From Nitrospirota bacterium (lineage in GTDB: Bacteria; Nitrospirota; Thermodesulfovibrionia; Thermodesulfovibrionales; UBA6898), in contig QKDO01000035.1 in assembly GCA_003252075.1 (NCBI GenBank), positions 1-64,000 on the forward strand: 64,000 bases of DNA, in the 5' to 3' direction. A program made the translations under genes and the position numbers. The notes under the pieces were generated by a model. The model was not told the origin of the DNA. It searched no databases and saw nothing but the letters and a program-made list of their open reading frames with translations. Position 1 is the first letter of the stretch, and each line of letters begins with the position of its first letter. Positions 1-64,000 of the stretch are shown piece by piece.

Positions 1-354
1 GTGGTCATGTCTGTTTTTCCCTATATACGCCATGAGCTGCGTCGCCGAATCGGTAAGGGTGTTGGTAAACCTTATTCCTAATTTATAAACCGGAACCACC
101 TCACCATTCTTAAGCATCTTGGAATGACTGAGGGCTGACCACATGACCCTTCCCCGCAGAAGCAGCTGGGCATCCTCGACTCTGAACTTGAGCGCGTATT
201 CCCGTCCGATAGCAAGCTGTTGAGTCGTTGTAATGGCGACGCCGTGCATACTGATGTCCACGATATTGATGTCAGATGAAAAGAGCATGTAGCCATGGAG
301 ATAATCGATCTCATACCGTTTGAACCTTCTCTTTCCTATAGGGTTCTTGGACAT
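1..354 (-). CDS. PilZ domain protein, C-terminus cut by window edge
   Basis: This is the first 118 residues of a PilZ-type protein, a family that binds cyclic di-GMP and adjusts motility, surface or exopolysaccharide functions. Translated from the ATG at 354, it has the basic N-terminal cluster KRRFKRYE and then DISMHGVAI, matching the two PilZ ligand motifs (RxxxR and D/NxSxxG). The frame stays open to base 1, so only the extreme C-terminus is missing. The reading frame was found by direct translation; a competing open frame at 78-314 on the same strand has no such motifs. Upstream GAAAG is only a weak ribosome site. Family assignment is firm; its specific role is unknown. Confidence 0.8.
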   Translation of the reverse strand, partial: MSKNPIGKRRFKRYEIDYLHGYMLFSSDINIVDISMHGVAITTTQQLAIGREYALKFRVEDAQLLLRGRVMWSALSHSKMLKNGEVVPVYKLGIRFTNTLTDSATQLMAYIGKNRHDH

Positions 355-411
355 GTTCTTTCATGTCGGAACCATGCATCGCAGTGCGAAATCAGGGCAA
401 TCAAGATCAGG

Positions 412-1218
412 CTATGCCGCAAGGACCACTCCGGCATAGCCGACAACACTTTCGTAATCGCCGCTTACGTCACCGGACGTCATGTAGTAAGCCAGACGTG
501 CTGACGTGGCCCCGAGTATCTTGGAGGCGATGAGCATGACTGTTGCCGGGAGATAGCCGCACATCGATATCCGCTCTCTCACGACCGTATCATACAGGCC
601 TCGGGGGTCCATTGCCAGCATACGGTCAAGGGCGGCCTTATCTTTTTGGCGCGCTACACGGTCAGGTACATAGTGGCTCATATCAGAACTCGCCAGGACG
701 GTCACCGGATAGTCAACAGTCTGTACCGCCTTTGCGATCGCCTCTGCCAGCTGGACACATTGGTCATATGTTGCAGAAAGCAGAGCAATCGGAACGATCG
801 TTATTTCCGGAGAGAAGTGAACAATGAAGGGAATCTGCACTTCCAGCGAATGTTCAAAGGTATGTGCCCGCGCATCGCGTTCCGCATGCTGAGCCTTTTC
901 CAGGATGCGGCCTGCAAGTTTTCTGTCTATCCTGACTTTCCCGTTCGGTACTTCCCACTCACCGTCGTCCATTACGGCGATGCGTGAGCCCAGTCCCGTA
1001 TGGTTCGGGCCGATCATTACAAAGGTCTTTGGCATCTCAATAGATGAAAAGACCGCGCCGGCCACTGCGCCTGAATACATAAGTCCTGCATGGGGGACCA
1101 TAATGCCCAAAGCTCTTTCTTTGGCATTACCGCTCTGAAGATACTGGGACACTTGCTGCTCCAGCCGGGACCTGCTGCTCTGGTAGAACTGTCCGGACAC
1201 TGCAGGCGGCCTCAGCAT
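412..1218 (-). CDS. amrB: MEMO1 family protein (AmmeMemoRadiSam system protein B)
   Basis: The 268-residue protein matches the MEMO1 family, which resembles extradiol dioxygenases. The sequence shows VPHAGLMYSG near residue 40, GPNHTG near 75 and SSDMSHY near 180, the His-containing stretches that line the family's metal-site pocket. In bacteria and archaea MEMO1 is often found with an AMMECR1 protein and a radical SAM enzyme, but neither is visible here. The gene follows dnaB by 3 bases on the same strand, so it is probably the distal gene of the rplI-dnaB unit. The biochemical function of bacterial members is unsettled, and I claim family membership only. Confidence 0.85.
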   Translation of the reverse strand: MLRPPAVSGQFYQSSRSRLEQQVSQYLQSGNAKERALGIMVPHAGLMYSGAVAGAVFSSIEMPKTFVMIGPNHTGLGSRIAVMDDGEWEVPNGKVRIDRKLAGRILEKAQHAERDARAHTFEHSLEVQIPFIVHFSPEITIVPIALLSATYDQCVQLAEAIAKAVQTVDYPVTVLASSDMSHYVPDRVARQKDKAALDRMLAMDPRGLYDTVVRERISMCGYLPATVMLIASKILGATSARLAYYMTSGDVSGDYESVVGYAGVVLAA

Positions 1219-1221
1219 ATC

Positions 1222-2586
1222 CTAAAAGGCCTCTTCCATTTCCTGGTATTCAACGTCAGAGGAATCAACAAACCGCGTGCAGTAATCAAGGAATGTCAGG
1301 GTTATCTTGTCTGTGGGTCCATTCCGCTGCTTTGCAACATCGACGATCACCTTCCCCCTGCCCTCCATCTCATCCTTGGTGTCACGGTATAAAAAGATGA
1401 TAACATCGGCATCCTGCTCTATAGCTCCCGATTCCCTGAGGTCTGCAAGCGTTGGATTCTTGTTGCCCCCGCGGGTCTCCACGCCACGGTTCAGCTGACT
1501 CAGCGCGATGACCGGCACCTGAAGTTCCTTTGCTAGGGCCTTCAGGGAACGGGATATTTCCGCTATTTCCTGTTCACGACGCTCAAACTTGCCCCTCCCC
1601 CTCATGAGCTGCAGATAATCGACAATGACCAGGCTAAGGCCGTGCTGCTGCTTAAGACGACGTGCCTTTGCCCTCATCTCCAGGACGGAAAGGCCCGAGG
1701 AATCGTCGATAAAGATGAGTGATTCGGCCAGCTTTCCGGCCGCGTTGGTCAGTTTGTTCCAATCGTCACGTTTGTTTATGAAGCCTTTTCTGACCTTGTT
1801 TGAATCTACCTTTGCCTCTGAACAGAGCATTCTCATAACCAGCTGCTCCTTGGCCATCTCAAGACTGAAGATGGCGACGGGCTCCTTCATGGCAATGCCC
1901 ACATGCTGGCAAATATTGAGACTAAAAGCAGTTTTGCCCATTCCCGGCCTGCCGCCGATAATGATAAGATCGCCCTTTTGGAAACCGGTCGTCAACTCGT
2001 CCATATCCTTAAACCCTGACGGGACGCCTGTTATAGACTCTTTCTTATCATACAGGCGTTCTATGGTGACAAAGGTATCGCTGATGAGCTCCTTCATGGT
2101 AAAGAAGGATGTCTTTATCTTCTTATCAGAGAGGTCAAAGATCTTTTTCTCGGCATAATCGATAAGTTCATCCGTGTCGAGGTCATTGTCATAAACATTC
2201 TTTGCTATATCCGTTACGGAGTGGAGCAGATTCCTCACCAGTGCTTTTTCACGGACAATACGGGAGTGATACTTCACATTCGCGGAAGTCGGAACGAACG
2301 AAGCAAGAGATGACAGATATTGAACCCCCCCCACAGCATCGAGTGCATCCCTGCCTTTCAGGTAATTGTTCAGGGTGATAAGGTCTACAGGCTCATTCTT
2401 CGTATAAAGTTCGGTCATTGCCTGATAGATCTTCCGATGGGAATCCCGATAGAAATCATCGGGCTGCAGCAGTTCGACAGCCTCATGCAGGGCGTCATTA
2501 TCAAGAAGAATGGCTCCCAGAACAGACTGCTCTGCTTCGATATTCTGGGGTGGAATCTTATCCCTCTGCGTTTCGGGCTCTCTCAT
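1222..2586 (-). CDS. dnaB: Replicative DNA helicase DnaB
   Basis: At 454 residues this has the normal DnaB length and unwinds the fork as a hexameric ring. The N-terminal helical domain (about 1-150) begins with PPQNIEAEQSVLG, the usual DnaB opening. The RecA-like ATPase domain follows, with Walker A GGRPGMGKTAF near residue 212, the DYLQLM strand near 320 and LSQLNRGVE near 365. No intein or insertion is visible. The start ATG overlaps the rplI stop as ATGA, implying translational coupling. The rplI-dnaB order is common in bacteria. Confidence 0.97.
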   Translation of the reverse strand: MREPETQRDKIPPQNIEAEQSVLGAILLDNDALHEAVELLQPDDFYRDSHRKIYQAMTELYTKNEPVDLITLNNYLKGRDALDAVGGVQYLSSLASFVPTSANVKYHSRIVREKALVRNLLHSVTDIAKNVYDNDLDTDELIDYAEKKIFDLSDKKIKTSFFTMKELISDTFVTIERLYDKKESITGVPSGFKDMDELTTGFQKGDLIIIGGRPGMGKTAFSLNICQHVGIAMKEPVAIFSLEMAKEQLVMRMLCSEAKVDSNKVRKGFINKRDDWNKLTNAAGKLAESLIFIDDSSGLSVLEMRAKARRLKQQHGLSLVIVDYLQLMRGRGKFERREQEIAEISRSLKALAKELQVPVIALSQLNRGVETRGGNKNPTLADLRESGAIEQDADVIIFLYRDTKDEMEGRGKVIVDVAKQRNGPTDKITLTFLDYCTRFVDSSDVEYQEMEEAF

Positions 2587-3026
2587 TCAGGGACTACACG
2601 AATGCTGACGGTTGCTGCAACATCAGCGTGCAGCTTGACCTGCACGGCAAATTCTCCAACCCTTTTTATGGGTTCGTCGATATGAATCTTCTTTTTATCG
2701 ATGTCAAACCCTTCTGCAGCAAGTGCCTGGGAGATGTCCATGCTGGTTACGCTGCCGAACAGCTTGTCTTCTTCGCCTGCCTTGGCTTTTATCGTGACCG
2801 TCAGTGCAGCAAGCCTATCGGCTATCGTCTTTGACGCATCCTTTATCTTGGCAGCCTTCTCCCCGATGATCTTTTTATGGTGCTCAAATTCCTTTATATT
2901 CGAGGTATTTGCCTCAACAGCCAGCTTTTTGGGAATAAGAAAGTTCCGTGCGTAGCCGTCAGAAACATTTACCACCTCACCCATATGGCCCAAACTCTTC
3001 ACATCATCCTTGAGAATTACTTTCAT
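2583..3026 (-). CDS. rplI: 50S ribosomal protein L9
   Basis: This 147-residue protein is L9, the elongated two-domain protein of the large ribosomal subunit. The N-terminal signature is clear: MKVILKDDVKSLG, then GYARNFLIPKKLA near residues 25-37. A long connecting helix (about 40-75) and the C-terminal rRNA-binding domain ending VSIRVVPE follow. A GGAGCGATGC sequence precedes the start. The gene opens a minus-strand unit with dnaB. Its promoter must lie in the 127-base gap shared with the divergent porin gene; TTGTCA at 3097-3102 read on this strand is a possible -35 box. Confidence 0.96.
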   Translation of the reverse strand: MKVILKDDVKSLGHMGEVVNVSDGYARNFLIPKKLAVEANTSNIKEFEHHKKIIGEKAAKIKDASKTIADRLAALTVTIKAKAGEEDKLFGSVTSMDISQALAAEGFDIDKKKIHIDEPIKRVGEFAVQVKLHADVAATVSIRVVPE

Positions 3027-3093
3027 GCATCGCTCCTTCGGTATTTTTTATTTTTTTACGATACCATAAAAAAGATAAAAAATTCCCCTAAAT

Positions 3094-3127
3094 CGTTTGA
3101 CAAACGCCGTGGCCTGTTGTGTATACT
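3094..3127 (+). promoter_or_regulatory. Sigma-70 type promoter with a palindrome over the -35 box
   Basis: TTGACA (3097-3102) and TATACT (3122-3127) form a strong -35/-10 pair with a slightly long 19-base spacer, ending 26 bases before the porin start codon. The -35 box sits inside a perfect 13-base palindrome, CGTTTG-A-CAAACG (3094-3106). Read on the other strand the same palindrome gives TTGTCA, a possible -35 for divergent rplI. A repressor bound there could affect both genes; that is inference. Confidence 0.6.
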
Positions 3128-3153
3128 TATGCACATTTTCCAAGGAGGGATCC

Positions 3154-4419
3154 ATGAAAAAACTTTTAGTGTTTATGCTTTCAGCCGCGCTTTTCCTGTC
3201 CTTTGCAGTGCCGTCACAGGCAACGAACGGTGACAATCTCATTGCCATTGGCCCGATTGCTCGGGCGATGGGTGGTGTTGGCATCGCAGCCCCGCAGGAT
3301 GCAATCAGCGCCGTTTTCGCAAACCCTGCGGCAATGTGCTTTGGCCCATACTGCCCGGGTTCTGAGATGAACTTTGATGTGACGTTTTTCATGCCAAAGG
3401 CGAAAACCCGTATTAACAATACTGCCATCACTCTTGGTACAGGGGGGGCGATCTCGGGAGATACCGGCTGGCAGGACAGCGACGCTGACTTCTTCGTTAT
3501 CCCTGCCCTCGCCATCTCAGCACCGATCACCCAGAGCCTCCGCTTCGGTTTTGCTGCCTACGGTGTATCAGGACTTGGCGTTGATTATCGGAACAAGTTT
3601 GACCTCGATCCTTTTTTTACTCCAGGCGATCAGGATGTATATACCAACCTCTCCATCCTGAAGGTCGCCCCGAATCTTGCATATATGATTACCCCGAACT
3701 GGTCCATCGGAACCTCAGTTCATTTTGATTACGGTTGCCTGAACCTTGGCGACCAGAACAGATGCAGTACGGGTATCGGATTTCAACTCGGTACAATCTA
3801 TAAGAACGGCCCTTTTTCCGCTGGCGCTGTTTATGTCTCTCCTCAAACGATCAAGCATAATGGCGTTGGTGATCTCGACGGTGATGGTCAAAATGACGAT
3901 CTGAAACTGGAAAGCCCCTGGTCTATCGGTTTTGGTGTTGCGGTTGAGCCGATCCAGAATGTTCTTCTGATCGAGGCAAATGCGAAATATCTTGATTGGG
4001 CCTCTGCAGACGGTTACGGTGATTTTGACTGGAGGACCCAGTGGGTATTGAGCCTCGGTGCGCAGTATCGGCCTATACCTAAGCTCTCACTCCGCGCGGG
4101 AGTAAACTGGGGCAGGAATCCTGTTGAGGACAATGACGGTTGGGAAGCTTTTTCTGATCCAGTCCGAGTGCAGGGCAAGAATGTCAATCGTTACCAGTTT
4201 GAAGTGCTCAGGGTCACCGGGTTCCCGGCTATCGTTGAGACGCATCTGACCGCCGGCATCGGGTATCAGATCACTAAGAACATTGCCCTGGATCTGGGCT
4301 ATGTTCATGCATTCAAAAACGACATGAAAGAGACGGGAACATTTGGCGGGGCACCTGTGTCAATCGAGTCTGAACTCTATGAAGACAGCATTGATTTCGG
4401 TCTGACCTGGAGATTCTAA
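3154..4419 (+). CDS. OmpP1/FadL family outer membrane transport protein
   Basis: FadL-family proteins are 14-strand outer membrane barrels that take up fatty acids and other hydrophobic compounds. The 421-residue product starts with a clear signal peptide (residues 1-23, ending VPSQA). The mature N-terminus then carries the family plug region with IARAMGGVGIA and NPAAM near residues 35-65. It ends DFGLTWRF, an aromatic C-terminal residue as expected for a BAM-assembled barrel. The ATG at 3154 is chosen over one at 3097 because AAGGAGGG (3142-3149) precedes it and the signal peptide starts there. The gene is monocistronic between its own promoter and a hairpin terminator. The true substrate cannot be read from sequence. 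Confidence 0.9.
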   Translation: MKKLLVFMLSAALFLSFAVPSQATNGDNLIAIGPIARAMGGVGIAAPQDAISAVFANPAAMCFGPYCPGSEMNFDVTFFMPKAKTRINNTAITLGTGGAISGDTGWQDSDADFFVIPALAISAPITQSLRFGFAAYGVSGLGVDYRNKFDLDPFFTPGDQDVYTNLSILKVAPNLAYMITPNWSIGTSVHFDYGCLNLGDQNRCSTGIGFQLGTIYKNGPFSAGAVYVSPQTIKHNGVGDLDGDGQNDDLKLESPWSIGFGVAVEPIQNVLLIEANAKYLDWASADGYGDFDWRTQWVLSLGAQYRPIPKLSLRAGVNWGRNPVEDNDGWEAFSDPVRVQGKNVNRYQFEVLRVTGFPAIVETHLTAGIGYQITKNIALDLGYVHAFKNDMKETGTFGGAPVSIESELYEDSIDFGLTWRF

Positions 4420-4445
4420 GAGACCTATAGCACGAGCAAACAGCT

Positions 4446-4482
4446 AAAAAAGGCTTCAGGCAAACTACCTGAAGCCTTTTTT
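4446..4482. terminator. Bidirectional intrinsic terminator
   Basis: AAAAAAGGCTTCAGG and CCTGAAGCCTTTTTT form a long perfect stem around a loop of about 7 bases. The A-run and T-run on the two sides make it usable in both directions. It sits between the convergent porin and M50 protease genes and overlaps the stop codon of the latter. Confidence 0.92.
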
Positions 4483-5314
4483 ATTGTATGAACACTGGCA
4501 CCGGAATAAAGGTGAGGACAAATATGATCAGGGCGATCATCCCCACGGCCCTGCGAGCCGGATCAAGCGGTATCTCGGGATAGAGTATGGGCGGATGCTT
4601 GGACCCGAGAAAAAATAAGAGAACGGCCCAGACCACCCAGCCGGCAAAAAGAAAAACACCAAGGACAAGCAGCACGCCGATCAGGACCCGTGAAATCAAT
4701 CTGTGCCTCTCGCCCAGAATAGCATACGCAATATGTCCTCCATCAAGCTGTCCAACAGGGATAAGGTTAAGAGACGTGACAAAAAACCCTATCCACCCGG
4801 CAAAGGCAACGGGATGGAGGTACACATCAGAGCCGGCCGGAACACTGCCGATAATAAGCTTTGTCAGCAAAAAAAAGAGGAGCGAGTCTCCAAGGACGAT
4901 TGTTTCACCGGAACTGCTTACCGCCTGAATATCTGAATACATGAGACCGATCACGGTGGCGGCTACGGATACGAGAAACCCTGCAATGGGTCCTGACGAA
5001 CCGATGTCCATGAGCGCATTGCGTGTTGTTATCCGTGACCTCATGGTGATAAACGCCCCAAGGGTCCCGAACAGTGTGGGCGCAGGAATGAAATAGGGCA
5101 AAGATGAGTCAACCCCATGCTTCCGGGACATGAAATAATGAGAAAATTCATGAACGAGAAGGATTCCCAGCAGGGTCAAGGAAAAAGGCAGGCCTTTCAC
5201 CAGAAGCCCTGGATCCGCCATGATGTCAGCCCCCTGATGGAGGGCGCCAACCGTGAGCGTAGAGGCAAAGGTTAGGAAGAAAAGAAAAATATTCAGCAAG
5301 GGTGACCTTCTCAT
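4481..5314 (-). CDS. Site-2 protease family (M50) membrane metalloprotease
   Basis: The 277-residue product is an intramembrane zinc protease of the site-2 family. The zinc motif HEFSH lies in LLVHEFSHYFMSRKHG near residue 54. The third ligand motif LDGGH occurs in NLIPVGQLDGGH near residue 190. At least five hydrophobic segments are visible, including the first at about 8-25 and two near the C-terminus. There is no PDZ domain, so it is not an RseP/RasP orthologue; it belongs to the shorter group. The start overlaps the rimO stop by 4 bases, so the two are probably cotranscribed. Its substrate is unknown. Confidence 0.9.
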   Translation of the reverse strand: MRRSPLLNIFLFFLTFASTLTVGALHQGADIMADPGLLVKGLPFSLTLLGILLVHEFSHYFMSRKHGVDSSLPYFIPAPTLFGTLGAFITMRSRITTRNALMDIGSSGPIAGFLVSVAATVIGLMYSDIQAVSSSGETIVLGDSLLFFLLTKLIIGSVPAGSDVYLHPVAFAGWIGFFVTSLNLIPVGQLDGGHIAYAILGERHRLISRVLIGVLLVLGVFLFAGWVVWAVLLFFLGSKHPPILYPEIPLDPARRAVGMIALIIFVLTFIPVPVFIQ

Positions 5315-6582
5315 CCTGCGACAGAGCCCTCCAAATCATAGTCATATGCCATATCAATCTTCGTCTTAAGGAATGTTCCTTTACCAATCCCGGGCTGACG
5401 GATAAATACCACCCCATCGATCTCCGGCGCTTGAGAGTATATCCTGGCAACAGCTACCTTACTATCAGCTTCGTCAACAAGCGCCTGAAAGACCCTCCCG
5501 ATCAGACTTCTGTTCCTGTCCAGGGAAATTTCGGCCTGTGCCTCCATGATCCTCTCGCGCCGTTTTCTTCCGACCGCCTTCGGCACCTGGCCTTTCAGAG
5601 CATATGCAGCACTGCCTTCTTCCCGCGAATAGGAAAAAACACCGAGGCGATCAAAGGCCACATCTTTTACAAATGCGAGCATCTGTTCAAAATCTTCATC
5701 CGACTCTTTGGGAAACCCGGTAATGAGGGTCGTCCTGAGAGCTACCTCAGGAATTGTCGTCCGGATCCTAGCAATCAAATCCCTGAACATCTCCCGGCTT
5801 CCCGGTCTTCTCATAAGCCTGAGGATCTTTTGCTCAGAGTGCTGGAAGGGGATATCGAGATAATTGCATATTTTTTCCTCCTCCCCCACGGTCTCTAGGA
5901 GTTTGTCCGTTATCGCTGTGGGAAAGAGATAGAGGAGTCGAATCCAGAAATCGCCGCTGATGGCAGCCATGTCCCTGAGCAGGCGTTCAAGAGTATATCC
6001 GGGTATGTCCCTGCCGTATGATGTTATATCCTGTGCAACAAGGATAAGTTCTTTTCTGCCTGATCCGACAAGAAGTTCCGCCTCTTTGAGTATGTCTTCA
6101 GGGTCCCTGCTCCGGAACCCGCCTCGAATATCAGGGATAACACAATATGAGCAACCCCTGTCACATCCCTCCGCTATCTTCACGTATGCATAGGATGTTT
6201 CAGTTAACAGGGACGGCTCACGGATAGGTTCCGATTCAGTAAGGACACTTCCGCAGAAAGCAGCGATCTTTTCCTCCTCCCCTACTCCATACAGCACATC
6301 GATTTCCGGGATCTCTTTTTGCAGTTCATAACCGAATCTTTTTGCGAGGCACCCAAAAACAAGGAGTTTTCTTGTCCCTTTTCTCTCTGCAAGCCTCAGG
6401 ATCTCCTCAACCGACTCCCGTTTCGCGTCTTCGATGAAGCCACAGGTGTTTATCAGGAGCAGATCAGCATGATCAGGGTCAGGATCATATGAAATGCCGC
6501 ACTCAGCAAGCCTCTTCAGAAGTTTTTCAGAGTCAACAAGGTTTTTCGGGCAGCCAAGACTGACAAGGGAAACCTTACCCAC
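5311..6582 (-). CDS. rimO: Ribosomal protein S12 methylthiotransferase RimO
   Basis: RimO is a radical SAM enzyme that adds a methylthio group to an aspartate of ribosomal protein S12. The 423-residue product begins VGKVSLVSLGCPKNLVDSE, the standard RimO N-terminus. It carries the N-terminal Cys cluster (SLGCPKN, NTCGF, FGCLAKR), the radical SAM motif CDRGCSYC and a C-terminal TRAM domain. I place the start at GTG 6582 because RimO homology begins there; a longer open frame to 6684 adds 34 non-conserved residues inside the upstream gene. It overlaps the DUF2062 gene by 8 bases. Confidence 0.93.
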   Translation of the reverse strand: MGKVSLVSLGCPKNLVDSEKLLKRLAECGISYDPDPDHADLLLINTCGFIEDAKRESVEEILRLAERKGTRKLLVFGCLAKRFGYELQKEIPEIDVLYGVGEEEKIAAFCGSVLTESEPIREPSLLTETSYAYVKIAEGCDRGCSYCVIPDIRGGFRSRDPEDILKEAELLVGSGRKELILVAQDITSYGRDIPGYTLERLLRDMAAISGDFWIRLLYLFPTAITDKLLETVGEEEKICNYLDIPFQHSEQKILRLMRRPGSREMFRDLIARIRTTIPEVALRTTLITGFPKESDEDFEQMLAFVKDVAFDRLGVFSYSREEGSAAYALKGQVPKAVGRKRRERIMEAQAEISLDRNRSLIGRVFQALVDEADSKVAVARIYSQAPEIDGVVFIRQPGIGKGTFLKTKIDMAYDYDLEGSVAG

Positions 6583-7003
6583 GACTTTTCTTGACCATCT
6601 TGTACACAAGGAAAAAGCTGACCCCGCCGGACACGAACCCAAGCAGGGTCGATCCCACAATAAACGGCAGGAGGAGGGGACCAAACGTATGCAACAACTC
6701 CTTCATCGTAAGGTTCGCCCAGTCAATGTCCGGGATTATCCTGTCAATGCCAAGAAGCCTCGCCCCGACCCACGTGCCAAACGTATAAATCGGAACAATG
6801 GTCCACGGATTGGTAACATAAACTCCTACAACGGTCACGAATTTATTTAACCGGAAAATCCACGCCGCGGCGATACCCAATACCGTATGAATGCCCAGAA
6901 GCGGCGACATGCCGATGAATACGCCGAGTGCAAACGCCAGGGCTATCTTGCGCGGAGATTCTTTGACCGACAGGATCTGACGAAGTTTATCCCTGAACGG
7001 CAA
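6575..7003 (-). CDS. DUF2062 domain membrane protein
   Basis: The 142-residue protein matches DUF2062, small inner membrane proteins of unknown biochemical function. The hallmark stretches are GVFIGMSPLLGIHT near residue 28 and TNPWTIVPIY near residue 64. Three to four hydrophobic segments are seen, the last at about 117-137, and the protein ends in a basic tail. The gene overlaps thiL by 17 bases and rimO by 8 bases, so it lies within a tightly packed unit. Related proteins sometimes occur with glycosyltransferases; none is adjacent here. Confidence 0.82.
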   Translation of the reverse strand: MPFRDKLRQILSVKESPRKIALAFALGVFIGMSPLLGIHTVLGIAAAWIFRLNKFVTVVGVYVTNPWTIVPIYTFGTWVGARLLGIDRIIPDIDWANLTMKELLHTFGPLLLPFIVGSTLLGFVSGGVSFFLVYKMVKKSRG

Positions 7004-7973
7004 AATGCTGATATCCTTTTTTCGTTATATGGACGCGGCTGCCCGTATCATCCAGGACCATGATACCCGAACGGGTAACCTCACCTATGCAATTGGCATC
7101 AATCTTTTGTCTTGGAGATGCAGTAAAGAGAAGCTCATAATCTTCTCCTCCGCTTAATGCAAGACCTGCAGCAGAAAGCCCGAGCACAGACGCGGCCTGT
7201 TTCAGTGCATCAGACAACGGAATGTCCGGAATATAAACCCGTGCACCCACGCCGCTCTCGCTGCAAAGCCTTCCGAGATCGATGAGAAGGCCATCGCTAA
7301 TATCGATCATAGCGGTAGCATGATCTCTGATGTTTGCGGAATCACGAGCAAGCGGCATAAGCTGTCGCCTCATCAAAGGGACCACGGTCTGCGACCGCAG
7401 GGTAAGCCCGTAGCGACCGCCCTTTTTCAGATCAACGGTGCGCTTCACTTTCCTGAGAAGTTCAAGTCCGCAGGCTGCATCTCCTAATGTACCGGTGACA
7501 TAGATCCTGTCCCCAATCCTAGCCCCCGTGCGCCGTACCACGGCATCGGCAGAACCGATTGCCGTTACCGACAACATTAACCTGTCCGATGCCGAGATAT
7601 CCCCGCCGATCAGTGAAACAGCATAGGTGTGGAGCGCATGTTCTATACCATCGAAAAAATCATTGAAGAACTGCTGGGTACAGTTTCCGTGGGCAGCAAA
7701 ATTAAGCAAGACAAAATGAGGAATGCCTCCCATGGCATAGATATCGCTGACGTTCACCGATATAAGCTTAAACCCCAGCTGGAAGGGTGTTGTCCATGAA
7801 AGATCGAAATGAACACCCTCCACCATCATGTCCGTCGTAACCAGAGTGCTGCCATCAGATTCTATCACGGCAGCATCATCCCCGATTCCAAGGATAAGTC
7901 CTCTCGCTCTTGTTCTGAAACGTTTCCTGAGCTTGTCCACAAGAGAGAGTTCGCCGATCTGAGAAAGCTTCAT
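6987..7973 (-). CDS. thiL: Thiamine-monophosphate kinase
   Basis: ThiL phosphorylates thiamine monophosphate to the active cofactor thiamine diphosphate. The 328-residue product has the family order: IGDDAAVIE near residue 30, TTDMMVEGVHFD near 46, VNVSDIYAMGG near 75, GGDISAS near 119 and SGGEDYELLFT near 278. Length is typical of ThiL. It sits 11 bases downstream of the broken lon and upstream of the DUF2062 gene on the same strand. No thiamine riboswitch is visible nearby, consistent with a salvage or housekeeping role within a mixed operon. Confidence 0.95.
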   Translation of the reverse strand: MKLSQIGELSLVDKLRKRFRTRARGLILGIGDDAAVIESDGSTLVTTDMMVEGVHFDLSWTTPFQLGFKLISVNVSDIYAMGGIPHFVLLNFAAHGNCTQQFFNDFFDGIEHALHTYAVSLIGGDISASDRLMLSVTAIGSADAVVRRTGARIGDRIYVTGTLGDAACGLELLRKVKRTVDLKKGGRYGLTLRSQTVVPLMRRQLMPLARDSANIRDHATAMIDISDGLLIDLGRLCSESGVGARVYIPDIPLSDALKQAASVLGLSAAGLALSGGEDYELLFTASPRQKIDANCIGEVTRSGIMVLDDTGSRVHITKKGYQHFAVQG

Positions 7974-7984
7974 GGCCGGCTAAC

Positions 7985-9367
7985 TCAGGATCGCTGCTTT
8001 TTGCCCTTGAGCGCAACCTTGAGGACCTGCTCCATCGAATCAGCAAAAATGAATTCCATGTCTTGCTTGATATATTTGGGAATATCCTCAAGATCTTTCT
8101 TGTTTCGTTTCGGCAGGATGACCCTTCTGATGCCCATCCGCTTTGCGGCAAGGGTTTTTTCCTTCAGCCCTCCTATCGGCAGCACTCTTCCCCGAAGGGT
8201 GACCTCGCCCGTCATAGCAATGTTCTTATTCACCGGCCTGCCGGTAAAGACAGAAGCTACCGCTGTCGCGATCGTGATGCCGGCAGACGGACCATCTTTC
8301 GGTATGGCACCTGCAGGGACATGGATATGAATATCGGTTTTTGCAAAGACATCGTCGCTGATTCCGAGAGTTTTGGCCTTTGACCTCACATAACTGAGGG
8401 CTGCCTGGGCCGACTCCTTCATCACGTCACCCAGTTGACCCGTAAGGGTAAGATTACCCCTGCCCTTCATGGTCGTAGCTTCAATATAGATAATGTCACC
8501 ACCGGCTTCTGTCCATGCAAGCCCTGTAGAGACACCGATCTCATCATGCTCCATCTCTTCTTCAGGGAGATATTTAGGTACACCGAGAAAACCCTGAAGG
8601 TTTTTCACTGTGACCATAAAGTGCTTTATTTTGCCTTCAGCGATCCTTTTTGCGACCTTCCTGCAGAGATTCGCGATCTCGCGCTCCAGATTACGAACGC
8701 CTGCCTCACGGGTATACTGGGTTATGAGCAAATTCAGCGCAGAGTCCGTGATCGTCAGGATCTTGCTGGTCAACCCGTGTTCATCGAGCTGTTTCGGCAA
8801 AAGATATTTTTTTGCGATGCCAAGTTTTTCTTCCGTAGTGTACCCTGAAAGATAAATGATTTCCATTCTGTCTCTGAGCGGACCCGGTATGGTATCAGCA
8901 AGATTTCCTGTGGTAATGAACATAACATTTGTCAAATCGAATGGTACCGACAGATAGTGGTCTGCAAAGGCGAAGTTCTGCTCCGGATCAAGCACTTCCA
9001 GAAGAGCCGAGGACGGATCACCGCGGAAATCCATGCCGATCTTGTCTACCTCGTCAAGCATAAACACAGGATTGTTCGTGCCTGCCTGCTTTATCCCCTG
9101 GACGATCCTCCCCGGCAAAGCCCCGACATAGGTTCTCCTGTGTCCTCTGATCTCTGCTTCGTCCCTTACTCCTCCCAGCGACATGCGTACGAATTCCCTC
9201 CCGAGCGACCGTGCGATCGACCTTCCGAGCGATGTCTTGCCCACTCCGGGAGGCCCTATAAAACAGAGAATCGGCCCTTTCATCTTTTCCTTGATCTTGC
9301 GCACACTCAGATATTCGAGGATCCTTTCTTTAACCTTTTCAAGGTCATAATGGTCGTCATTCAGCAC
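7985..9367 (-). pseudogene. lon: Lon protease, 3' fragment (ATPase and protease domains)
   Basis: This 460-residue frame encodes the second half of Lon, an ATP-dependent protease. Walker [10 protein letters not shown] is near residue 40 and Walker [12 protein letters not shown] near 100. The protease domain has the catalytic serine in DGPSAG and the lysine in [12 protein letters not shown]. It lacks the N-terminal domain, which is encoded upstream in another frame. The Lon-like frame continues back to about 9422, past the GTG at 9367, and there is no good ribosome site for independent translation. Joining the halves needs 20 extra bases. All catalytic residues are intact, so the lesion may be recent or an assembly error. 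Confidence 0.85.
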
Positions 9368-9386
9368 CTTTTTGGCGGCCTTGATA

Positions 9387-10334
9387 TCAAGATTGTCCTT
9401 GGTGCTTTTTGCCCAGGGAAGTGGTCCTTATGGTAGCAGACTCTGCGCTGTCAGGGTGCATCTTTTCGAGACGTTTCAGCTGTTTTTCCGCCTCTTTCAG
9501 TACTTTCTCAGGCATTCTGGCTTCTTCTATCTTATTTCTGAACTCCCTGATTTCCTCAGCGCGCTCGTCGATATCGCCGAGCTCTTTCTGTATGGCCTTG
9601 AGTTGTTCCCTCAGAAAATATTCACGCTGCGTTTTGTCGATCTCTCCGCGCGCTTCTGACTGTATCTTCTGCTGCACGATAAGAAGTTCGATCTCCCTGC
9701 CAAGGATATCGCTGACGCGTTTCAGCTTTGTAATCGGATCTGCAATCTCGAGTATCTCCTGCGCCTGGTCGGTCTTCAGTCCCAGGTTCGAAGCAACAAG
9801 ATCTGCAAGCCTGCCGGGATCATCAAGGTTCTCGATAACTACCATGATGTCAGGAAGAATGGTCTTCCCGTAAGAGACAGCCTTGTCAAGCTGCTCTTTT
9901 ACCGTTCGGATCTGGGCTTCTTCTTCAATCGTAAGCGCTGCGGGTTTCAACTCTTCCACTTTTGCAACATCAGCAGTCATGAACGGTGTTGTCTGGGTAA
10001 AACCTTTGACCTTCGCTTTTGCAAGTCCCTGCACGAGGATCTTCACCCTCCCGTCAGGAAGCTTCAGCATCCTCATGATCATCCCTACCGTTCCTGTCTC
10101 GTACAGGTCTGAGGACGCAGGGTTTTCAATGTTAAGATCCTTCTGCGTCAGCAGAAGGATCATCCTGCTTTCAGCAAGAGCTTGTTCAATGGCCTTGATC
10201 GAAATCTCTCTTCCCACGAAGAGCGGGATGATCATGTACGGGAATACAACAATATCGCGAACAGGCAAGACCGGGACATTATCAGGGATCTGCGTTTCTT
10301 TATCTATTTCTTTTTCTTTCTCTTTTTCTGCCAT
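9387..10334 (-). pseudogene. lon: Lon protease, 5' fragment (N-terminal domain)
   Basis: This 315-residue frame is the Lon substrate-recognition domain and linker coiled coil. It has VPVLPVRDIVVFPYMIIPLFVGR near residues 20-45 in outline and the linker EYFLREQLKAIQKELG near 235. The start is ATG 10334, preceded by GAAGGAG; the N-terminus is unusually rich in Lys and Glu. After SAESATIRT the frame shifts into a short unrelated tail and stops. The conserved seven residues expected next (consensus YLDWLVD) are missing, and LPWAKST resumes in another frame. Adding 20 bases gives a 2370-base gene, an exact 790 codons and a normal Lon length of 789 residues. Confidence 0.88.
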
Positions 10335-10376
10335 TCCTTCTCCTTCGTACAAATAAGTTCTCCGCGCAGGCTGTTG

Positions 10377-11258
10377 CTATGCTCGCTTCAGGTTCTTTGT
10401 GACGTCAAGCAGATACTTCCTGAAGGCCTTTGAAAGATCACTGTTTTCAAGAGCAAAATCAACAGTGGCCTTCAGGTAACCGAGCTTGTCCCCTGCATCA
10501 TACCGGGTACCACGGAACAGATATCCGTACACCGGGCGTTTTTGGAGCAGGACGTTGATTGCATCGGTAAGCTGTATCTCCCCTCCTTTTCCGGGTTTGG
10601 CCTTCTCAAGGATATCGAAGATGTCAGGCGTAAGGATATACCTGCCGATGATGGCCATGTTAGATGGTGCCTGCCTGGGGTCGGGCTTTTCGACCAGACT
10701 GTTTATTCTGAAGACGCTGTCCCGTTCCTTTGTGCCGCTGATAACACCATAGCGGTTAACTTCCTTCATCGGAACTTTTTCAAGTGCAAGCACCGGACTT
10801 TTCAGCTTTCTGTAGAGCTTGATCATGTCCAGCAGCAGGGTTTCTCCGGGAGGTATAATATCGTCGCTCAGTATTACGGCAAAGGGTTCATCCTTCACAA
10901 ATGGTTTGGCGCAGAGAATAGCATGGCCCAGACCAAGGGCATACCCCTGCCTGATATATCCAAGCTTGATCTGACTAAGCCGGTTTATCTCCTTGAGGAG
11001 CTTCTCTTTGCCGCTTTTTTTAAGCTTTTCCTCGAGTTCAAAGGCATAATCAAAGTGGTCTTCTATACTTCTCTTGTGCTTGCCCGTGATAATAATGAAC
11101 TCCTCGATCTTACAGGCAAGGGCTTCTTCAATTCCATACTGGATCATCGGCTTGTCCACAATCGGCAGCATCTCTTTGGGAGATGCCTTGGTAGCAGGAA
11201 GAAATCGCGTCCCAAGCCCTGCAGCCGGGAAAATAGCCTTTTTTACGTTGTCTGACAT
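10377..11258 (-). CDS. galU: UTP--glucose-1-phosphate uridylyltransferase
   Basis: GalU makes UDP-glucose for polysaccharide and envelope synthesis. The 293-residue protein shows the nucleotidyltransferase signature FPAAGLGTRFLP near residue 10, then KEMLPIVDKPMIQY, and GLGHAILCAKPFV near residue 105. VILSDDII near 128 holds the metal-binding region. Length matches the family. It lies 42 bases upstream of lon on the same strand and has its own extended -10 promoter 30 bases before the start. The function is confidently assigned; related glucose-1-phosphate thymidylyltransferases differ in these motifs. Confidence 0.95.
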   Translation of the reverse strand: MSDNVKKAIFPAAGLGTRFLPATKASPKEMLPIVDKPMIQYGIEEALACKIEEFIIITGKHKRSIEDHFDYAFELEEKLKKSGKEKLLKEINRLSQIKLGYIRQGYALGLGHAILCAKPFVKDEPFAVILSDDIIPPGETLLLDMIKLYRKLKSPVLALEKVPMKEVNRYGVISGTKERDSVFRINSLVEKPDPRQAPSNMAIIGRYILTPDIFDILEKAKPGKGGEIQLTDAINVLLQKRPVYGYLFRGTRYDAGDKLGYLKATVDFALENSDLSKAFRKYLLDVTKNLKRA

Positions 11259-11287
11259 GGAACCACCTCTATCATAAAAAGTCTTTC

Positions 11288-11296
11288 ATTATAGCA
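11288..11296 (-). promoter_or_regulatory. Extended -10 promoter for galU
   Basis: On the minus strand the sequence reads TGCTATAAT, a perfect -10 hexamer with the TGn extension, 30 bases upstream of the galU ATG. No convincing -35 hexamer is found at 16-18 bases, which is typical of extended -10 promoters. Confidence 0.55.
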
Positions 11297-11423
11297 TATA
11301 TACTTTCAGAGAATTTTTTGGCGGTTCAAGGATACCTGCACTGTAGTGTTCAAGTCTACCAAAACTAGAGAAGTAACTTTAAGTATTGGTCGCATGGTTA
11401 TGTTTTTAATATAAAATAAAACA

Positions 11424-11510
11424 TGGTACCGGAGACCGGATTTGAACCGGTACGGTGTTGCCACCGAGGGATTTTAAGTCCCTTGCGTCTGCCAGTTCCG
11501 CCACTCCGGC
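11424..11510 (-). tRNA. tRNA-Leu (anticodon UAA)
   Basis: Read on the minus strand, the 87-base element starts GCCGGAG and ends CTCCGGT-A-CCA, so the acceptor stem pairs (one G-U pair) and the CCA end is encoded. The anticodon stem GGGA/TCCC encloses CTTAAAA, giving anticodon TAA for leucine. The T arm has GGTTCAAATCC. A long variable arm (GGTGGCAACACC), expected for a class II tRNA such as leucine, lies between them. A short open frame across this locus (11398-11595) is not a gene. Confidence 0.97.
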
Positions 11511-11634
11511 AGGAGGAGAAGAGCGGATTTAATCCTATCATAAAGCTGGAAAGAGAGTCAAAACGCATCCATGCCGAATGCTGACAGACCACCAACTCTT
11601 CAACTGAGGCCTTGTCACGAAGACAGCGGGAAAG

Positions 11635-11871
11635 CTATTTTTTCTTAATATAAAACTCTACGACACCGCGACTTTCTTTCGTCTCCAAAAGCTCAAGGCC
11701 GAGCCGCTGAACAAGCATCGAAATATCGGAGCGGGTAGCCGCATCGGTCGATACCAGATTGAGTACCTTCCCCGGTTCAAGGACATTAAGGACCTTCTTC
11801 GCTTTTAGAACCGGCATAGGATGGATCAAGCCTCTCGTGTCAAGAACAACATCAGGCGCGATGGTCGCCAT
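11635..11871 (-). CDS. TusA-like protein lacking the catalytic cysteine
   Basis: The 78-residue product has the TusA/SirA fold signature LDTRGLIHPMPVLKAKK near residue 10. TusA proteins carry sulfur on the cysteine of a CPxP motif. Here the codon is CAT, giving HPMP, so the usual sulfur-carrying cysteine is replaced by histidine, and I find no other cysteine in the product. The rest of the fold (hydrophobic strands, RSDISMLVQRLG helix) is intact, so this does not look like decay. The start is ATG 11871, with GGAGGGA just upstream. A non-sulfurtransferase role is likely; what that is cannot be read from the sequence. Confidence 0.85.
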   Translation of the reverse strand: MATIAPDVVLDTRGLIHPMPVLKAKKVLNVLEPGKVLNLVSTDAATRSDISMLVQRLGLELLETKESRGVVEFYIKKK

Positions 11872-11957
11872 ACTTCCCTCCAAACGGAGATTCTGCTGCC
11901 GGATGTTATATGCTCGGTCGGTCCTGGTATGTCACAGTCGTCTTTGTTATCAATTGA

Positions 11958-12242
11958 TTACTTAATCTTCTTGATGAAATCGGCTATCGGAATTGCCGCC
12001 AGCGTCGTCATCTGCACGGAACCCCGGGAGCCAAGCTCCACAGACATTTTCATGACTGCATCGTTGTCCTTCGCCTCAACGATGTTCACGAAATCATAAA
12101 GGCCAAGAACCGCATACTGTTCCTTTACCTTCACTCCCATCTTTGCAAGTTCTTTGTTCACCTCGAGAATACGGCTCGGATTCTCCTTGATCGTCCTTCT
12201 TCCTTCATCGGTCAGTGTGCTCAGGATGACATACGTCGGCAT
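11958..12242 (-). CDS. GYD domain protein
   Basis: The 94-residue protein matches the GYD family, small ferredoxin-like alpha-beta proteins of unknown function. The sequence begins MPTYVILSTLTDEGRRTI, includes VLGLYDFVNIVEA near residue 48 in place of the family's GxYD segment, and ends TTLAAIPIADFIKKI. The start at 12242 has AAGGAG upstream; a longer frame reaching 12308 adds a non-conserved leader. It follows no close partner: the TusA-like gene is 86 bases downstream on the same strand, and nifU diverges 125 bases away. Confidence 0.82.
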   Translation of the reverse strand: MPTYVILSTLTDEGRRTIKENPSRILEVNKELAKMGVKVKEQYAVLGLYDFVNIVEAKDNDAVMKMSVELGSRGSVQMTTLAAIPIADFIKKIK

Positions 12243-12367
12243 AACGCTCTCCTTTCCTGCATGTGGTTTTCCTACCATCTTTATACTACCTCTCACCGGT
12301 GAAGTCAATCCAATTTTCTTGCAAACCGCTTATTGACATCATGTGCCGGCTGTGTAACGATGTACGC

Positions 12368-13201
12368 ATGTGGGACTATTCTGAAAAGGTGAAAGATGCA
12401 TTTCTTCATCCCAAGAACGTCGGAGAATTAAAGGACGCAGATGCTCTGGGGGAGGTTGGAAGCATTATCTGCGGCGACGCACTCAAGCTCTATCTGAAGA
12501 TCGATAAAGATGCTGGCAAGATCGTTGATGCCAGGTTCCAGACCTTCGGCTGTGCCAGTGCCATTGCAAGCTCTTCTGCACTTACCGAACTCATCAAGGG
12601 CAGGACTCTTGATGAGGCGCTGGCCATAAGCAACCAGGATATCGCCGATTATCTTGGCGGCCTCCCTGACCAGAAGATGCACTGTTCTGTCATGGGCAGG
12701 GAAGCTCTCGAAGCTGCTATTGCCAATTACCGCGGCGAGCCTGTGCGCAAAAAAGAAGAAGGCAGGGTCGTCTGCAAATGCTTTGATGTAACGGAGGAGA
12801 AAATACGCAGGGTCGCATTGGAGAGCCGTCTCACCACCGTTGATGAGATCACGAACTTCACCAAGGCCGGCGGTGGATGCGGCGAATGCGTTTCGCGCAT
12901 AGAAAAGATCCTTCAGGACGTCTGGTCCCTGAAACCGGTTGAGAAACCATCAACACCGAGGAAGCTGACCAATCTGCAGAAGATCGCCCTGATTCAGGAG
13001 ATCATCGAGACCGAGATCAGGCCGGGGCTTCAGGCTGACAGCGGCGATGTTGAACTGATCGATATTGAGGACAATACGGTAATCATAGCGCTCCGGGGAA
13101 TGTGCACGGGATGCCTTATGGCCGACGTGACGGTCAAAGGTATTCAGTCTAAGCTTCGGGAACTGGTAAACAATGATATCTTGGTCAAGGTCCTTCCGTG
13201 A
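12368..13201 (+). CDS. nifU: NifU iron-sulfur cluster scaffold protein
   Basis: This 277-residue protein is a full three-domain NifU, which assembles Fe-S clusters for delivery to client enzymes. The IscU-like domain (about 1-125) opens MWDYSEKVKDAFLHPKN and has cysteines in GSIICGD, FGCASA and MHCSV. The central ferredoxin-like domain holds CKCFD and GGGCGEC. The C-terminal Nfu domain carries CTGC near residue 250. I chose ATG 12368 because family homology starts there; an in-frame ATG at 12341 is possible. TTGACA lies about 30 bases upstream of 12368. The gene overlaps nifS as GTGA. No nitrogenase genes are in the window, so a general Fe-S role is likely. Confidence 0.93.
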   Translation: MWDYSEKVKDAFLHPKNVGELKDADALGEVGSIICGDALKLYLKIDKDAGKIVDARFQTFGCASAIASSSALTELIKGRTLDEALAISNQDIADYLGGLPDQKMHCSVMGREALEAAIANYRGEPVRKKEEGRVVCKCFDVTEEKIRRVALESRLTTVDEITNFTKAGGGCGECVSRIEKILQDVWSLKPVEKPSTPRKLTNLQKIALIQEIIETEIRPGLQADSGDVELIDIEDNTVIIALRGMCTGCLMADVTVKGIQSKLRELVNNDILVKVLP

Positions 13202-14388
13202 ATACCATCTACCTAGACAACAACGCAACGACCCGCGTCGCTCCCGAGGTACTTGAGGAAATGTTGCCGTATCTCGTTGAACTGTACGGCAATCCCTCAA
13301 GCATGCATACCTTCGGCGGCCAGCTTCACCGGAAAATAGAAGACGCCCGGGAGAAAGTCGCGGCCCTGATTAACGCTGAGCCCGATGAGATCATCTTTAC
13401 GAGCTGCGGCACGGAAAGTGACAATACAGCTCTCATGAGCGCTGTGGAGTCACGGCCGCGAAAGCGACATATAATCACCTCCCGGGTTGAGCATCCCGCG
13501 GTGCTGAATTTCTGCCAGCATCTTGGAAGAAAAGGGTATCGGGTGACATTCCTTCCTGTGGACAGACAGGGTCAGCTGGACATGGATACTGTTCTGAAGA
13601 TGCTGGATGATGACATCACTGTTGCCTCGATCATGTATGCCAACAATGAGACCGGGGTGATCTTCCCCATCGAAAGACTCTGCGGGATGCTCAAGGAGCG
13701 CGGCATCCTTTTTCATACCGACGCGGTTCAGGCAGCCGGCAAGATCCCTCTCGATGTCAAAAAGGTTCCGGTCGACATGCTTACCATATCAGGCCACAAA
13801 CTTCATGCGTCCAAAGGAGTAGGCGTGCTTTTCATACGGAAAGGGACGCGCTTTCACCCCTACGTTATCGGTGGTCATCAGGAGCGGGGAAGACGGGCCG
13901 GTACGGAGAACGTGGCATCAATCATCGGTCTTGGAAAAGCTGCCCAGCTTGCACAACAGCATCTGCACGACGAGTTCTCCTATCTTAGCGGCCTGCGGGA
14001 CAGGCTGGAGAACGGGCTTTTGAGCACTTGTCCTGATACCCGCGTGAATGGCGACAGGCATCTCCGGCTTCCGAATACCATGAATATCAGCTTTGAGTAC
14101 GTTGAAGGAGAGGCCATCCTGCTCAGGCTGAACGAATACGGCATCTGTGCTTCCTCAGGTTCTGCCTGCACATCAGGTTCGCTTGAGCCGTCACATGTGC
14201 TCAGGGCAATGGGTGTACCGTACACCGCTGTCCACGGTTCTATCAGGTTTTCCTTGAGCCGGTATACGACGGAAAAAGATATCAACTTCGTACTTGACGT
14301 GATGCCCGGCATCATACGGGAACTGCGTGAGCTTTCTCCTTTCGGAAGAACCGCTGCAGAGCACGGCCGCGACTATGCCAGTGAATAG
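13198..14388 (+). CDS. nifS: Cysteine desulfurase NifS
   Basis: NifS is a pyridoxal-phosphate enzyme that takes sulfur from cysteine and passes it to the NifU scaffold. The 396-residue protein opens with IYLDNNATTRVAPEV. The PLP lysine is in ISGHKLHASKG near residue 200, and the catalytic cysteine is in SSGSACTSG near residue 325, in the loop length typical of the NifS/IscS group. It starts at GTG 13198, overlapping the nifU stop, so the two are translationally coupled. Its 3' end overlaps the convergent GGDEF gene by 16 bases. Confidence 0.95.
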   Translation: MNTIYLDNNATTRVAPEVLEEMLPYLVELYGNPSSMHTFGGQLHRKIEDAREKVAALINAEPDEIIFTSCGTESDNTALMSAVESRPRKRHIITSRVEHPAVLNFCQHLGRKGYRVTFLPVDRQGQLDMDTVLKMLDDDITVASIMYANNETGVIFPIERLCGMLKERGILFHTDAVQAAGKIPLDVKKVPVDMLTISGHKLHASKGVGVLFIRKGTRFHPYVIGGHQERGRRAGTENVASIIGLGKAAQLAQQHLHDEFSYLSGLRDRLENGLLSTCPDTRVNGDRHLRLPNTMNISFEYVEGEAILLRLNEYGICASSGSACTSGSLEPSHVLRAMGVPYTAVHGSIRFSLSRYTTEKDINFVLDVMPGIIRELRELSPFGRTAAEHGRDYASE

Positions 14389-15893
14389 ACCCGGTTTTTA
14401 CCCGATCTCTTGGATACGTAGAGTGCCGTATCTATCTGATTGATCAGTGCGTCCACGTCGGCTTCGCCTCCGGCATAGCATATCACGCCAATGCTCATGG
14501 TTATGCTGACGCTCCGACCCTCACAGACCTCGAACTGCATTTCCTGCACGGCAGCCCGTATTCTCTCGGCCAGATCATGAGCTCCTTTCAATGATGTCCC
14601 GGGAAGAATGACAAGAAATTCATCACCTCCGTACCTGCCGATGATATCGGATGACCTCAGCGATTTTCTCAGTATCTCCGAGGTCAGTTGGAGCACTGCA
14701 TCGCCCACCCGGTGTCCATACGTGTCATTGATCTCCTTGAAATAATCAAGATCGCAGAACATCAGGGCAAGTTCCGCGTTATACCTCCGTACCCGTACGA
14801 TCTCGTGGCCCAGGCGATCAAAGAGCATCCGCCGGTTCAAAAGACCGGTAAGGGTATCCAGGGATGAAAGCATTTCGAGATCCCGGATAAAAAGTTGTCG
14901 CTCTTCTTCCGACCTCTTCCTGTCGGTAATGTTCCGTACATATTCGATTACATGCGTGACCTCATGCACCTCATTGACAATGGGATAGGTATAAATTTCG
15001 ATCCACTCATCCGTCCCGTGCTTTGTCAGCACCTTTTTTTCTTTTGCAGAAGGGTCTCCCGATCTGAACGTTCTGGAAACTATACACTCTTCGCATACTG
15101 ATGAGCGGCTCCTCGTGACTCTGTAACATTTCCGTTCAAGAAGATCCTTAAGGGCAATATGCTTCAGGTCAGCGTATGCCTGGTTGGCCCTGACAATCGT
15201 GTAGTCACGGTCCAGAATAATAAAAGGATCCCTGATGCTATGAAAAATGGTCTCCAGAAAGCGCACGGACTGCTCGATCGTCTCCTTATCCATCTTCTGC
15301 TGGGAGATGTCATACAAGATGCAGGTATGTCCCTGATAATTTCCGGCACCGTCCCACAACGATGTGGCACGCACCTCTACCGGAAGCGTCTTCCCGTCAC
15401 TGAGCAATGCAGACATTTCGCCGTTGAAAACTCCGATTTTCCGGTTTCTGAGCACTTCATGCAGTATATGTTCCGCATGCACAACCATTTCCGGGGGCAC
15501 GAGGTCAAGGCATGTCTTACCGATCATTTCACTCGCGGTATAGCCATAGAGCTTTGCATAGGCATCGTTAACAAAAACGTACCTGTCCTTATCGTCGGTT
15601 AGGGCGATGCCATCATGGGTACTGGCAAGCGCAGCAATCAACGTATCCATGCCATCTTTCAACCCTTCCGGCTTTCTGGACTGTCGTGAAAAAAACATGC
15701 CCGCACCAATACATGCTGCGGAATAAAATAGGCTGGTACACATATCTTGCCGAAAGGTTCGATGAATACACACGGACAGTACGGCCGAGCCGGAAGAAGC
15801 AGAAGCATACGCGAGTCCTGCAGCAAGCACCCAGACAGACATGACAACAAAAAAAATCGCAGCAGGAATCTTATGTTCGGTCTTCAGTTTCAT
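14373..15893 (-). CDS. Membrane-anchored PAS-PAS diguanylate cyclase
   Basis: The 506-residue protein makes cyclic di-GMP. Two hydrophobic segments at the N-terminus (about 9-30 and 55-70) anchor it. Two PAS domains follow (about 85-200 and 205-330), the second containing several cysteines (CYRV, SVCEECIV) that could hold a metal or redox sensor. The GGDEF domain (about 340-506) has RYGGDEFLVI near residue 425, so the active site looks intact. The upstream RxxD product-inhibition site is not evident on reading. The signal sensed is unknown. Cyclic di-GMP receptors of the PilZ type occur elsewhere in the window. Confidence 0.92.
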   Translation of the reverse strand: MKLKTEHKIPAAIFFVVMSVWVLAAGLAYASASSGSAVLSVCIHRTFRQDMCTSLFYSAACIGAGMFFSRQSRKPEGLKDGMDTLIAALASTHDGIALTDDKDRYVFVNDAYAKLYGYTASEMIGKTCLDLVPPEMVVHAEHILHEVLRNRKIGVFNGEMSALLSDGKTLPVEVRATSLWDGAGNYQGHTCILYDISQQKMDKETIEQSVRFLETIFHSIRDPFIILDRDYTIVRANQAYADLKHIALKDLLERKCYRVTRSRSSVCEECIVSRTFRSGDPSAKEKKVLTKHGTDEWIEIYTYPIVNEVHEVTHVIEYVRNITDRKRSEEERQLFIRDLEMLSSLDTLTGLLNRRMLFDRLGHEIVRVRRYNAELALMFCDLDYFKEINDTYGHRVGDAVLQLTSEILRKSLRSSDIIGRYGGDEFLVILPGTSLKGAHDLAERIRAAVQEMQFEVCEGRSVSITMSIGVICYAGGEADVDALINQIDTALYVSKRSGKNRVYSLA

Positions 15894-15952
15894 TGTGGTA
15901 TTTTACTTCATGTTATCCTGAATTCCTAATATTTATTTGTCAGCTTCAACGA

Positions 15953-16759
15953 CTATTGTGATGATGGTCTGACTGCTTCGATCGGTACGTTGCGTCTGTC
16001 ATTCTGGTCAGCACTCCCCGGCGAGGAATCATTTTCCGTCTCATCATATTCAGGCATGACTATGCCCCTTCTTACCATGATATTATAAATAAGTGCAGCG
16101 CGCTTCACGACATACCGCGACGTTCCGAGCGGGTTGAATTTTCTGGGGTTCGGCAGTATCGCTGCCAGCCGCGCAGCTTCTTCGGGTCCCAGCGCAGAAG
16201 CTGATTTGCCATAGTAGCTGCGCGCTGCAGCCTCAACCCCGAAGATTCCCCTGTCACCCCATTCTGCCACATTGAGATAAATCTCAAGGATTCGCTTCTT
16301 TGTCAACATCCGTTCCATCCTCCAGGTTATAATTGCCTCTCTGATCTTCCGCAGGGGATTTTTGGATGGCGTCAGATAGAGGTTCTTTGCCAGTTGCTGA
16401 CTAATAGTGCTGCCGCCGAGCTTGAACTTCTTCGCCTTTATGTCCTTCTCGAGTGCCTTTTGAATCGCCTCATAGTCAAATCCTTCATGCTGCCAGAACT
16501 TGTCATCCTCACCGATGAGAACTGCCTTGACTAGGTACGGGGATATCGCACTGTAGGGTACCCATCTGTGCTGTATCTTATATTTTTTCCCCTCCCGGCC
16601 CCACTCCATCTCACGGTATTCCATGAAGGCAGTCTTCTGCGGATTCCCCTTCTTCAACTTCGAGACGTCAGGATAGACCAGGTAAAAAACGACAAAGGCG
16701 ACGGCACAGAGTATGACGATAAAGATAAGCTTGCTGAAGACCGATTTTTTCTTCGTCAT
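15953..16759 (-). CDS. mtgA: Monofunctional peptidoglycan transglycosylase MtgA
   Basis: MtgA polymerises lipid II into glycan strands without a transpeptidase domain. The 268-residue product has one N-terminal membrane segment (about 8-28) and a GT51 domain. The domain shows the catalytic glutamate in IGEDDKFWQHEGFD near residue 82, then GGSTISQQLAKNLYL near 117 and KKRILEIYLNVAEWG near 155. The C-terminal 35 residues are polar and low-complexity. It lies 14 bases downstream of rmuC on the same strand. Confidence 0.93.
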   Translation of the reverse strand: MTKKKSVFSKLIFIVILCAVAFVVFYLVYPDVSKLKKGNPQKTAFMEYREMEWGREGKKYKIQHRWVPYSAISPYLVKAVLIGEDDKFWQHEGFDYEAIQKALEKDIKAKKFKLGGSTISQQLAKNLYLTPSKNPLRKIREAIITWRMERMLTKKRILEIYLNVAEWGDRGIFGVEAAARSYYGKSASALGPEEAARLAAILPNPRKFNPLGTSRYVVKRAALIYNIMVRRGIVMPEYDETENDSSPGSADQNDRRNVPIEAVRPSSQ

Positions 16760-16773
16760 ATCGCACGGATTGT

Positions 16774-18093
16774 TCAGAATTCGTCAGCGTCCCCGAGCAG
16801 ACCTGAAGATTCGGCGGACGGAAGCGTCTGGACACCCTTGAGTCTTTTTTCGATTGTGCGAGACTTTTTGCTTGCGTCCTCAATGGTGTTGCTTGCCTCC
16901 TGCAACTTCTTCTGGGTCTTGTCAAGGATATCGCCGAACTTTCCGAACTCCGTCTTCACAGCACTGAGCAGCGTCCAAACCTCGCTCGAACGCTTTTCTA
17001 TGGCAAGTGTCCGGAAGCCCATCTGAAGGCTGTTCAGTATTGCAGCAAGCGTAGTCGGCCCTGTTATGATAACCTTATAGTCCCTCTGAAGGACCTCGAT
17101 CAGTCCGGTCCGCTTCACGACCTCTGCGTAGAGCCCTTCAAAAGGGAGGAACATAATGCCGAAATCTGTAGTGGCAGGTGGGTCGATATACTTGTCTCTG
17201 ATATCTTTGGCGCATTTTTTTATCGTATTATCAAGCAGCTTAATAGCCTCTTCAATAGCAGCATGATCAGCATGCTCATACGCCTCAAGAAGACTATGAT
17301 AATCTTCGACGGGAAATTTTGAGTCAAGCGGCAGATAGACGACGCCTCCGCTGTCATCCTTTCCCGGAAGTATGATCGCAAACTCCACATTATCCCGGCT
17401 TCCCTTTTTTGTAACAACATTCTTAGCATATTGTTCCGGTGCAAGGACCTGCTCAAGTATCCCGCCCAACTGAAACTCACCGAGTATGCCTCTTGTCTTT
17501 ACGTTCGAGAGGACCTTCTTGAGATCACCGACCCCGACGGCGAGGTTCTGCATTTCACCGAGACCCTTATGGACCTGTTCGAGCCGATCGCTCACAAGTT
17601 TAAAGGACTCACCAAGCCTCTGCTCGAGGGTAGCATGGAGCTTCTCATCCACGGTCTCCCGCATCTTTTCGAGCTTCTGGGCGTTGTCCTCTTGTAGAGA
17701 CCTAAGGCGTTGCTCGACCGTCTCTCGCATCTTTTCTATCCGCTGCTCGTTTGTCTGTGTCAGTGTGTTGAGCTGCTGCGAAAAGATGCCCAGTTGATCA
17801 GCCTGAAGGCTCGATACCTTCTGCAGTTGGTTCAGGAGAGAATCATTAAATCCCTTCAGCGTGTTCAGTATCTCTTCTCGCAGATTGCGGGAGGCATTGC
17901 CTGCTTCTTCACGGCTCTTTGTCATTTCATCCCTGACCGTCCGCTCAAGCTTCTCCTGGTTCTTCTCAATGCCTTCAATATCCGCTTTCATCTGTTGCAA
18001 CTGAGGAGTTGCATCCCTCTTCAGCAGCTGATAGATCATAATGGCCAACGCGATAATTCCTGAGACGGCGACGGCAAGAAGAAGCTCGGTCAT
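16774..18093 (-). CDS. rmuC: DNA recombination protein RmuC
   Basis: RmuC proteins limit recombination between short inverted repeats and resemble restriction-type nucleases. The 439-residue product has a short N-terminal hydrophobic helix (about 3-24) and a long coiled coil (about 30-165, with heptad-like KMRETVEQRL and KMRETVDEKL repeats). The conserved RmuC domain follows, recognisable by VKTRGILGEFQLGGILEQ near 195, PLDSKFPVEDY near 255 and GIMFLPFEGLYAEV near 310. Its start overlaps the GroES-like gene stop as ATGA. The biochemical activity is inferred from family only. Confidence 0.92.
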   Translation of the reverse strand: MTELLLAVAVSGIIALAIMIYQLLKRDATPQLQQMKADIEGIEKNQEKLERTVRDEMTKSREEAGNASRNLREEILNTLKGFNDSLLNQLQKVSSLQADQLGIFSQQLNTLTQTNEQRIEKMRETVEQRLRSLQEDNAQKLEKMRETVDEKLHATLEQRLGESFKLVSDRLEQVHKGLGEMQNLAVGVGDLKKVLSNVKTRGILGEFQLGGILEQVLAPEQYAKNVVTKKGSRDNVEFAIILPGKDDSGGVVYLPLDSKFPVEDYHSLLEAYEHADHAAIEEAIKLLDNTIKKCAKDIRDKYIDPPATTDFGIMFLPFEGLYAEVVKRTGLIEVLQRDYKVIITGPTTLAAILNSLQMGFRTLAIEKRSSEVWTLLSAVKTEFGKFGDILDKTQKKLQEASNTIEDASKKSRTIEKRLKGVQTLPSAESSGLLGDADEF

Positions 18094-18458
18094 TCATTCA
18101 CCAGTTCGGTGCGGACAAGGGCGAGAATTGCAGCATGCGGGACGATAAGATATTTTTTTGCTTCAAACTCGATCTCAACAGCATGTTCCTTCAGAAAGAT
18201 GGCATAGTCGCCTTCAGCAGCCTGGAGCGGAATATACCTGATATCCTCCCGTTTCCTGGCTGTCCACGCTTCGTCACCAATGTTCGGATCGTGCACAGGA
18301 TACCCCGGACCAACCTTTACCACATAGCCGCCGCATACCTTTTCTTTCTCTTTGACCGTCGGGGGAAGATAGAGACCTGCCGTAGTCCGGTCGATCTTGT
18401 CGTCAAGGTCGATAAGCACCCTGTCGCCAATAATAATGATGTTCTTCTTCGTTTTCAT
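18090..18458 (-). CDS. GroES-like (Cpn10 fold) protein
   Basis: The 122-residue protein resembles the chaperonin 10 fold: IGDRVLIDLDD at residues 10-20, a mobile-loop-like stretch TAGLYLPP near residue 27, then GGYVVKVGPGYP. It is about 25 residues longer than GroES, with an insert near residues 65-75 (TARKREDIRYIP). No groEL lies nearby, and gene context (argB upstream, rmuC downstream) gives no chaperone link, so it is probably a divergent stand-alone homologue rather than the main GroES. The loop retains a hydrophobic LYLPP, so GroEL contact is conceivable. Confidence 0.75.
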   Translation of the reverse strand: MKTKKNIIIIGDRVLIDLDDKIDRTTAGLYLPPTVKEKEKVCGGYVVKVGPGYPVHDPNIGDEAWTARKREDIRYIPLQAAEGDYAIFLKEHAVEIEFEAKKYLIVPHAAILALVRTELVNE

Positions 18459-18464
18459 TTCTTT

Positions 18465-19352
18465 TTATGCGTTCAGGATCTCCGTGCCAATACCTTCTTT
18501 GGTAAAAATTTCCAGCAGAAGGCAGTGCGGGATCCTCCCGTCAACGATATGCGTTTTGTTCACTCCTTCATCGAGAGCCCGCATACAAGCCTGGACCTTC
18601 GGGAGCATACCGCCTGTTATGGTCCCATTTTTCACCAGACGGGATATCTGACTCTTCTTCAGCGTAGAGATCACCGTTCCTGTCTTGTCAAGAAGCCCGG
18701 CAACATCCGTGAGCAGGATAAGTTTTTCCGCCTTGAGAGCGGCTGCGACAGCAGATGCAACATAATCCGCATTGATGTTCAGCGTCTCTCCCTGCGGGCC
18801 GACACCGATGGGCGATATCACAGGGATGAACCCGTTCTTCTCGATACTGTCAAGGATAGCAGGATCTATTGCCGTCACCTCACCGACAAGCCCGAGATCG
18901 ACGATTTCACTCACCCCGGTCTCCGGGGTGACATTTCTTATAGTCTTCTTCTGAGCCCTGATCAGGGTGGCATCCTTTCCGCTCAGTCCCACGGCCTTCC
19001 CTCCATGCTTGTTGATGAGTGAGACGATCTCTTTATTGACGAGTCCCCCCAGAACCATTTCCACGATATCCATGGTCTCCTGGTCCGTAACGCGCTGGCC
19101 TTGCACAAATTCTGGCTGTTTGCCCATCTTCTCCATAGTAGCAGATATCTTGGGGCCGCCGCCGTGCACGATCACGGTCCTGATGCCGATGAAATTGAGC
19201 ATCGCGATATCCTGGGAAAAAGACTCTTTGAGTGCGTCTTTCGTCTGGGCGGCTCCGCCGTATTTAATAACCAGGGTTTTGCCGTAAAAATTCCTGATAT
19301 ACGGCAATGCATCGATGAGCACTTCGGCTTTCCGTATGATCTCTTCCATCAC
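18465..19352 (-). CDS. argB: Acetylglutamate kinase
   Basis: ArgB phosphorylates N-acetylglutamate, the second step of arginine synthesis. The 295-residue product shows VIKYGGAAQTK near residue 29, VIVHGGGPKIS near 60, GLVNKEIVSLINKHGG near 107 and NINADYVASAVAAALKA near 190. The end GTEILNA and the ITGGMLPKVQA segment near 250 fit the arginine-feedback-sensitive, cyclic group. The start overlaps the FmdE-like gene stop by 4 bases. No other arg gene is in the window. Confidence 0.95.
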   Translation of the reverse strand: MMEEIIRKAEVLIDALPYIRNFYGKTLVIKYGGAAQTKDALKESFSQDIAMLNFIGIRTVIVHGGGPKISATMEKMGKQPEFVQGQRVTDQETMDIVEMVLGGLVNKEIVSLINKHGGKAVGLSGKDATLIRAQKKTIRNVTPETGVSEIVDLGLVGEVTAIDPAILDSIEKNGFIPVISPIGVGPQGETLNINADYVASAVAAALKAEKLILLTDVAGLLDKTGTVISTLKKSQISRLVKNGTITGGMLPKVQACMRALDEGVNKTHIVDGRIPHCLLLEIFTKEGIGTEILNA

Positions 19353-19939
19353 TTCAGTCCTTTCATTTCAAAACAGGGAATGCAGAGCAGCCTTCCCTGT
19401 TTGATCCTCACCTTTGGTTCCGCAACCTTTTCGCCGCATGACGCGCACGTGATGCTCCGGTATATCTCTGCTTCTGGCGGTGCCGGTTCTATTCCCTGTT
19501 TGACAGCAAAAAGCTCACTTTCATCTGCATCAAGGATACTACGGAGGTGAGCATTCTTCCGAGAATGAACAAATGCAACCACTTTTCTTGATCTGTCGCC
19601 CCCTGCATAACTGCCCCAGAGCTTCTTTTCTTCATCCGTCTCTTCAGGCTTTTCCCATACGACGGATATCCGTATGCTCCTGCCGGAAGGTCTTCTGATG
19701 AAGGTATACACTTGCTTGCCGTAATCCCTGAAGATAAGGTTGCCTTTCCCGAACGTACAGCCGGTCATTACTTGAACGGCATCCACAGCACAGGAATTGT
19801 TCTCTACAATGGCAACGACCTCTTCATCTGCGGAACGGTTTCCGAGTTCTTTCAGCGCCCTCCGGGACACGCGGTATCCGAGTGCAAGTCCCGGACATGA
19901 ATGCCCGTGAAATGTAACGATATCGTCGTAGCTTTTCAT
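19349..19939 (-). CDS. FmdE-family protein with C-terminal zinc finger
   Basis: The family is named for subunit E of formylmethanofuran dehydrogenase, but most members act outside that complex and their function is unclear. This 196-residue protein has the signature HGHSCPGLALGYR near residue 10 and NNSCAVDAVQVMTGCTFGKGN near 50, whose Cys and His form a metal site. The C-terminus has a separate Cys4 motif, CASCGE and CIPCFE (about residues 165-192). No other formylmethanofuran genes occur here. I start at ATG 19939 because homology begins with MKSYDDIV; GTG 19954 is also possible, and neither has a strong ribosome site. It is coupled to argB by overlap. Confidence 0.82.
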   Translation of the reverse strand: MKSYDDIVTFHGHSCPGLALGYRVSRRALKELGNRSADEEVVAIVENNSCAVDAVQVMTGCTFGKGNLIFRDYGKQVYTFIRRPSGRSIRISVVWEKPEETDEEKKLWGSYAGGDRSRKVVAFVHSRKNAHLRSILDADESELFAVKQGIEPAPPEAEIYRSITCASCGEKVAEPKVRIKQGRLLCIPCFEMKGLK

Positions 19940-19986
19940 AGGGGAATTGTACACAAAAAAGGGCTGTTTTTAACAGGTTCCTGTGC

Positions 19987-20688
19987 CTACAGCTGCATAT
20001 CGGCCCTGAGAATGATTGCGGGGTATCCTTCCTGTCCGAGTTTCTCCGCAGTTTGCATAGCAGCAGTGATCTGATCGAAATTACCTACTCTTACACGGTA
20101 ATAGACGGTTCCATTGATCAGCGTTTCCTGGACATACGCACTTGCATAGGTAAGTCTGAGCGCGACCTTGAGACGAACAGCGTTGATGCTCTCCGTGAAG
20201 GAGCCTACTTGCACGGCAAAGAGGCCCCCGGTATCAGCCGCCTGCACTTTTACGGGCTTGATGTATGAAGCATCCCTGCCCTGAACTTCGATTTCTACCG
20301 GCACAGTGCCGGGACCGATGAGATCAATCTCTTTTGCTGCGGCATAGGACAGATCTATATCCCGACCTCTCACAAACGGGCCCCGGTCATTGACAATGCA
20401 TTCTACTGATTTGCCGTTTGAAGTATTGGTAACCCGTAATTTTGTCCCAAAGGGATATTCTTTGTGTGCGCATGTCCTTGCATACATGTCAAATATTTCG
20501 CCAGATGCGGTCGGCCGGCCCTGAAAATCAGGGCCATACCATGAAGCGACTACGTAGAATTTAGCGAGTTTACCCTGTTGAATATCATATTTGGCAGGGG
20601 CGCAGGAAACAACCGTGAAAAGTAAAGCGCAAAGCGTGAGGTGTAACCCGGCCATCGTAAAAAAACAGTGTTTTTTCTTCCCCTGCAC
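19987..20688 (-). CDS. rlpA: RlpA-type septal ring lipoprotein with SPOR domain
   Basis: RlpA is an outer membrane lipoprotein and lytic transglycosylase active at the septum. The 233-residue product has a basic N-terminus and hydrophobic stretch ending in lipobox FTVVSC (Cys near residue 29). The double-psi barrel domain shows VASWYGPDFQGRPTASGE near 47, GTKLRVTN near 83 and VNDRGPFVRGRDIDLSYAAA near 98, including the catalytic region. A C-terminal SPOR domain (about 158-233) begins FAVQVGSF. The GTG start at 20688 gives the best signal sequence; an internal ATG at 20655 is an alternative. Confidence 0.9.
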   Translation of the reverse strand: MQGKKKHCFFTMAGLHLTLCALLFTVVSCAPAKYDIQQGKLAKFYVVASWYGPDFQGRPTASGEIFDMYARTCAHKEYPFGTKLRVTNTSNGKSVECIVNDRGPFVRGRDIDLSYAAAKEIDLIGPGTVPVEIEVQGRDASYIKPVKVQAADTGGLFAVQVGSFTESINAVRLKVALRLTYASAYVQETLINGTVYYRVRVGNFDQITAAMQTAEKLGQEGYPAIILRADMQL

Positions 20689-20705
20689 GTTTAACGCTTC
20701 GCGCT

Positions 20706-22046
20706 TTACAGTATATACCTGCTCAGGTCTTCATCCCTGACAATGTCGCTAAGCTTATTCTGAACATAGTTCCTGTCAATAGTAATGTTTTCTCCTTTTT
20801 GTTCCGGAGCATGAAAGGATATATCTTCCAGAAGCTTTTCGAGGATGGTGTGAAGTCTTCTCGCCCCGATATTCTCAGTCTTGTCGTTAACAATAGCAGC
20901 TATCCCCGATATCTCGTCGACAGCGTCATGGGTGAAATCTATGGTAACTTCCTCGGTTGCAAGGAGGGCCGTATACTGCTTTACCAGTGCATTGCGGGGC
21001 TCCGTAAGGATTCTGACAAAATCATCCTTGCCCAGTGCTTCAAGTTCCACGCGTATCGGGAACCGTCCCTGGAGCTCGGGGATCAGATCAGAAGGTTTTG
21101 CGATATGAAACGCTCCCGCTGCGATAAAAAGGATGTGTTCGGTCTTTACCGGGCCGTGTTTGGTCGTAACCGTCGATCCCTCGACAATCGGGAGCAGGTC
21201 CCTCTGCACACCTTCACGGGAAACGTCTGGTCCCTGAGCGCTTCCTTTGCTGCAGATCTTGTCTATCTCATCAATAAAGACAATACCCGACTGCTCCACG
21301 CGCTCCAGCGCCTCCTGGGTAATCTTGTCCATATCAATAAGTCTGGCGGATTCCTCCTGCTCCAGAAGCACCAGGGCTTCCGGAACCTTGACTTTCCTTC
21401 TCTTGACTTTTTCCGGCATCAGATTCCCCAGCATCGATTTCAGATTCATTTCCAGATCTTCAAGTCCCACATTTGAAATAACGCCGAAGGGCATGGATCG
21501 TTCTCTTACCTCGACCTCTACGGACCGCGCATCCAGCCTGCCGCTTCTCAGCTGCTCTCTCAGACGTTCCCGTGTCTCTTTTTGCACATCTCTTTCGTCT
21601 TCTGTCTGTTCGTCATTGCGCAGGTGACGCTGACCGGGAAGCAGCAGGTCAAGCAGACGCTCTTCTGCAAAGCGTTTAGCCTTCTCGCGTATCATTTCCA
21701 GGTGTTCGTTCTTGACCAAATTGACCGAGATTTCGGTCAGGTCCCTGATCATGGATTCAACATCCCTGCCGACATAGCCGATCTCAGTAAATTTTGATGC
21801 CTCCACCTTGATGAACGGAGCAGCAGCGAGACGCGATATGCGCCGGGCAATTTCGGTCTTTCCGACTCCGGTAGGCCCGATCATAAGGATGTTCTTGGGG
21901 AGCACTTCGTCCTTGAGTTCAGGCGCGAGCCGCTGTCTTCTCCATCGGTTTCTCAGTGCAATGGCGACCGCTTTTTTTGCTTTCTGCTGTCCGACTATGA
22001 ATTTATCCAGCTCGGCAACGATGCTTTTGGGAGTAAGGCTGTCCAT
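20706..22046 (-). CDS. hslU: HslU, ATPase of the HslVU protease
   Basis: HslU unfolds substrates and feeds them to the HslV peptidase. The 446-residue protein begins [20 protein letters not shown]. It has Walker [10 protein letters not shown] near residue 57, the pore-loop signature [10 protein letters not shown] near 88, Walker [12 protein letters not shown] near 250, and ends in SRYIL, a C-terminal tail that inserts into HslV. The I-domain (about 110-240) is present. I place the start at ATG 22046, with GAGGAG upstream inside hslV; a longer TTG start is unlikely. It begins 1 base after the hslV stop. Confidence 0.96.
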
Positions 22047-22047
22047 G

Positions 22048-22578
22048 CTATGTGAGCTCCTCAATCGAGATATTTTCGTTCGTATAGATGCAGATGTCCG
22101 ATGCGATCTTCATGGCCTTTGCTATGATCTCACCGGTACCGAGAGATGTGTTCTCACATAACGCAAGAGCTGCTGCTTGGGCATAGGGGCCTCCCGACCC
22201 TATCGCCGCGATTCCGTCCTCAGGCTCAAGGACATCTCCGGTCCCTGAAATAATGAAGGTATGATCGCGGTCTGCGACGACCAGAAGAGCCTCCAGTCGC
22301 CTCAGGATCTTGTCAGTCCTCCAGTCTTTGGCGAGTTCAACGGCAGCTCTCGTAATATTGCCGCGGTAAGACTCGAGCTTACCCTCGAACTTTTCGAAAA
22401 GCGTGAATGCGTCCGCCGTCGCACCGGCAAAACCGGCGATCACCTTATCTCCGTACATTTTCCGAATCTTTTTTGCATTCTGTTTCAAAACGGTGTTACC
22501 GAGCGTCACCTGACCATCACCACCGATGGCAACGCTGTTGTTTCTTCTGACACAGAGTATGGTTGTTGCATGAAACAT
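22048..22578 (-). CDS. hslV: HslV, peptidase of the HslVU protease
   Basis: HslV is a bacterial proteasome-like threonine peptidase. The 176-residue product starts [12 protein letters not shown]; removal of the first residues exposes the catalytic threonine of the TTI motif. Other family stretches include [34 protein letters not shown] in outline (residues 46-68) and [15 protein letters not shown] near 125. It is followed at once by hslU, and xerC lies 63 bases upstream. The trmFO-xerC-hslV-hslU order is a known conserved neighbourhood. Confidence 0.96.
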
Positions 22579-22641
22579 AATTGCTCCTTGTTCAATGCGT
22601 TTCTCTAATGAAGGAATTATATACCAAACAGGTCGCGAACC

Positions 22642-23523
22642 TTAATCTTTTTCTTCAGATGAAAGAGGATGGGCCCTGTCGTAAATGTCCATAAGGTGGG
22701 TAATGTCCAGATGGGTGTACCTCTGCGTCGTTGACAGTGATGCATGGCCCAGAAGTTCCTGTATGACCCTGAGGTCAGCCCCCGCCTGAAGAAGATGCGA
22801 CGCAAAGGTATGACGGATCGTATGCGGGCCGACCTGACCGCTCACCCCTATCAAACGGGCATATTTCACGACAACCCGCCGTATGCTCCGCTCTGAGAGC
22901 GAAGTCCCGCTTTTGTTCAGGAATAACGTTTTGCTCTTCTTCTTGAGAAGGATTTTCTCGGTCATATACGCTCTAATCGCCTCTGTTGCTTTTGATCCCA
23001 GAGGAACAATACGTTCCTTCCTTCCCTTCCCTTTCACCTTCACTAAACCCTCCCGGGTATTGATGTCCTCGGCATTCAGCCCGCAGACCTCACTGACACG
23101 GAGTCCGCTTGAATACAGGAGTTCGAGAATAGCCTTATCGCGCGCATGAATGAAACCGATCGTGTCAGGCCCTTCGATAAGGGCAAACACATCGTCAACG
23201 GAAAGGAATTTGGGCAGATGCCGTTCGGCCTTCGGCGTCGTCACAAGTTTCGCAGGGTTTGCCTTGAGATAACCTTCCCTTGTTAGAAATTTCAGGAATG
23301 ACCGAACAGAAGAGAGTCGTCTGCCCGCGGTCGTTTTTGTCAACCCATTCTTTATCTGCTGCGCGACAAAACCTCTCACATCGATCATCTCAATCGCATC
23401 AGCAGCCTTCGGTGAATAGGTAGCGAATTCCTCAAGATCTTTCCTGTATGCCCTGATCGTATGTTCGGACATGCCGCGCTCTATTTCAAGATGCCGAAGA
23501 AATTTCTCGACCATTTCTTTCAT
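22642..23523 (-). CDS. xerC: Tyrosine recombinase XerC/XerD type
   Basis: Xer recombinases resolve chromosome dimers at dif. The 293-residue protein has an N-terminal SAM-like core-binding domain (about 1-85, MSEHTIRAYRKDLEEF) and a catalytic domain. The active residues are visible: Arg in SSGLRVSEVCGL, Lys in KVKGKGRKERIVPLG, the HTIRHTFASHLL box, H in LLGHASLSTTQ and the nucleophilic Tyr in QRYTH. Its position between trmFO and hslV favours XerC, but sequence alone does not exclude XerD. It overlaps the trmFO stop by 4 bases. No second Xer gene or dif site was noted. Confidence 0.92.
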   Translation of the reverse strand: MKEMVEKFLRHLEIERGMSEHTIRAYRKDLEEFATYSPKAADAIEMIDVRGFVAQQIKNGLTKTTAGRRLSSVRSFLKFLTREGYLKANPAKLVTTPKAERHLPKFLSVDDVFALIEGPDTIGFIHARDKAILELLYSSGLRVSEVCGLNAEDINTREGLVKVKGKGRKERIVPLGSKATEAIRAYMTEKILLKKKSKTLFLNKSGTSLSERSIRRVVVKYARLIGVSGQVGPHTIRHTFASHLLQAGADLRVIQELLGHASLSTTQRYTHLDITHLMDIYDRAHPLSSEEKD

Positions 23524-24839
23524 TTGTCTGTAACCTCTGAGAGATAGGACCTCCAGGCTACAAGAGCACGTTCGGCGATCTTCGCTTTTTTCACCTTTTT
23601 GTCGCGCATCTTCTCAAGAGATGCGAATACCGGAAAAAGTCCGAAATTGATATTGCTTGGCTGGAAATACCTGCTGTCCGATTCAGTGATATACCGGATC
23701 AGGGCGCCATGAGCAGCAGCCGGTGGCACCGGAGGAACATCCATCCCCTTCAGCTTCAATGCGGCATTGATCCCGGCAATAAGACCCATTGCCGTCGATT
23801 CCATATAGCCCTCTACGCCGGTCATCTGGCCGGCCAGCAGGAGGCTCGGCCGCTGCTTGAGCGAAAGATCACGATTAAGAAGATCCGGGGAATTGATAAA
23901 GGTGTTACGGTGAATGCTGCCGAACTTGAGGAATTCGGCACGCTCGAGACCGGGTATCAAGCTGAACACCCTCTTCTGTTCTGGCCATTTCAGGCGGGTC
24001 TGGAAGCCGACCAGATTATATGCCGTCATTTCCCTGTTCTCGGACCTCAGCTGAACAACCGCATATGGCTCCCTGCCGGTCCGCGGGTCAGGCAGACCTA
24101 CAGGTTTCATTGGGCCAAACCTCATGGTATCAGATCCCCGTGCAGCCATCACTTCGATCGGCATGCACCCCTCAAACACCTTTTTCTCTTCAAATCCTCT
24201 TGGCTCTACCTTTTCGGCGTGCAGCATGGCATCGTAGAAATGCTCATATTCCCGTCGGTCCATGGGACAGTTGAGATAATCGTCGCCACCCTTTCCGTAC
24301 CTTGACATCCGGTATACCTTATCACTGTCGATACTTGCAGCATCTATGATCGGTGCAATTGCATCGTAGAAATACAGATGGTCACTGCCGGTAAGGCGCG
24401 ACAGTTCCTCTGCCATAGAAGGCGACGTAAGCGGTCCTGTCGCCATGACCGCAGGCGTATCAGGTAATGTCATGACCTCTTCCCTGATGATCTCGATATG
24501 CTGATGGGTAGAGAGCCTTTCTGATATGAATTCAGCAAACAGATGCCTGTCAACCGCAAGCGCGGAGCCGGCTGGAACGGCAGATGCGTGGGCAGCCTGC
24601 ATGATCAGGGAGCCAGCCAAGGCGAGTTCATTTTTTAAAATACCCGGAGCAGATTGCGGATCGTTCGACCTGAGGGAATTGGAGCAGACAAGCTCTCCCA
24701 AATACGCCGTGGTATGGGCTTCCGTCATCTTTCGCGGGCGCATTTCATAAAGCTTGACCTTGATGCCCCGCTGGGCTGCCTGCCACGCAGCCTCTGAGCC
24801 AGCCAGCCCGCCACCGATAATGATCAATCTGCTTGACAT
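23520..24839 (-). CDS. trmFO: Folate-dependent tRNA (uracil-5) methyltransferase TrmFO
   Basis: TrmFO methylates U54 in the T loop of tRNA using methylenetetrahydrofolate and FADH2. The 439-residue protein begins IIIGGGLAGSEAAWQ, a dinucleotide-binding fold. It has the family stretches TTAYLGELVCSNSLRSNDP near residue 44, FYDAIAPIIDAASID near 157, GCMPIEVMAARG near 222 and GQMTGVEGYMESTAMGL near 338. Cys residues in these segments include those expected for catalysis. It is the first gene of the trmFO-xerC-hslVU group; the 176 bases upstream hold no gene. Confidence 0.96.
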   Translation of the reverse strand: MSSRLIIIGGGLAGSEAAWQAAQRGIKVKLYEMRPRKMTEAHTTAYLGELVCSNSLRSNDPQSAPGILKNELALAGSLIMQAAHASAVPAGSALAVDRHLFAEFISERLSTHQHIEIIREEVMTLPDTPAVMATGPLTSPSMAEELSRLTGSDHLYFYDAIAPIIDAASIDSDKVYRMSRYGKGGDDYLNCPMDRREYEHFYDAMLHAEKVEPRGFEEKKVFEGCMPIEVMAARGSDTMRFGPMKPVGLPDPRTGREPYAVVQLRSENREMTAYNLVGFQTRLKWPEQKRVFSLIPGLERAEFLKFGSIHRNTFINSPDLLNRDLSLKQRPSLLLAGQMTGVEGYMESTAMGLIAGINAALKLKGMDVPPVPPAAAHGALIRYITESDSRYFQPSNINFGLFPVFASLEKMRDKKVKKAKIAERALVAWRSYLSEVTDK

Positions 24840-25015
24840 TGTTTATTGTAAACTATCCGGATGAAAGATAATGGGGATAATCATCTCTGTTCTGAAAAAA
24901 AATAAGGAAATAAAAGATAAGTCAGATACCAAATCAGGAACTGCTCGCAGGCTTCCGATCAAATTATCGCCGTTAACTTCTTCACAGTCTGCCTTCTCCG
25001 GCGTATTTTTGTTGT

Positions 25016-25312
25016 TCAGTTTGTTTCCGAAAGATCCATGAATTCATCAAGACTGTAAATAGCAACTATACCGGCTCCAGGGACTCCAATTGGAGCGCTC
25101 TGCAGGATAATCTTTTTTACTCTTTCCATATCCGCATCTTCAGCGATGACCTCAATCTTCAGTCTGCCATATGCGCCTCCCTGGGTCACGTGAACCTCTT
25201 TGCCGACTCCCTTCACATCCCAGTAGGTAAAATAAATACGCTCTTTCGTCAGCTCGCCACAGAGTGTGTCGAGCAGCGAGTGATCGACGATCGCAACAAT
25301 CATTTTATGCAT
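25016..25312 (-). CDS. PII-like signalling protein linked to CusA
   Basis: The 98-residue protein resembles the PII/CutA ferredoxin-like fold. Residues 1-40 give the first strand and helix. In place of the PII T-loop is a short VGKEVHVTQGGAYGRL, without the uridylylated tyrosine segment. Near residue 73, APIGVPGAGIVAIYSLDEFMD matches the PII C-terminal TGKIGDGKIF-type segment. The start is ATG 25312, overlapping the cusA stop, with GGAGG nine bases upstream. Small PII-like genes next to heavy-metal RND pumps are known in other bacteria. A role in sensing nucleotide or metal state of the pump is inference. Confidence 0.72.
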   Translation of the reverse strand: MHKMIVAIVDHSLLDTLCGELTKERIYFTYWDVKGVGKEVHVTQGGAYGRLKIEVIAEDADMERVKKIILQSAPIGVPGAGIVAIYSLDEFMDLSETN

Positions 25313-28300
25313 CAGCTTGATCCTCCGTCTTAAACTTTATGGTCAGGCTTTTCCATACCGCGTAAATAGCCGGGATAACGACTAGGGTAAGTACTGTGGA
25401 AGAGACCATACCTCCTATCATGGGAGCAGCTATCCTCCTCATCGTGTCAGCGCCGGTACCCTCCCCCCAGAATATTGGAAGTAGTCCGCCCATGATCGCA
25501 GTAACAGTCATCATCTTCGGCCGCACCCGTTCGACCGCGCCGAAGATAATAGCTTTATACAGGTCCTTCCGCGAGATCAGATGGTTGTTCTCGACGAGTA
25601 GATGCATAACCGCCTCATCCAGATAAATCAGCATCACAACACCGGTTTCGGCAGCAACACCAGCCAGGGCTATAAACCCGACGCCGACCGCAATGCTCAT
25701 GTCATATCCGAGGAGATAGACGAACCACACACCTCCCACGATCGCAAAGGGAAGCGAAAGCATGACGATCAGCGACTCGGTAACGCTCTTGAAGTTCAGA
25801 TAGAGTAGGAGGAATATAATAAGAAGGGTGATCGGCACCACCACAGAAAGCCTCTTGTTCGCCCTCTGCATATATTCGAACTGGCCGGACCAGACCAGGT
25901 TATACCCCGCAGGCATCTTGACGCTTCCTTCGACTGCCTTTTGGGCGTTCTTTACATATGTCGCAACATCTATCCCTTCGAGATCCACATAGATCCAGAC
26001 GTTAGGCCTCGAATTCTCGCTTTTTACAACAGGTGGTCCCTGATGTATTCTTATATGCGCGACCTGAGTGATCGGGATCTGCGCCCCTGAAGAAGTTGCG
26101 ATCAGCACGCGCTCAAGACTTGAGATCGACTCCCGCAGCTCCCTGCCGTACCGGATATTCACCGGGAACCTCTCGAGCCCTTCAACAGTTTCTCCTATAT
26201 TCATCCCTCCTATCGCAGATTGGATGACGTCCTGAACATTGCCTATGGTAAGACCGTATCTCGCCGCTGCTTCACGGTCAATATCGTAATCGAAATAATA
26301 TCCGCCCACCACTCTTTCGGAAAAAACTGAAAGCGTGCCTGGGACCTTTCTCACGACTGCTTCGATCTGTTGACCCAGGTCAGAGAGCGTCTGAAGGTCA
26401 TTGCCCATCACCTTGATGCCTACCGGCGTCTTGATCCCCGTGGCAAGCATGTCTATTCGCGTCTTGATGGGCATTGTCCACGCATTGGTAAGTCCCGGGA
26501 AATGAATAGCCTTGTTCATCTGATCAGTCAGCTCTTTCGGCGCGATATGTCTTTCCAGCGGCCATATTGCAGAGAGCGGCCTTTTCAGTATTTCCGGCCA
26601 TTCGGAAAAAAATCGGTCGACAGGTACCATCGGCCACTCGCTCTCGGGTTTCAGCACAATTGTTGTCTCAAGCATCGAGAGCGGCGCAGGATCGGTCGCA
26701 GTGTCCGCACGTCCAATTTTCCCGAAGACCGACTTGACCTCAGGAAAGGTCTTTATGATCTTGTCCGTTTGCTGCAGTACTGACCTTGCCGTCGAGATCG
26801 ATATCCCGGGAAGTGTGGTGGGCATATAGAGGAGGTCCCCTTCATAAAGCGGCGGCATAAATTCCCCTCCGATCTTCTCTAGCGGGAAAAGCACATCGAT
26901 CTTTTCAGACATCGTCTTTATAACACCATCCGGGAGCCTATTCACCACCATTGTCCGGAATGGAAGAAGAGACAGCATCACGATCACTGCAGAAATAATT
27001 GTAATCGTTTTATTCTTGAGCACCCATAGTATGACCGGATTGTAGATCCTGATAAGAAACCTGTTCACCGGATTCTTTTTTTCAGGACTAATCTCCTGCG
27101 GCCATAAAATTAGCAGCGTTAGGGTCCCAAGGATGATCGCAAGGGGAATCCCGAACGTCCCGATCACCGTATACGGCAAGAGTCTTGTCGAAAGCCAGCC
27201 AAGGAGAAATACTCCAAGAGCAGACCCTATGGAGACGACCTGCTGTCTATTCCTGCTCCATGCCCCTGGCAGCAGGGTAGTCCTTATAAAATACCCCATC
27301 ATGACCGGAACAAGAGTAACAGACAATAAGGCAGCAGCGGCCATGGAGTATGTTTTGGTAAAGGCAAGCGGCCGGAAGAGCCTTCCCTCCTGGGCCTGGA
27401 GGGTGAAGATCGGCAGAAACGAGAACGTGATGATCAGGAGCGAAAAGAAGAGCGCAGGACCGACCTGTTTCGCAGCCAGGGCGATGATAGTCCAATGATC
27501 CTTAGTATCGGCATGCTTTTCCAGATGCTTGTGAGCGTTCTCGATCATCACAATAGCAGCGTCGATCATTGCACCGATGGCGATAGCAATACCTCCGAGC
27601 GACATGATGTTCGCGTTGAGACCCTGAACCCTCATAACTATGAAGGCCATAAATATGCCCAGCGGCAGTGTAAAAATTGCAACAAAGGCAGACCTGAAAT
27701 GAAGAAGGAATATGATACAGACAAGTGCGACGACTATCGATTCCTCGATCAGCTTATGCTTCAGTGTGTCCACAGCCCGCAGGATAAGGCCTGAGCGGTC
27801 ATAGGTCGGCACGATCTCGACCCCTTCCGGCAGCCCGGACTTCAGGCTCTTCAGTTTCTCCTTTACCCTTTCAATCGTAGCAAGCGCGTTTTCACCGAAG
27901 CGCATCACCACCACTCCTCCAACCACCTCGCCCTGGCCGTCCAGTTCAGTAAGTCCGCGGCGAAGTTCGGGGCCGACGTGAACATTCGCCACATCGCGAA
28001 CCATAACAGGAGTGCCCATTTTGTCCACTCCAAGCGGCACGCTCTCAATGTCCTTCACCGATTTTATATAGCCAAGACCCCTCACCATATACTCGGTCTC
28101 GGACATTTCCACAAGCCTTCCGCCCACGTCTCTGTTGGAATTCTGGATTGCGGTCTTCACCTTCGAAAGCGGGATGTTGTAGGACAGCAGTTTGTTCGGA
28201 TCGACCTCGACCTGATACTGCTTTACGAAACCGCCGACCGAGGCGACCTCGGAGACGCCTTCGACAGAAGTCAGTTGGTAGCGGAGATACCAGTCCTGGA

Positions 28301-28775
28301 TCGCCCTCAGCTGCGAGAGATCATGAGCACCGTTCCTGTCGACCAATGCGTACTCGTATATCCAGCCTACGCCCGTCGCATCAGGACCGAGCGCAGGCGT
28401 CAGGCCGCGCGGCAGACGTCCGGAAACATAGTTCAGATATTCAAGCACACGGCTTCGCGCCCAGTAGAGGTCGGTGCCGTCTTCAAAAATGATATAAACA
28501 AACGATACTCCGAAGAACGAATATCCCCGCACCACCTTTGCCCCGGGAACAGCAAGCATTGCGGTAGTGAGCGGATAGGTAACCTGCTGCTCCACCACCT
28601 GGGGCGCCTGCCCCGGGTAATCGGTATAGACGATCACCTGGACGTCGGAAAGGTCTGGAATCGCATCGAGCGGCGTCGTCGAAAGCGAGTAGAGGCCCCA
28701 GAGAATAATGAATACCGTAGCCAGAAGGATGAGGAACCTGTTCCTGATAGAGGCGTCTATGATCTTTTCGAGCAT
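25305..28775 (-). CDS. cusA: CusA/CzcA family heavy-metal RND efflux pump
   Basis: This is the inner membrane proton-driven pump of a tripartite metal efflux system. The 1156-residue protein starts MLEKIIDASIRNRFLIL and has twelve hydrophobic segments in the usual RND pattern with two large periplasmic loops. The fourth-helix motif reads GAMIDAAIVMIENAHKHLE near residue 405, the form typical of copper/silver CusA pumps. It is longer than E. coli CusA by about 100 residues; extra hydrophobic sequence lies near 500-560 (GSALGVFLLGWLSTRLLP and GTLTLLILWP). It follows cusB with a one-base overlap. Ion choice is inferred from cusB features and this motif. Confidence 0.93.
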   Translation of the reverse strand: MLEKIIDASIRNRFLILLATVFIILWGLYSLSTTPLDAIPDLSDVQVIVYTDYPGQAPQVVEQQVTYPLTTAMLAVPGAKVVRGYSFFGVSFVYIIFEDGTDLYWARSRVLEYLNYVSGRLPRGLTPALGPDATGVGWIYEYALVDRNGAHDLSQLRAIQDWYLRYQLTSVEGVSEVASVGGFVKQYQVEVDPNKLLSYNIPLSKVKTAIQNSNRDVGGRLVEMSETEYMVRGLGYIKSVKDIESVPLGVDKMGTPVMVRDVANVHVGPELRRGLTELDGQGEVVGGVVVMRFGENALATIERVKEKLKSLKSGLPEGVEIVPTYDRSGLILRAVDTLKHKLIEESIVVALVCIIFLLHFRSAFVAIFTLPLGIFMAFIVMRVQGLNANIMSLGGIAIAIGAMIDAAIVMIENAHKHLEKHADTKDHWTIIALAAKQVGPALFFSLLIITFSFLPIFTLQAQEGRLFRPLAFTKTYSMAAAALLSVTLVPVMMGYFIRTTLLPGAWSRNRQQVVSIGSALGVFLLGWLSTRLLPYTVIGTFGIPLAIILGTLTLLILWPQEISPEKKNPVNRFLIRIYNPVILWVLKNKTITIISAVIVMLSLLPFRTMVVNRLPDGVIKTMSEKIDVLFPLEKIGGEFMPPLYEGDLLYMPTTLPGISISTARSVLQQTDKIIKTFPEVKSVFGKIGRADTATDPAPLSMLETTIVLKPESEWPMVPVDRFFSEWPEILKRPLSAIWPLERHIAPKELTDQMNKAIHFPGLTNAWTMPIKTRIDMLATGIKTPVGIKVMGNDLQTLSDLGQQIEAVVRKVPGTLSVFSERVVGGYYFDYDIDREAAARYGLTIGNVQDVIQSAIGGMNIGETVEGLERFPVNIRYGRELRESISSLERVLIATSSGAQIPITQVAHIRIHQGPPVVKSENSRPNVWIYVDLEGIDVATYVKNAQKAVEGSVKMPAGYNLVWSGQFEYMQRANKRLSVVVPITLLIIFLLLYLNFKSVTESLIVMLSLPFAIVGGVWFVYLLGYDMSIAVGVGFIALAGVAAETGVVMLIYLDEAVMHLLVENNHLISRKDLYKAIIFGAVERVRPKMMTVTAIMGGLLPIFWGEGTGADTMRRIAAPMIGGMVSSTVLTLVVIPAIYAVWKSLTIKFKTEDQADA

Positions 28776-30580
28776 CAGTACTTTATCTCATTCCCACAGA
28801 GGAGCATGTCCTTCCCGAGATAGGGGTTTTGGACCGCCTTGCCTTTCTGCAGCCATGGTTCTTTCTTCATCGGACAATAGAATATCTTAATGTCGGAGGC
28901 ATGAGCGCCCTCCCGCCCGGTTCCCTTGACATAAGCTACGAGCGCCCTGCTTAGGGGGGCAAACGCGTCTTTAGCCTTTGCAAGATCGCCGGTCAATAGT
29001 CCACCATCTAGAGACTCCGCGATGAGGGCAGTAAGTTTCTCGAGCTTTTCCTTCTGGCCGGACTGCTGCAATTCGGCTAGCTGTAAGGAAAGGGTCTTGG
29101 CATTCGCTCTGACTCCTTCTGTTGAACCCGAGATCAGGGCATTGTGTATCTTTACATAGGTCCCTATGATATCCGACATCAAACGCTGCTGGTCTTTATC
29201 TAGCTGGAGCTGCATAGCATGAGGTGTTTCCTCATGCTTTTCGCTTTTTTCTGATGTCTTGGCCTGAGTCGGCCCGGATGGCACACCAGTCGCGGCAGGC
29301 ACCTCCGTCATCTTCGTAACTGCCTGCCTCAGGTTGCTCTCGGAGTCGATTAGGAATTGACCGGAGACCACAACAGTCTCCCCCTCGCTGAGCCCGGAAT
29401 TGATCTCGACCATACCTTGGCCTTCGGGACCGACTTTCACCTCTTTTGGCAAAAATTTGCCTTCACCCAGAGCCGTAATAACAATGCTGCGCGTGCCTGT
29501 CCGAATGACTGCGTCAGAGGGCACCTGCAATACATCGCTAGCCGCCTTGTTTTTGATCAAGACATCCACATACATGTCGGGTTTTAGTTTCAGTCCTGGG
29601 TTATTGAATTCGATGCGGATCTGCACAGTCCTCGTTGCAGCCGAGAGATAGGGATAGATAAAAGAGATGCGACCCCTGTATGTCACTCCGGGCTCATAGG
29701 GAAGCGTGATCTCGGCATCCTGACCGTTCCTCACAAAGGGAAGTTCGTATTCATAGATAGACCCAATGATCCATACCCGAGAGAGATTGGCGATTGTATA
29801 GAGCTCCATGCCGGGGCTCACCTTCATGCCCGAGAAGACCTTCTTGTCTATGACAACACCATTGGCTGGTGAATGGAGGACCATCGTCTTCTGGACATCG
29901 CTTCGTTTTTCGAGCGCCTGGATCTGCCCGGGATCGATATCCATCAGAAGAAGCCTTCTCTTTGCAGCATCGACGAGAGAAGCGCCGCCATTAGCGACGT
30001 CCTTAAAACTCGATCCGGCCGTCTGTTCTGAATACCTCAGGGCCTGGAGATACTCCTGCTGGGTTGCCACGAGCTCGGGAGAGTAAATTGTGAGAAGTTT
30101 CTCTCCCTTGCGTACATCCTGCCCCATGGTATCCACAAAAAGTTCTTCCACCCAACCGGAAACCTTGGTCTGGATATGCTCCACCTTCTGCTCATCGTAG
30201 GTGACACGCCCGACCGCACGCACCGTGGCAACAAGCGGACCTTTTACCACCTTGGCCGTCCTTACACCGATATTCTGGACGGTGATTGGATCAATTTTAA
30301 TAACACCCTCAGCGGTCGGCTCGCCTTCGTCTTCATACACAGGAACAAGGTCCATACCCATGGGTGATTTGCCCGGTTTATCCCTTCTGTAGTTCGGGTC
30401 CATCGGCGCTACCCAGTATTTTATCTTTTTCTCTTTGTTCCCCTTTTCATCAGAAGCCTCATTCTTAACTGTTTCGGCTGGGGGAGCGGACTTTTTCCCT
30501 CCCTGATACGCCAGCCACACGAGCATCAGCAGGACCGCGATCAGCACAGCGCCGGTTTTAGCGTTTACTTTCATCATCAT
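28775..30580 (-). CDS. cusB: CusB-type periplasmic adaptor with two metal-binding motifs
   Basis: The 601-residue protein links the RND pump to its TolC channel. After an N-terminal membrane anchor (about 9-25) comes a heavy-metal-binding motif, YWVAPMDPNYRRDKPG and SPMGMDLVPVYED (about 55-82), with the methionines expected for Cu(I) or Ag(I). The barrel-sandwich and beta-barrel adaptor domains follow (about 120-400). The C-terminal extension (about 455-601) is helical, then ends with FYCPMKKEPWLQ and MLLCGNEIKY, a second Cys/Met site. Three consecutive ATGs begin the frame; GAGG is better spaced for the second or third. The gene is 34 bases downstream of the TolC gene. Confidence 0.92.
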   Translation of the reverse strand: MMMKVNAKTGAVLIAVLLMLVWLAYQGGKKSAPPAETVKNEASDEKGNKEKKIKYWVAPMDPNYRRDKPGKSPMGMDLVPVYEDEGEPTAEGVIKIDPITVQNIGVRTAKVVKGPLVATVRAVGRVTYDEQKVEHIQTKVSGWVEELFVDTMGQDVRKGEKLLTIYSPELVATQQEYLQALRYSEQTAGSSFKDVANGGASLVDAAKRRLLLMDIDPGQIQALEKRSDVQKTMVLHSPANGVVIDKKVFSGMKVSPGMELYTIANLSRVWIIGSIYEYELPFVRNGQDAEITLPYEPGVTYRGRISFIYPYLSAATRTVQIRIEFNNPGLKLKPDMYVDVLIKNKAASDVLQVPSDAVIRTGTRSIVITALGEGKFLPKEVKVGPEGQGMVEINSGLSEGETVVVSGQFLIDSESNLRQAVTKMTEVPAATGVPSGPTQAKTSEKSEKHEETPHAMQLQLDKDQQRLMSDIIGTYVKIHNALISGSTEGVRANAKTLSLQLAELQQSGQKEKLEKLTALIAESLDGGLLTGDLAKAKDAFAPLSRALVAYVKGTGREGAHASDIKIFYCPMKKEPWLQKGKAVQNPYLGKDMLLCGNEIKY

Positions 30581-30614
30581 ACCCTCTGTTATTAGTCAAG
30601 TAATTTCACCCCTC

Positions 30615-31898
30615 TTAAAGAAATCGCCTGCCGACAGCTGCTTCAAGTTCAGAAAGCTTGTTCCTGTAATTTGTTATGAGTCTGTAATATTCTATCTCGT
30701 AGTTATATACTGTGAGCTGGTTATTTACGAGGGTAATAAAATCCACCTTATTTACCTGATATCCGGCCATCGCCGATTCAAGCGAGGTCCTGCTCTGAGG
30801 AATAAGTCCGGTTTTTAAAAGCTCAAGCTCCCGGTTAATCCGCTCAAGCTCGGTCAGGATATTCTTGATCTGAAAAAAAACGTCATTCTTTGCGGCATTG
30901 TATTGTTCGGTTGCATTTCTGATGTTCGCCCTTTCCTCGGCCACCTTCCTGCTTTCCTTCGCCTTATACCACAACGGGATGCTCACCGTAATGAAACCCG
31001 ATATAAAATCGGGTCTATCCGTACCCGTCACGTCCTTATCGCGCTGCCCGTAGCTGATCCCAACATCAAAATCAGGATAGAAACTCTTCTCGGCAAACCG
31101 TTCGGCCAGCCGATTCCGCTCAACGAGACGCTGCAGACCCAGGAGAGAAGGACGGTTCTCCAGCGCAATCGTCTGAAGTTCCTCAAACGAGTATGCGAAA
31201 GCGGTTTTCTCCTCGCTGGGTATCCCCTCGTCCGGGCTAAAAGCAGCATCGGCCGAACGGTTCAGCAGGGTGTTCAGCCGTGCGGTTATGCTCTGCCTTC
31301 TCTGCTCCAGAGAGATCAAAAGTTCGTTTATCTTTGAAAGCTCGACCTGCGCCTTCAATACGTCCTGCTGAATCCCCATGCCGACTGCGTATTTGGTCTC
31401 GGCTGCCTTCACGAAGGTTCTTAATAGGTCCCTGTTTTCTTCCGTTATCATTATTGACTTGTGAACGAAAAGCAGTTCGCGGTATGCAACCTCCACCTGC
31501 ATGATAACGGTATTCTTCCTCTCGTCGTATTCCTCTCTGACAACCTCCAATTCCTTCCGCGCAATATCACCCTTCAACTCCAGTTTTCCCGGAAAGGGAA
31601 GCTTCTGCCACAGCGAAATCTGTTTCTGGGTCATCGGTTCCTGATCAAACCTGAATGTGTCCACCGGCAAGTTTAAGACAGCGAATCCCAATCTTGGATT
31701 GTCAAGCGCTTCTGTCTGCGGGACCCGCTCCCCATAGGCCTTTATCTTTTCTTCCAGCATCTTAAGCCCAGGGTTATTCCCGACGGCCTCATCGACTAAT
31801 TTATCCAAGGCTGCTGCGTGCGGCGGATCGTCCGCGAGGACCGGATCAGGACCGGCAAACAAAAAGAAGAAAAAGAGTACTAACGGAATTTTCGACAT
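30615..31898 (-). CDS. cusC: TolC family outer membrane efflux channel (CusC-like)
   Basis: The 427-residue protein is the outer membrane channel of the efflux system. It has an N-terminal signal peptide (about 1-22, ending VLADD) and the long helical repeats of TolC-type proteins, with the periodic NPRLGFAVLNLP near 62 and SLWQKLPFPGKLELKG near 90. A second helical repeat runs about 215-425. No lipobox cysteine is present, unlike classic CusC. The start codon overlaps the stop of the FixH-like gene as TAATG. Position between the FixH-like and cusB genes supports its role in Cu/Ag export. Confidence 0.9.
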   Translation of the reverse strand: MSKIPLVLFFFFLFAGPDPVLADDPPHAAALDKLVDEAVGNNPGLKMLEEKIKAYGERVPQTEALDNPRLGFAVLNLPVDTFRFDQEPMTQKQISLWQKLPFPGKLELKGDIARKELEVVREEYDERKNTVIMQVEVAYRELLFVHKSIMITEENRDLLRTFVKAAETKYAVGMGIQQDVLKAQVELSKINELLISLEQRRQSITARLNTLLNRSADAAFSPDEGIPSEEKTAFAYSFEELQTIALENRPSLLGLQRLVERNRLAERFAEKSFYPDFDVGISYGQRDKDVTGTDRPDFISGFITVSIPLWYKAKESRKVAEERANIRNATEQYNAAKNDVFFQIKNILTELERINRELELLKTGLIPQSRTSLESAMAGYQVNKVDFITLVNNQLTVYNYEIEYYRLITNYRNKLSELEAAVGRRFL

Positions 31899-32281
31899 TA
31901 CTCAGCGTTAAAGCTGAACGTCACTTTATGGACCTTTTTATCGGGCCTTGTAAATTTAACGTCTAGACTCCAGTCCCCACCCATCGTAGGTTTGATGGTC
32001 GCATTATACACGTTTCCTTCAAGTCTAGCGTCCTCCGTATAATTCATGGACGGCATCGAAGGCATAAAATAATATAGCTCCACATTAGCGTCCGACACAA
32101 ACTTGCCAAGGGCATCTTTAATCTCGATAGTTACTTTATTGTCGCCGACAACGGAAGGATTCTTGTCAATCCTCACTTCAACATCAAAAGATCCAGCCTT
32201 CTTATTGACCTCATAGTCCTTGGCAAACGCGGCACCTGCGAATACAAGCACAACAAACAAAAATATCAGAAACTTTTTCAT
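31898..32281 (-). CDS. FixH/YtkA-like periplasmic protein, first gene of cus operon
   Basis: The 127-residue product has a signal peptide (about 1-20, ending GAAFAKDY) and a single immunoglobulin-like domain of the FixH/YtkA type. A run MPSMPSMNYTED near residue 77 supplies methionines, and TMGGDWSLDVKF near 98 is the domain's characteristic end segment. YtkA/FixH domains occur in proteins handling copper for oxidases and in efflux operons. AAGGAG lies upstream of the ATG. Because it leads the cus operon and is translationally coupled to the TolC gene, a periplasmic copper-delivery role is plausible but unproved. Confidence 0.78.
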   Translation of the reverse strand: MKKFLIFLFVVLVFAGAAFAKDYEVNKKAGSFDVEVRIDKNPSVVGDNKVTIEIKDALGKFVSDANVELYYFMPSMPSMNYTEDARLEGNVYNATIKPTMGGDWSLDVKFTRPDKKVHKVTFSFNAE

Positions 32282-32762
32282 TGCAATTTTCTCCTTATCG
32301 TCTAAATTCTTTTTCTACCGCATCCCGCATCTATGTTACGGGATATCCCTGTCTGCAGATTTTCGACGCCCAAAGAGCCTCACCGGCATAAATATCTCAC
32401 AATGCTAAATAGTTGTCAACATAGCAGCTCAGCAGGCTCTGATACCGAAAAAACAATGATTGTGAGCATCTGCAAAAGCAATATCTTCCGTCAAGCACAC
32501 CGTCGACCCGGCATACCGCATCCAGGTATGGACCAGATGCAGAGATTTTAGCATTACCGGTCCCATATAAGAAACTCACCTCCTTTTCGCTATAAGTTTA
32601 CGGTCCTATAGTGAATACATTTTGAATGAATTATGGAGAAGTTATGAAGAACCCGAGGCCCGGAAAACGGCATCCCGGGCTATGCCAGGATGCAAGTAAT
32701 CCTGTCGGACCTATTGCAGCAAGCGGATTGCATAATGCAGGACCATTCACTTATACTATTTC
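32282..32762. other. 481-base divergent intergenic region between cus operon and PilZ gene
   Basis: No gene of normal size is supported here. On the minus strand a complete Shine-Dalgarno-like GGAGGTGA (32576-32583) precedes ATG 32566 by nine bases. That opens a 45-codon frame ending at 32429, rich in His and Cys (AHNHC, and Cys at 24, 38 and 45). It could be a leader peptide for the cus operon 148 bases downstream, or chance. On the plus strand an open frame from 32626 overlaps the PilZ gene out of phase and looks spurious. No terminator hairpin or clear sigma-70 pair was identified. Confidence 0.4.
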
Positions 32763-33305
32763 ATGTCTGATCGGCTCGACAATTCCGCACAAGAGATCGC
32801 CGCAAAGAATGAAGGCGCTCCGCTCTATCGGGGGAAAAAGCACCGGTGTCAGAAATGCAGCGAATTCCTTCCTGAGACATATATAGAACAGAACCCTTTT
32901 CCCCAGATACCCTGCCCTTCATGCGGTACGCTAGTATACCTGGATGTGCTTCAGGCCATTGTACTCCCTGCTTCTGAGCAGAGGACTGCCGAGCGCTGTC
33001 CTGTCACTCTTAAGGTATCCTATAGAACTTACGACGACTTTATCGATGAATACACGAAGAACGCCAGTAGGCGCGGCATGTTCATCAAGACCAGACGCCC
33101 GCACCAGAGACACGATGTCGTTGACCTGTTCCTTCATGTTCCCGGTCTCGCTCAACCTGTCCATATCAGCGGAGAAATCGTGCATATAAATACGTTTAAT
33201 GCCCGTGATGAGGATGCCGGTATCGGCGTGAAGTTTATCCATATTGACGAAAAGAGCAGGCAGTCCCTTATTTCCTTCATACAATCCCTGGAATCCCGTA
33301 CCTGA
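32763..33305 (+). CDS. PilZ domain protein with N-terminal zinc ribbon
   Basis: The 180-residue protein has two parts. Residues 28-60 form a Cys4 zinc-ribbon-like unit, CQKCSEF and CPSCGT. Residues about 78-178 are a PilZ-like domain of the type first described from Myxococcus, with VTLKVSYRTYDDFID, the turn KNASRRGMFIKT and GIGVKFIHIDE. The strict RxxxR motif at the PilZ start is not obvious, so cyclic di-GMP binding is uncertain. The start ATG lacks a strong ribosome site. The gene is 101 bases upstream of the DksA-type gene, in the same direction. Confidence 0.8.
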   Translation: MSDRLDNSAQEIAAKNEGAPLYRGKKHRCQKCSEFLPETYIEQNPFPQIPCPSCGTLVYLDVLQAIVLPASEQRTAERCPVTLKVSYRTYDDFIDEYTKNASRRGMFIKTRRPHQRHDVVDLFLHVPGLAQPVHISGEIVHINTFNARDEDAGIGVKFIHIDEKSRQSLISFIQSLESRT

Positions 33306-33405
33306 AGATCTTTTTCAGGGCAGCTGAGATCATGCTTACCCTCACCGCTATTGACTGAAGAGAAATTGTTTTGGTACGCTATGTAAATTATTCATAGGAG
33401 AAACT

Positions 33406-33954
33406 ATGGCAACCAAAAAAAATACACCGACCCGCGCAAGGAAAAAAGCCGTGCCGGCATCGCATACCGTGAAAAAGACGTTGTCTTCCAAGACAAAGGA
33501 GACGGCAAGAAAACCCGTCTCCGGCAAAGAAAGAACGGCAGCAAATAAGTTGGTAAAGACCGAGACCGTTGTCAAAAAACCTGCGGCAATGTCCCTGCGT
33601 GAGAAAAAAATCCAGAATATAAAACTCATCCTTCTGCAGCAAAGGGACGCGCTCCTGAATGAGGCCGAAGTTGCCCTGAATGAACTTCCCGTCCAGAACC
33701 TTTTCCCCGATATGGGAGATCAGGCATCAGCTGAAACAGACATGAACTTTATGCTGAGACTCCGCGGCCGGGAGCAGCGTCTCCTCAAGAAGATCGACGA
33801 GGCACTGGAGCGCCTTGAAGATGGAACCTTTGGAATCTGTGATGACTGCGGAAACGAGATCGGCCTCAAACGGCTGGAGGCCCGCCCGGTCACGACCATG
33901 TGCATTGAATGCAAAACGCTTCAGGAAGAAGAAGAAAAACGCAGGGAAGTATAG
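33406..33954 (+). CDS. DksA/TraR-type protein with long basic N-terminal tail
   Basis: The 182-residue protein ends in a DksA-type module: a coiled coil (about 65-145) and a Cys4 zinc finger CDDCGNE and CIECKT (about 145-170). DksA binds the RNA polymerase secondary channel and works with ppGpp. The first 60-65 residues are an unusual tail, almost all Lys, Ala, Thr, Pro and Arg (for example TRARKKAVPASH), resembling histone H1-type tails. The coiled-coil tip reads LFPDMGDQASAETD, containing the acidic pair region expected at the DksA tip. GGAGAAA precedes the ATG. The tail could bind nucleic acid; that is inference. Confidence 0.85.
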   Translation: MATKKNTPTRARKKAVPASHTVKKTLSSKTKETARKPVSGKERTAANKLVKTETVVKKPAAMSLREKKIQNIKLILLQQRDALLNEAEVALNELPVQNLFPDMGDQASAETDMNFMLRLRGREQRLLKKIDEALERLEDGTFGICDDCGNEIGLKRLEARPVTTMCIECKTLQEEEEKRREV

Positions 33955-33960
33955 TACTGG

Positions 33961-34689
33961 TCAGCCTACTCGGAATGACTTTGTCCTGAGGTTTTTTTCC
34001 GTAACATACTGAGCATGCTCGTCTATCAGAACAACGAGTTCTCGTATTATCCCTTCGGCAGGTTTCAGCCGGTGCAGTTTGGACATTTCCCATTTGAGAA
34101 GAGTCGAAAAAAACGTCCGTGCACTGCGAGAGAGCCTGCTGACCTGTCCATCACCTGTGCAGCAGTTCCCGCACAGCACCGTGCCCTGCATCAGATGGAA
34201 TGCGTCACCCTCCCCGCCGCAGCGGCCACATGACTGCAGTCGCGGCAGAAAGCCGGCGATATCGAGAAGTTTCAACTTATAGAACAGCGTGATAAGCTGC
34301 TCTGCAGGTCCTGCTTCCATAAGAGCAAGGGTTCTCATGAGCAGTGAAAAGACATTTCTGCTCCTGTCCCTCTCAGGCACCAGATACAGGGTCAACTCGA
34401 TGAGTTCGGACACCTTCAGAAAACCGCTCAGAGATTCCCGGATGGAGCTGTAGACATGCGTAATGTCAGCCTGCGTCAAACGCGGCAGGGCGGAGTCCTC
34501 TTTTCCCCAGAACGAGATGCGGGAGCAGGTGAGCGGCTCCAGGCTGCTGCCGAACCTGCTTTTTACCTTGCGCGGACTCTTGGCGAAGACTTTTATGATA
34601 CCGTGGTCTTTAGTCAGAAATGTTACGATAAGGTCGGCTTCGCCATACGGCGTGGTCCTGAGTACGATCCCCTCGGTGCGCTGAAGCAT
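33961..34689 (-). CDS. recO: DNA repair protein RecO
   Basis: RecO acts in the RecFOR pathway, loading RecA on gapped DNA. The 242-residue product begins with an OB-fold domain (TEGIVLRTTPYGEADLIVTFLT) and continues into the helical domain. A zinc site CGRCGGE plus CGNCC is seen near residues 155-182. Length is typical. The start ATG shares its last base position with the stop of the nuclease-family gene upstream, and the 3' end lies 6 bases from the convergent DksA-type gene. It forms a unit with era, a common arrangement. Confidence 0.93.
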   Translation of the reverse strand: MLQRTEGIVLRTTPYGEADLIVTFLTKDHGIIKVFAKSPRKVKSRFGSSLEPLTCSRISFWGKEDSALPRLTQADITHVYSSIRESLSGFLKVSELIELTLYLVPERDRSRNVFSLLMRTLALMEAGPAEQLITLFYKLKLLDIAGFLPRLQSCGRCGGEGDAFHLMQGTVLCGNCCTGDGQVSRLSRSARTFFSTLLKWEMSKLHRLKPAEGIIRELVVLIDEHAQYVTEKNLRTKSFRVG

Positions 34690-35141
34690 TACATGATGTT
34701 GCCGAAGTCTTCTGGCTTAAGGTTCTTCAGCCATTCGTCAAGTTCATCAGCACTTTTCGTGCTCAGGATGGATTCCTCGACAAAAATGGGTACAAGCATC
34801 CGCAGGGCTATGGCGACAGCATCACTGGGCCGCGAATCAATGAGCGTCTCTTTCTGCCCATTTGTGATGTGGATAAGCGCATAATAGGTATTGTCGATAA
34901 TTTCGGTCACAACGATCTTCGTTACACGGACATGGAGCCCTTCGATAAGGTTCTTGATCAGATCATGGGTAAGCGGTCGGGGCGTCGCAACTTTGCCGAG
35001 TGCAAGGGCAATCGAATCAGCTTCCGGCTTTCCGATCCATATCGGCAGGGTTCCCGTCCCATCCGCCTCCTTGAGAAGGAGGATGTACATATTGCTACGC
35101 GGATCAAAAAGAAGACCCTCAACCTTCATCTCGACGAACAT
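34689..35141 (-). CDS. Bifunctional nuclease family protein (DUF151)
   Basis: The 150-residue protein matches the BFN/DUF151 family, some plant members of which have DNase and RNase activity. Typical segments are LPIWIGKPEADSIALAL near residue 32, RPLTHDLIKNL near 54 and IDSRPSDAVAIALRM near 101. The family usually ends with a UvrB/UvrC-like helix; here the last 20 residues (LDEWLKNLKPEDFG) match only the closing helix. It lies between era and recO with no spacer, so it is likely cotranscribed. Activity in bacteria is not established. Confidence 0.88.
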   Translation of the reverse strand: MFVEMKVEGLLFDPRSNMYILLLKEADGTGTLPIWIGKPEADSIALALGKVATPRPLTHDLIKNLIEGLHVRVTKIVVTEIIDNTYYALIHITNGQKETLIDSRPSDAVAIALRMLVPIFVEESILSTKSADELDEWLKNLKPEDFGNIM

Positions 35142-36029
35142 TCAGCGGTACCCCAGCGCATTAAGCATTTTCGCGTTATCGCGCCAGCCTTTCTTCACTT
35201 TTATCCAGAGATCGAGAAACACCCGGGTGCCGGTCAGCTTCTCGATATCCAAACGGGCCTGACTTCCAATGGTCTTGAGCATATCCCCCTTTTTACCTAT
35301 TATAATACCTTTTTGGCCTTCCCTTTCAACATAAATAACAGCGCGCACGGTTACGATCCCATTTTCTTTTTCCTTCCATTCCTGGACTTCAACAGCAACA
35401 GCATGCGGCACCTCTTCCGAGGTGTTTTTGATGATCTTTTCGCGGATGATCTCAGCAGCCATGAACCGTTCATACTGGTCCGTTACCATCTCATCATCAT
35501 AGTATTTCGGACCAGGAGGCAGAAACTCTCGGAGCTTCTCCAGCAACAGATCGATGCCTTTTTCTTTCAATCCTGACACGGAAAGGAACCCATCAAAAGG
35601 GAAAAGCTCACTATAGGTTCGGATAAGGTCCGTGATCTCCGGAGGGCTTTTTCTGTCGGCCTTGTTCAGGACGAAAAGAACCGGTTTTCTGACGTTTCTG
35701 AGCATATCCAGGATGACAAGATCCTCATCTTTAGCCCTTTCCGCATCCGTCACAAAAACGACAAGGTCGATATCATCGAGTGTTTCTTTGGCGGTCCTGA
35801 CCATCGAGCGGCCAAGAGCGTGTCGTGGCGAATGAATGCCCGGTGTATCGATAAAGATCATCTGCGCTGATGGAAGATTCCTGATCCCCCGAAGTCTGTT
35901 CCTTGTGGTCTGCTGTCTCTTCGTAACGATAGCTATCTTCTGGCCGATGAGGGCGTTCAGGATCGTGGACTTGCCCACGTTCGGCCTGCCGATAAGAGCT
36001 ATAAAGCCCGACCGGAATGTGTCGGACAT
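35142..36029 (-). CDS. era: Ribosome-assembly GTPase Era
   Basis: Era binds the 3' end of 16S rRNA and assists small-subunit maturation. The 295-residue protein has G1 GRPNVGKSTILNAL near residue 15, G2 TTRNRLRG near 42, G3 DTPGIH near 60 and G4 NKAD near 122. The C-terminal KH domain (about 200-295) has GQKGIIIGKKGDMLKTIG near 237. Size and domain layout match the family. The gene starts immediately after the aminotransferase stop. Confidence 0.96.
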   Translation of the reverse strand: MSDTFRSGFIALIGRPNVGKSTILNALIGQKIAIVTKRQQTTRNRLRGIRNLPSAQMIFIDTPGIHSPRHALGRSMVRTAKETLDDIDLVVFVTDAERAKDEDLVILDMLRNVRKPVLFVLNKADRKSPPEITDLIRTYSELFPFDGFLSVSGLKEKGIDLLLEKLREFLPPGPKYYDDEMVTDQYERFMAAEIIREKIIKNTSEEVPHAVAVEVQEWKEKENGIVTVRAVIYVEREGQKGIIIGKKGDMLKTIGSQARLDIEKLTGTRVFLDLWIKVKKGWRDNAKMLNALGYR

Positions 36030-37229
36030 CTATTTCACGGGTACAAGCTTCTGAACAGCCTGCCTGATTCTCTCCATCCCCTTCCTGATATCCTCAAGAG
36101 ACGTAGCATAGGAAATTCTCAGGTAGTTGTCGTCTCCGAATGCATCGCCCGGAACGAGCGCCACCCTGGCTTCCTCCAGCAGATAGAGGGCAAGATCCGT
36201 GGAAGAAGCTATGGTTTTTTCATGAAACCGGGAACCGTATATGTTTGCGGTGTTCGGAAACGCATAAAACGCACCGTTCGGTATCATGCAGTGCATGCCC
36301 GGTATCGTGTTCAACTCCTTCACGATGAATGTTCTCCGTCTATCGAACTCAGAGCGCATGACCGCGATGAAATCCTGAGAGCCGTTCAAGGCCTCAACCG
36401 CGGCCTTCTGCGTTACTGAGGTCGGGTTTGAGGTTGACTGGCTTTGGATGTTCGTCATGGCCTTGATCACATCAGCAGGTCCTGCGGCATATCCCAGCCT
36501 CCAGCCTGTCATGGCATGAGATTTTGAGAGTCCATTGACGACGATCGTCCTTGCCTTGATCTCAGCATTAAGAGAGGCTATGCTGATATGAACAGCATCA
36601 CCGTAAACCAGTTTTTCGTAGATCTCGTCCGATATGACATAGAAATTGTGCTTGACCGCAAGCTCTGCTATCTTTTCGAGCGTCTTTCGGTCATACAGCA
36701 TGCCTGTGGGATTTGACGGGGAGTTCAGAATAAGGGCCTTCGTCCTGTCGGTGATTGCTGCCTCAAGGGCCTCAGGTTTCACCACAAAAGAATCCTTCTC
36801 AAGCGTCTGCACAAATACCGGCTTCGCATCGTTCAGCAGCACCTGGTCAGGGTAGGAAACCCAGTAGGGAGAGGGAATGAGCACCTCATCCCCGGGACCG
36901 TAAAGGGCCTGTGCAATGTTATACAGACTGTGTTTAGCTCCGCACGACACCATGACCTCTTCGCGCTTATAGGGTATGCGGTTATCGGCATGGAGCTTGT
37001 TGATGATCGCATCCTTCAGGGGGTCGATCCCTCCGACCGGCGTATATTTGGTAAAACCTTCCCGGATGGCCCTGCACGCTGCCTCTTTGATATTATCCGG
37101 AGTATCGAAATCGGGCTCGCCGACGCCGAAGTTGATAACATCGATTCCTGAGGCCTTCATTGCCTTGGCCCGCGAATCAATGGCAAGCGTGGGAGAAGGC
37201 TTGATCTTTTGTGCCCGTGGTGAAAGCAT
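36030..37229 (-). CDS. aspC: Class I aspartate-type aminotransferase
   Basis: The 399-residue protein is a fold-type I PLP aminotransferase of subgroup I-gamma, usually aspartate or aspartate/prephenate aminotransferase. It has INFGVGEPDFDTP near residue 33, the Asn/Asp/Tyr region ISDEIYEKLVYGD near 200, the PLP lysine in GLSKSHAMTGWRLGY near 233, and the substrate Arg in NYLRISYA near the C-terminus. I use ATG 37229, which has AAAGGA seven bases upstream; ATG 37235 is two codons earlier with the same motif too close. Exact amino acid preference cannot be settled from sequence. Confidence 0.9.
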   Translation of the reverse strand: MLSPRAQKIKPSPTLAIDSRAKAMKASGIDVINFGVGEPDFDTPDNIKEAACRAIREGFTKYTPVGGIDPLKDAIINKLHADNRIPYKREEVMVSCGAKHSLYNIAQALYGPGDEVLIPSPYWVSYPDQVLLNDAKPVFVQTLEKDSFVVKPEALEAAITDRTKALILNSPSNPTGMLYDRKTLEKIAELAVKHNFYVISDEIYEKLVYGDAVHISIASLNAEIKARTIVVNGLSKSHAMTGWRLGYAAGPADVIKAMTNIQSQSTSNPTSVTQKAAVEALNGSQDFIAVMRSEFDRRRTFIVKELNTIPGMHCMIPNGAFYAFPNTANIYGSRFHEKTIASSTDLALYLLEEARVALVPGDAFGDDNYLRISYATSLEDIRKGMERIRQAVQKLVPVK

Positions 37230-37385
37230 GCTCATGTCCTTTCTGCTGCGCGTTCTGCGTCGATATTGTAAAACATTTGCCTATGCTATGCAATGGTCAT
37301 AGCCTTATTCCTACGCCTTTTTTCATTATTCAGGAAATATTTCACTTGATTAAAATTCATACAATGCGCAATTATAAATAGCATT

Positions 37386-38498
37386 ATGATTGAAACCCTC
37401 CCCTCATTAACAATAAAGGGAAAGACCATTCCCGTACCAATCATTCAGGGCGGAATGGGTGTGGGCGTATCGTTGCATCCCCTTGCAAGCGCCGTAGCCA
37501 GAGAAGGCGGCGTCGGTATCGTATCGAGTGCATGCCTTGACCGTCTGGTGTCAAAAAGGACGGGGAAAAAACGCAACTCTTACGAGGCCGCCTATGAAGA
37601 GGTTTCCCTTGCGAAGAGCAGTGGTGGTATTGCCGGCATCAACATTATGTGTGCACTTGCCCGCGATTATAATGACTCCGTAAAGGGTGCCCTTGATGCC
37701 GGAGCCGATGTTATCATCTCAGGGGCTGGCCTTCCGCTTACGCTGCCAGCCGTTCAGGACCCTAAGGACACTGCCCTGATACCGATCGTCTCTTCCGCGC
37801 GCGCCCTTGATATCATCTGCAAGAAATGGGAAAAACTCGGATACCGTCCCGATGCTGTCGTCCTCGAAGGGCCGCTTGCGGGTGGCCACCTCGGATTCAA
37901 GATGGACCAGATAGCAACGAACGAGAATAAGCTTGAGAACCTTCTTCCTCCAGTCAGAGACATGGCAAAGAAATACGGAGACTTTCCGATCATCGTAGCA
38001 GGAGGCATATACACCTATGACGATATCACGGGCTATCTGAAAGAAGGTGCCGCCGGCGTTCAAATGGGTACGCGATTCCTTGCAACAGAGGAAAGCAGCG
38101 CTTCGTCCGATTACAAGGGCTCTGTTATTGCGGCCAGGGAAAGCGATATCATCGTTGCATATGATCCCGGATCGCCCTGCGGACTTCCCTTCAGGATTAT
38201 CAGGCAGTCTCCGATGTATGTTTCTGCGCTCTCGAAAAAAAGAGCGCCAAAATGCGACAAGGGGTATGTGCTTCAGAAAGACAGCGAAGGAAAATACAGC
38301 ATCTGCCCCGCAAAGATAAGCAACGAGCATCATTTCTGCATCTGTAATGGCCTGCTGAGCTCTGCAGGCTATAATGAGAACGAGGAAGAGCCTCTCTACA
38401 CGGTAGGAACAAACGCCTCCAGGATAGATAAGATCATACCGGTAAGGAGTCTCATGCAGGAGCTTACCGGCAAAGCCTGCGTGCCCGCGTCAGTTTAA
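37386..38498 (+). CDS. Nitronate monooxygenase family flavoprotein
   Basis: The 370-residue protein is an FMN-dependent TIM-barrel enzyme of the nitronate monooxygenase / 2-nitropropane dioxygenase group. The N-terminus has PIIQGGMGVGVS near residue 18, GIAGINIMCA near 77 and ADVIISGAGLPL near 108. FMN-binding stretches VLEGPLAGGHLG (about 158) and VAGGIYTYDD, GVQMGTRFLATEES (about 205-235) follow. The C-terminal 90 residues are Cys-rich (CPAKISNEHHFCICNG), a feature of one subgroup also annotated near enoyl-reductase FabK. The natural substrate is uncertain. It is a single gene on the plus strand. Confidence 0.88.
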   Translation: MIETLPSLTIKGKTIPVPIIQGGMGVGVSLHPLASAVAREGGVGIVSSACLDRLVSKRTGKKRNSYEAAYEEVSLAKSSGGIAGINIMCALARDYNDSVKGALDAGADVIISGAGLPLTLPAVQDPKDTALIPIVSSARALDIICKKWEKLGYRPDAVVLEGPLAGGHLGFKMDQIATNENKLENLLPPVRDMAKKYGDFPIIVAGGIYTYDDITGYLKEGAAGVQMGTRFLATEESSASSDYKGSVIAARESDIIVAYDPGSPCGLPFRIIRQSPMYVSALSKKRAPKCDKGYVLQKDSEGKYSICPAKISNEHHFCICNGLLSSAGYNENEEEPLYTVGTNASRIDKIIPVRSLMQELTGKACVPASV

Positions 38499-39754
38499 TC
38501 CCTTTTTGCATTCTCCCTGCCTGTGTTCGGCACTCCACCCCTAACCCTGATCACCATGACGAGCCCTGCAATGAAGAACAGGGAGACTGCCAGTATTGCA
38601 GGTCTCTGGCTCCCGAATGTCGAAGAGATATACCCAAAGACCAGCGGACCGATAACCGCTGATGATTTCCCCACAAGTGCATAGATCCCGAAGTATTCGC
38701 TTTCCTTACCCTGAGGAATGAACTGAATGAAGAAAGCTCTGCTGGCAGCCTGGACCGTGCCAAGCCCGAGCCCTGCCACAGACGCCATTAGGAAAAAATG
38801 CATTTTATCGGAAATGACATACGCTGACGCAGAAACTGCTGCCCAGAGAATAAGGGAGAGCACAACGATCTTTTTTGGTCCCCATACATCCATAGGCTTC
38901 GCCATGGCAAAGGCTCCTGCAAGCGCTGTTATCTGAACAATGAGGTAGAGTGCTATCAGTTCCTGCGTGCCAAACCCGAGCGTAGTAGCTGCAAAAATGC
39001 TCGAGAATACGATGACCGTATTTACGCCGTCCTCATACACGAGGAATGAAATCATAAACTTTCTCATTTCACGGTCGCCGAAGATCTCCCGCATGACCGC
39101 CAGGTAGTAATTCCATCCTTTCGTTGCTGCCATGAAAACAGTAACATTGGTCTTTTCATCCCCCGGGAGAAAGAGAAAAGCCGGGAGAGAAAAGACAGCA
39201 AAAAAGAACGAGACCATGATCCATGTCTCTGCAAACCGTCCCGATTTTATGAGGGCGAGCGCAAAAAGCAGGGAAAGGATAGACCCCGCATACCCTACAC
39301 CATACCCCCAGGCAGAAACCCTTCCCTGGAATTCGCGTTGAGTAATGCCGGGCAGAAAGGAATTGTAAAATACCAGCCCGCCTTCCATACCGATATTTGC
39401 GAGAAGAATAAGGAAAAAACCTTCAAGGACCATGCCTTTTCGCAAAAATGGAAAGAGGGACACCGAGATGACACAGGCAGCAGTATAGAAAAAAAGGAGC
39501 CGTTTTCGTCTCCCGCTGTAGTCGGCAACTCCTCCCAAAAAAGGCGATGTGAGCGCCACGAAGGCCATGCTGAGAGATATCGCCCTTCCCCACCATAGAT
39601 CGCCCCGTCCCGTTGCATTTCCTGCAATGGAGGAGACATAGAACACGGGGAAAATAACGGCTGCGATGACAGCAGAATAGCTTGAGTTGGCAAAATCAAA
39701 GAGACACCAGCTGACAAGCTGCCTGCGATTGAACCAACTCATGGCCGTCGGCAC
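38495..39754 (-). CDS. MFS transporter, UMF1/Atg22 type
   Basis: The 419-residue integral membrane protein has 11-12 hydrophobic segments. The opening WCLFDFANSSYSAVIAAVIFP is typical of the UMF1 family, related to yeast Atg22 vacuolar amino acid exporters. GGVADYSGRRKRLLFF near residue 73 is the MFS loop 2-3 motif, and a second conserved segment reads GTVQAASRAFFIQFIPQGKESEYFG near 328 in outline. It overlaps the convergent nitronate monooxygenase gene by 4 bases. Substrate is unknown; small amino acids or related solutes are suggested by family only. Confidence 0.88.
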   Translation of the reverse strand: MPTAMSWFNRRQLVSWCLFDFANSSYSAVIAAVIFPVFYVSSIAGNATGRGDLWWGRAISLSMAFVALTSPFLGGVADYSGRRKRLLFFYTAACVISVSLFPFLRKGMVLEGFFLILLANIGMEGGLVFYNSFLPGITQREFQGRVSAWGYGVGYAGSILSLLFALALIKSGRFAETWIMVSFFFAVFSLPAFLFLPGDEKTNVTVFMAATKGWNYYLAVMREIFGDREMRKFMISFLVYEDGVNTVIVFSSIFAATTLGFGTQELIALYLIVQITALAGAFAMAKPMDVWGPKKIVVLSLILWAAVSASAYVISDKMHFFLMASVAGLGLGTVQAASRAFFIQFIPQGKESEYFGIYALVGKSSAVIGPLVFGYISSTFGSQRPAILAVSLFFIAGLVMVIRVRGGVPNTGRENAKRD

Positions 39755-39769
39755 GTCAAATAAGATATA

Positions 39770-40264
39770 TCAGTCGAGAAAGATCCTGATATAGGCATCT
39801 TTTCTCAACCCCCTGAGCGTTTCTTTCAGGCGCTTGTTCAGCTCTTTCTCCGTGAGGTACGTATCTATCTCATCCCTCACGTCTTCGAATTCTTTGCCAG
39901 CGAATTCGGCCTTGTTCTCATTGTAAAACTTTTCGATATCATCCTCACCCACGCGTATAAAGGCACGGATCTTCAGGTCAATATACTCGTTCATCACCTG
40001 TTCCACTGACGCTGATTCTATACGATATTTTCGCGCTTCCCTCAGCAGGAGAATTCTGTTGATCATCGTTTCAAGAACTTCTCCCATCGCGATGTCAGGT
40101 GATATTTTCGCCGTATTCCGGTACTGTTCATCGAGCTCGCTCATGGTTATGGCCTGGTCATCCACAAAGGCGATGACCCGATCACTGATGCCGGCGCGGC
40201 TGTTGCCCGCAGGGAGTAATACGTGAAGCGCGATGCAAAGTAACATCATAATACTACGCTTCAC
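39770..40264 (-). CDS. SurA N-terminal-like periplasmic protein without PPIase domain
   Basis: The 164-residue product has a signal peptide (about 1-24, ending PAGNSRA) followed by the SurA N-terminal chaperone pattern: ISDRVIAFVDDQAITMSELD, then METMINRILLLREARKY-type helices and a C-terminal helix. The parvulin (peptidyl-prolyl isomerase) domains of SurA are absent, so it resembles the chaperone core alone. I place the start at GTG 40264, where AAGGCGG precedes it and the signal peptide begins; the frame is open to 40330 inside the Omp85 gene. Location directly after Omp85 and TamB suggests a role in outer membrane protein handling. Confidence 0.78.
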   Translation of the reverse strand: MKRSIMMLLCIALHVLLPAGNSRAGISDRVIAFVDDQAITMSELDEQYRNTAKISPDIAMGEVLETMINRILLLREARKYRIESASVEQVMNEYIDLKIRAFIRVGEDDIEKFYNENKAEFAGKEFEDVRDEIDTYLTEKELNKRLKETLRGLRKDAYIRIFLD

Positions 40265-40283
40265 GCTTACCGCCTTACGCACC

Positions 40284-43007
40284 CTAAAAAGCTTGGCCAA
40301 TACTGAAATGCAGTTCACCTTTGCTCTCATCCCTGCCTCTTTTAAGTTTAATGCCGTAGTCTACCCGAAGGGGCCCCACAGGCGTTGCGTACCGCAACCC
40401 TAGCCCGGTGGTAAACTTGATATCCAGCGGATCAATATCGTTCGCCTTGACCCAGACATTGCCAAAATCAAGGAATGGCACGATGCTGAATCCTCTTCCG
40501 ATATTCGTTCTGAACTCGATGCTGCCCATCGCAAATGCATTGCCGCCGGTTGGATTGTTGTCAGCACCTCTCGGACCGAGATTGTCTTGTTCGTATCCGC
40601 GCACAGAAAATCTTCCGCCGAGAAAGAACCTCTCTACAAGGGGAAGCTCACTTGTACCGTTATACCCGTATGCAATGCCGCCCCTGGCTGACAGGGCAAG
40701 AACAATGCGCTTGTACAGCTGGTGAAAGGTACTTGCATACAGCGTCGTCTTCACAAAATTCGTTTCAGAAAATAACAGGGATGAAGCGACCTTTACTGAG
40801 AGGCCGGCAACGATCCCCCGTGTTGGATCAAAGGGATTGTCGCGCGTATCATATACCAATGATGGCCGTATAGAACTAATTGCAAGGGTTCCGACGTCTT
40901 CCTTGCTGAGGATCACATCCGGCTGTACATCAGATGTTCTGACAATGGAATATTCATAATAGAGCTCCGCCTTAAGCGAATCGGTAAGCTGCTTCTCAAC
41001 GCCGGCACTTGCGGCGTATCGCTCGATGCGATAGCGGACCTCCCGCCCCGGAACGGATATCTCCTTCTTGTTCTCGTAGAGGAAGAGAGCTCGGAACGGC
41101 AGCTGCTTGCCGAGAAACCACGGCTCGGTGTACTGTATGATATAGCGTTGCTGCAGAGTGCTGAGTTCTCCCCTGAGAAGCCCCTGCCGGTTCATGCCCC
41201 AGAGGTTACGGTAACTCACTTCTGCATAACCCCGGAACTCTTCATAGTCCGCATATCCGACGCCGAACTCATACGCGCCGGCATTGCCTTCCTTGACCTT
41301 CACCAGAAGGTCCTTTACCCCCTCACCGGCATTGTGGGGCTCTATTCCTACATCATCAAACAGCCCGAGCTTGTAGAGCTTCCGCCTTTCCTCAGCAAGC
41401 GTTTTGAAGCTGTAAGGTTGTCCCTCGTCCATCACGATTTCTCTCCGTATAACCTTATAGCGTGTTCGTTCATTTCCGGCTACAACCATTTTCCCGATGC
41501 GAACTTTTGTCCCTTCAATAACGGTAAAAACAACCGTAACTTTATGGCCTTCAATCGTGCGCTGTACCAGCACGTCAACGTTCAGATTTCCTGCATTGAC
41601 ATAGGAATCGATTATCCTGAAACGAGCATCGGAAATATCCACCTCATTATAGGGGTCACCGACCTTTAGGGCGCTGACAGCCAAGAGCTTGGCACGAGCA
41701 TCGTCCGGAACCCCCTGGATATCGATCGATCCAATGAGCGTCCTGTCACCTTCGGTAACAACCACAGCGATATCCGCCCGCTCCTGCTGCATGTCTATCG
41801 TATCTTCAATCTCATGTATGGTTGCATCAAGGTACCCGAGTGCGCGGTAGAACTCCTGCAGCGTCTCCCGGTCCCTATCTTTGAGGTCCGGGTTGAAATA
41901 CTCGCCTTCTTTCAGCGACATGACATTCTTTAGGCTCTGAGGCGGAAGAGAACTTCCGGTAATCTGGATAGCTCGCGTCTTTATCCTCAGGCCTTCAAAG
42001 ACAAAAAATGACACCTCGATCGTGCCTTTATCTTTTTTCGTGACAGGAGCCACCTGAGCAAAGGGAAAGCCTTCGCTATGATACAGGGCCAGCATTCTCA
42101 TGACCGCTTCGTCCACGATCTCGTCGTTCACCGTCTCCACTTCAAAAAATGGCACCTCTTTCCGAAGACGCTTTGTCGATATGGCACTGTTACCTTCAAT
42201 GAGAACCGTGAGCTGAGGTCCCGGATCAAGCGTTATAGTCAGCACTCCCGCCTCAAAAGTATACGGACCTGCAACAGGATGGTAATAGTCGGCCTTTCGG
42301 AGCTTGGCCTGAATCCTCTTCAGTTCGTCCCTGACCCTGAACTGGTCATAGATGTCACCTGCAGACACTCTCAGGTCGTCCGGGGCAACGATATTTGTGC
42401 CCGCTATCTGAATCTGACGTATCACCAGCGGGGGACCTGCATCGACGTTCACGACAAGCTCCACACGGTATGGTTTTTTTGTCGGTTCGGCACTGATATG
42501 GACTACAGCCTCCGGGTAGCCCAATAAGGCAAATTTCTCCTTCAGGTCGCGTTCGGCCTGAGCCATGAGATCGAACCGCATGACCTCCCCTTCCTTCATG
42601 GTCAGCAGGGTTCTTATCTTCTTCCCGGAAAGGACGTGATCACCCTGTACAGAAACCTTAGCAATCCTGTCCTTTTCCTGTACTATGACCATGACATCAG
42701 CAGGTTCACGGTCATTCGTCTGAATTGACATTTGTTCGAATATACCCTTCAGAAATGCCCGCTTGATGCCTGTCCGCACCTTCTCGGCATCGATCTGTTT
42801 TCCTTCAGCCAGGTCCAGCAAATCCAGCAATTCTTCCCTGCTTGCAGAATAAAGGCCCTGGATCGTAATGGTCCCGACCGTGGCGGCAGCGGCAGGCGCA
42901 GCAGAGAGAACCAGGTAAAGGAAAAGGTAGAAACAAAACGAAGCGACCCTGCTCGGGAAGGTTGTTCTGCCTATACCGTGTGGTGTTCTATCGTCGCTTT
43001 TTCTCAA
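40284..43007 (-). CDS. Omp85 outer membrane assembly protein with seven POTRA repeats
   Basis: The 907-residue protein has a signal peptide (about 20-42), seven POTRA-like repeats, and a 16-strand barrel (about 577-907). I count repeats starting near residues 43, 114, 196, 266, 343, 423 and 503, each with a strand-turn such as VSVQGDHVLSG, IQIAGTNIVAP or MVVAGNERTRY. BamA normally has five and TamA three. The barrel contains FSVRGYEQDNLGP, the lid-loop VRGF-type motif, and ends GQAF, an aromatic C-terminus. Adjacent TamB suggests a TamA-like role, while the length is more BamA-like. It could serve both functions. Confidence 0.88.
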   Translation of the reverse strand: MRKSDDRTPHGIGRTTFPSRVASFCFYLFLYLVLSAAPAAAATVGTITIQGLYSASREELLDLLDLAEGKQIDAEKVRTGIKRAFLKGIFEQMSIQTNDREPADVMVIVQEKDRIAKVSVQGDHVLSGKKIRTLLTMKEGEVMRFDLMAQAERDLKEKFALLGYPEAVVHISAEPTKKPYRVELVVNVDAGPPLVIRQIQIAGTNIVAPDDLRVSAGDIYDQFRVRDELKRIQAKLRKADYYHPVAGPYTFEAGVLTITLDPGPQLTVLIEGNSAISTKRLRKEVPFFEVETVNDEIVDEAVMRMLALYHSEGFPFAQVAPVTKKDKGTIEVSFFVFEGLRIKTRAIQITGSSLPPQSLKNVMSLKEGEYFNPDLKDRDRETLQEFYRALGYLDATIHEIEDTIDMQQERADIAVVVTEGDRTLIGSIDIQGVPDDARAKLLAVSALKVGDPYNEVDISDARFRIIDSYVNAGNLNVDVLVQRTIEGHKVTVVFTVIEGTKVRIGKMVVAGNERTRYKVIRREIVMDEGQPYSFKTLAEERRKLYKLGLFDDVGIEPHNAGEGVKDLLVKVKEGNAGAYEFGVGYADYEEFRGYAEVSYRNLWGMNRQGLLRGELSTLQQRYIIQYTEPWFLGKQLPFRALFLYENKKEISVPGREVRYRIERYAASAGVEKQLTDSLKAELYYEYSIVRTSDVQPDVILSKEDVGTLAISSIRPSLVYDTRDNPFDPTRGIVAGLSVKVASSLLFSETNFVKTTLYASTFHQLYKRIVLALSARGGIAYGYNGTSELPLVERFFLGGRFSVRGYEQDNLGPRGADNNPTGGNAFAMGSIEFRTNIGRGFSIVPFLDFGNVWVKANDIDPLDIKFTTGLGLRYATPVGPLRVDYGIKLKRGRDESKGELHFSIGQAF

Positions 43008-43036
43008 CCTGTACTCTCACCTCAGGCGTTGTTTTC

Positions 43037-46000
43037 TTACTTGAACTCAAAGCGGAAACGGATATCTCCTCCCGTGATGCCGCGTTCATCACGCACCCCT
43101 ACCAGGGAAACGTTCTTGCTCATAAAGTACTCAAGCTTAACGATCTGTTCTTCCATGGTACCTACCGCAGTCCCTAAGGTAACAAAGACCTTGTCTCCCA
43201 GAAGACGCTTGGATACGGTAACCCGCGGTTCGACCGTACCAGTCGACTTCGAGACGTACGGATCCACCTGAAAACGGTCAAGTCCTGTTATGGAGCGGAG
43301 ACGCTCCTCAAACACATCCTGCACTTTACCGGTCACAAAAGATGTGGCCTCACCAGCTCCGATGCCTGCCTCGAGTCCCTTGGCACCGCTGCCCGTCTGT
43401 CCTACCGTCAGGAGCGCCAGAACGTCCATTTCCTTGAGCGGGGGGTCAGAAGACAAGGACATGCTGAAACGGTCCAGCTGTCCTTCGAGGTTCATCTTTA
43501 TTTTGTAGCCCTTCACGACCGTGTCCGCAGCGATCGAAAAGTATGGATTCAGGCGGTTCGGGTCAGAAAAATCTGCACTTGCGTGGAGGATGTTGAACTC
43601 ATTATTCCTGAAAAAGACCTTCCCTTCACTGGTCTCCAGTCTGCCGAGGAGCGAAGGCCGGTATATCTTGCCCCTGAGGACCATGTCCGCGCCGACTACT
43701 GCCCTTGCCACATTGTTATCGATGATGATGTTGTTTTGACCCGTTATCTTGATGTTCAGATCGGCTTTCGCAAGATTGGATATGTCGGCCTTGAATGTTT
43801 CTGCCTTTTTCGTCTGGAGCAGCCAGCTCTTCCAGTCGATCCGCTCCCGGTAGCGGGCCCTGTTGATATCGATATTTCCTGAGACCATCTGTGCTTCGGG
43901 AGTTCCCTTGTAGAGAAGGCTACCGCCAAAATTAACGCTGAAGTCATTGGAGATGGAACTGGTAACATTTTTCATCTTGGCCTCGACGTAGAACCGTGAA
44001 AATGCAAATCTCTTCAGATACAGGATGCCGGAAAAATCAAGATCACCGCCGCCGATCTTTCCGCTGAGCTGTTGCAATACCACACGGTCATTATCCATGT
44101 ACAGATACCCCTTCAGATCGGTAATCCTGTATGCGGGATATTCTTTCAGACCCACGGAACCATCTGTAAGGGTAATGCCGCCGTTGATTTTCGGTTTTTC
44201 CCATTCACCGCTAATGCCGATAACAAAATCGGCCTCTCCCTTCAGCACCCCCAGTTTTGCAGAAAGGCTTTTGAAGGGTGAAAGGGCTGACCTCCCCTCG
44301 ATCGTAACATTATAGCTGCCGCCGAATCTCAGCGAACCGGAACTTCGCAAAAGCGTGCTGCCGCTTCGCAAGGCAATCCTTCCCAGAGACAATTCCCGGT
44401 CCTTAATGCCCAACGTGATCTCCTCTTCATTGGTAAAGCTGTATCCGTACATCGAGAGGACCATGTGCTTTATGCCTGCAGTGCCGGTAATATGTTCGCG
44501 GTCGCCATGAAGGGTGACATTGCCGTTCAGGCTCAGAATAAGGTCCTCAGGAACGTCCTTAAGCACGGAGGTGATGAGGAAGTCATATCTGCCGGTCTGA
44601 ACGTCCATATCAGCCTCCCAGGGTATGTCTCCGTCAATGCGTCCTTTTGCAGAAATGGTGATCCTGTCATTGATAAGCTTTGCCCTTGCCGTGAACTCTT
44701 TATTCCTGAGCGCTGCATGAATAACACCTGTCCCGACCGATTTTCCCCTGAGTACCCCTTCTATCATCCGCGCCTCAAACAGTATGGTCGGATTATCGAA
44801 TGTACCCCTACCCTCCGATGTAAGGGCTGCGATTACCTCTCCTTTGATCGGCCGCTGTATGACTTCGCTGAGGCGGATCCTGTCGGATGATGCCTTATAG
44901 GAAAATGTGTCGTCAGGATAAATAGTGAAGTCAGCACGCAGCGTCGAATCACCCTGTTTCGCCGCTATGTCCGTGAAGTCGATCCTCGACGAAGCATACC
45001 GGAAGTTGAATGAAGCAGCATCGACAGGAACATCATAGAATGTAGCCTTGTCAAAGGAGACCTCAGCTCGGACCGCAGGGAGTTTTCCCGGTCCGTCCAG
45101 GTGCGCCGTGGCAGAAAAGCGCCCGCTACCCGAGAACTGCGGATAGAAGATCTTTACGAATTCATTGGCATCGATATCCTTCAGAACAGCCCGCAGGCCC
45201 CACGTTGGCGCTTCAACGTCAAAAAGTGTCTTGGCCCCCGTAAATGCGATATTCCCTGAGAGACTGACAGATTCAGGCTGCCTGCCGGCGGTCAGCTCCC
45301 TGACCTGGAGCAGGTTCTTCCGGTAGGTAATGTCTGCGGAGACGTCTCCTGCCGGATAGGTCTTGATCACCGCACCCGCAAGATTCACTCTGCCACTGAG
45401 CATTGGATCATCAAAGGTGCCGCTGATCTTCCCCCTGAAGGCTGCTGCGCCCTTCAGGAAATCGACATAGGGAGAGGCCAGATCATTGATATCCGTCGTC
45501 TTTAGGTCACCCGCAAGATCAAGCGTCCCCCTGCTGATATCGACTATGCCGCCTGCGACAGCACCAGTCTTTCCGGTCTTCATGGTCACCTCTTTCAGCG
45601 TAAGCCTGTCCCCTTCCAGCTTATATGTGCCGGTCAGGTTCTTGACCCTGCCGAGGAGGTCATCACCCGTCTCACTGCTCAGATAGTCGAATCTCCCTTC
45701 GGGAGCGAAGTCAGACCCGGAATGATGCAGCGTTCCGTTCACGCTTCCGGCAGGAATGCCGGGGTCCCAGCCAATAAGACCGAAGAGCGGTTTGCTGTCT
45801 GCATGTTCAAAGGCAATGTCGAGGGTAAATTGGTTGACAGACGGAAGCGTTATCGATGCCGAGGCTTTTGCCGTGCCATTATAGAGAGAGCCCGCACCAT
45901 TCAGAAAGCTCAACACTCCTTTTTCATACTGGACATCGCAGGTGAGCCTATCGATGTCAACCTTGTACAGGTTGCCCTTTGTGATGGTGGCCGTTCCCCG

Positions 46001-46966
46001 TACAGCAAAATCGTTCAGGGGACCCTTGACCGTACCCTTTACGGCGACCATTCCCTCAAGCCTTTCCGTGACCTGCAATAGCTCCATTAATGTCTCGAGT
46101 AGAAAATTCCCTGCAAGGGAGAGGTCCAGCGTCACACTCTCCTTGGTATAACCGATAGTACCGGTAATCTTGATCTTGCCATCCCCGCCCTTTTCCAGGC
46201 CGAACACCTGCTTGACCGTGGCAAGAAGGATATTTGCCGTGGATTTAACTGATGCCGTATCGCGGGAATACTCACCGGAAGCCACAATGCTTGATCCCAG
46301 AACACCTACAGCGGCCTGCTCGATGGTCAGGCTGTCTCCCTTTATGGACAGGCGTGCGGAAACTTCTCCCGCGATCTCCGGCAGTCCTTCCCGCGCAACC
46401 GCGAGAGCTTTCACGTCGATCATTATCCGCTGGACATTGCCGATGATCACTTCACCGCGGAGCCCGCTTACGCTGAATGCGCTTTTGAGGCTTTCTGACC
46501 GGAAGGCCCCAGACCCTCCCTGGACTTCAACGGCCGCGACCTTCACCTTGAGCGCATCCTTGCGTGTCTTGGCAAGGTATTCCCGGATACTCTCCTCGAT
46601 CGACCTGGCCTGCTCTTCGTCAGCCTGGACACGAGGCTCCTTAATCACCAGCCTCTGCATCGTCAGGGTTTTGCTCATCAGTCCTGAGAGGCCAAGATAC
46701 GCCTTGACCCTCTTCGCCAGAAACAACTTCTTTCCGCTTTCATCAAATACCTTGATATCTTTCGCCTCAACGAAGAGGGGAAAAATATTGATATATATCT
46801 TTGATGCTATGACCCTTTTTCCGGTTGCAGCCTCGAGCTCCGGAAGAATGAGTTTTTTCAAGGCGTTTGAGACATGCGGTCCCCTGAGCACAATGGCCAG
46901 GATGACAAAAATGATGGTTCCGGCAATAAGAAAAGCCTGTTTTTTCAGTTTTTGAGTGCGTTCCAT
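43037..46966 (-). CDS. tamB: TamB/DUF490 family translocation and assembly protein
   Basis: The 1309-residue protein has one N-terminal membrane helix (about 10-28) and a very long repetitive beta-rich body of the AsmA/TamB type, thought to form a groove that carries lipids or assists outer membrane assembly. The C-terminal DUF490 domain (about 930-1309) has DPPLKEMDVLALLTVGQTG near 1195 in outline and LDRFQVDPYVSKSTG near 1235, and ends GDIRFRFEFK. It overlaps the glnD 3' end by 22 bases and precedes the Omp85 gene by 29 bases, the usual TamA-TamB pairing though in reverse order. Confidence 0.9.
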   Translation of the reverse strand: MERTQKLKKQAFLIAGTIIFVILAIVLRGPHVSNALKKLILPELEAATGKRVIASKIYINIFPLFVEAKDIKVFDESGKKLFLAKRVKAYLGLSGLMSKTLTMQRLVIKEPRVQADEEQARSIEESIREYLAKTRKDALKVKVAAVEVQGGSGAFRSESLKSAFSVSGLRGEVIIGNVQRIMIDVKALAVAREGLPEIAGEVSARLSIKGDSLTIEQAAVGVLGSSIVASGEYSRDTASVKSTANILLATVKQVFGLEKGGDGKIKITGTIGYTKESVTLDLSLAGNFLLETLMELLQVTERLEGMVAVKGTVKGPLNDFAVRGTATITKGNLYKVDIDRLTCDVQYEKGVLSFLNGAGSLYNGTAKASASITLPSVNQFTLDIAFEHADSKPLFGLIGWDPGIPAGSVNGTLHHSGSDFAPEGRFDYLSSETGDDLLGRVKNLTGTYKLEGDRLTLKEVTMKTGKTGAVAGGIVDISRGTLDLAGDLKTTDINDLASPYVDFLKGAAAFRGKISGTFDDPMLSGRVNLAGAVIKTYPAGDVSADITYRKNLLQVRELTAGRQPESVSLSGNIAFTGAKTLFDVEAPTWGLRAVLKDIDANEFVKIFYPQFSGSGRFSATAHLDGPGKLPAVRAEVSFDKATFYDVPVDAASFNFRYASSRIDFTDIAAKQGDSTLRADFTIYPDDTFSYKASSDRIRLSEVIQRPIKGEVIAALTSEGRGTFDNPTILFEARMIEGVLRGKSVGTGVIHAALRNKEFTARAKLINDRITISAKGRIDGDIPWEADMDVQTGRYDFLITSVLKDVPEDLILSLNGNVTLHGDREHITGTAGIKHMVLSMYGYSFTNEEEITLGIKDRELSLGRIALRSGSTLLRSSGSLRFGGSYNVTIEGRSALSPFKSLSAKLGVLKGEADFVIGISGEWEKPKINGGITLTDGSVGLKEYPAYRITDLKGYLYMDNDRVVLQQLSGKIGGGDLDFSGILYLKRFAFSRFYVEAKMKNVTSSISNDFSVNFGGSLLYKGTPEAQMVSGNIDINRARYRERIDWKSWLLQTKKAETFKADISNLAKADLNIKITGQNNIIIDNNVARAVVGADMVLRGKIYRPSLLGRLETSEGKVFFRNNEFNILHASADFSDPNRLNPYFSIAADTVVKGYKIKMNLEGQLDRFSMSLSSDPPLKEMDVLALLTVGQTGSGAKGLEAGIGAGEATSFVTGKVQDVFEERLRSITGLDRFQVDPYVSKSTGTVEPRVTVSKRLLGDKVFVTLGTAVGTMEEQIVKLEYFMSKNVSLVGVRDERGITGGDIRFRFEFK

Positions 46967-49419
46967 AACCCTTTCAGCAGTTCGTGCACGGTGAATGCCG
47001 AGACCTTCCCTTCGTTTTGCTGCACCATAAAGACGTCCTGTGCCAAACCGGCCTCCGTATTGATCCGGGCTGAGATGATGTTGACACCGCTTGCATAGAG
47101 GACCTGTGAGATTTCGTAGAGCAGCCCGATCCTGTCCGGGGAAAATATCTCGATGATCGACAGGGATGCCATTGACTCATTGTCGATATCGATGAACACA
47201 CCGTACAGGTCATGAGCAGAGATCTTCTGCCGAACCGACTCAATATTCTTTCTGCCCAGAACAGCGGCTTCAAGTCCGTCGGCAAGGTCCTGCTCGCAAC
47301 CGTCCCACCAGAAGTCATTCCAGTTACAAACTGAAATTTTATCAATTACCCTTCCCGTCTTTCCAGTAAAAATTCTGCCGTGAACAATATTTAATCGTTT
47401 CATGGACAGGTAGCCGACGATCCGCGAGAAAAGCCCCGGTGAGTCCGTGGTGCAGATAATGATATCGGCAACAGAATCGTTTTTGCTGTCAATGCGCATC
47501 GAAAAACCCTTTTCCGTGGCCGTGGTAAAAAGCTGAAAGTCTTCCTTCAGACCTGCGTCGGTCGTTGCTATGAGATATCTGTCGGTCATCTCTTCAATAA
47601 ATGCCGCGAACGCAGGCTGCTCCTTGCGGGGAAAAGACGCAACAATGCTTCCGGGCTGCTTCGTCCGCGTCTGCCGGTATCCGGCAATATAACGATCCGT
47701 ATTATCATACAGTTCGCGCAGGAGCGAAGCCTTCCACGCTGTCCAGAAATGCGGATTTACGGCCGACATATCGGCATAGGTGATGAGGTAAATGGCCTTC
47801 AGGTTCTCGCTATCTCCGACAGTCTCGGCAAAGGCGGCAATCACATCAGGGTCTGAGACCTCCCGTGTCATTGCCAGGCGTGACATGAGTATGTGGTTTC
47901 TCACCAGCACCTCTATCCTGTTCCGTTTCCGCGGCTCGAAGCGAAAGCGCTCCATCAGGGACTTTAGCCTTTTATAGCCTTCTTCCTCATGATGGCGTCC
48001 TATGGCCTTTCCGATGTCGTGGAACAGAATGGAAAGAAACAGCACATCTATCTGTTCCATGCCCTGCAGAATGTCTTTCAGGTGTGCCAGACCCTTCACC
48101 GTGGTCGTCCTGAGCCGATCCAGATTGCGGATGGCCATAAGCGAGTGCTCATCGACCGTGTAAAGGTGATAGGGCTCATGAACAACAAGGGATCTCAGAG
48201 CCCCGAACTCAGGGATGAACCTGCCGAGAACACCTGTCTCGTGCATCTCCCTGAGAGTTTCGTACACACGTTTCCCCTTCATAATCTCCAGGAAGTGATG
48301 CGCAGCCTCCGCATTGTTCCTCGTGCGCCGGTTGATGCGAAGGAGACTCTCCCGGATGCGTTGGCGCAGTATGTTGCTGAAGGCCTTGCCCGTCTTTGCA
48401 GAATAATAATATGCCTCCATGACCTTTTCCGGTCTGCTCACGAAAAGATCGTCTTTTCCCGCAATGATCCTGCCACCTGAAATCAGGAAGTCAGCAGAAA
48501 GTCTCTTCCGGGTGAAGTCCCGGAAGACCGGCGCATATTCCTTGCTGCAGAGCACCACGACGGCATGCGAGACATCACGGATGATGCGGCCCTTGAGGTA
48601 GTGATAGCGCATCATCCGTTCTGCACCACTGAATTTCTTCGTGTCCCTGAACCCCAGGCATGCCGCGACCGCTTTCTGATATTCAAAGGAAAGGATGTCG
48701 TTCTTTCTTCTGCATTCAAGGTGAAGGCAGAAGCGGGTCTGTATCATGAAGTCATAGGCACCGATGAGGCGCCGGTAATCATGGGGAGGAATGAGTGACT
48801 GAAGCCCGTCGATATCCTCTATTTGATGTGCAACTTTTGCTAGCCAGAAGATCGTATGAATGTCACGGAGCCCGCCGTCTCCTTCCTTGATATGCGGCTC
48901 AAGGAGGTATATCGAGCTGCCCGAGCTGATATGCCTTTTTTCCATCTCCTTGAGTTTTTCCGCAACAAACTGCCTCTGTTTCCGGAATGCAACAGCAGGA
49001 TAGATGTCCTTCCTGAACTGATCATAGAGCTCCCTGCTGCCGGCAAGATATCGCGACTCCAGGAGCGTCGTCCTGGTACGCACATCTTTGAATGCCTCAT
49101 CGAGGCTCTCCTTCGGTGTTCTGAACGCATGGCTGATATCTATCTTGTTGTCCCAGAGCCGGTAGAGGATCTTTTCTGCTGCTGCTGCATCGTTTCTGTT
49201 CGGAGCATAGAACATGATATCAATATCCGAGAACGGTGCCAATTCCCGTCTCCCGTATCCGCCGGTTGCAAGGAGCAGCAGGTTCGCCGGGTTTCCGGAA
49301 TCCCTGAAGATTCCGGCGATCAGGTCATCCATATGGGCGGTGTACTGTTGCGCAAGCGCTCTTCCCCGGATCCCCCGATCCATCCATGACGCTATCCTTT
49401 CCAGCATGAGGTCACTCAT
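46945..49419 (-). CDS. glnD: [Protein-PII] uridylyltransferase GlnD
   Basis: GlnD adds and removes UMP on PII proteins in response to glutamine. The 824-residue product has the nucleotidyltransferase motif GGYGRRELAPFSDIDIMF near residue 53. An HD hydrolase domain (LSILFHDIGKAIGRHHEEEGYKR near 455 in outline) and two C-terminal ACT domains (SPGLFSRIVGYLS near 642, SPDRIGLLYEISQVLY near 762) follow. All domains look intact. No standard glnB is present; the PII-like protein near 25016 lacks the uridylylated loop, so GlnD must act on a PII elsewhere in the genome. Confidence 0.94.
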   Translation of the reverse strand: MSDLMLERIASWMDRGIRGRALAQQYTAHMDDLIAGIFRDSGNPANLLLLATGGYGRRELAPFSDIDIMFYAPNRNDAAAAEKILYRLWDNKIDISHAFRTPKESLDEAFKDVRTRTTLLESRYLAGSRELYDQFRKDIYPAVAFRKQRQFVAEKLKEMEKRHISSGSSIYLLEPHIKEGDGGLRDIHTIFWLAKVAHQIEDIDGLQSLIPPHDYRRLIGAYDFMIQTRFCLHLECRRKNDILSFEYQKAVAACLGFRDTKKFSGAERMMRYHYLKGRIIRDVSHAVVVLCSKEYAPVFRDFTRKRLSADFLISGGRIIAGKDDLFVSRPEKVMEAYYYSAKTGKAFSNILRQRIRESLLRINRRTRNNAEAAHHFLEIMKGKRVYETLREMHETGVLGRFIPEFGALRSLVVHEPYHLYTVDEHSLMAIRNLDRLRTTTVKGLAHLKDILQGMEQIDVLFLSILFHDIGKAIGRHHEEEGYKRLKSLMERFRFEPRKRNRIEVLVRNHILMSRLAMTREVSDPDVIAAFAETVGDSENLKAIYLITYADMSAVNPHFWTAWKASLLRELYDNTDRYIAGYRQTRTKQPGSIVASFPRKEQPAFAAFIEEMTDRYLIATTDAGLKEDFQLFTTATEKGFSMRIDSKNDSVADIIICTTDSPGLFSRIVGYLSMKRLNIVHGRIFTGKTGRVIDKISVCNWNDFWWDGCEQDLADGLEAAVLGRKNIESVRQKISAHDLYGVFIDIDNESMASLSIIEIFSPDRIGLLYEISQVLYASGVNIISARINTEAGLAQDVFMVQQNEGKVSAFTVHELLKGLWNALKN

Positions 49420-50620
49420 ATCTCAGCGCAATGATCGGGTCATACAGCGATGCCTTGCGCGCGGGATAGACGCCGAAAAAAACGCCTACCGAGGCAGAGA
49501 AGAAGAACGCAAGGATCACCGACCACCACGATATCTGCATGGGCAGATAGGGCAGGAACAACGGAAGTCCGACAGCGACCAGTCCGCCGAAGAGCACCCC
49601 GCCTATGCCGCCGAACAGGCTCAGGGTCACCGATTCCGCAAGGAACTGGACGAGGATGTCCCGGTTCTTTGCACCAAGCGCCTTCCTGATCCCTATCTCG
49701 CGTGTCCGTTCGCGCACCGAGACGAGCATGATGTTCATGATGCCGATGCCGCCGACCAGCAGGGAGATCGCGGCAATACCTGCCAGGACTGCAGTCATGA
49801 TGCCGAGGACCTTGTTCATCACGCCCAGCATCTCGTCCTGGCTCATGACCGTAAAATCTTCTTTGTTGGCATGGCGTTTCATCAGTATCTGCCTAATCTC
49901 CTCCACGGCCGGTTCTATCTCGGCAGCTGTCTTGATCTTGACGGTGATATTAAAGAGGCTGTCCGTATCGAACAATTCCTGAGCAGTCGTCGTCGGGATA
50001 AAAACGATATCATCGAAGTCGATGCCGAGCGTCACGCCCTTCTTTTCCATGACGCCGATCACGCGGTACTTGCCGTCGCCGATGCTCACCACAGCGCCGA
50101 GAGCGTTCCGGTCGCCGAAGAGCCCTCTTTTCACGGTCCTGCCGAGGATGCAGACTTTCCGCTTGGAATCTACATCGGATGCGCTCAGGAAGCGTCCTGA
50201 CTCAACCGCGAGATTTCTCAGCTCGAAATAGGTCTCGGTGCAGCCGACCACATTGTTGTCCCTGCTCTGGTTCTGGAACTTGACCTTGGACGAGCCGAGT
50301 ATGATCGGCACTGCGTCTGCGATATGGCGCGACCGTCGCTTCAAAATGATCGCGTCATCATAGACCAGCTTGCGGACCGTGCTTGCCGTGGGCGGATGGA
50401 ACCCTCCTTTTGTCGAGGTCTTTCCGGGCACGACGATCAGGATGTTCGTGCCGAGGTTGCCCAGTTCCCGGTGAATGTAGGTCCGCGCCCCCGCACCAAT
50501 GGCTACCAGCATGATGACCGAAGCCACGCCAATGATGACGCCGAGCATGGTCAGTACTGACCGCATCTTGTTGCTCATCAGCGCGTCTTTGGCAAGCCGC
50601 ATGGTCTCAAAGGCATCCAT
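49412..50620 (-). CDS. MacB-type ABC transporter permease
   Basis: The 402-residue inner membrane protein belongs to the MacB/FtsX-type permease family. An N-terminal helix near residue 25 ([20 protein letters not shown]) is followed by a periplasmic domain (about 45-265) and three further helices near 275-400. The permease signature [16 protein letters not shown] occurs near 318. I start at ATG 50620, preceded by GGAG; the frame is open to 50638, which would overlap the ATPase gene more deeply. It acts with the ATPase and MacA-like adaptor upstream. Such systems export peptides, macrolides or siderophores, and the substrate here is unknown. Confidence 0.9.
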
Positions 50621-51278
50621 TGAAGCAGACTCCGTCACGCATGGTTATGGTTCTCTTAGCAAAGGCAGCAATGTCCGTCTCATGGGTGACCAGTATGATC
50701 GTCGTCCCCTCATGGTTGAGGCCGGTAAAAATGCCCATGATCTCCCTGCCCACCTTGCTGTCGAGGTTCCCCGTGGGCTCGTCGGCCAGGATAATCACCG
50801 GGTCATTGATCAAGGCCCGAGCTATCGCGACCCGCTGCTGCTCTCCTCCGGAAAGCTCGTTCGGCTTGTGTTCTGCCCGCTCGCCGAGGCCCATGCGCTC
50901 CAGCATCCCGACGGCCTTCTCCTTCCTTATGCCCGGCTCAACGCCGCTGTACAGAAGCGGGAGTTCCACATTCTTCCAGGCGGGGAAGCGGGGCAGCAGG
51001 TTGAAGCTCTGGAACACAAAACCGATTGACCGGTTCCTGATCTCTGCAAGCTCGTTATCGTCCTTCGTCGAAACATCAATCCCGTTCAGCAGATATTGGC
51101 CAGATGTCGGTCGGTCGAGGCAGCCGATAATATTGAGCAGCGTTGACTTGCCCGAACCCGAAGGCCCCATGATCGCAATGAAGTCGCCGTTTTGGACCTC
51201 GAGATCTATCCCCTTCAGCACGTCGACCGTTATCTTCGTGAGCTCATAGGATCTGCGTATATCCTTCAGTACGATCAT
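50607..51278 (-). CDS. MacB-type ABC transporter ATP-binding protein
   Basis: The 223-residue ATPase powers the adjacent permease. Walker A reads [15 protein letters not shown] near residue 38, the Q-loop is in [12 protein letters not shown] near 88, the signature is [15 protein letters not shown] near 143, and Walker B is [14 protein letters not shown] near 165. It is a LolD/MacB-type sequence, separate from its permease rather than fused as in E. coli MacB. The start overlaps the adaptor stop by 4 bases. Confidence 0.94.
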
Positions 51279-52513
51279 GATTCCGTACTGATGACCTTTA
51301 CCCGAACGCCTTCCTTCAAACCTGATACATCGGGGTTCGTAATAACGACATCCCCTTCCTGAATTCCCTCCGTCACCTCGGTATAATTCCAGTTGAACTC
51401 TCCTGTTTTTACCGGCCTCAGTACAGCCCTACCATTGCGCACCAGGTAAATGTGTCTGCCTTCGTTCTTTTCGATGAGCGCCTGTGACGGGACAGAAAAA
51501 ACGTTCTCGCGTCTGCTGACGATCACCTCAACATCAGCCGACATGCCCGGCTTTAGTAATATATCTTTGTCGAAGAGCCGTACCCGCGCCTCGAAGGTCC
51601 TTGCCTCCTGTTTGGTGCCGAGCACGACCGGGGAGATCATATACACATCCCCTTTCATCACCTTCTCGCCATAGGCGTCCATTGTGACATGTGCAGGCTG
51701 GCCTATCCTGATCTTTGCCGCATCTGCCTCGTCGATGAAGGCCTCTACATACAGGGTATCCAGGGCTACCACCGAAGCCACCAGGCCGCCGAGAGGAACG
51801 GTCTCGCCGATCTTTACCGGGCGGGACGTCACGACGCCAGAGACCGGCGTCCGGATGAAGGAATAGTCATACATGATCCTTGCAAGGTTATGCTCCCGCT
51901 GCGCCTGCTCCACCGCTGCATCCTGCGCCCTGATCTCAGCCTCACGCGCCCTGATCTGCTCCTGCCCTGCACGGGCAGACGCATAGGATGCCTTTGCAAC
52001 GTCAAACTCGCGCTGCACCGCATCGAGGTCGCTCTGAGAGATAAAACCCTTTGCCGTAAGCTCCTGATAGCGCTTCAATCGGGTTTCAGCCTCGTCAAGC
52101 ACAGCCTTTGCCCTGTTGATGTTCGAGGTAACCTCTGCACTGAATGCCTTCAATCCCGTTCTGAGCGATTCCTGCTGCGCCTTCATCCTGTCCAGCGACG
52201 CCGTGGAAAGTTTAAGACGCTGCTGCATCTCCTCAGGGTCGAGGTCCGCTATGGGCGCACCTGCCTTCACGACCGAGCCTTCCTCTATATAGAGTTTTGC
52301 AACCGTACCTGTGCGCTGTGCAGTGAGCTTCACCTCAATGTCTGCCTTTACCGTGCCGGTCGAGGTGCCGGTAACGCTGATTACCAGGTCATTCTTCTTC
52401 ACTGCAAAGCCTTTCACCTCGATGCTCGAAAGCATCTTTTTGGCGGTAAAAAAGCCGGTAACGACCAGGACAAGAACGATGGCCCAGAAGGAGACCTTCT
52501 TATGGACGGTCAT
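51275..52513 (-). CDS. MacA-type periplasmic adaptor protein
   Basis: The 412-residue protein joins an inner membrane ABC exporter to a TolC-type channel. One N-terminal membrane helix (about 9-27) is followed by a lipoyl-like domain (VEEGSVVKAGAPIADLDPEEM near 82 in outline), a coiled-coil hairpin (about 100-215, with AKGFISQSDLDAVQREFDV-type repeats) and beta-barrel domains with RTPVSGVVTSRPV near 220. It is the first gene of a three-gene unit with ATPase and permease. No TolC is adjacent. The 578-base region upstream probably carries its promoter. Confidence 0.91.
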   Translation of the reverse strand: MTVHKKVSFWAIVLVLVVTGFFTAKKMLSSIEVKGFAVKKNDLVISVTGTSTGTVKADIEVKLTAQRTGTVAKLYIEEGSVVKAGAPIADLDPEEMQQRLKLSTASLDRMKAQQESLRTGLKAFSAEVTSNINRAKAVLDEAETRLKRYQELTAKGFISQSDLDAVQREFDVAKASYASARAGQEQIRAREAEIRAQDAAVEQAQREHNLARIMYDYSFIRTPVSGVVTSRPVKIGETVPLGGLVASVVALDTLYVEAFIDEADAAKIRIGQPAHVTMDAYGEKVMKGDVYMISPVVLGTKQEARTFEARVRLFDKDILLKPGMSADVEVIVSRRENVFSVPSQALIEKNEGRHIYLVRNGRAVLRPVKTGEFNWNYTEVTEGIQEGDVVITNPDVSGLKEGVRVKVISTES

Positions 52514-52858
52514 GTCAGCAGAATACCGTATATGGTTATATTTCCCTTATATTCAAGCATGTTAGATTGCCTTTTCATTATTTTTTTATTTTACCCTAAG
52601 TATTTGAAATTTTATATGAAATAAAGAAAGCTCCGGAGACGGAGGTTTTGTCGTTCAGCAGCGATGTGCTGTCAGTTCTACTTTTATGCATGTCAACAGC
52701 TTTCTACGTGATATGAATAATAATTTCAGATGAATGAGCAGTTTCGACATTTACAAGAAGATCACAAGGTCTTTTCGATACGTCTTGGCAACAGCGCGCG
52801 AATTACCTTTCGTAAAACATCAAGAATTTTTCCCTGCAACGACAGTTCTAGCTTTCCG

Positions 52859-52875
52859 AAATGAATGATTCATTT
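52859..52875. promoter_or_regulatory. 17-base perfect palindrome, candidate operator
   Basis: AAATGAAT-G-ATTCATTT has perfect 8-base arms around a single base. It lies between divergent transcription units, 217 bases before the gntR start. The geometry (8+1+8) equals that of the palindrome at 59500-59516, although the sequences differ. No known operator consensus is matched with certainty. Confidence 0.4.
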
Positions 52876-53041
52876 GACCATGCATATGTAGCTCAATATT
52901 TAGTATTTTTATGCATTTTCAACGTTTCGAACCAGGAGTGCAAGACCGACCGCAGCGCAGCAGTTTAACTGCCGCATTCCCGCAAGGCAAGTACCGCCTA
53001 GCGCTATACGCTGAAGCAAATGAAACTATATATAAATCTAG

Positions 53042-53085
53042 AGACAAAGAAATGTCTTGACATCATCATATCATTATAATATTAT
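53042..53085 (+). promoter_or_regulatory. gntR promoter with overlapping inverted repeats
   Basis: TTGACA (53057-53062) and TATTAT (53080-53085) are separated by an ideal 17 bases. AGACA-N6-TGTCT (53042-53057) touches the -35 box, and the palindrome ATAATATTAT (53076-53085) covers the -10 box. Both could be operator half-site pairs for the GntR-type protein encoded just downstream. The start codon lies only 6 bases past the -10 box, so transcription from here would give a leaderless or nearly leaderless message. Confidence 0.55.
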
Positions 53086-53091
53086 GTCGTT

Positions 53092-53853
53092 ATGTTGCAT
53101 GATGAAACAGTTCCATTGCAGATTAAAACAGTTGACCGTTTCAACCAGGAGAAGCTTTACATCCAGCTTACCAGAATCTTCATTGAAGAGATCAGGAGCG
53201 GAAAGTGGAGCGTGAACCAAAAGATCCCTTCAGAAAGCGAACTCTGCGATCAATACCACGTGAGCAAAATAACAGTCAGGCAGGCGATCAACAACCTTGC
53301 CTCTGACGGCTACCTTATGAAGATTCAAGGAAAAGGCACATTTGTCACCAGAGTCATGCCTGTGGTCGGCCTTGCCATGAAAACGCGGTTTTCCGAAGAG
53401 ATGTTCGGCGAAGAGGTAAAATCGGAGAAGGAACTGCTCGCTAAAGGCATTATCGACGCCCCCATAGAGATCAAGGCATATCTCAGAACCACAGATGTGA
53501 TTTACCGATTCCTCTGCAGGAGAATGGTGAACAGCAAACCCGCCTATCTCGATGAGTCCTACATTCCGTACCATATGCTCCCGGACATTGAGAATATTGA
53601 CATCATTCAATCATCGATGTATGTCCTACTTTACGAAATAGCACGTCTCAAGATATTCAAGATGATACAAACGGTCGAGATTCTGAATGTTGACGAGGAG
53701 TCAGCCAACTATCTCGATATTCAGGCAAGCGTGCCAGCCCTGGCAGTTCACCGGCTACTGCTCAGCTCGGACAATACACCGGTTGGGTACACACGCTTCA
53801 CAGGCAGGAGCGACCGATATAAATTCCAGACTGAGTTCGAAAGGATTAGATAA
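53092..53853 (+). CDS. GntR family regulator, HutC/UTRA type
   Basis: The 253-residue protein has an N-terminal winged helix (about 20-88) with KIPSESELCDQYHVSKITVRQAI and GKGTFV, the classic GntR DNA-binding pattern, and a UTRA effector domain (about 105-250). UTRA members bind small sugars, amino acids or similar effectors. It reads in the same direction as the TauE/SafE cluster and lies 24 bases upstream of the permease start, so it probably controls that cluster and itself. The start is close to its own -10 box. The effector is unknown. Confidence 0.9.
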   Translation: MLHDETVPLQIKTVDRFNQEKLYIQLTRIFIEEIRSGKWSVNQKIPSESELCDQYHVSKITVRQAINNLASDGYLMKIQGKGTFVTRVMPVVGLAMKTRFSEEMFGEEVKSEKELLAKGIIDAPIEIKAYLRTTDVIYRFLCRRMVNSKPAYLDESYIPYHMLPDIENIDIIQSSMYVLLYEIARLKIFKMIQTVEILNVDEESANYLDIQASVPALAVHRLLLSSDNTPVGYTRFTGRSDRYKFQTEFERIR

Positions 53854-53877
53854 CATTCTATGAAAAAGGAGGAAGTT

Positions 53878-54849
53878 ATGATAAAGTTACACATTAAGTT
53901 ATTGCTATTTCTTATTGTTATTGCATGTTTATTTGCCATAACAAGCTTTGCAGGGGCAACAACGGGACCGGAGGCCATGGCACCAGTTGCAGCGCAGTCT
54001 TCCATGCCATGGTGGGCATGGCCGCTCATTCTTTTTGTCGTTACCTTCGGTCTCGGCATCGTTGCTGTCCTCGGTGGCGTGGGTGGAGGAGTACTCTTTG
54101 TGCCGATCATCGGCGGGTTCTTTCCCTTCCATATCGATTTCGTCAGAGGAGCCGGCCTCCTGGTGGCCCTTGCCGGTGCACTTGCTGCCGGCCCGGGACT
54201 CCTGAAAAAGGGTATGGCCGACCTCAGGCTTGCCATACCGGTGGCGCTCATCGCGTCTTCCTGCGCGATCGTGGGAGCCATGATCGGTCTTGCCCTGCCG
54301 GCCAAAGTGGTGAATATCGCCCTCGGCGGGACGATCCTCGGTATTGTTGCGATCATGCTCATGGCCAAGAAATCTGAATTTCCTGAGGTGCCGAAGCCTG
54401 ACAATCTCTCTACCGCGCTCAGGATCAGCGGCGTCTACTACGAACCTTCACTGGGCGAGAATGTCAACTGGCAGATCCATAGAACTCCCCAGGGCCTCGC
54501 CACGTTCATCATTATCGGGGTGATGGCCGGCATGTTCGGGCTGGGTGCCGGTTGGGCTAATGTGCCGGTGCTGAACCTTATGATGGGCGCGCCCCTGAAG
54601 GTTTCGGTTGCTACGAGCAAATTTCTTCTTTCCATCACCGATACGTCAGCGGCATGGATCTATATCAATAACGGCGCCGTGCTTCCGATGATGGTCGTGC
54701 CGTCGATCATCGGCATCATGCTCGGCTCCATTGTGGGCGTCAAGATACTCGCAAAAACCAAACCTGCAGCAATCCGCTATATGGTTATCGGACTGCTGCT
54801 CTTCGCCGGACTGAGGGCATTGCTCAAAGGTCTCGGGATCTGGAACTAA
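53878..54849 (+). CDS. TauE/SafE family permease, module 1
   Basis: The family includes putative exporters of sulfite, sulfoacetate and other organic anions. This 323-residue protein has a signal-like first helix (about 5-24), a short extracytoplasmic segment rich in Ala and Pro, and about eight further hydrophobic segments. The two-fold repeat is visible: AVLGGVGGGVLFVPIIGGF near 65 and MFGLGAGWANVPVLNLMMG near 215, the glycine-rich motifs of each half. I use ATG 53878, with AAGGAGG just upstream; an ATG at 53860 lacks one. It is followed by a companion membrane protein and USP genes. The substrate cannot be inferred. Confidence 0.88.
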   Translation: MIKLHIKLLLFLIVIACLFAITSFAGATTGPEAMAPVAAQSSMPWWAWPLILFVVTFGLGIVAVLGGVGGGVLFVPIIGGFFPFHIDFVRGAGLLVALAGALAAGPGLLKKGMADLRLAIPVALIASSCAIVGAMIGLALPAKVVNIALGGTILGIVAIMLMAKKSEFPEVPKPDNLSTALRISGVYYEPSLGENVNWQIHRTPQGLATFIIIGVMAGMFGLGAGWANVPVLNLMMGAPLKVSVATSKFLLSITDTSAAWIYINNGAVLPMMVVPSIIGIMLGSIVGVKILAKTKPAAIRYMVIGLLLFAGLRALLKGLGIWN

Positions 54850-54859
54850 GGAGGAAACC

Positions 54860-55276
54860 ATGGCTGATAAACTACAAGCAACAGAAGAACAACTCTCCTA
54901 CGCAAAACTGCTCGATAGCGGCATGAAGATCGGCCTTCTCATGCTGGTCATCACCTTCACCATCTATGTTTTCGGCATCTCCACACCCCACGTGCCGGTC
55001 AATGATCTGCCGAGCTACTGGAAGATGCCGGTCAAAGAATATCTCGCGGCTGCCAACATCCATGCGGGATGGTCGTGGCTCTCTGAAATCGGCAAGGGGG
55101 ATTTCCTCAATTTCATCGGCATCGCATTTCTCTCGGCAGTGACTATCTTCTGCTACATCCGGATTATCCCTATTCTTTTCAGGAAGAAAGACAGGGTCTA
55201 TGCAGTCCTGGCAATCGTCGAGGTCCTGGTGCTGGTGCTTGCGGCTTCAGGTATCCTGAAAGGAGGAGGTCACTGA
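54860..55276 (+). CDS. Small membrane protein accompanying TauE/SafE, module 1
   Basis: I do not recognise a named family with certainty; some TauE/SafE permeases have a DUF1634-type partner of similar size. The 138-residue protein has three hydrophobic segments (about 23-41, 83-107 and 113-134). Between the first two is a polar, aromatic-rich loop (residues about 42-82, SYWKMPVKEYL and HAGWSWLSEI). The GGAGG ribosome site and 10-base spacing suggest strict cotranscription with the permease. A subunit or regulator of the permease is likely, as inference from context. Confidence 0.72.
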   Translation: MADKLQATEEQLSYAKLLDSGMKIGLLMLVITFTIYVFGISTPHVPVNDLPSYWKMPVKEYLAAANIHAGWSWLSEIGKGDFLNFIGIAFLSAVTIFCYIRIIPILFRKKDRVYAVLAIVEVLVLVLAASGILKGGGH

Positions 55277-55277
55277 T

Positions 55278-55724
55278 ATGACAGATACCTGCCCCATAAC
55301 GGCGTTACGGACAATGCTTGTAGCAACGGACGGCTCTCAGTACAGTGAAAAGGCCCTGCATGAGGCAATCAATCTCGCCAAATCATGCGGAACAAAGTTA
55401 TACGTTTTGAGCGTTGTCGAGGTCAACCCGGAATACGAAGCGCTCGCCCCAAAGGTAGTTGAAAAGGCAGATGAAGACACGAAGATGTTCCTCGACGCTG
55501 CGCAGAAGTGCGCAGAACGGGAGAAGGTTACCTGCAATACCATCGTGCATAGAGGCGAAGACCCTGCACATTTTATCGTTGAAGAAGCTGACCGGCTGAA
55601 AGTTGATATGATCGTCATGGGAAAACATGGGAAGAGCAAGATGCTCAGAAAGCTCTTTATCGGAAGCGTAACAGCGAAGGTGATATCTCATGCATCCTGC
55701 AAGGTGCTGGTCGTTCCCTACTAG
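55278..55724 (+). CDS. Universal stress protein, single domain
   Basis: The 148-residue protein has the UspA fold. The first strand is MLVATDGSQYSEKALHEA near residue 14, and the ATP-binding end is GKHGKSKMLRKLFIGSVTAKV near residue 115 in outline (the G-x2-G-x9-G-S pattern), closing with SCKVLVVPY. Such ATP-binding USPs often regulate transporters. It starts 1 base after the companion membrane protein with GGAGGAGG upstream. The transcription terminator follows 21 bases after the stop, so this is the end of the first transcript. Confidence 0.92.
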   Translation: MTDTCPITALRTMLVATDGSQYSEKALHEAINLAKSCGTKLYVLSVVEVNPEYEALAPKVVEKADEDTKMFLDAAQKCAEREKVTCNTIVHRGEDPAHFIVEEADRLKVDMIVMGKHGKSKMLRKLFIGSVTAKVISHASCKVLVVPY

Positions 55725-55745
55725 AACAAGCATGCCTGACAGTTC

Positions 55746-55776
55746 AAAAAAGCCCCGTTCGCCGGGGCTTTTTTTT
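55746..55776 (+). terminator. Intrinsic terminator after the first USP gene
   Basis: AAAAAAGCCCC and GGGGCTTTTTTTT form an 11-base stem with loop GTTCGCC, followed by a T-run. It closes the gntR-tauE-USP transcript 21 bases after the USP stop. Confidence 0.92.
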
Positions 55777-55784
55777 GGTATAAT
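55776..55784 (+). promoter_or_regulatory. Extended -10 promoter for the tandem USP gene
   Basis: TGGTATAAT is a perfect -10 hexamer with the TGn extension, starting on the last base of the terminator T-run and ending 26 bases before the ATG at 55811. No -35 hexamer fits. It would give the next USP gene its own transcript despite the terminator. Confidence 0.5.
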
Positions 55785-55810
55785 CGCCTTATCGCAAGGA
55801 GGGAATTACC

Positions 55811-56254
55811 ATGATATCACATATGCTCATCTGCACGGACGGGTCTGAATACAGTGAGGGAGCGGTCCGCGAAGGACTTAGACTGGCAAAAAAACAGCAG
55901 ACCAAGGTTACGGCCTTGACCGTTATTGACTTCAATGCTGAGTTCGATGCACTTGCGCCCAATCTGCTCGAGAAGATGGAAGAAGAGGCTGCAGGACATG
56001 TCCGTGCCGTGAAGGCCAAGGCCGAGAAAGAGGGTATCGCCTGCGAAGGAATGGTCGTTCGGAGTGAGACACCCTATCTGAGTATTGCCGAAGAGGCTGC
56101 GCACCGCGCAGCTGACCTCATCGTTATGGGCAGGAGGGGAAAAACAGGACTGAAAAGGCTCCTTGTCGGCAGCGTTGCCAAGAGGACCATCGGCCATGCA
56201 CCCTGCAATCTGCAATGTCCTGGTGATACCGAGCAAGGCCGCACTTGCCTGTAG
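55811..56254 (+). CDS. Universal stress protein, first domain of a frameshifted tandem USP
   Basis: The 147-residue frame encodes a USP domain, with LICTDGSEYSEGAVREG at the start and MGRRGKTGLKRLLVGSVAKRT near residue 110 in outline, the ATP-binding loop. The ending is not normal: after IGHAPCN the frame continues as LQCPGDTEQGRTCL and stops. The expected last strand CNVLVIP and a second domain are present in another frame. The cause is a tandem 7-base duplication, TGCAATC, near 56201-56215. Translation may still make a single-domain protein lacking its final strand. AAGGAGGG precedes the ATG. Confidence 0.85.
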   Translation: MISHMLICTDGSEYSEGAVREGLRLAKKQQTKVTALTVIDFNAEFDALAPNLLEKMEEEAAGHVRAVKAKAEKEGIACEGMVVRSETPYLSIAEEAAHRAADLIVMGRRGKTGLKRLLVGSVAKRTIGHAPCNLQCPGDTEQGRTCL

Positions 56255-56684
56255 GACTATCCTCGTTGCAACCGATGGCTCAAAGTTCAGTGAGGTCGCA
56301 GCAAAGGAGGCGGTCATCATGGCTAAGACCTGTGGTGCTGCCCTTGTGGTCATTTCTGCCGTACATGCAGAGTCATCAGCGCCCCTTGATATTGTGAGTT
56401 CGAACATGCAGAAGGAGATGATAGCCGGCAGGGAAATGGCAGCCGCTGAGACCAGCGTCAAATTCGTCAGGGAGCTTGCAGAGAAGGAGAACGTCGCCGT
56501 ATCCACGCTCATTTACGCAGGCAGTCCCGCGGATGTGATCATCCATGCGGCAGAGGAAAAAAAAGCGGATCTGATCGTCGTCGGCAGCCACGGCAGAACC
56601 GGCATTGACCGCCTGCTTCTCGGCAGCGTTGCCGAGCGGGTGATCGGCACTGCGGACTGCGCAGTACTGGTGGTTAAAAAATAA
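56196..56684 (+). CDS. Universal stress protein, second domain of the same broken gene
   Basis: The frame carries CNVLVIP, then the second USP domain: TILVATDGSKFSEVAAKEA, a mid-domain helix rich in Glu and Lys, and GSHGRTGIDRLLLGSVAERV with the ATP-binding pattern, closing DCAVLVVKK. It overlaps the first fragment. Removing seven duplicated bases from 55811-56684 leaves 867 bases, exactly 288 residues plus stop, the same size as the intact tandem USP at 62323. If translated separately the domain could start at ATG 56196, but no ribosome site is evident there. Its 3' end is 6 bases from the convergent response regulator gene. Confidence 0.72.
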   Translation: MHPAICNVLVIPSKAALACRTILVATDGSKFSEVAAKEAVIMAKTCGAALVVISAVHAESSAPLDIVSSNMQKEMIAGREMAAAETSVKFVRELAEKENVAVSTLIYAGSPADVIIHAAEEKKADLIVVGSHGRTGIDRLLLGSVAERVIGTADCAVLVVKK

Positions 56685-56690
56685 GGGTAA

Positions 56691-58052
56691 CTACGCTTCC
56701 TCCAACCCGTACTTCTTGAGCTTTCTCCAGAGAGAGACGCGGTCGATCCCCAGGATCTGGGAAGCGATGGTCTTATTGCCGCCCACTTCCTGAAGCACCC
56801 ACGTGATATACGACAACTCCTGGTCTTCCAGCGACGGATACTTGCCCTCCTTTTTCCTGAATGTCCTGATGCTCAGCTCCTTCAGGTCCTCGGGAAGTTG
56901 CGCGATCTCGATCATCGGGCCATTCGTCAGCGCAACCCCCCGCTCAATAATATTTTCAAGCTCTCTGACATTGCCGGGGAAGTCATAATTCATGAGGAGA
57001 GCAAACACTTCCTGTGCAATATCTGAAACCACCTTCTTCTGGATGACAGAATGCTTGTTCAGGAAATAGTAACTGAGCAGAGGAATATCGTCTTTCCGCT
57101 CCGAAAGCGGGGGTATCCTGAATGAGACCACATTCAGCCTGAAATAAAGGTCCTGCCTGAACTGCCCTGCCTTTATCATTTCCTGGATGTCCCGGTTCGT
57201 CGCCGCAAGGAACCGGACGTCGATCTTTACCGGCTCGTTGGCGCCAAGCCGCAGCACCTCGCGCTCCTGAATCACCCGAAGAAGTTTTACCTGCATGGAA
57301 GGCGGCATCTCGGTTATCTCGTCCAGAAACAGCGTGCCGCTGTTTGCCATTTCGATCAGACCTTTTTTCAGGTTGCCGGCCCCGGTGAACGCCCCTTTTT
57401 CATGACCGAAGAGCTCGTTCGTCAGCAGCTCTTCAGTAAAGGCTCCACAGTTGACGGCCAGGAACGGGCCGTCAGCCCTTTGGCTCATGAAATGGATGTA
57501 ACGGGCAAAAAGCTCCTTGCCGGTCCCGCTCTCGCCTGTTATGATCACGCTACAGTCTGTGGGGGCAATCTGGCGCGATGTCTCGAGCAGTTTCTGCACG
57601 ACGGGGTTCTGGGTGATGAACTTCACCTTTCCGGCAAACTTGTCGATCTGTTCCCGAAGCTGCTGGTTCTCCCTTTTCAGCATCACCTTCTCAAGGGCCT
57701 CTTTAACGACCTTACGCACCTCGTCGAGCTTGAACGGTTTGGTTATGTAATCGTACGCACCTTTCTTGATCGCCAGGATAGCCGACTGCAGGCTGGCGTA
57801 ACCCGTGATCATGATTACCTCCGTGTCCGGTGAAAGCTCCTTGCTCCTCCTGAGGATCTGGTTGCCGTCAACCTTCTCCATCTTCAGGTCCGTAATCACA
57901 AGATCGAACTGCTGCTCCTCCAAAAGTTTCAGGGCGTTGGTGCCACTCTGCGTAGAGGTGACCTCATAGCCCTCCTTCTTCATGATATGTTCGAGGTTCC
58001 GCAATGCGATCTGCTCATCATCAATGATCAGTACCCTGCTCTTCTGCTGCAC
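56691..58052 (-). CDS. NtrC-type sigma-54-dependent response regulator
   Basis: The 453-residue protein has a receiver domain (about 5-120) with acidic DD at 11-12 and phosphoacceptor Asp55 in VITDLKM, plus Lys in ITKPFK near 105. The AAA+ domain has Walker A GESGTGKE (173-180) and the sigma-54 contact loop GAFTGA (220-225). The C-terminal Fis-type helix-turn-helix (NKTIASQILGIDRVSLWRKL) binds DNA. It follows the histidine kinase by 2 bases on the same strand, so the two are a pair. The intact GAFTGA means it should activate sigma-54 promoters, such as the one ahead of module 2. Confidence 0.95.
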   Translation of the reverse strand: MQQKSRVLIIDDEQIALRNLEHIMKKEGYEVTSTQSGTNALKLLEEQQFDLVITDLKMEKVDGNQILRRSKELSPDTEVIMITGYASLQSAILAIKKGAYDYITKPFKLDEVRKVVKEALEKVMLKRENQQLREQIDKFAGKVKFITQNPVVQKLLETSRQIAPTDCSVIITGESGTGKELFARYIHFMSQRADGPFLAVNCGAFTEELLTNELFGHEKGAFTGAGNLKKGLIEMANSGTLFLDEITEMPPSMQVKLLRVIQEREVLRLGANEPVKIDVRFLAATNRDIQEMIKAGQFRQDLYFRLNVVSFRIPPLSERKDDIPLLSYYFLNKHSVIQKKVVSDIAQEVFALLMNYDFPGNVRELENIIERGVALTNGPMIEIAQLPEDLKELSIRTFRKKEGKYPSLEDQELSYITWVLQEVGGNKTIASQILGIDRVSLWRKLKKYGLEEA

Positions 58053-58054
58053 GT

Positions 58055-59494
58055 TCAGACCTCCTGGACCGGCAGGTTTATGGTGAAAACCGTCCCCTTG
58101 CCGACTATGCTCTCAAGCGCTATCGTTCCACGGTGTTCTTCAATGATCTCCCATGTGATGAAAAGCCCGAGACCCGATCCCTTGCCTTCCTCCTTCGTCG
58201 TGAAGAACGGGTCGAAGATATGCTCAAGTTTTTCCGGCTCTATGCCGATGCCGTTGTCCCTGATGCTGATCACCATCGCATTGCCGTCCGTGCTCTTTTC
58301 CGCGTGAATCTCCACCCGGCCTTCCCCGGGGATCGCATCCACCGCATTCTTGATGATATTGAGAAATGCCTGCTCAATCTTCTGCTTATCAACGAAGACC
58401 CATGCGTCTTCGGGGATGTCAGAGAGGATCTCGACCTTGGTCGGCAGTTCTCCATGGATCAGCCGGATCGTGTCCGTAATAAGATACTTCAGGGAAAAGG
58501 GTTTTCGTTTAAAATCCGTTTTTCGGGAGAACTCGAGCAGCGAATGGACCATGTTCTTGGCGCGTTCGATCTCCTCCTCAATCTGCTGCAGCATTTCTTT
58601 CTTGTACTGCATGTCCCCCTCTTCGATCTCTTCATGCAGGATCTGGCAGGAGCTATAGATGTTCGAGAGCGGATTGTTCAATTCATGGGCAACCCCTGAA
58701 ACCATCGTGCCGAGCGTTATCAGTTTCTCCTGCTGCATCATAAAACGCTTTTGACGGAACTCGATCTCCCGTATCATCCTGCTGCATGCGCTGCCCAGGG
58801 AAACGATCTCGGCGTCAGAAGACTTGACGTCCAGCTTGTCGAATTTGCCTTCCGCTATGCGCTGCATGCTGTCTTCCATATCTTTCAGCGGCCGCACCAC
58901 CATGCGGGAAAAATAGCGGCCGATAAGCAGACCGAGCACGCTGACAAGGACTACAGATATGAAGATCCACCGTTTGGAATGCCTGATCATGGCTTGGATA
59001 TAACTCCGTTCAGCAATGGATATCCCCTCGGTCGCCTCGACGATCTGCTTCCCTGTCCGGCGAATTTCCGCCTCAAGGGCGTCCGCGGCGAGGCTGCCCA
59101 AGACATTCCTCTGCGAGTGATAGGTCTTCAGAAGGCTCTTATACTGATGGATCAGCTCTTCGATCGCCGTGACATCCGTATCCGGGGATAGCGTCTTGAT
59201 CGCCAGTCTGTTGTCATGGAGGAGCGCTTCTGCCTTGTCGGTATAATGAATGTTCTCGGCGTAGTCCCGTTGCTCCTTATAGAGGAAGTAATTCTTCTCA
59301 AAGCGCCTCATCTCGAGCGTTGCCTCAAAGAAATCGGAGATGATGAAACTAAAGCTGAGCTTCTTGTCCATGGTGCGGAGGTTGAGATAATTGAGAAAGG
59401 CAATGCAGATGATCATAACGATACAGAGGTAATATCCGTAGCGAACTTTGTTCTGGATGCTTGTCCCCCCTCGGAACATGGCAAATTTTATCAT
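58055..59494 (-). CDS. Membrane sensor histidine kinase paired with the NtrC-type regulator
   Basis: The 479-residue protein has two membrane helices (about 18-38 and 176-193) around a 137-residue periplasmic helical sensor domain, then HAMP (about 193-245), a dimerisation domain with phosphoacceptor His270 in VAHELNNPLSN, and an ATPase domain with NAVDAI (N-box), DNGIGI (G1) and GKGSGLGL (G2). There is no PAS domain, so the signal is probably sensed in the periplasmic four-helix region. It is upstream of the response regulator with 2 bases between. The signal is unknown. Confidence 0.93.
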   Translation of the reverse strand: MIKFAMFRGGTSIQNKVRYGYYLCIVMIICIAFLNYLNLRTMDKKLSFSFIISDFFEATLEMRRFEKNYFLYKEQRDYAENIHYTDKAEALLHDNRLAIKTLSPDTDVTAIEELIHQYKSLLKTYHSQRNVLGSLAADALEAEIRRTGKQIVEATEGISIAERSYIQAMIRHSKRWIFISVVLVSVLGLLIGRYFSRMVVRPLKDMEDSMQRIAEGKFDKLDVKSSDAEIVSLGSACSRMIREIEFRQKRFMMQQEKLITLGTMVSGVAHELNNPLSNIYSSCQILHEEIEEGDMQYKKEMLQQIEEEIERAKNMVHSLLEFSRKTDFKRKPFSLKYLITDTIRLIHGELPTKVEILSDIPEDAWVFVDKQKIEQAFLNIIKNAVDAIPGEGRVEIHAEKSTDGNAMVISIRDNGIGIEPEKLEHIFDPFFTTKEEGKGSGLGLFITWEIIEEHRGTIALESIVGKGTVFTINLPVQEV

Positions 59495-59499
59495 TGTTA

Positions 59500-59516
59500 T
59501 ATTGCATAATGCAATA
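59500..59516. promoter_or_regulatory. 17-base palindrome, candidate activator site
   Basis: TATTGCAT-A-ATGCAATA has perfect 8-base arms. Downstream are GTTGC-T-GCAAC (59525-59535) and GTTGC-AATAA-GCAAC, repeating the TTGC/GCAA theme. The 17-mer is centred about 177 bases before the -24 element at 59685, a normal distance for an NtrC-type enhancer site. It also sits just upstream of the kinase start and could serve autoregulation. Binding by the adjacent regulator is inference. Confidence 0.5.
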
Positions 59517-59683
59517 CTTTCTTCGTTGCTGCAACATATTCAATATCCTATTGTAATTGCATATTAATTTTAAGATTCTTTATGACCATGTTGCAATAAG
59601 CAACTAAGGCAATAATGCACGCCGGCCGCTCCTTCATCACAAATATCTTTCTCTTTCGGGCAGTTATCCTTTTCTGCGGGTCT

Positions 59684-59699
59684 TGGCACGATTCGTGGA
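59684..59699 (+). promoter_or_regulatory. Sigma-54-like (-24/-12) promoter before module 2
   Basis: TGGCACG (59684-59690) matches the -24 consensus exactly. After four bases, GTGGA occupies the -12 position where TTGCA is expected, so T96, G97 and A99 match but the conserved C is G. The site lies 53 bases before the first ATG (59752) with a strong ribosome site. Its fit with a nearby GAFTGA activator strengthens the call, though the -12 element is imperfect. Confidence 0.55.
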
Positions 59700-59751
59700 A
59701 TATCACCTGCGGTACATTTCGTTGAAACCGGAAATCACAAGGAGGGGAAAG

Positions 59752-59790
59752 ATGATACCGACCCCGATGAACAGGAAGGTGGCAGGATGA
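59752..59790 (+). CDS. 12-residue ORF coupled to the next gene
   Basis: AAGGAGGGG at 59739-59747 is the strongest ribosome site in the cluster, and ATG 59752 follows it at normal spacing. The frame reads MIPTPMNRKVAG and stops at TGA, which overlaps the ATG of the next gene at 59787 as ATGA. The next gene's own start has AGGAAGGT nearby. The short frame may be a leader that couples translation, or the real start of nothing; no homology can be judged at this length. Confidence 0.35.
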   Translation: MIPTPMNRKVAG

Positions 59791-60266
59791 GCTCTGAGCG
59801 ATTTGATGAACTGATGTCCGCAGTCACCTTTGCCCAGTCAGGAGAGCATGAATCGGCACGGAGTATCCTGAAAGGCAAAGACAGGGTCCTTGCTGCAGTC
59901 TCTGACATTGTATTCGATTCCAGCGTCTTTTCCTATGCGATGAACATATGTAAACGGACGCGAAGCGCACTCGACATCCTGTATCTCACAAAGGCAGAAC
60001 TGCATATGGAAGAGATCCGCTCATTTGTATCAAGGGCAGCAGACGAGGGGATAAGCAGCAGCATCACAAAAAAAGACGGCTGCATGAAGCAGGCAATCCT
60101 CGACTACACAGCAAAACAGCGGTCCGTGATCTTCGTTGTTGTCGGGACAACGCCCGAGCTGGACATCGAATGTAAAGCCGGAGAGAAGTCGCTTTCAGAA
60201 GCATGGAAACGGCTGAAATGCCCGTTGGTCGTCGTATCGAAAGGCGAAACGCCTTCAGTTGCATAA
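59787..60266 (+). CDS. USP-like protein with N-terminal SGEHE domain
   Basis: The 159-residue protein has two parts. Residues 1-38 carry FAQSGEHESARSILKGK, a motif shared with the small protein at 63216. Residues about 40-155 resemble a USP Rossmann domain, with VLAAVSDIVFDSSVFSYA at the start, IFVVVGTTP in the middle and KCPLVVVSKGE as the last strand. The ATP-binding loop GxHGRxG is replaced by other residues, so nucleotide binding is doubtful. It begins the second module. I do not recognise the N-terminal part as a named domain. Confidence 0.75.
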   Translation: MSSERFDELMSAVTFAQSGEHESARSILKGKDRVLAAVSDIVFDSSVFSYAMNICKRTRSALDILYLTKAELHMEEIRSFVSRAADEGISSSITKKDGCMKQAILDYTAKQRSVIFVVVGTTPELDIECKAGEKSLSEAWKRLKCPLVVVSKGETPSVA

Positions 60267-60291
60267 AAACTTTATTTAAGGAGGACGTAAC

Positions 60292-61578
60292 ATGAATGTT
60301 GCAAGAAGAGTATTTGAGTTTCTCAAAGCGGGCTCGCAGGCCCATGCGCAGTGGGACTATGAGGTATCCATGAGCATCCTGAAGAACAGGAAAAAGCTTC
60401 TGATCCTTATAGCCCTCCTGCTCCCCATCTGTGTCGTTTCATTTCTTGAGGCGGGTGATATGCTCGGCAGCAAAACGGCCTATGCACCGGCGTTCTATTC
60501 AACCAATATCTTTCTCATCTCCATAGCAATCGGTCTATGCGCAGGACTGATAACCGGCTGCATCGGCGCGGGTGGCGGATTTGTCATAACCCCTGCCCTG
60601 ATGGCCGCAGGGGTCAAAGGCATCCTCGCCGTGGGCACCGACCTGTTCCATATCTTCGCCAAGGCGATCATGGGAACAGCCGTGCACAAGAAATTGGGCA
60701 ATGTCTCGGTAAAGCTTGCTCTTGCCTTTCTCGTCGGCTCCGGAGGCGGCACCTTCATCGGCGGATATATCAACAAGTCATTGTATGATTATGATCCGCT
60801 TCTGAGCGAGGCATTCATCAGTCTGGTCTATGCCGTACTCCTCGGGTTCCTCGGATTCTATGCACTGAACGATTTCCTCCGGGCGCGCAAGTCCAAAGAT
60901 ACGGGCGATGCTCATGCCAGCAGTTCACAGGGCCTGACCGACCTTGCCGTCAAGGTCCAGAATTTAAAGGTAGCTCCCATGATCAACTTTGACGAAGATT
61001 TCGTCCCCGGCGGAAGGAGGATCTCGGGAGTGGTCGTTGCGCTGGGTGGTGTGATCGTGGGACTCATGGCAGCAATCATGGGCGTAGGCGGCGGCTTTAT
61101 CACCTTCCCGATGTTCGTCTATGTCTTTGGCATCTCCTCCATGACAACAGTCGGCACGGACATTCTCCAGATCATCTTCACTGCAGGTCTCGCAGCCATT
61201 CCGCAGTACGCGATCTACGGGTATGTCTTCTACACCCTGGCAATGGGCATGCTTCTGGGGTCACTCATCGGTATCCAGGTTGGCGCACTGACGACCAAGG
61301 TCGTCAAGGGCATCCATATCAGGGGCTTCTATGCAGTATCCATTCTTGCAGGCTTTATCAACAGGGTTGCAACACTTCCCAAGAAGATGGTCGAGCTTGA
61401 AATGATCAATATCTCAAAGCCAGTTGTAACGACGATAGAATCCATTGGCAATATCATCTTCTGGGTCGTGGTTGGATTTTTCGCCGTCTGGGTAATCGCC
61501 AAGTTCATCACAAACATCGGCACGCTTCGCGGCGAAGAGGAAAGCGTAGCACCGGTTCTGGTAAAGGAGGAGGCATAA
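60292..61578 (+). CDS. TauE/SafE family permease, module 2
   Basis: The 428-residue permease is about 105 residues longer than the module 1 protein. A basic cytoplasmic N-terminus (about 1-35) precedes the first helix. The two-fold repeat is clear: GCIGAGGGFVITPALMAAGV near 93 and MGVGGGFITFPMFVYVFGI near 264, each followed by a VGTD motif (LAVGTDLFHI, TTVGTDILQI). A cytoplasmic loop of about 45 residues joins the halves (about 200-245). AAGGAGG precedes the ATG. It sits between the USP-like gene and a companion membrane protein. Anion export is a family expectation; the substrate is unknown. Confidence 0.88.
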   Translation: MNVARRVFEFLKAGSQAHAQWDYEVSMSILKNRKKLLILIALLLPICVVSFLEAGDMLGSKTAYAPAFYSTNIFLISIAIGLCAGLITGCIGAGGGFVITPALMAAGVKGILAVGTDLFHIFAKAIMGTAVHKKLGNVSVKLALAFLVGSGGGTFIGGYINKSLYDYDPLLSEAFISLVYAVLLGFLGFYALNDFLRARKSKDTGDAHASSSQGLTDLAVKVQNLKVAPMINFDEDFVPGGRRISGVVVALGGVIVGLMAAIMGVGGGFITFPMFVYVFGISSMTTVGTDILQIIFTAGLAAIPQYAIYGYVFYTLAMGMLLGSLIGIQVGALTTKVVKGIHIRGFYAVSILAGFINRVATLPKKMVELEMINISKPVVTTIESIGNIIFWVVVGFFAVWVIAKFITNIGTLRGEEESVAPVLVKEEA

Positions 61579-61579
61579 C

Positions 61580-62290
61580 ATGTTGGTACGAAACAAGAAG
61601 TTGTTCAGCATCGGGGCCTTTGCAGCAACGACATTCTTAGGGGTGCTCCTGCTCATATTCTCTCCAATATTTTCCGGAAAGAACGGGCTTCAGTTCGCAG
61701 ATGACAGTTTTAACAGGCTCTCCAAGGGGTCGTCCTACTTCATCCCCAAGGTCGCCAAGTCCATTGAAGCGCTTGCCGGCAAGCAGCTCAGGCAGGAGAT
61801 CAGGCTCGACAAGGCTGAGGATGCCGTGGACACGGCGAAGCTCTTCGCTGCTGCAGGCGCGACAACCATTGTCAAAGACTCCTCGCTTTCCATCGAAGGA
61901 GATCTCGGTACCATCCTCAAGAGCACATTGACCGACGCAGACTCCATGTTCAAGAACGACGGCAAATGCATCTCCGACAAATACGGCATGGATGAGAAAA
62001 GGGCAATGAAAGCCTGGTGGACAGCATTGAGCAAGATAGAGAAGAACCTGAAAAAGGAGAGGAAGATCAATGAGGCAAAGATCGTCACTGATGTCAATAA
62101 GAAGGCGATCGAACCGGCATACAACTTCTATGCGATCGAGGGCGAAAACGTCGCCGACCATGCCGGTATGATGTCAGGGCTCCTGATCTTCTATGTGGCC
62201 TACACCATGTGGTGGGGCTACTCGATCTTCTTCCTCTTTGACGGTCTCGGTCTCAGCATGAAGAAGGCTAAGGTGAAGAAGGAGGCATAA
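61580..62290 (+). CDS. Two-helix membrane protein accompanying TauE/SafE, module 2
   Basis: The 236-residue protein has no family I recognise. Two hydrophobic segments (about 9-31 and 200-221) flank a 168-residue polar region, rich in Lys, Asp and Ala, that would face the periplasm if both termini are cytoplasmic. The region has helical character with motifs GKQLRQEIRLDKAEDAVDTA and MKAWWTALSKIEKNL in outline, and one cysteine (GKCISDKYG). It starts 1 base after the permease stop with AAGGAGGAGG upstream. It occupies the same place as the module 1 companion but shares no clear sequence; a partner role is inferred. Confidence 0.7.
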   Translation: MLVRNKKLFSIGAFAATTFLGVLLLIFSPIFSGKNGLQFADDSFNRLSKGSSYFIPKVAKSIEALAGKQLRQEIRLDKAEDAVDTAKLFAAAGATTIVKDSSLSIEGDLGTILKSTLTDADSMFKNDGKCISDKYGMDEKRAMKAWWTALSKIEKNLKKERKINEAKIVTDVNKKAIEPAYNFYAIEGENVADHAGMMSGLLIFYVAYTMWWGYSIFFLFDGLGLSMKKAKVKKEA

Positions 62291-62322
62291 TGCCTCCTTC
62301 GCGTCGATAACGGGGGATAACG

Positions 62323-63189
62323 ATGGAACGTTACCGGAAGATACTGGTTGCGGTAGACGGTTCAGAGTCGAGCAGGAACGCCTTCCGTCAGGCCTGCAGG
62401 ATAGTCCATCATGACAAGAGCTGGATCACGGCTATTGTGGTCATCCCCCCCTACCAGGACCAGTTTCAGACACTCAGCGTCAAGGAAAAAGCAAGCAAGG
62501 CACTGAAGGATGAAGGCCTGAAGATCCTTGACGACATACAGGCGATCTCACGGGAAGAAGATGTCTATGTTAAGTTGCTGATCGAGGAAGGCAGCCCTGT
62601 AGATGCCATCCTTGATACTGCAGAGACGAACTTCTTTGATCTCGTCGTGACCGGGCGCCGGGGCAGAAGCAGACTCGAGCGTTCACTCATTGGTTCGGTA
62701 ACTTCGCGCATCATCGGCCACAGCAAATGCGACGTACTGGTTGTACCGAAAAACACCATGGTGGTATGGAACTCTCTGCTCGTGCCGACCGACGGCTCCC
62801 CGTACAGTGCTTCATCTGCCCGGAAGGCAATCGAACTGGCCAGGGCATATAGCGCGTCCCTAACGGTGGTATCCATCGTCGATGTTACCGAAGAGTTTCA
62901 GGCCCAGGCCCCTGATGCTGTCGAAAGTCTGGTCAGTCAGGCATGGCAGCATGTCGATGATGTGAGCAGCAGAGCACATGAACTCGGTGTTCGTGCGAAC
63001 CGTTTTGTCAGAGAAGGCGAGTCCTATAAGGTGATAACGGATATGGCGCACAAACAGAGGACGGATATGATTGTCATGGGAAGCCACGGAAGAACGGGAG
63101 TGAAAAGACTGTTCATGGGCAGTGTTACGGAAAAAGTGATCGGTCATGCCGCCTGTCCTGTTCTGGTCGTCAAGGCACTCGAAGCATAA
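62323..63189 (+). CDS. Tandem universal stress protein, two domains
   Basis: The 288-residue protein has two USP domains. Domain 1 (about 1-145) begins ILVAVDGSESSRNAFRQA and has GRRGRSRLERSLIGSVTSRI near 115. Domain 2 (about 147-288) begins LLVPTDGSPYSASSARKA and has GSHGRTGVKRLFMGSVTEKV near 250; both contain the G-x2-G-x9-GS ATP-binding pattern. Its length equals that of the frameshifted tandem gene at 55811 after correction. The gene follows the module 2 companion protein by 32 bases. It is probably an ATP-binding regulator of the permease; that is inference. Confidence 0.93.
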   Translation: MERYRKILVAVDGSESSRNAFRQACRIVHHDKSWITAIVVIPPYQDQFQTLSVKEKASKALKDEGLKILDDIQAISREEDVYVKLLIEEGSPVDAILDTAETNFFDLVVTGRRGRSRLERSLIGSVTSRIIGHSKCDVLVVPKNTMVVWNSLLVPTDGSPYSASSARKAIELARAYSASLTVVSIVDVTEEFQAQAPDAVESLVSQAWQHVDDVSSRAHELGVRANRFVREGESYKVITDMAHKQRTDMIVMGSHGRTGVKRLFMGSVTEKVIGHAACPVLVVKALEA

Positions 63190-63215
63190 TTAACCTTTTT
63201 ATCAAGGAGGAGACC

Positions 63216-63392
63216 ATGAAAGGCTTCAGCGAGAAATTCGAAAGGATCATGATGGCAATTACGTTCGCAGAGTCCGGTGAACATGAGACTGCCAGAGACA
63301 TCATGCGAAAAACCAAACGTACCACTGCCGAAAGACCGACCGTCTGGAAGAGACCACGGGAGGTGAACCGGCAATCCGCTCCCAGAAGATAG
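63216..63392 (+). CDS. 58-residue protein with SGEHE motif
   Basis: This small gene starts at ATG 63216 with AAGGAGGAG upstream, 26 bases after the tandem USP gene. The product contains FAESGEHETARDIMRK, closely matching FAQSGEHESARSILKG in the 59787 protein, so about the first 40 residues of both share a domain. After that it is basic (KTKRTT, WKRPREVNRQ) and lacks the USP part. It could be a free-standing form of the domain, or a truncated duplicate. I do not know its function. Coding is supported by the conserved motif and the strong ribosome site. Confidence 0.7.
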   Translation: MKGFSEKFERIMMAITFAESGEHETARDIMRKTKRTTAERPTVWKRPREVNRQSAPRR

Positions 63393-63398
63393 AGCGGC

Positions 63399-63439
63399 AG
63401 GAGCTGAGACCTGCGTAGTGCGAGCGGGGCTCAGCTCCT
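63399..63439. other. Hairpin between convergent genes
   Basis: AGGAGCTGAG (63399-63408) and CTCAGCTCCT (63430-63439) form a perfect 10-base stem with a 21-base loop. It lies between the small SGEHE gene and the convergent lon-type gene, whose stop codon overlaps the right arm. There is no T-run on either side, so it may stabilise message ends or be a factor-dependent terminator. Confidence 0.35.
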
Positions 63440-64000
63440 CAAAACAAGACCGACCGCTTCCTCAATCCGCTCAACATAGCTGATCTTAAGGTCCTTGAGA
63501 ATATCGGTCGGCAACTTCTCGATGTCTATCCTGTTCCTGAGTGGTAGGATCACATGCCTTACCCCTGCCCTGCCTGCTGCAAGAACCTTTTCCCTTATCC
63601 CTCCTACCGGCAGTATCCTTCCGCTGAGGGTTATCTCCCCGCTTATGGCGACCTCACGACGGGCGGGCCTTCCGGTCAAAAGGGAAAGAAGCGAAAGCGC
63701 GATCGTACTGCCGGCTGAAGGTCCGTCCTTCGGTATTGCACCTGCCGGGACATGGACGTGGATGTCATGATCTTCAAAAAAATGCTCCGGTATATCGTAC
63801 TGCCGGGCATTGCTCCTGATATAGCTGAGCGCTGCCTGTGCAGACTCCTTCATGACGTCCCCGAGGGAGCCGGTCAGAATGAGCTCCTGCTTTCCCGCCA
63901 TATTTGCCGACTCAATGAAGATGATTTCGCCGCCGATATCGGTCCAGACCAGACCCGTGGTAACACCGACCCTGTCCTGTTCTTCCGTGACTTCGAAGTA
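63431..64000 (-). CDS. lon: Second Lon-type protease, N-terminus beyond the window
   Basis: The frame is open to base 64000 and encodes the last 189 residues of a Lon protease. At the right edge it reads YFEVTEEQDRVGVTTGLVW, the start of the Lon peptidase domain. The catalytic serine is in KDGPSAGS and the lysine in GGIREKVLAAGR, both intact. Sequence differs clearly from the copy at 7985 (for example ISYVERIEEAVGLVLRS at the end), so it is a paralogue, not a repeat. It suggests the genome has at least two lon genes, one of them frameshifted here. Confidence 0.92.
   Translation of the reverse strand, partial: YFEVTEEQDRVGVTTGLVWTDIGGEIIFIESANMAGKQELILTGSLGDVMKESAQAALSYIRSNARQYDIPEHFFEDHDIHVHVPAGAIPKDGPSAGSTIALSLLSLLTGRPARREVAISGEITLSGRILPVGGIREKVLAAGRAGVRHVILPLRNRIDIEKLPTDILKDLKISYVERIEEAVGLVLRS

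Follow-up and report, generated by a model that had tools for sequence, protein, structure and literature searches.

The window that we analyzed, a stretch of 64,000 nucleotides from a Nitrospirota bacterium, carries on its plus strand a tandem universal stress protein (USP) gene whose two Usp (PF00582) domains are encoded in two different reading frames (Table 1). It is preceded, in order, by genes encoding a TauE/SafE-family transporter, a small protein that matches no Pfam family, and a USP with a single domain, and the same three genes stand beside the tandem gene in the relatives examined as well. Between the single-domain and the tandem USP genes, a terminator-like hairpin (AAGCCCC-GTTCGCC-GGGGCTT plus a T run, 55750-55776) can be discerned by eye; it is absent from the scan list and is followed by TATAAT.

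Table 1. Features of the tandem USP locus and its surroundings, in window coordinates.
Feature	Position	Strand	Remarks
TauE/SafE-family transporter gene	53860..54849	+	Upstream; conserved neighbourhood
Single-domain USP gene	55278..55724	+	Upstream, intact; adjoins the tandem gene in relatives too
Shine-Dalgarno AGGAGG of the domain 1 frame	55797-55802	+	
Tandem USP gene, broken	55811-56684	+	874 bases; two Usp domains in two frames
USP domain 1 reading frame, 147 aa	55811..56254	+	Pfam Usp 1.7e-29
Candidate separate domain 2 frame created by the shift, 162 aa	56196..56684	+	ATG 56196; putative, read from the sequence
Exact 7-base tandem duplication CTGCAAT-CTGCAAT	56203..56216	+	One copy in six close relatives
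USP domain 2 coding sequence, shifted frame, conserved	56217..56684	+	TAA 56682-56684; Pfam Usp 6.2e-34
Tandem USP paralog, intact, 288 aa	62323..63189	+	~35% identity

Both domains contain an ATP-binding-type motif of the form G-2X-G-9X-G-S/T, which we read from the alignment as GRRGKTGLKRLLVGS and GSHGRTGIDRLLLGS. The domain 1 frame is shifted past residue 133 and terminates at TAG 56252-56254. The frame changes where two copies of CTGCAAT adjoin, at 56203-56209 and 56210-56216, and where the DNA reads TGCAATCTGCAATG. The original prediction had described a 7-base duplication that breaks a tandem USP gene, and had placed TGCAATC twice in succession near 56201-56215. An exact 7-base tandem duplication is indeed present, but its unit is CTGCAAT; TGCAATC occurs only once and is followed by TGCAATG. 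It was also correct that dropping one copy restores one frame of 867 bases and 288 residues, the same as in the relatives. The match in length to the tandem USP at 62323, which had been offered in support, is true but constitutes weak evidence, because that protein is a paralog.

Orthologs provide much stronger evidence. Among 61 genomes including the window's own, a DNA search returned six close orthologs with 72–92% DNA identity; in each, the unit occurs once, at the same offset, and the frame stays open for 288–289 aa. Two more distant homologs (58% protein identity) are intact too, and the single uninterrupted frame across both Usp domains that is absent in this genome, where the shift falls at 56203-56216, is present in eight of eight homologs. 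In the closest relative, the Nitrospiraceae MAG UBA6898 (92% identical), the sole gap across the gene is these 7 bases. The relatives compared are mostly metagenome assemblies, named Nitrospirae or Nitrospiraceae MAGs, which suggests a position in Nitrospirota for the window as well. Because all of the intact homologs are uninterrupted and the close ones have a single unit, the extra CTGCAAT copy is a real difference in this assembly. As a DNA motif, on the other hand, the repeat is not above chance, with four exact period-7 tandems observed in the window against 3.9 ± 2.1 in simulations; what counts is the insertion relative to all relatives rather than the repeat itself.

The truncated product consists of domain 1 without its last β-strand, followed by a 14-residue foreign tail (LQCPGDTEQGRTCL). 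In the relatives, CNVLVIP forms this C-terminal strand, which is an established element of the Usp fold. The truncated domain retains the nucleotide-binding motif G-2X-G-9X-G-S, and the product is not a normal or clean one-domain USP. AlphaFold modeled the intact ortholog with moderate confidence (pLDDT 64.4), placing a strand at 132–136 with low local confidence, and its model of truncated domain 1 alone (pLDDT 46.5) was too poor for use.

Could the break nevertheless have produced two working proteins, one from 55811 and another, bearing the strand lost by the first, from an internal start? The shift brings ATG 56196 into the reading frame of domain 2, and AGAGGA lies nine bases ahead of it at 56181-56186, so that a separate protein of 162 aa spanning the whole of the conserved domain 2 could conceivably be translated. 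However, the coding of KRTIGHA in the orthologs fixes both the ATG and AGAGGA, and because of this they would not constitute evidence of a selected start site. Moreover, domain 1 is left without its last strand (according to the model, with low local confidence), and the arrangement occurs in one genome only. We consider such a functional split very improbable. Ribosomal frameshifting was set aside from general knowledge, as no slippery signal was seen by eye and the intact orthologs need none.

Known tandem USPs, such as E. coli UspE (PDB 5CB0) and the P. mirabilis proteins (3OLQ/4WY2), match PF00582 twice and likewise have two Usp domains per chain of ~290–316 residues; theirs is a single chain, whereas in this window the chain is broken. 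The intact ortholog of the window gene matches UspE over residues 3–287 but falls far under the equivalog cut-off (NCBIfam NF008380, 81.6 vs. 227 bits), and because of this score it is best classified as a tandem USP that is not UspE. Furthermore, the G-2X-G-9X-G-S motif of UspE is reported in the C-terminal domain (PMC4750201), whereas the window gene has the motif in both domains.

How old is the break? Compared with UBA6898, dN/dS is 0.23 in domain 1 and 0.19 in domain 2. The changes assigned to this branch comprise 5 nonsynonymous and 13 synonymous in domain 2, and 4 nonsynonymous and 1 synonymous in domain 1, the latter being too few to interpret. Domain 2 is thus still under purifying selection with no sign of long decay, which makes the break either recent or confined to the assembly. 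The gene itself looks dispensable, since a close ortholog is missing from 2 of 7 congeners and 21 USP domain matches occur in this genome, a paralog redundancy through which the loss may cost little.

It is somewhat better than an even chance, in our judgment, that a normal tandem USP gene was thrown out of frame by a 7-base tandem duplication that arose spontaneously and recently, most likely through replication slippage. We infer that slippage copied the 7 bases in the sequenced population of the bacterium and thereby shifted the frame. Translation from 55811 would then yield domain 1 in truncated form, with the last strand gone, and domain 2 would either go unmade or be produced to some extent from the internal ATG 56196; with ~21 USP domains in the genome, the loss would probably be tolerated. 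The insert copies the adjacent 7 bases exactly and so bears the signature of a templated duplication. We favor mutation over assembly error because of this perfect match to the neighboring bases and because there is no other mark of a join, although this lean is slight.

The original prediction had named sequencing error as an equal possibility, and an error must still be taken seriously. Overlapping contig ends or two strain variants might have been joined with a 7-base overlap left uncollapsed, in which case the gene in the living organism would be intact; this assembly or consensus error is a substantial possibility, though we place it short of even. The case for a recent mutation is weakened because an error would be expected to yield the same sequence and an identical pattern of selection, including a domain 2 without decay, and because this genome is a draft in 146 contigs compared with MAG relatives. 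Such faults do occur in these assemblies: the UBA6898 contig (15163 bases) has six NN joins (7283, 8061, 8714, 9527, 12338, and 14355), which are scaffold gaps of the wrong size in a public MAG, and those examined closely hide ~55–71 bases and break genes. In addition, the window has another broken gene, lon, from a conserved part of which 20 bases are missing. On the other hand, the window contains no N runs, either at the duplication site or elsewhere. Errors of this kind also appear to be uncommon, since no other frame-breaking tandem unit of at least 7 bases was found in the ~175 kb of this genome scanned (units of 4–5 bases being noise), and ~30 genes of two other contigs of this genome contain no convincing gene break.

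A comparison of 47 window genes with UBA6905 revealed two real breaks, in the tandem USP gene and in lon; the other apparent splits were overlapping-frame or end-of-gene effects. The classical lon gene (7985-10352, minus strand) lies in two frames, with the 20 bases missing near 9421 relative to UBA6905. These counts are equally compatible with a small set of genuine pseudogenes and with sporadic faults of assembly. We also considered a misjoin exactly at the duplication. Over 54000-57900, identity to UBA6898 goes from ~98–99% upstream of 55.8 kb to ~86–95% downstream, perhaps owing to recombination or differing constraint. However, the jump near 55.8–56.3 kb is spread over several hundred bases rather than being sharp at the duplication, which speaks against a join there, and part of the difference between the domains also appears against UBA6905; this evidence is not decisive.

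Could the duplication instead serve as a reversible switch, with slippage between one and two copies alternately restoring and abolishing the tandem protein within the population? Phase variation usually affects surface structures, whereas the product here is probably a cytoplasmic stress protein. In simple-sequence-repeat phase variation (contingency loci), as here, the frame is set by how many copies are present of a unit whose length is not divisible by three; the window repeat differs in having two copies, in being unconserved, and in showing no variation. It is not a hypermutable many-unit tract, consisting of two 7-base units in a window where period-7 tandems occur at chance frequency, and copy-number variation and a conserved repeat are absent, the six close relatives having a single unit each. 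No second allele was found in the assembly, nor in the plasmids or viral contigs searched.

The closest precedent comes from pneumococcus, where, according to PMC4022640 (citing Waite 2001, 2003), the capsule genes cap3A, cap8E, and tts are reversibly inactivated by spontaneous short sequence duplications. As in those cases, the window gene has a tandem duplication within an open reading frame from which precise reversion is possible; it differs in having no demonstrated polymorphism or reversion, and reversion of a 7-base unit would be rare. Insertions of up to nine bases are expected to revert at ≤ ~1e-5 (PMC4022640). Exact reversion at a low rate could therefore occur, as it could with any duplication of this kind, but this does not amount to an evolved switch, a reading that we regard as highly unlikely. 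A switch between a two-domain and a one-domain protein had been proposed for this gene, and that proposal is not supported, given the two copies, the lack of a repeat in the relatives, the one allele, and a truncated product that is not a normal one-domain USP. We give as little credence to the related suggestion that the duplication is a natural, revertible toggle between a fused tandem USP and two separately translated domains, using a pre-existing internal ATG and ribosome-binding site.

The end of the window contains part (63431-64000) of the gene for a second Lon-type protease of ~666–675 aa (contig 63434-65458, minus strand). In this protein, a CheY-like receiver domain is embedded in the chain, after the N-terminal helical part and ahead of the AAA+ domain, and the Pfam matches are Response_reg (1.9e-32), AAA, Lon_lid, and Lon_C. 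The DNA is 83% identical to that of UBA6905, with the frame unbroken except for one compensated pair just past the start, and the receiver-bearing Lon looks conserved. Our literature search found no clear description of a receiver-controlled Lon, and such a protease would merit separate study.

Overall, the broken tandem USP gene is an ordinary case in which the switch is unsupported and the error-or-mutation reading is upheld, and it serves as a caution against taking a short tandem duplication that shifts the frame in a single draft genome as evidence of a switch. What is useful is that intact orthologs exist, that the neighborhood is conserved in the relatives examined, and that the lesion either arose recently or is an artefact. 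Should reads show both allele states, the locus would provide a simple natural test of fused versus split USP domains.
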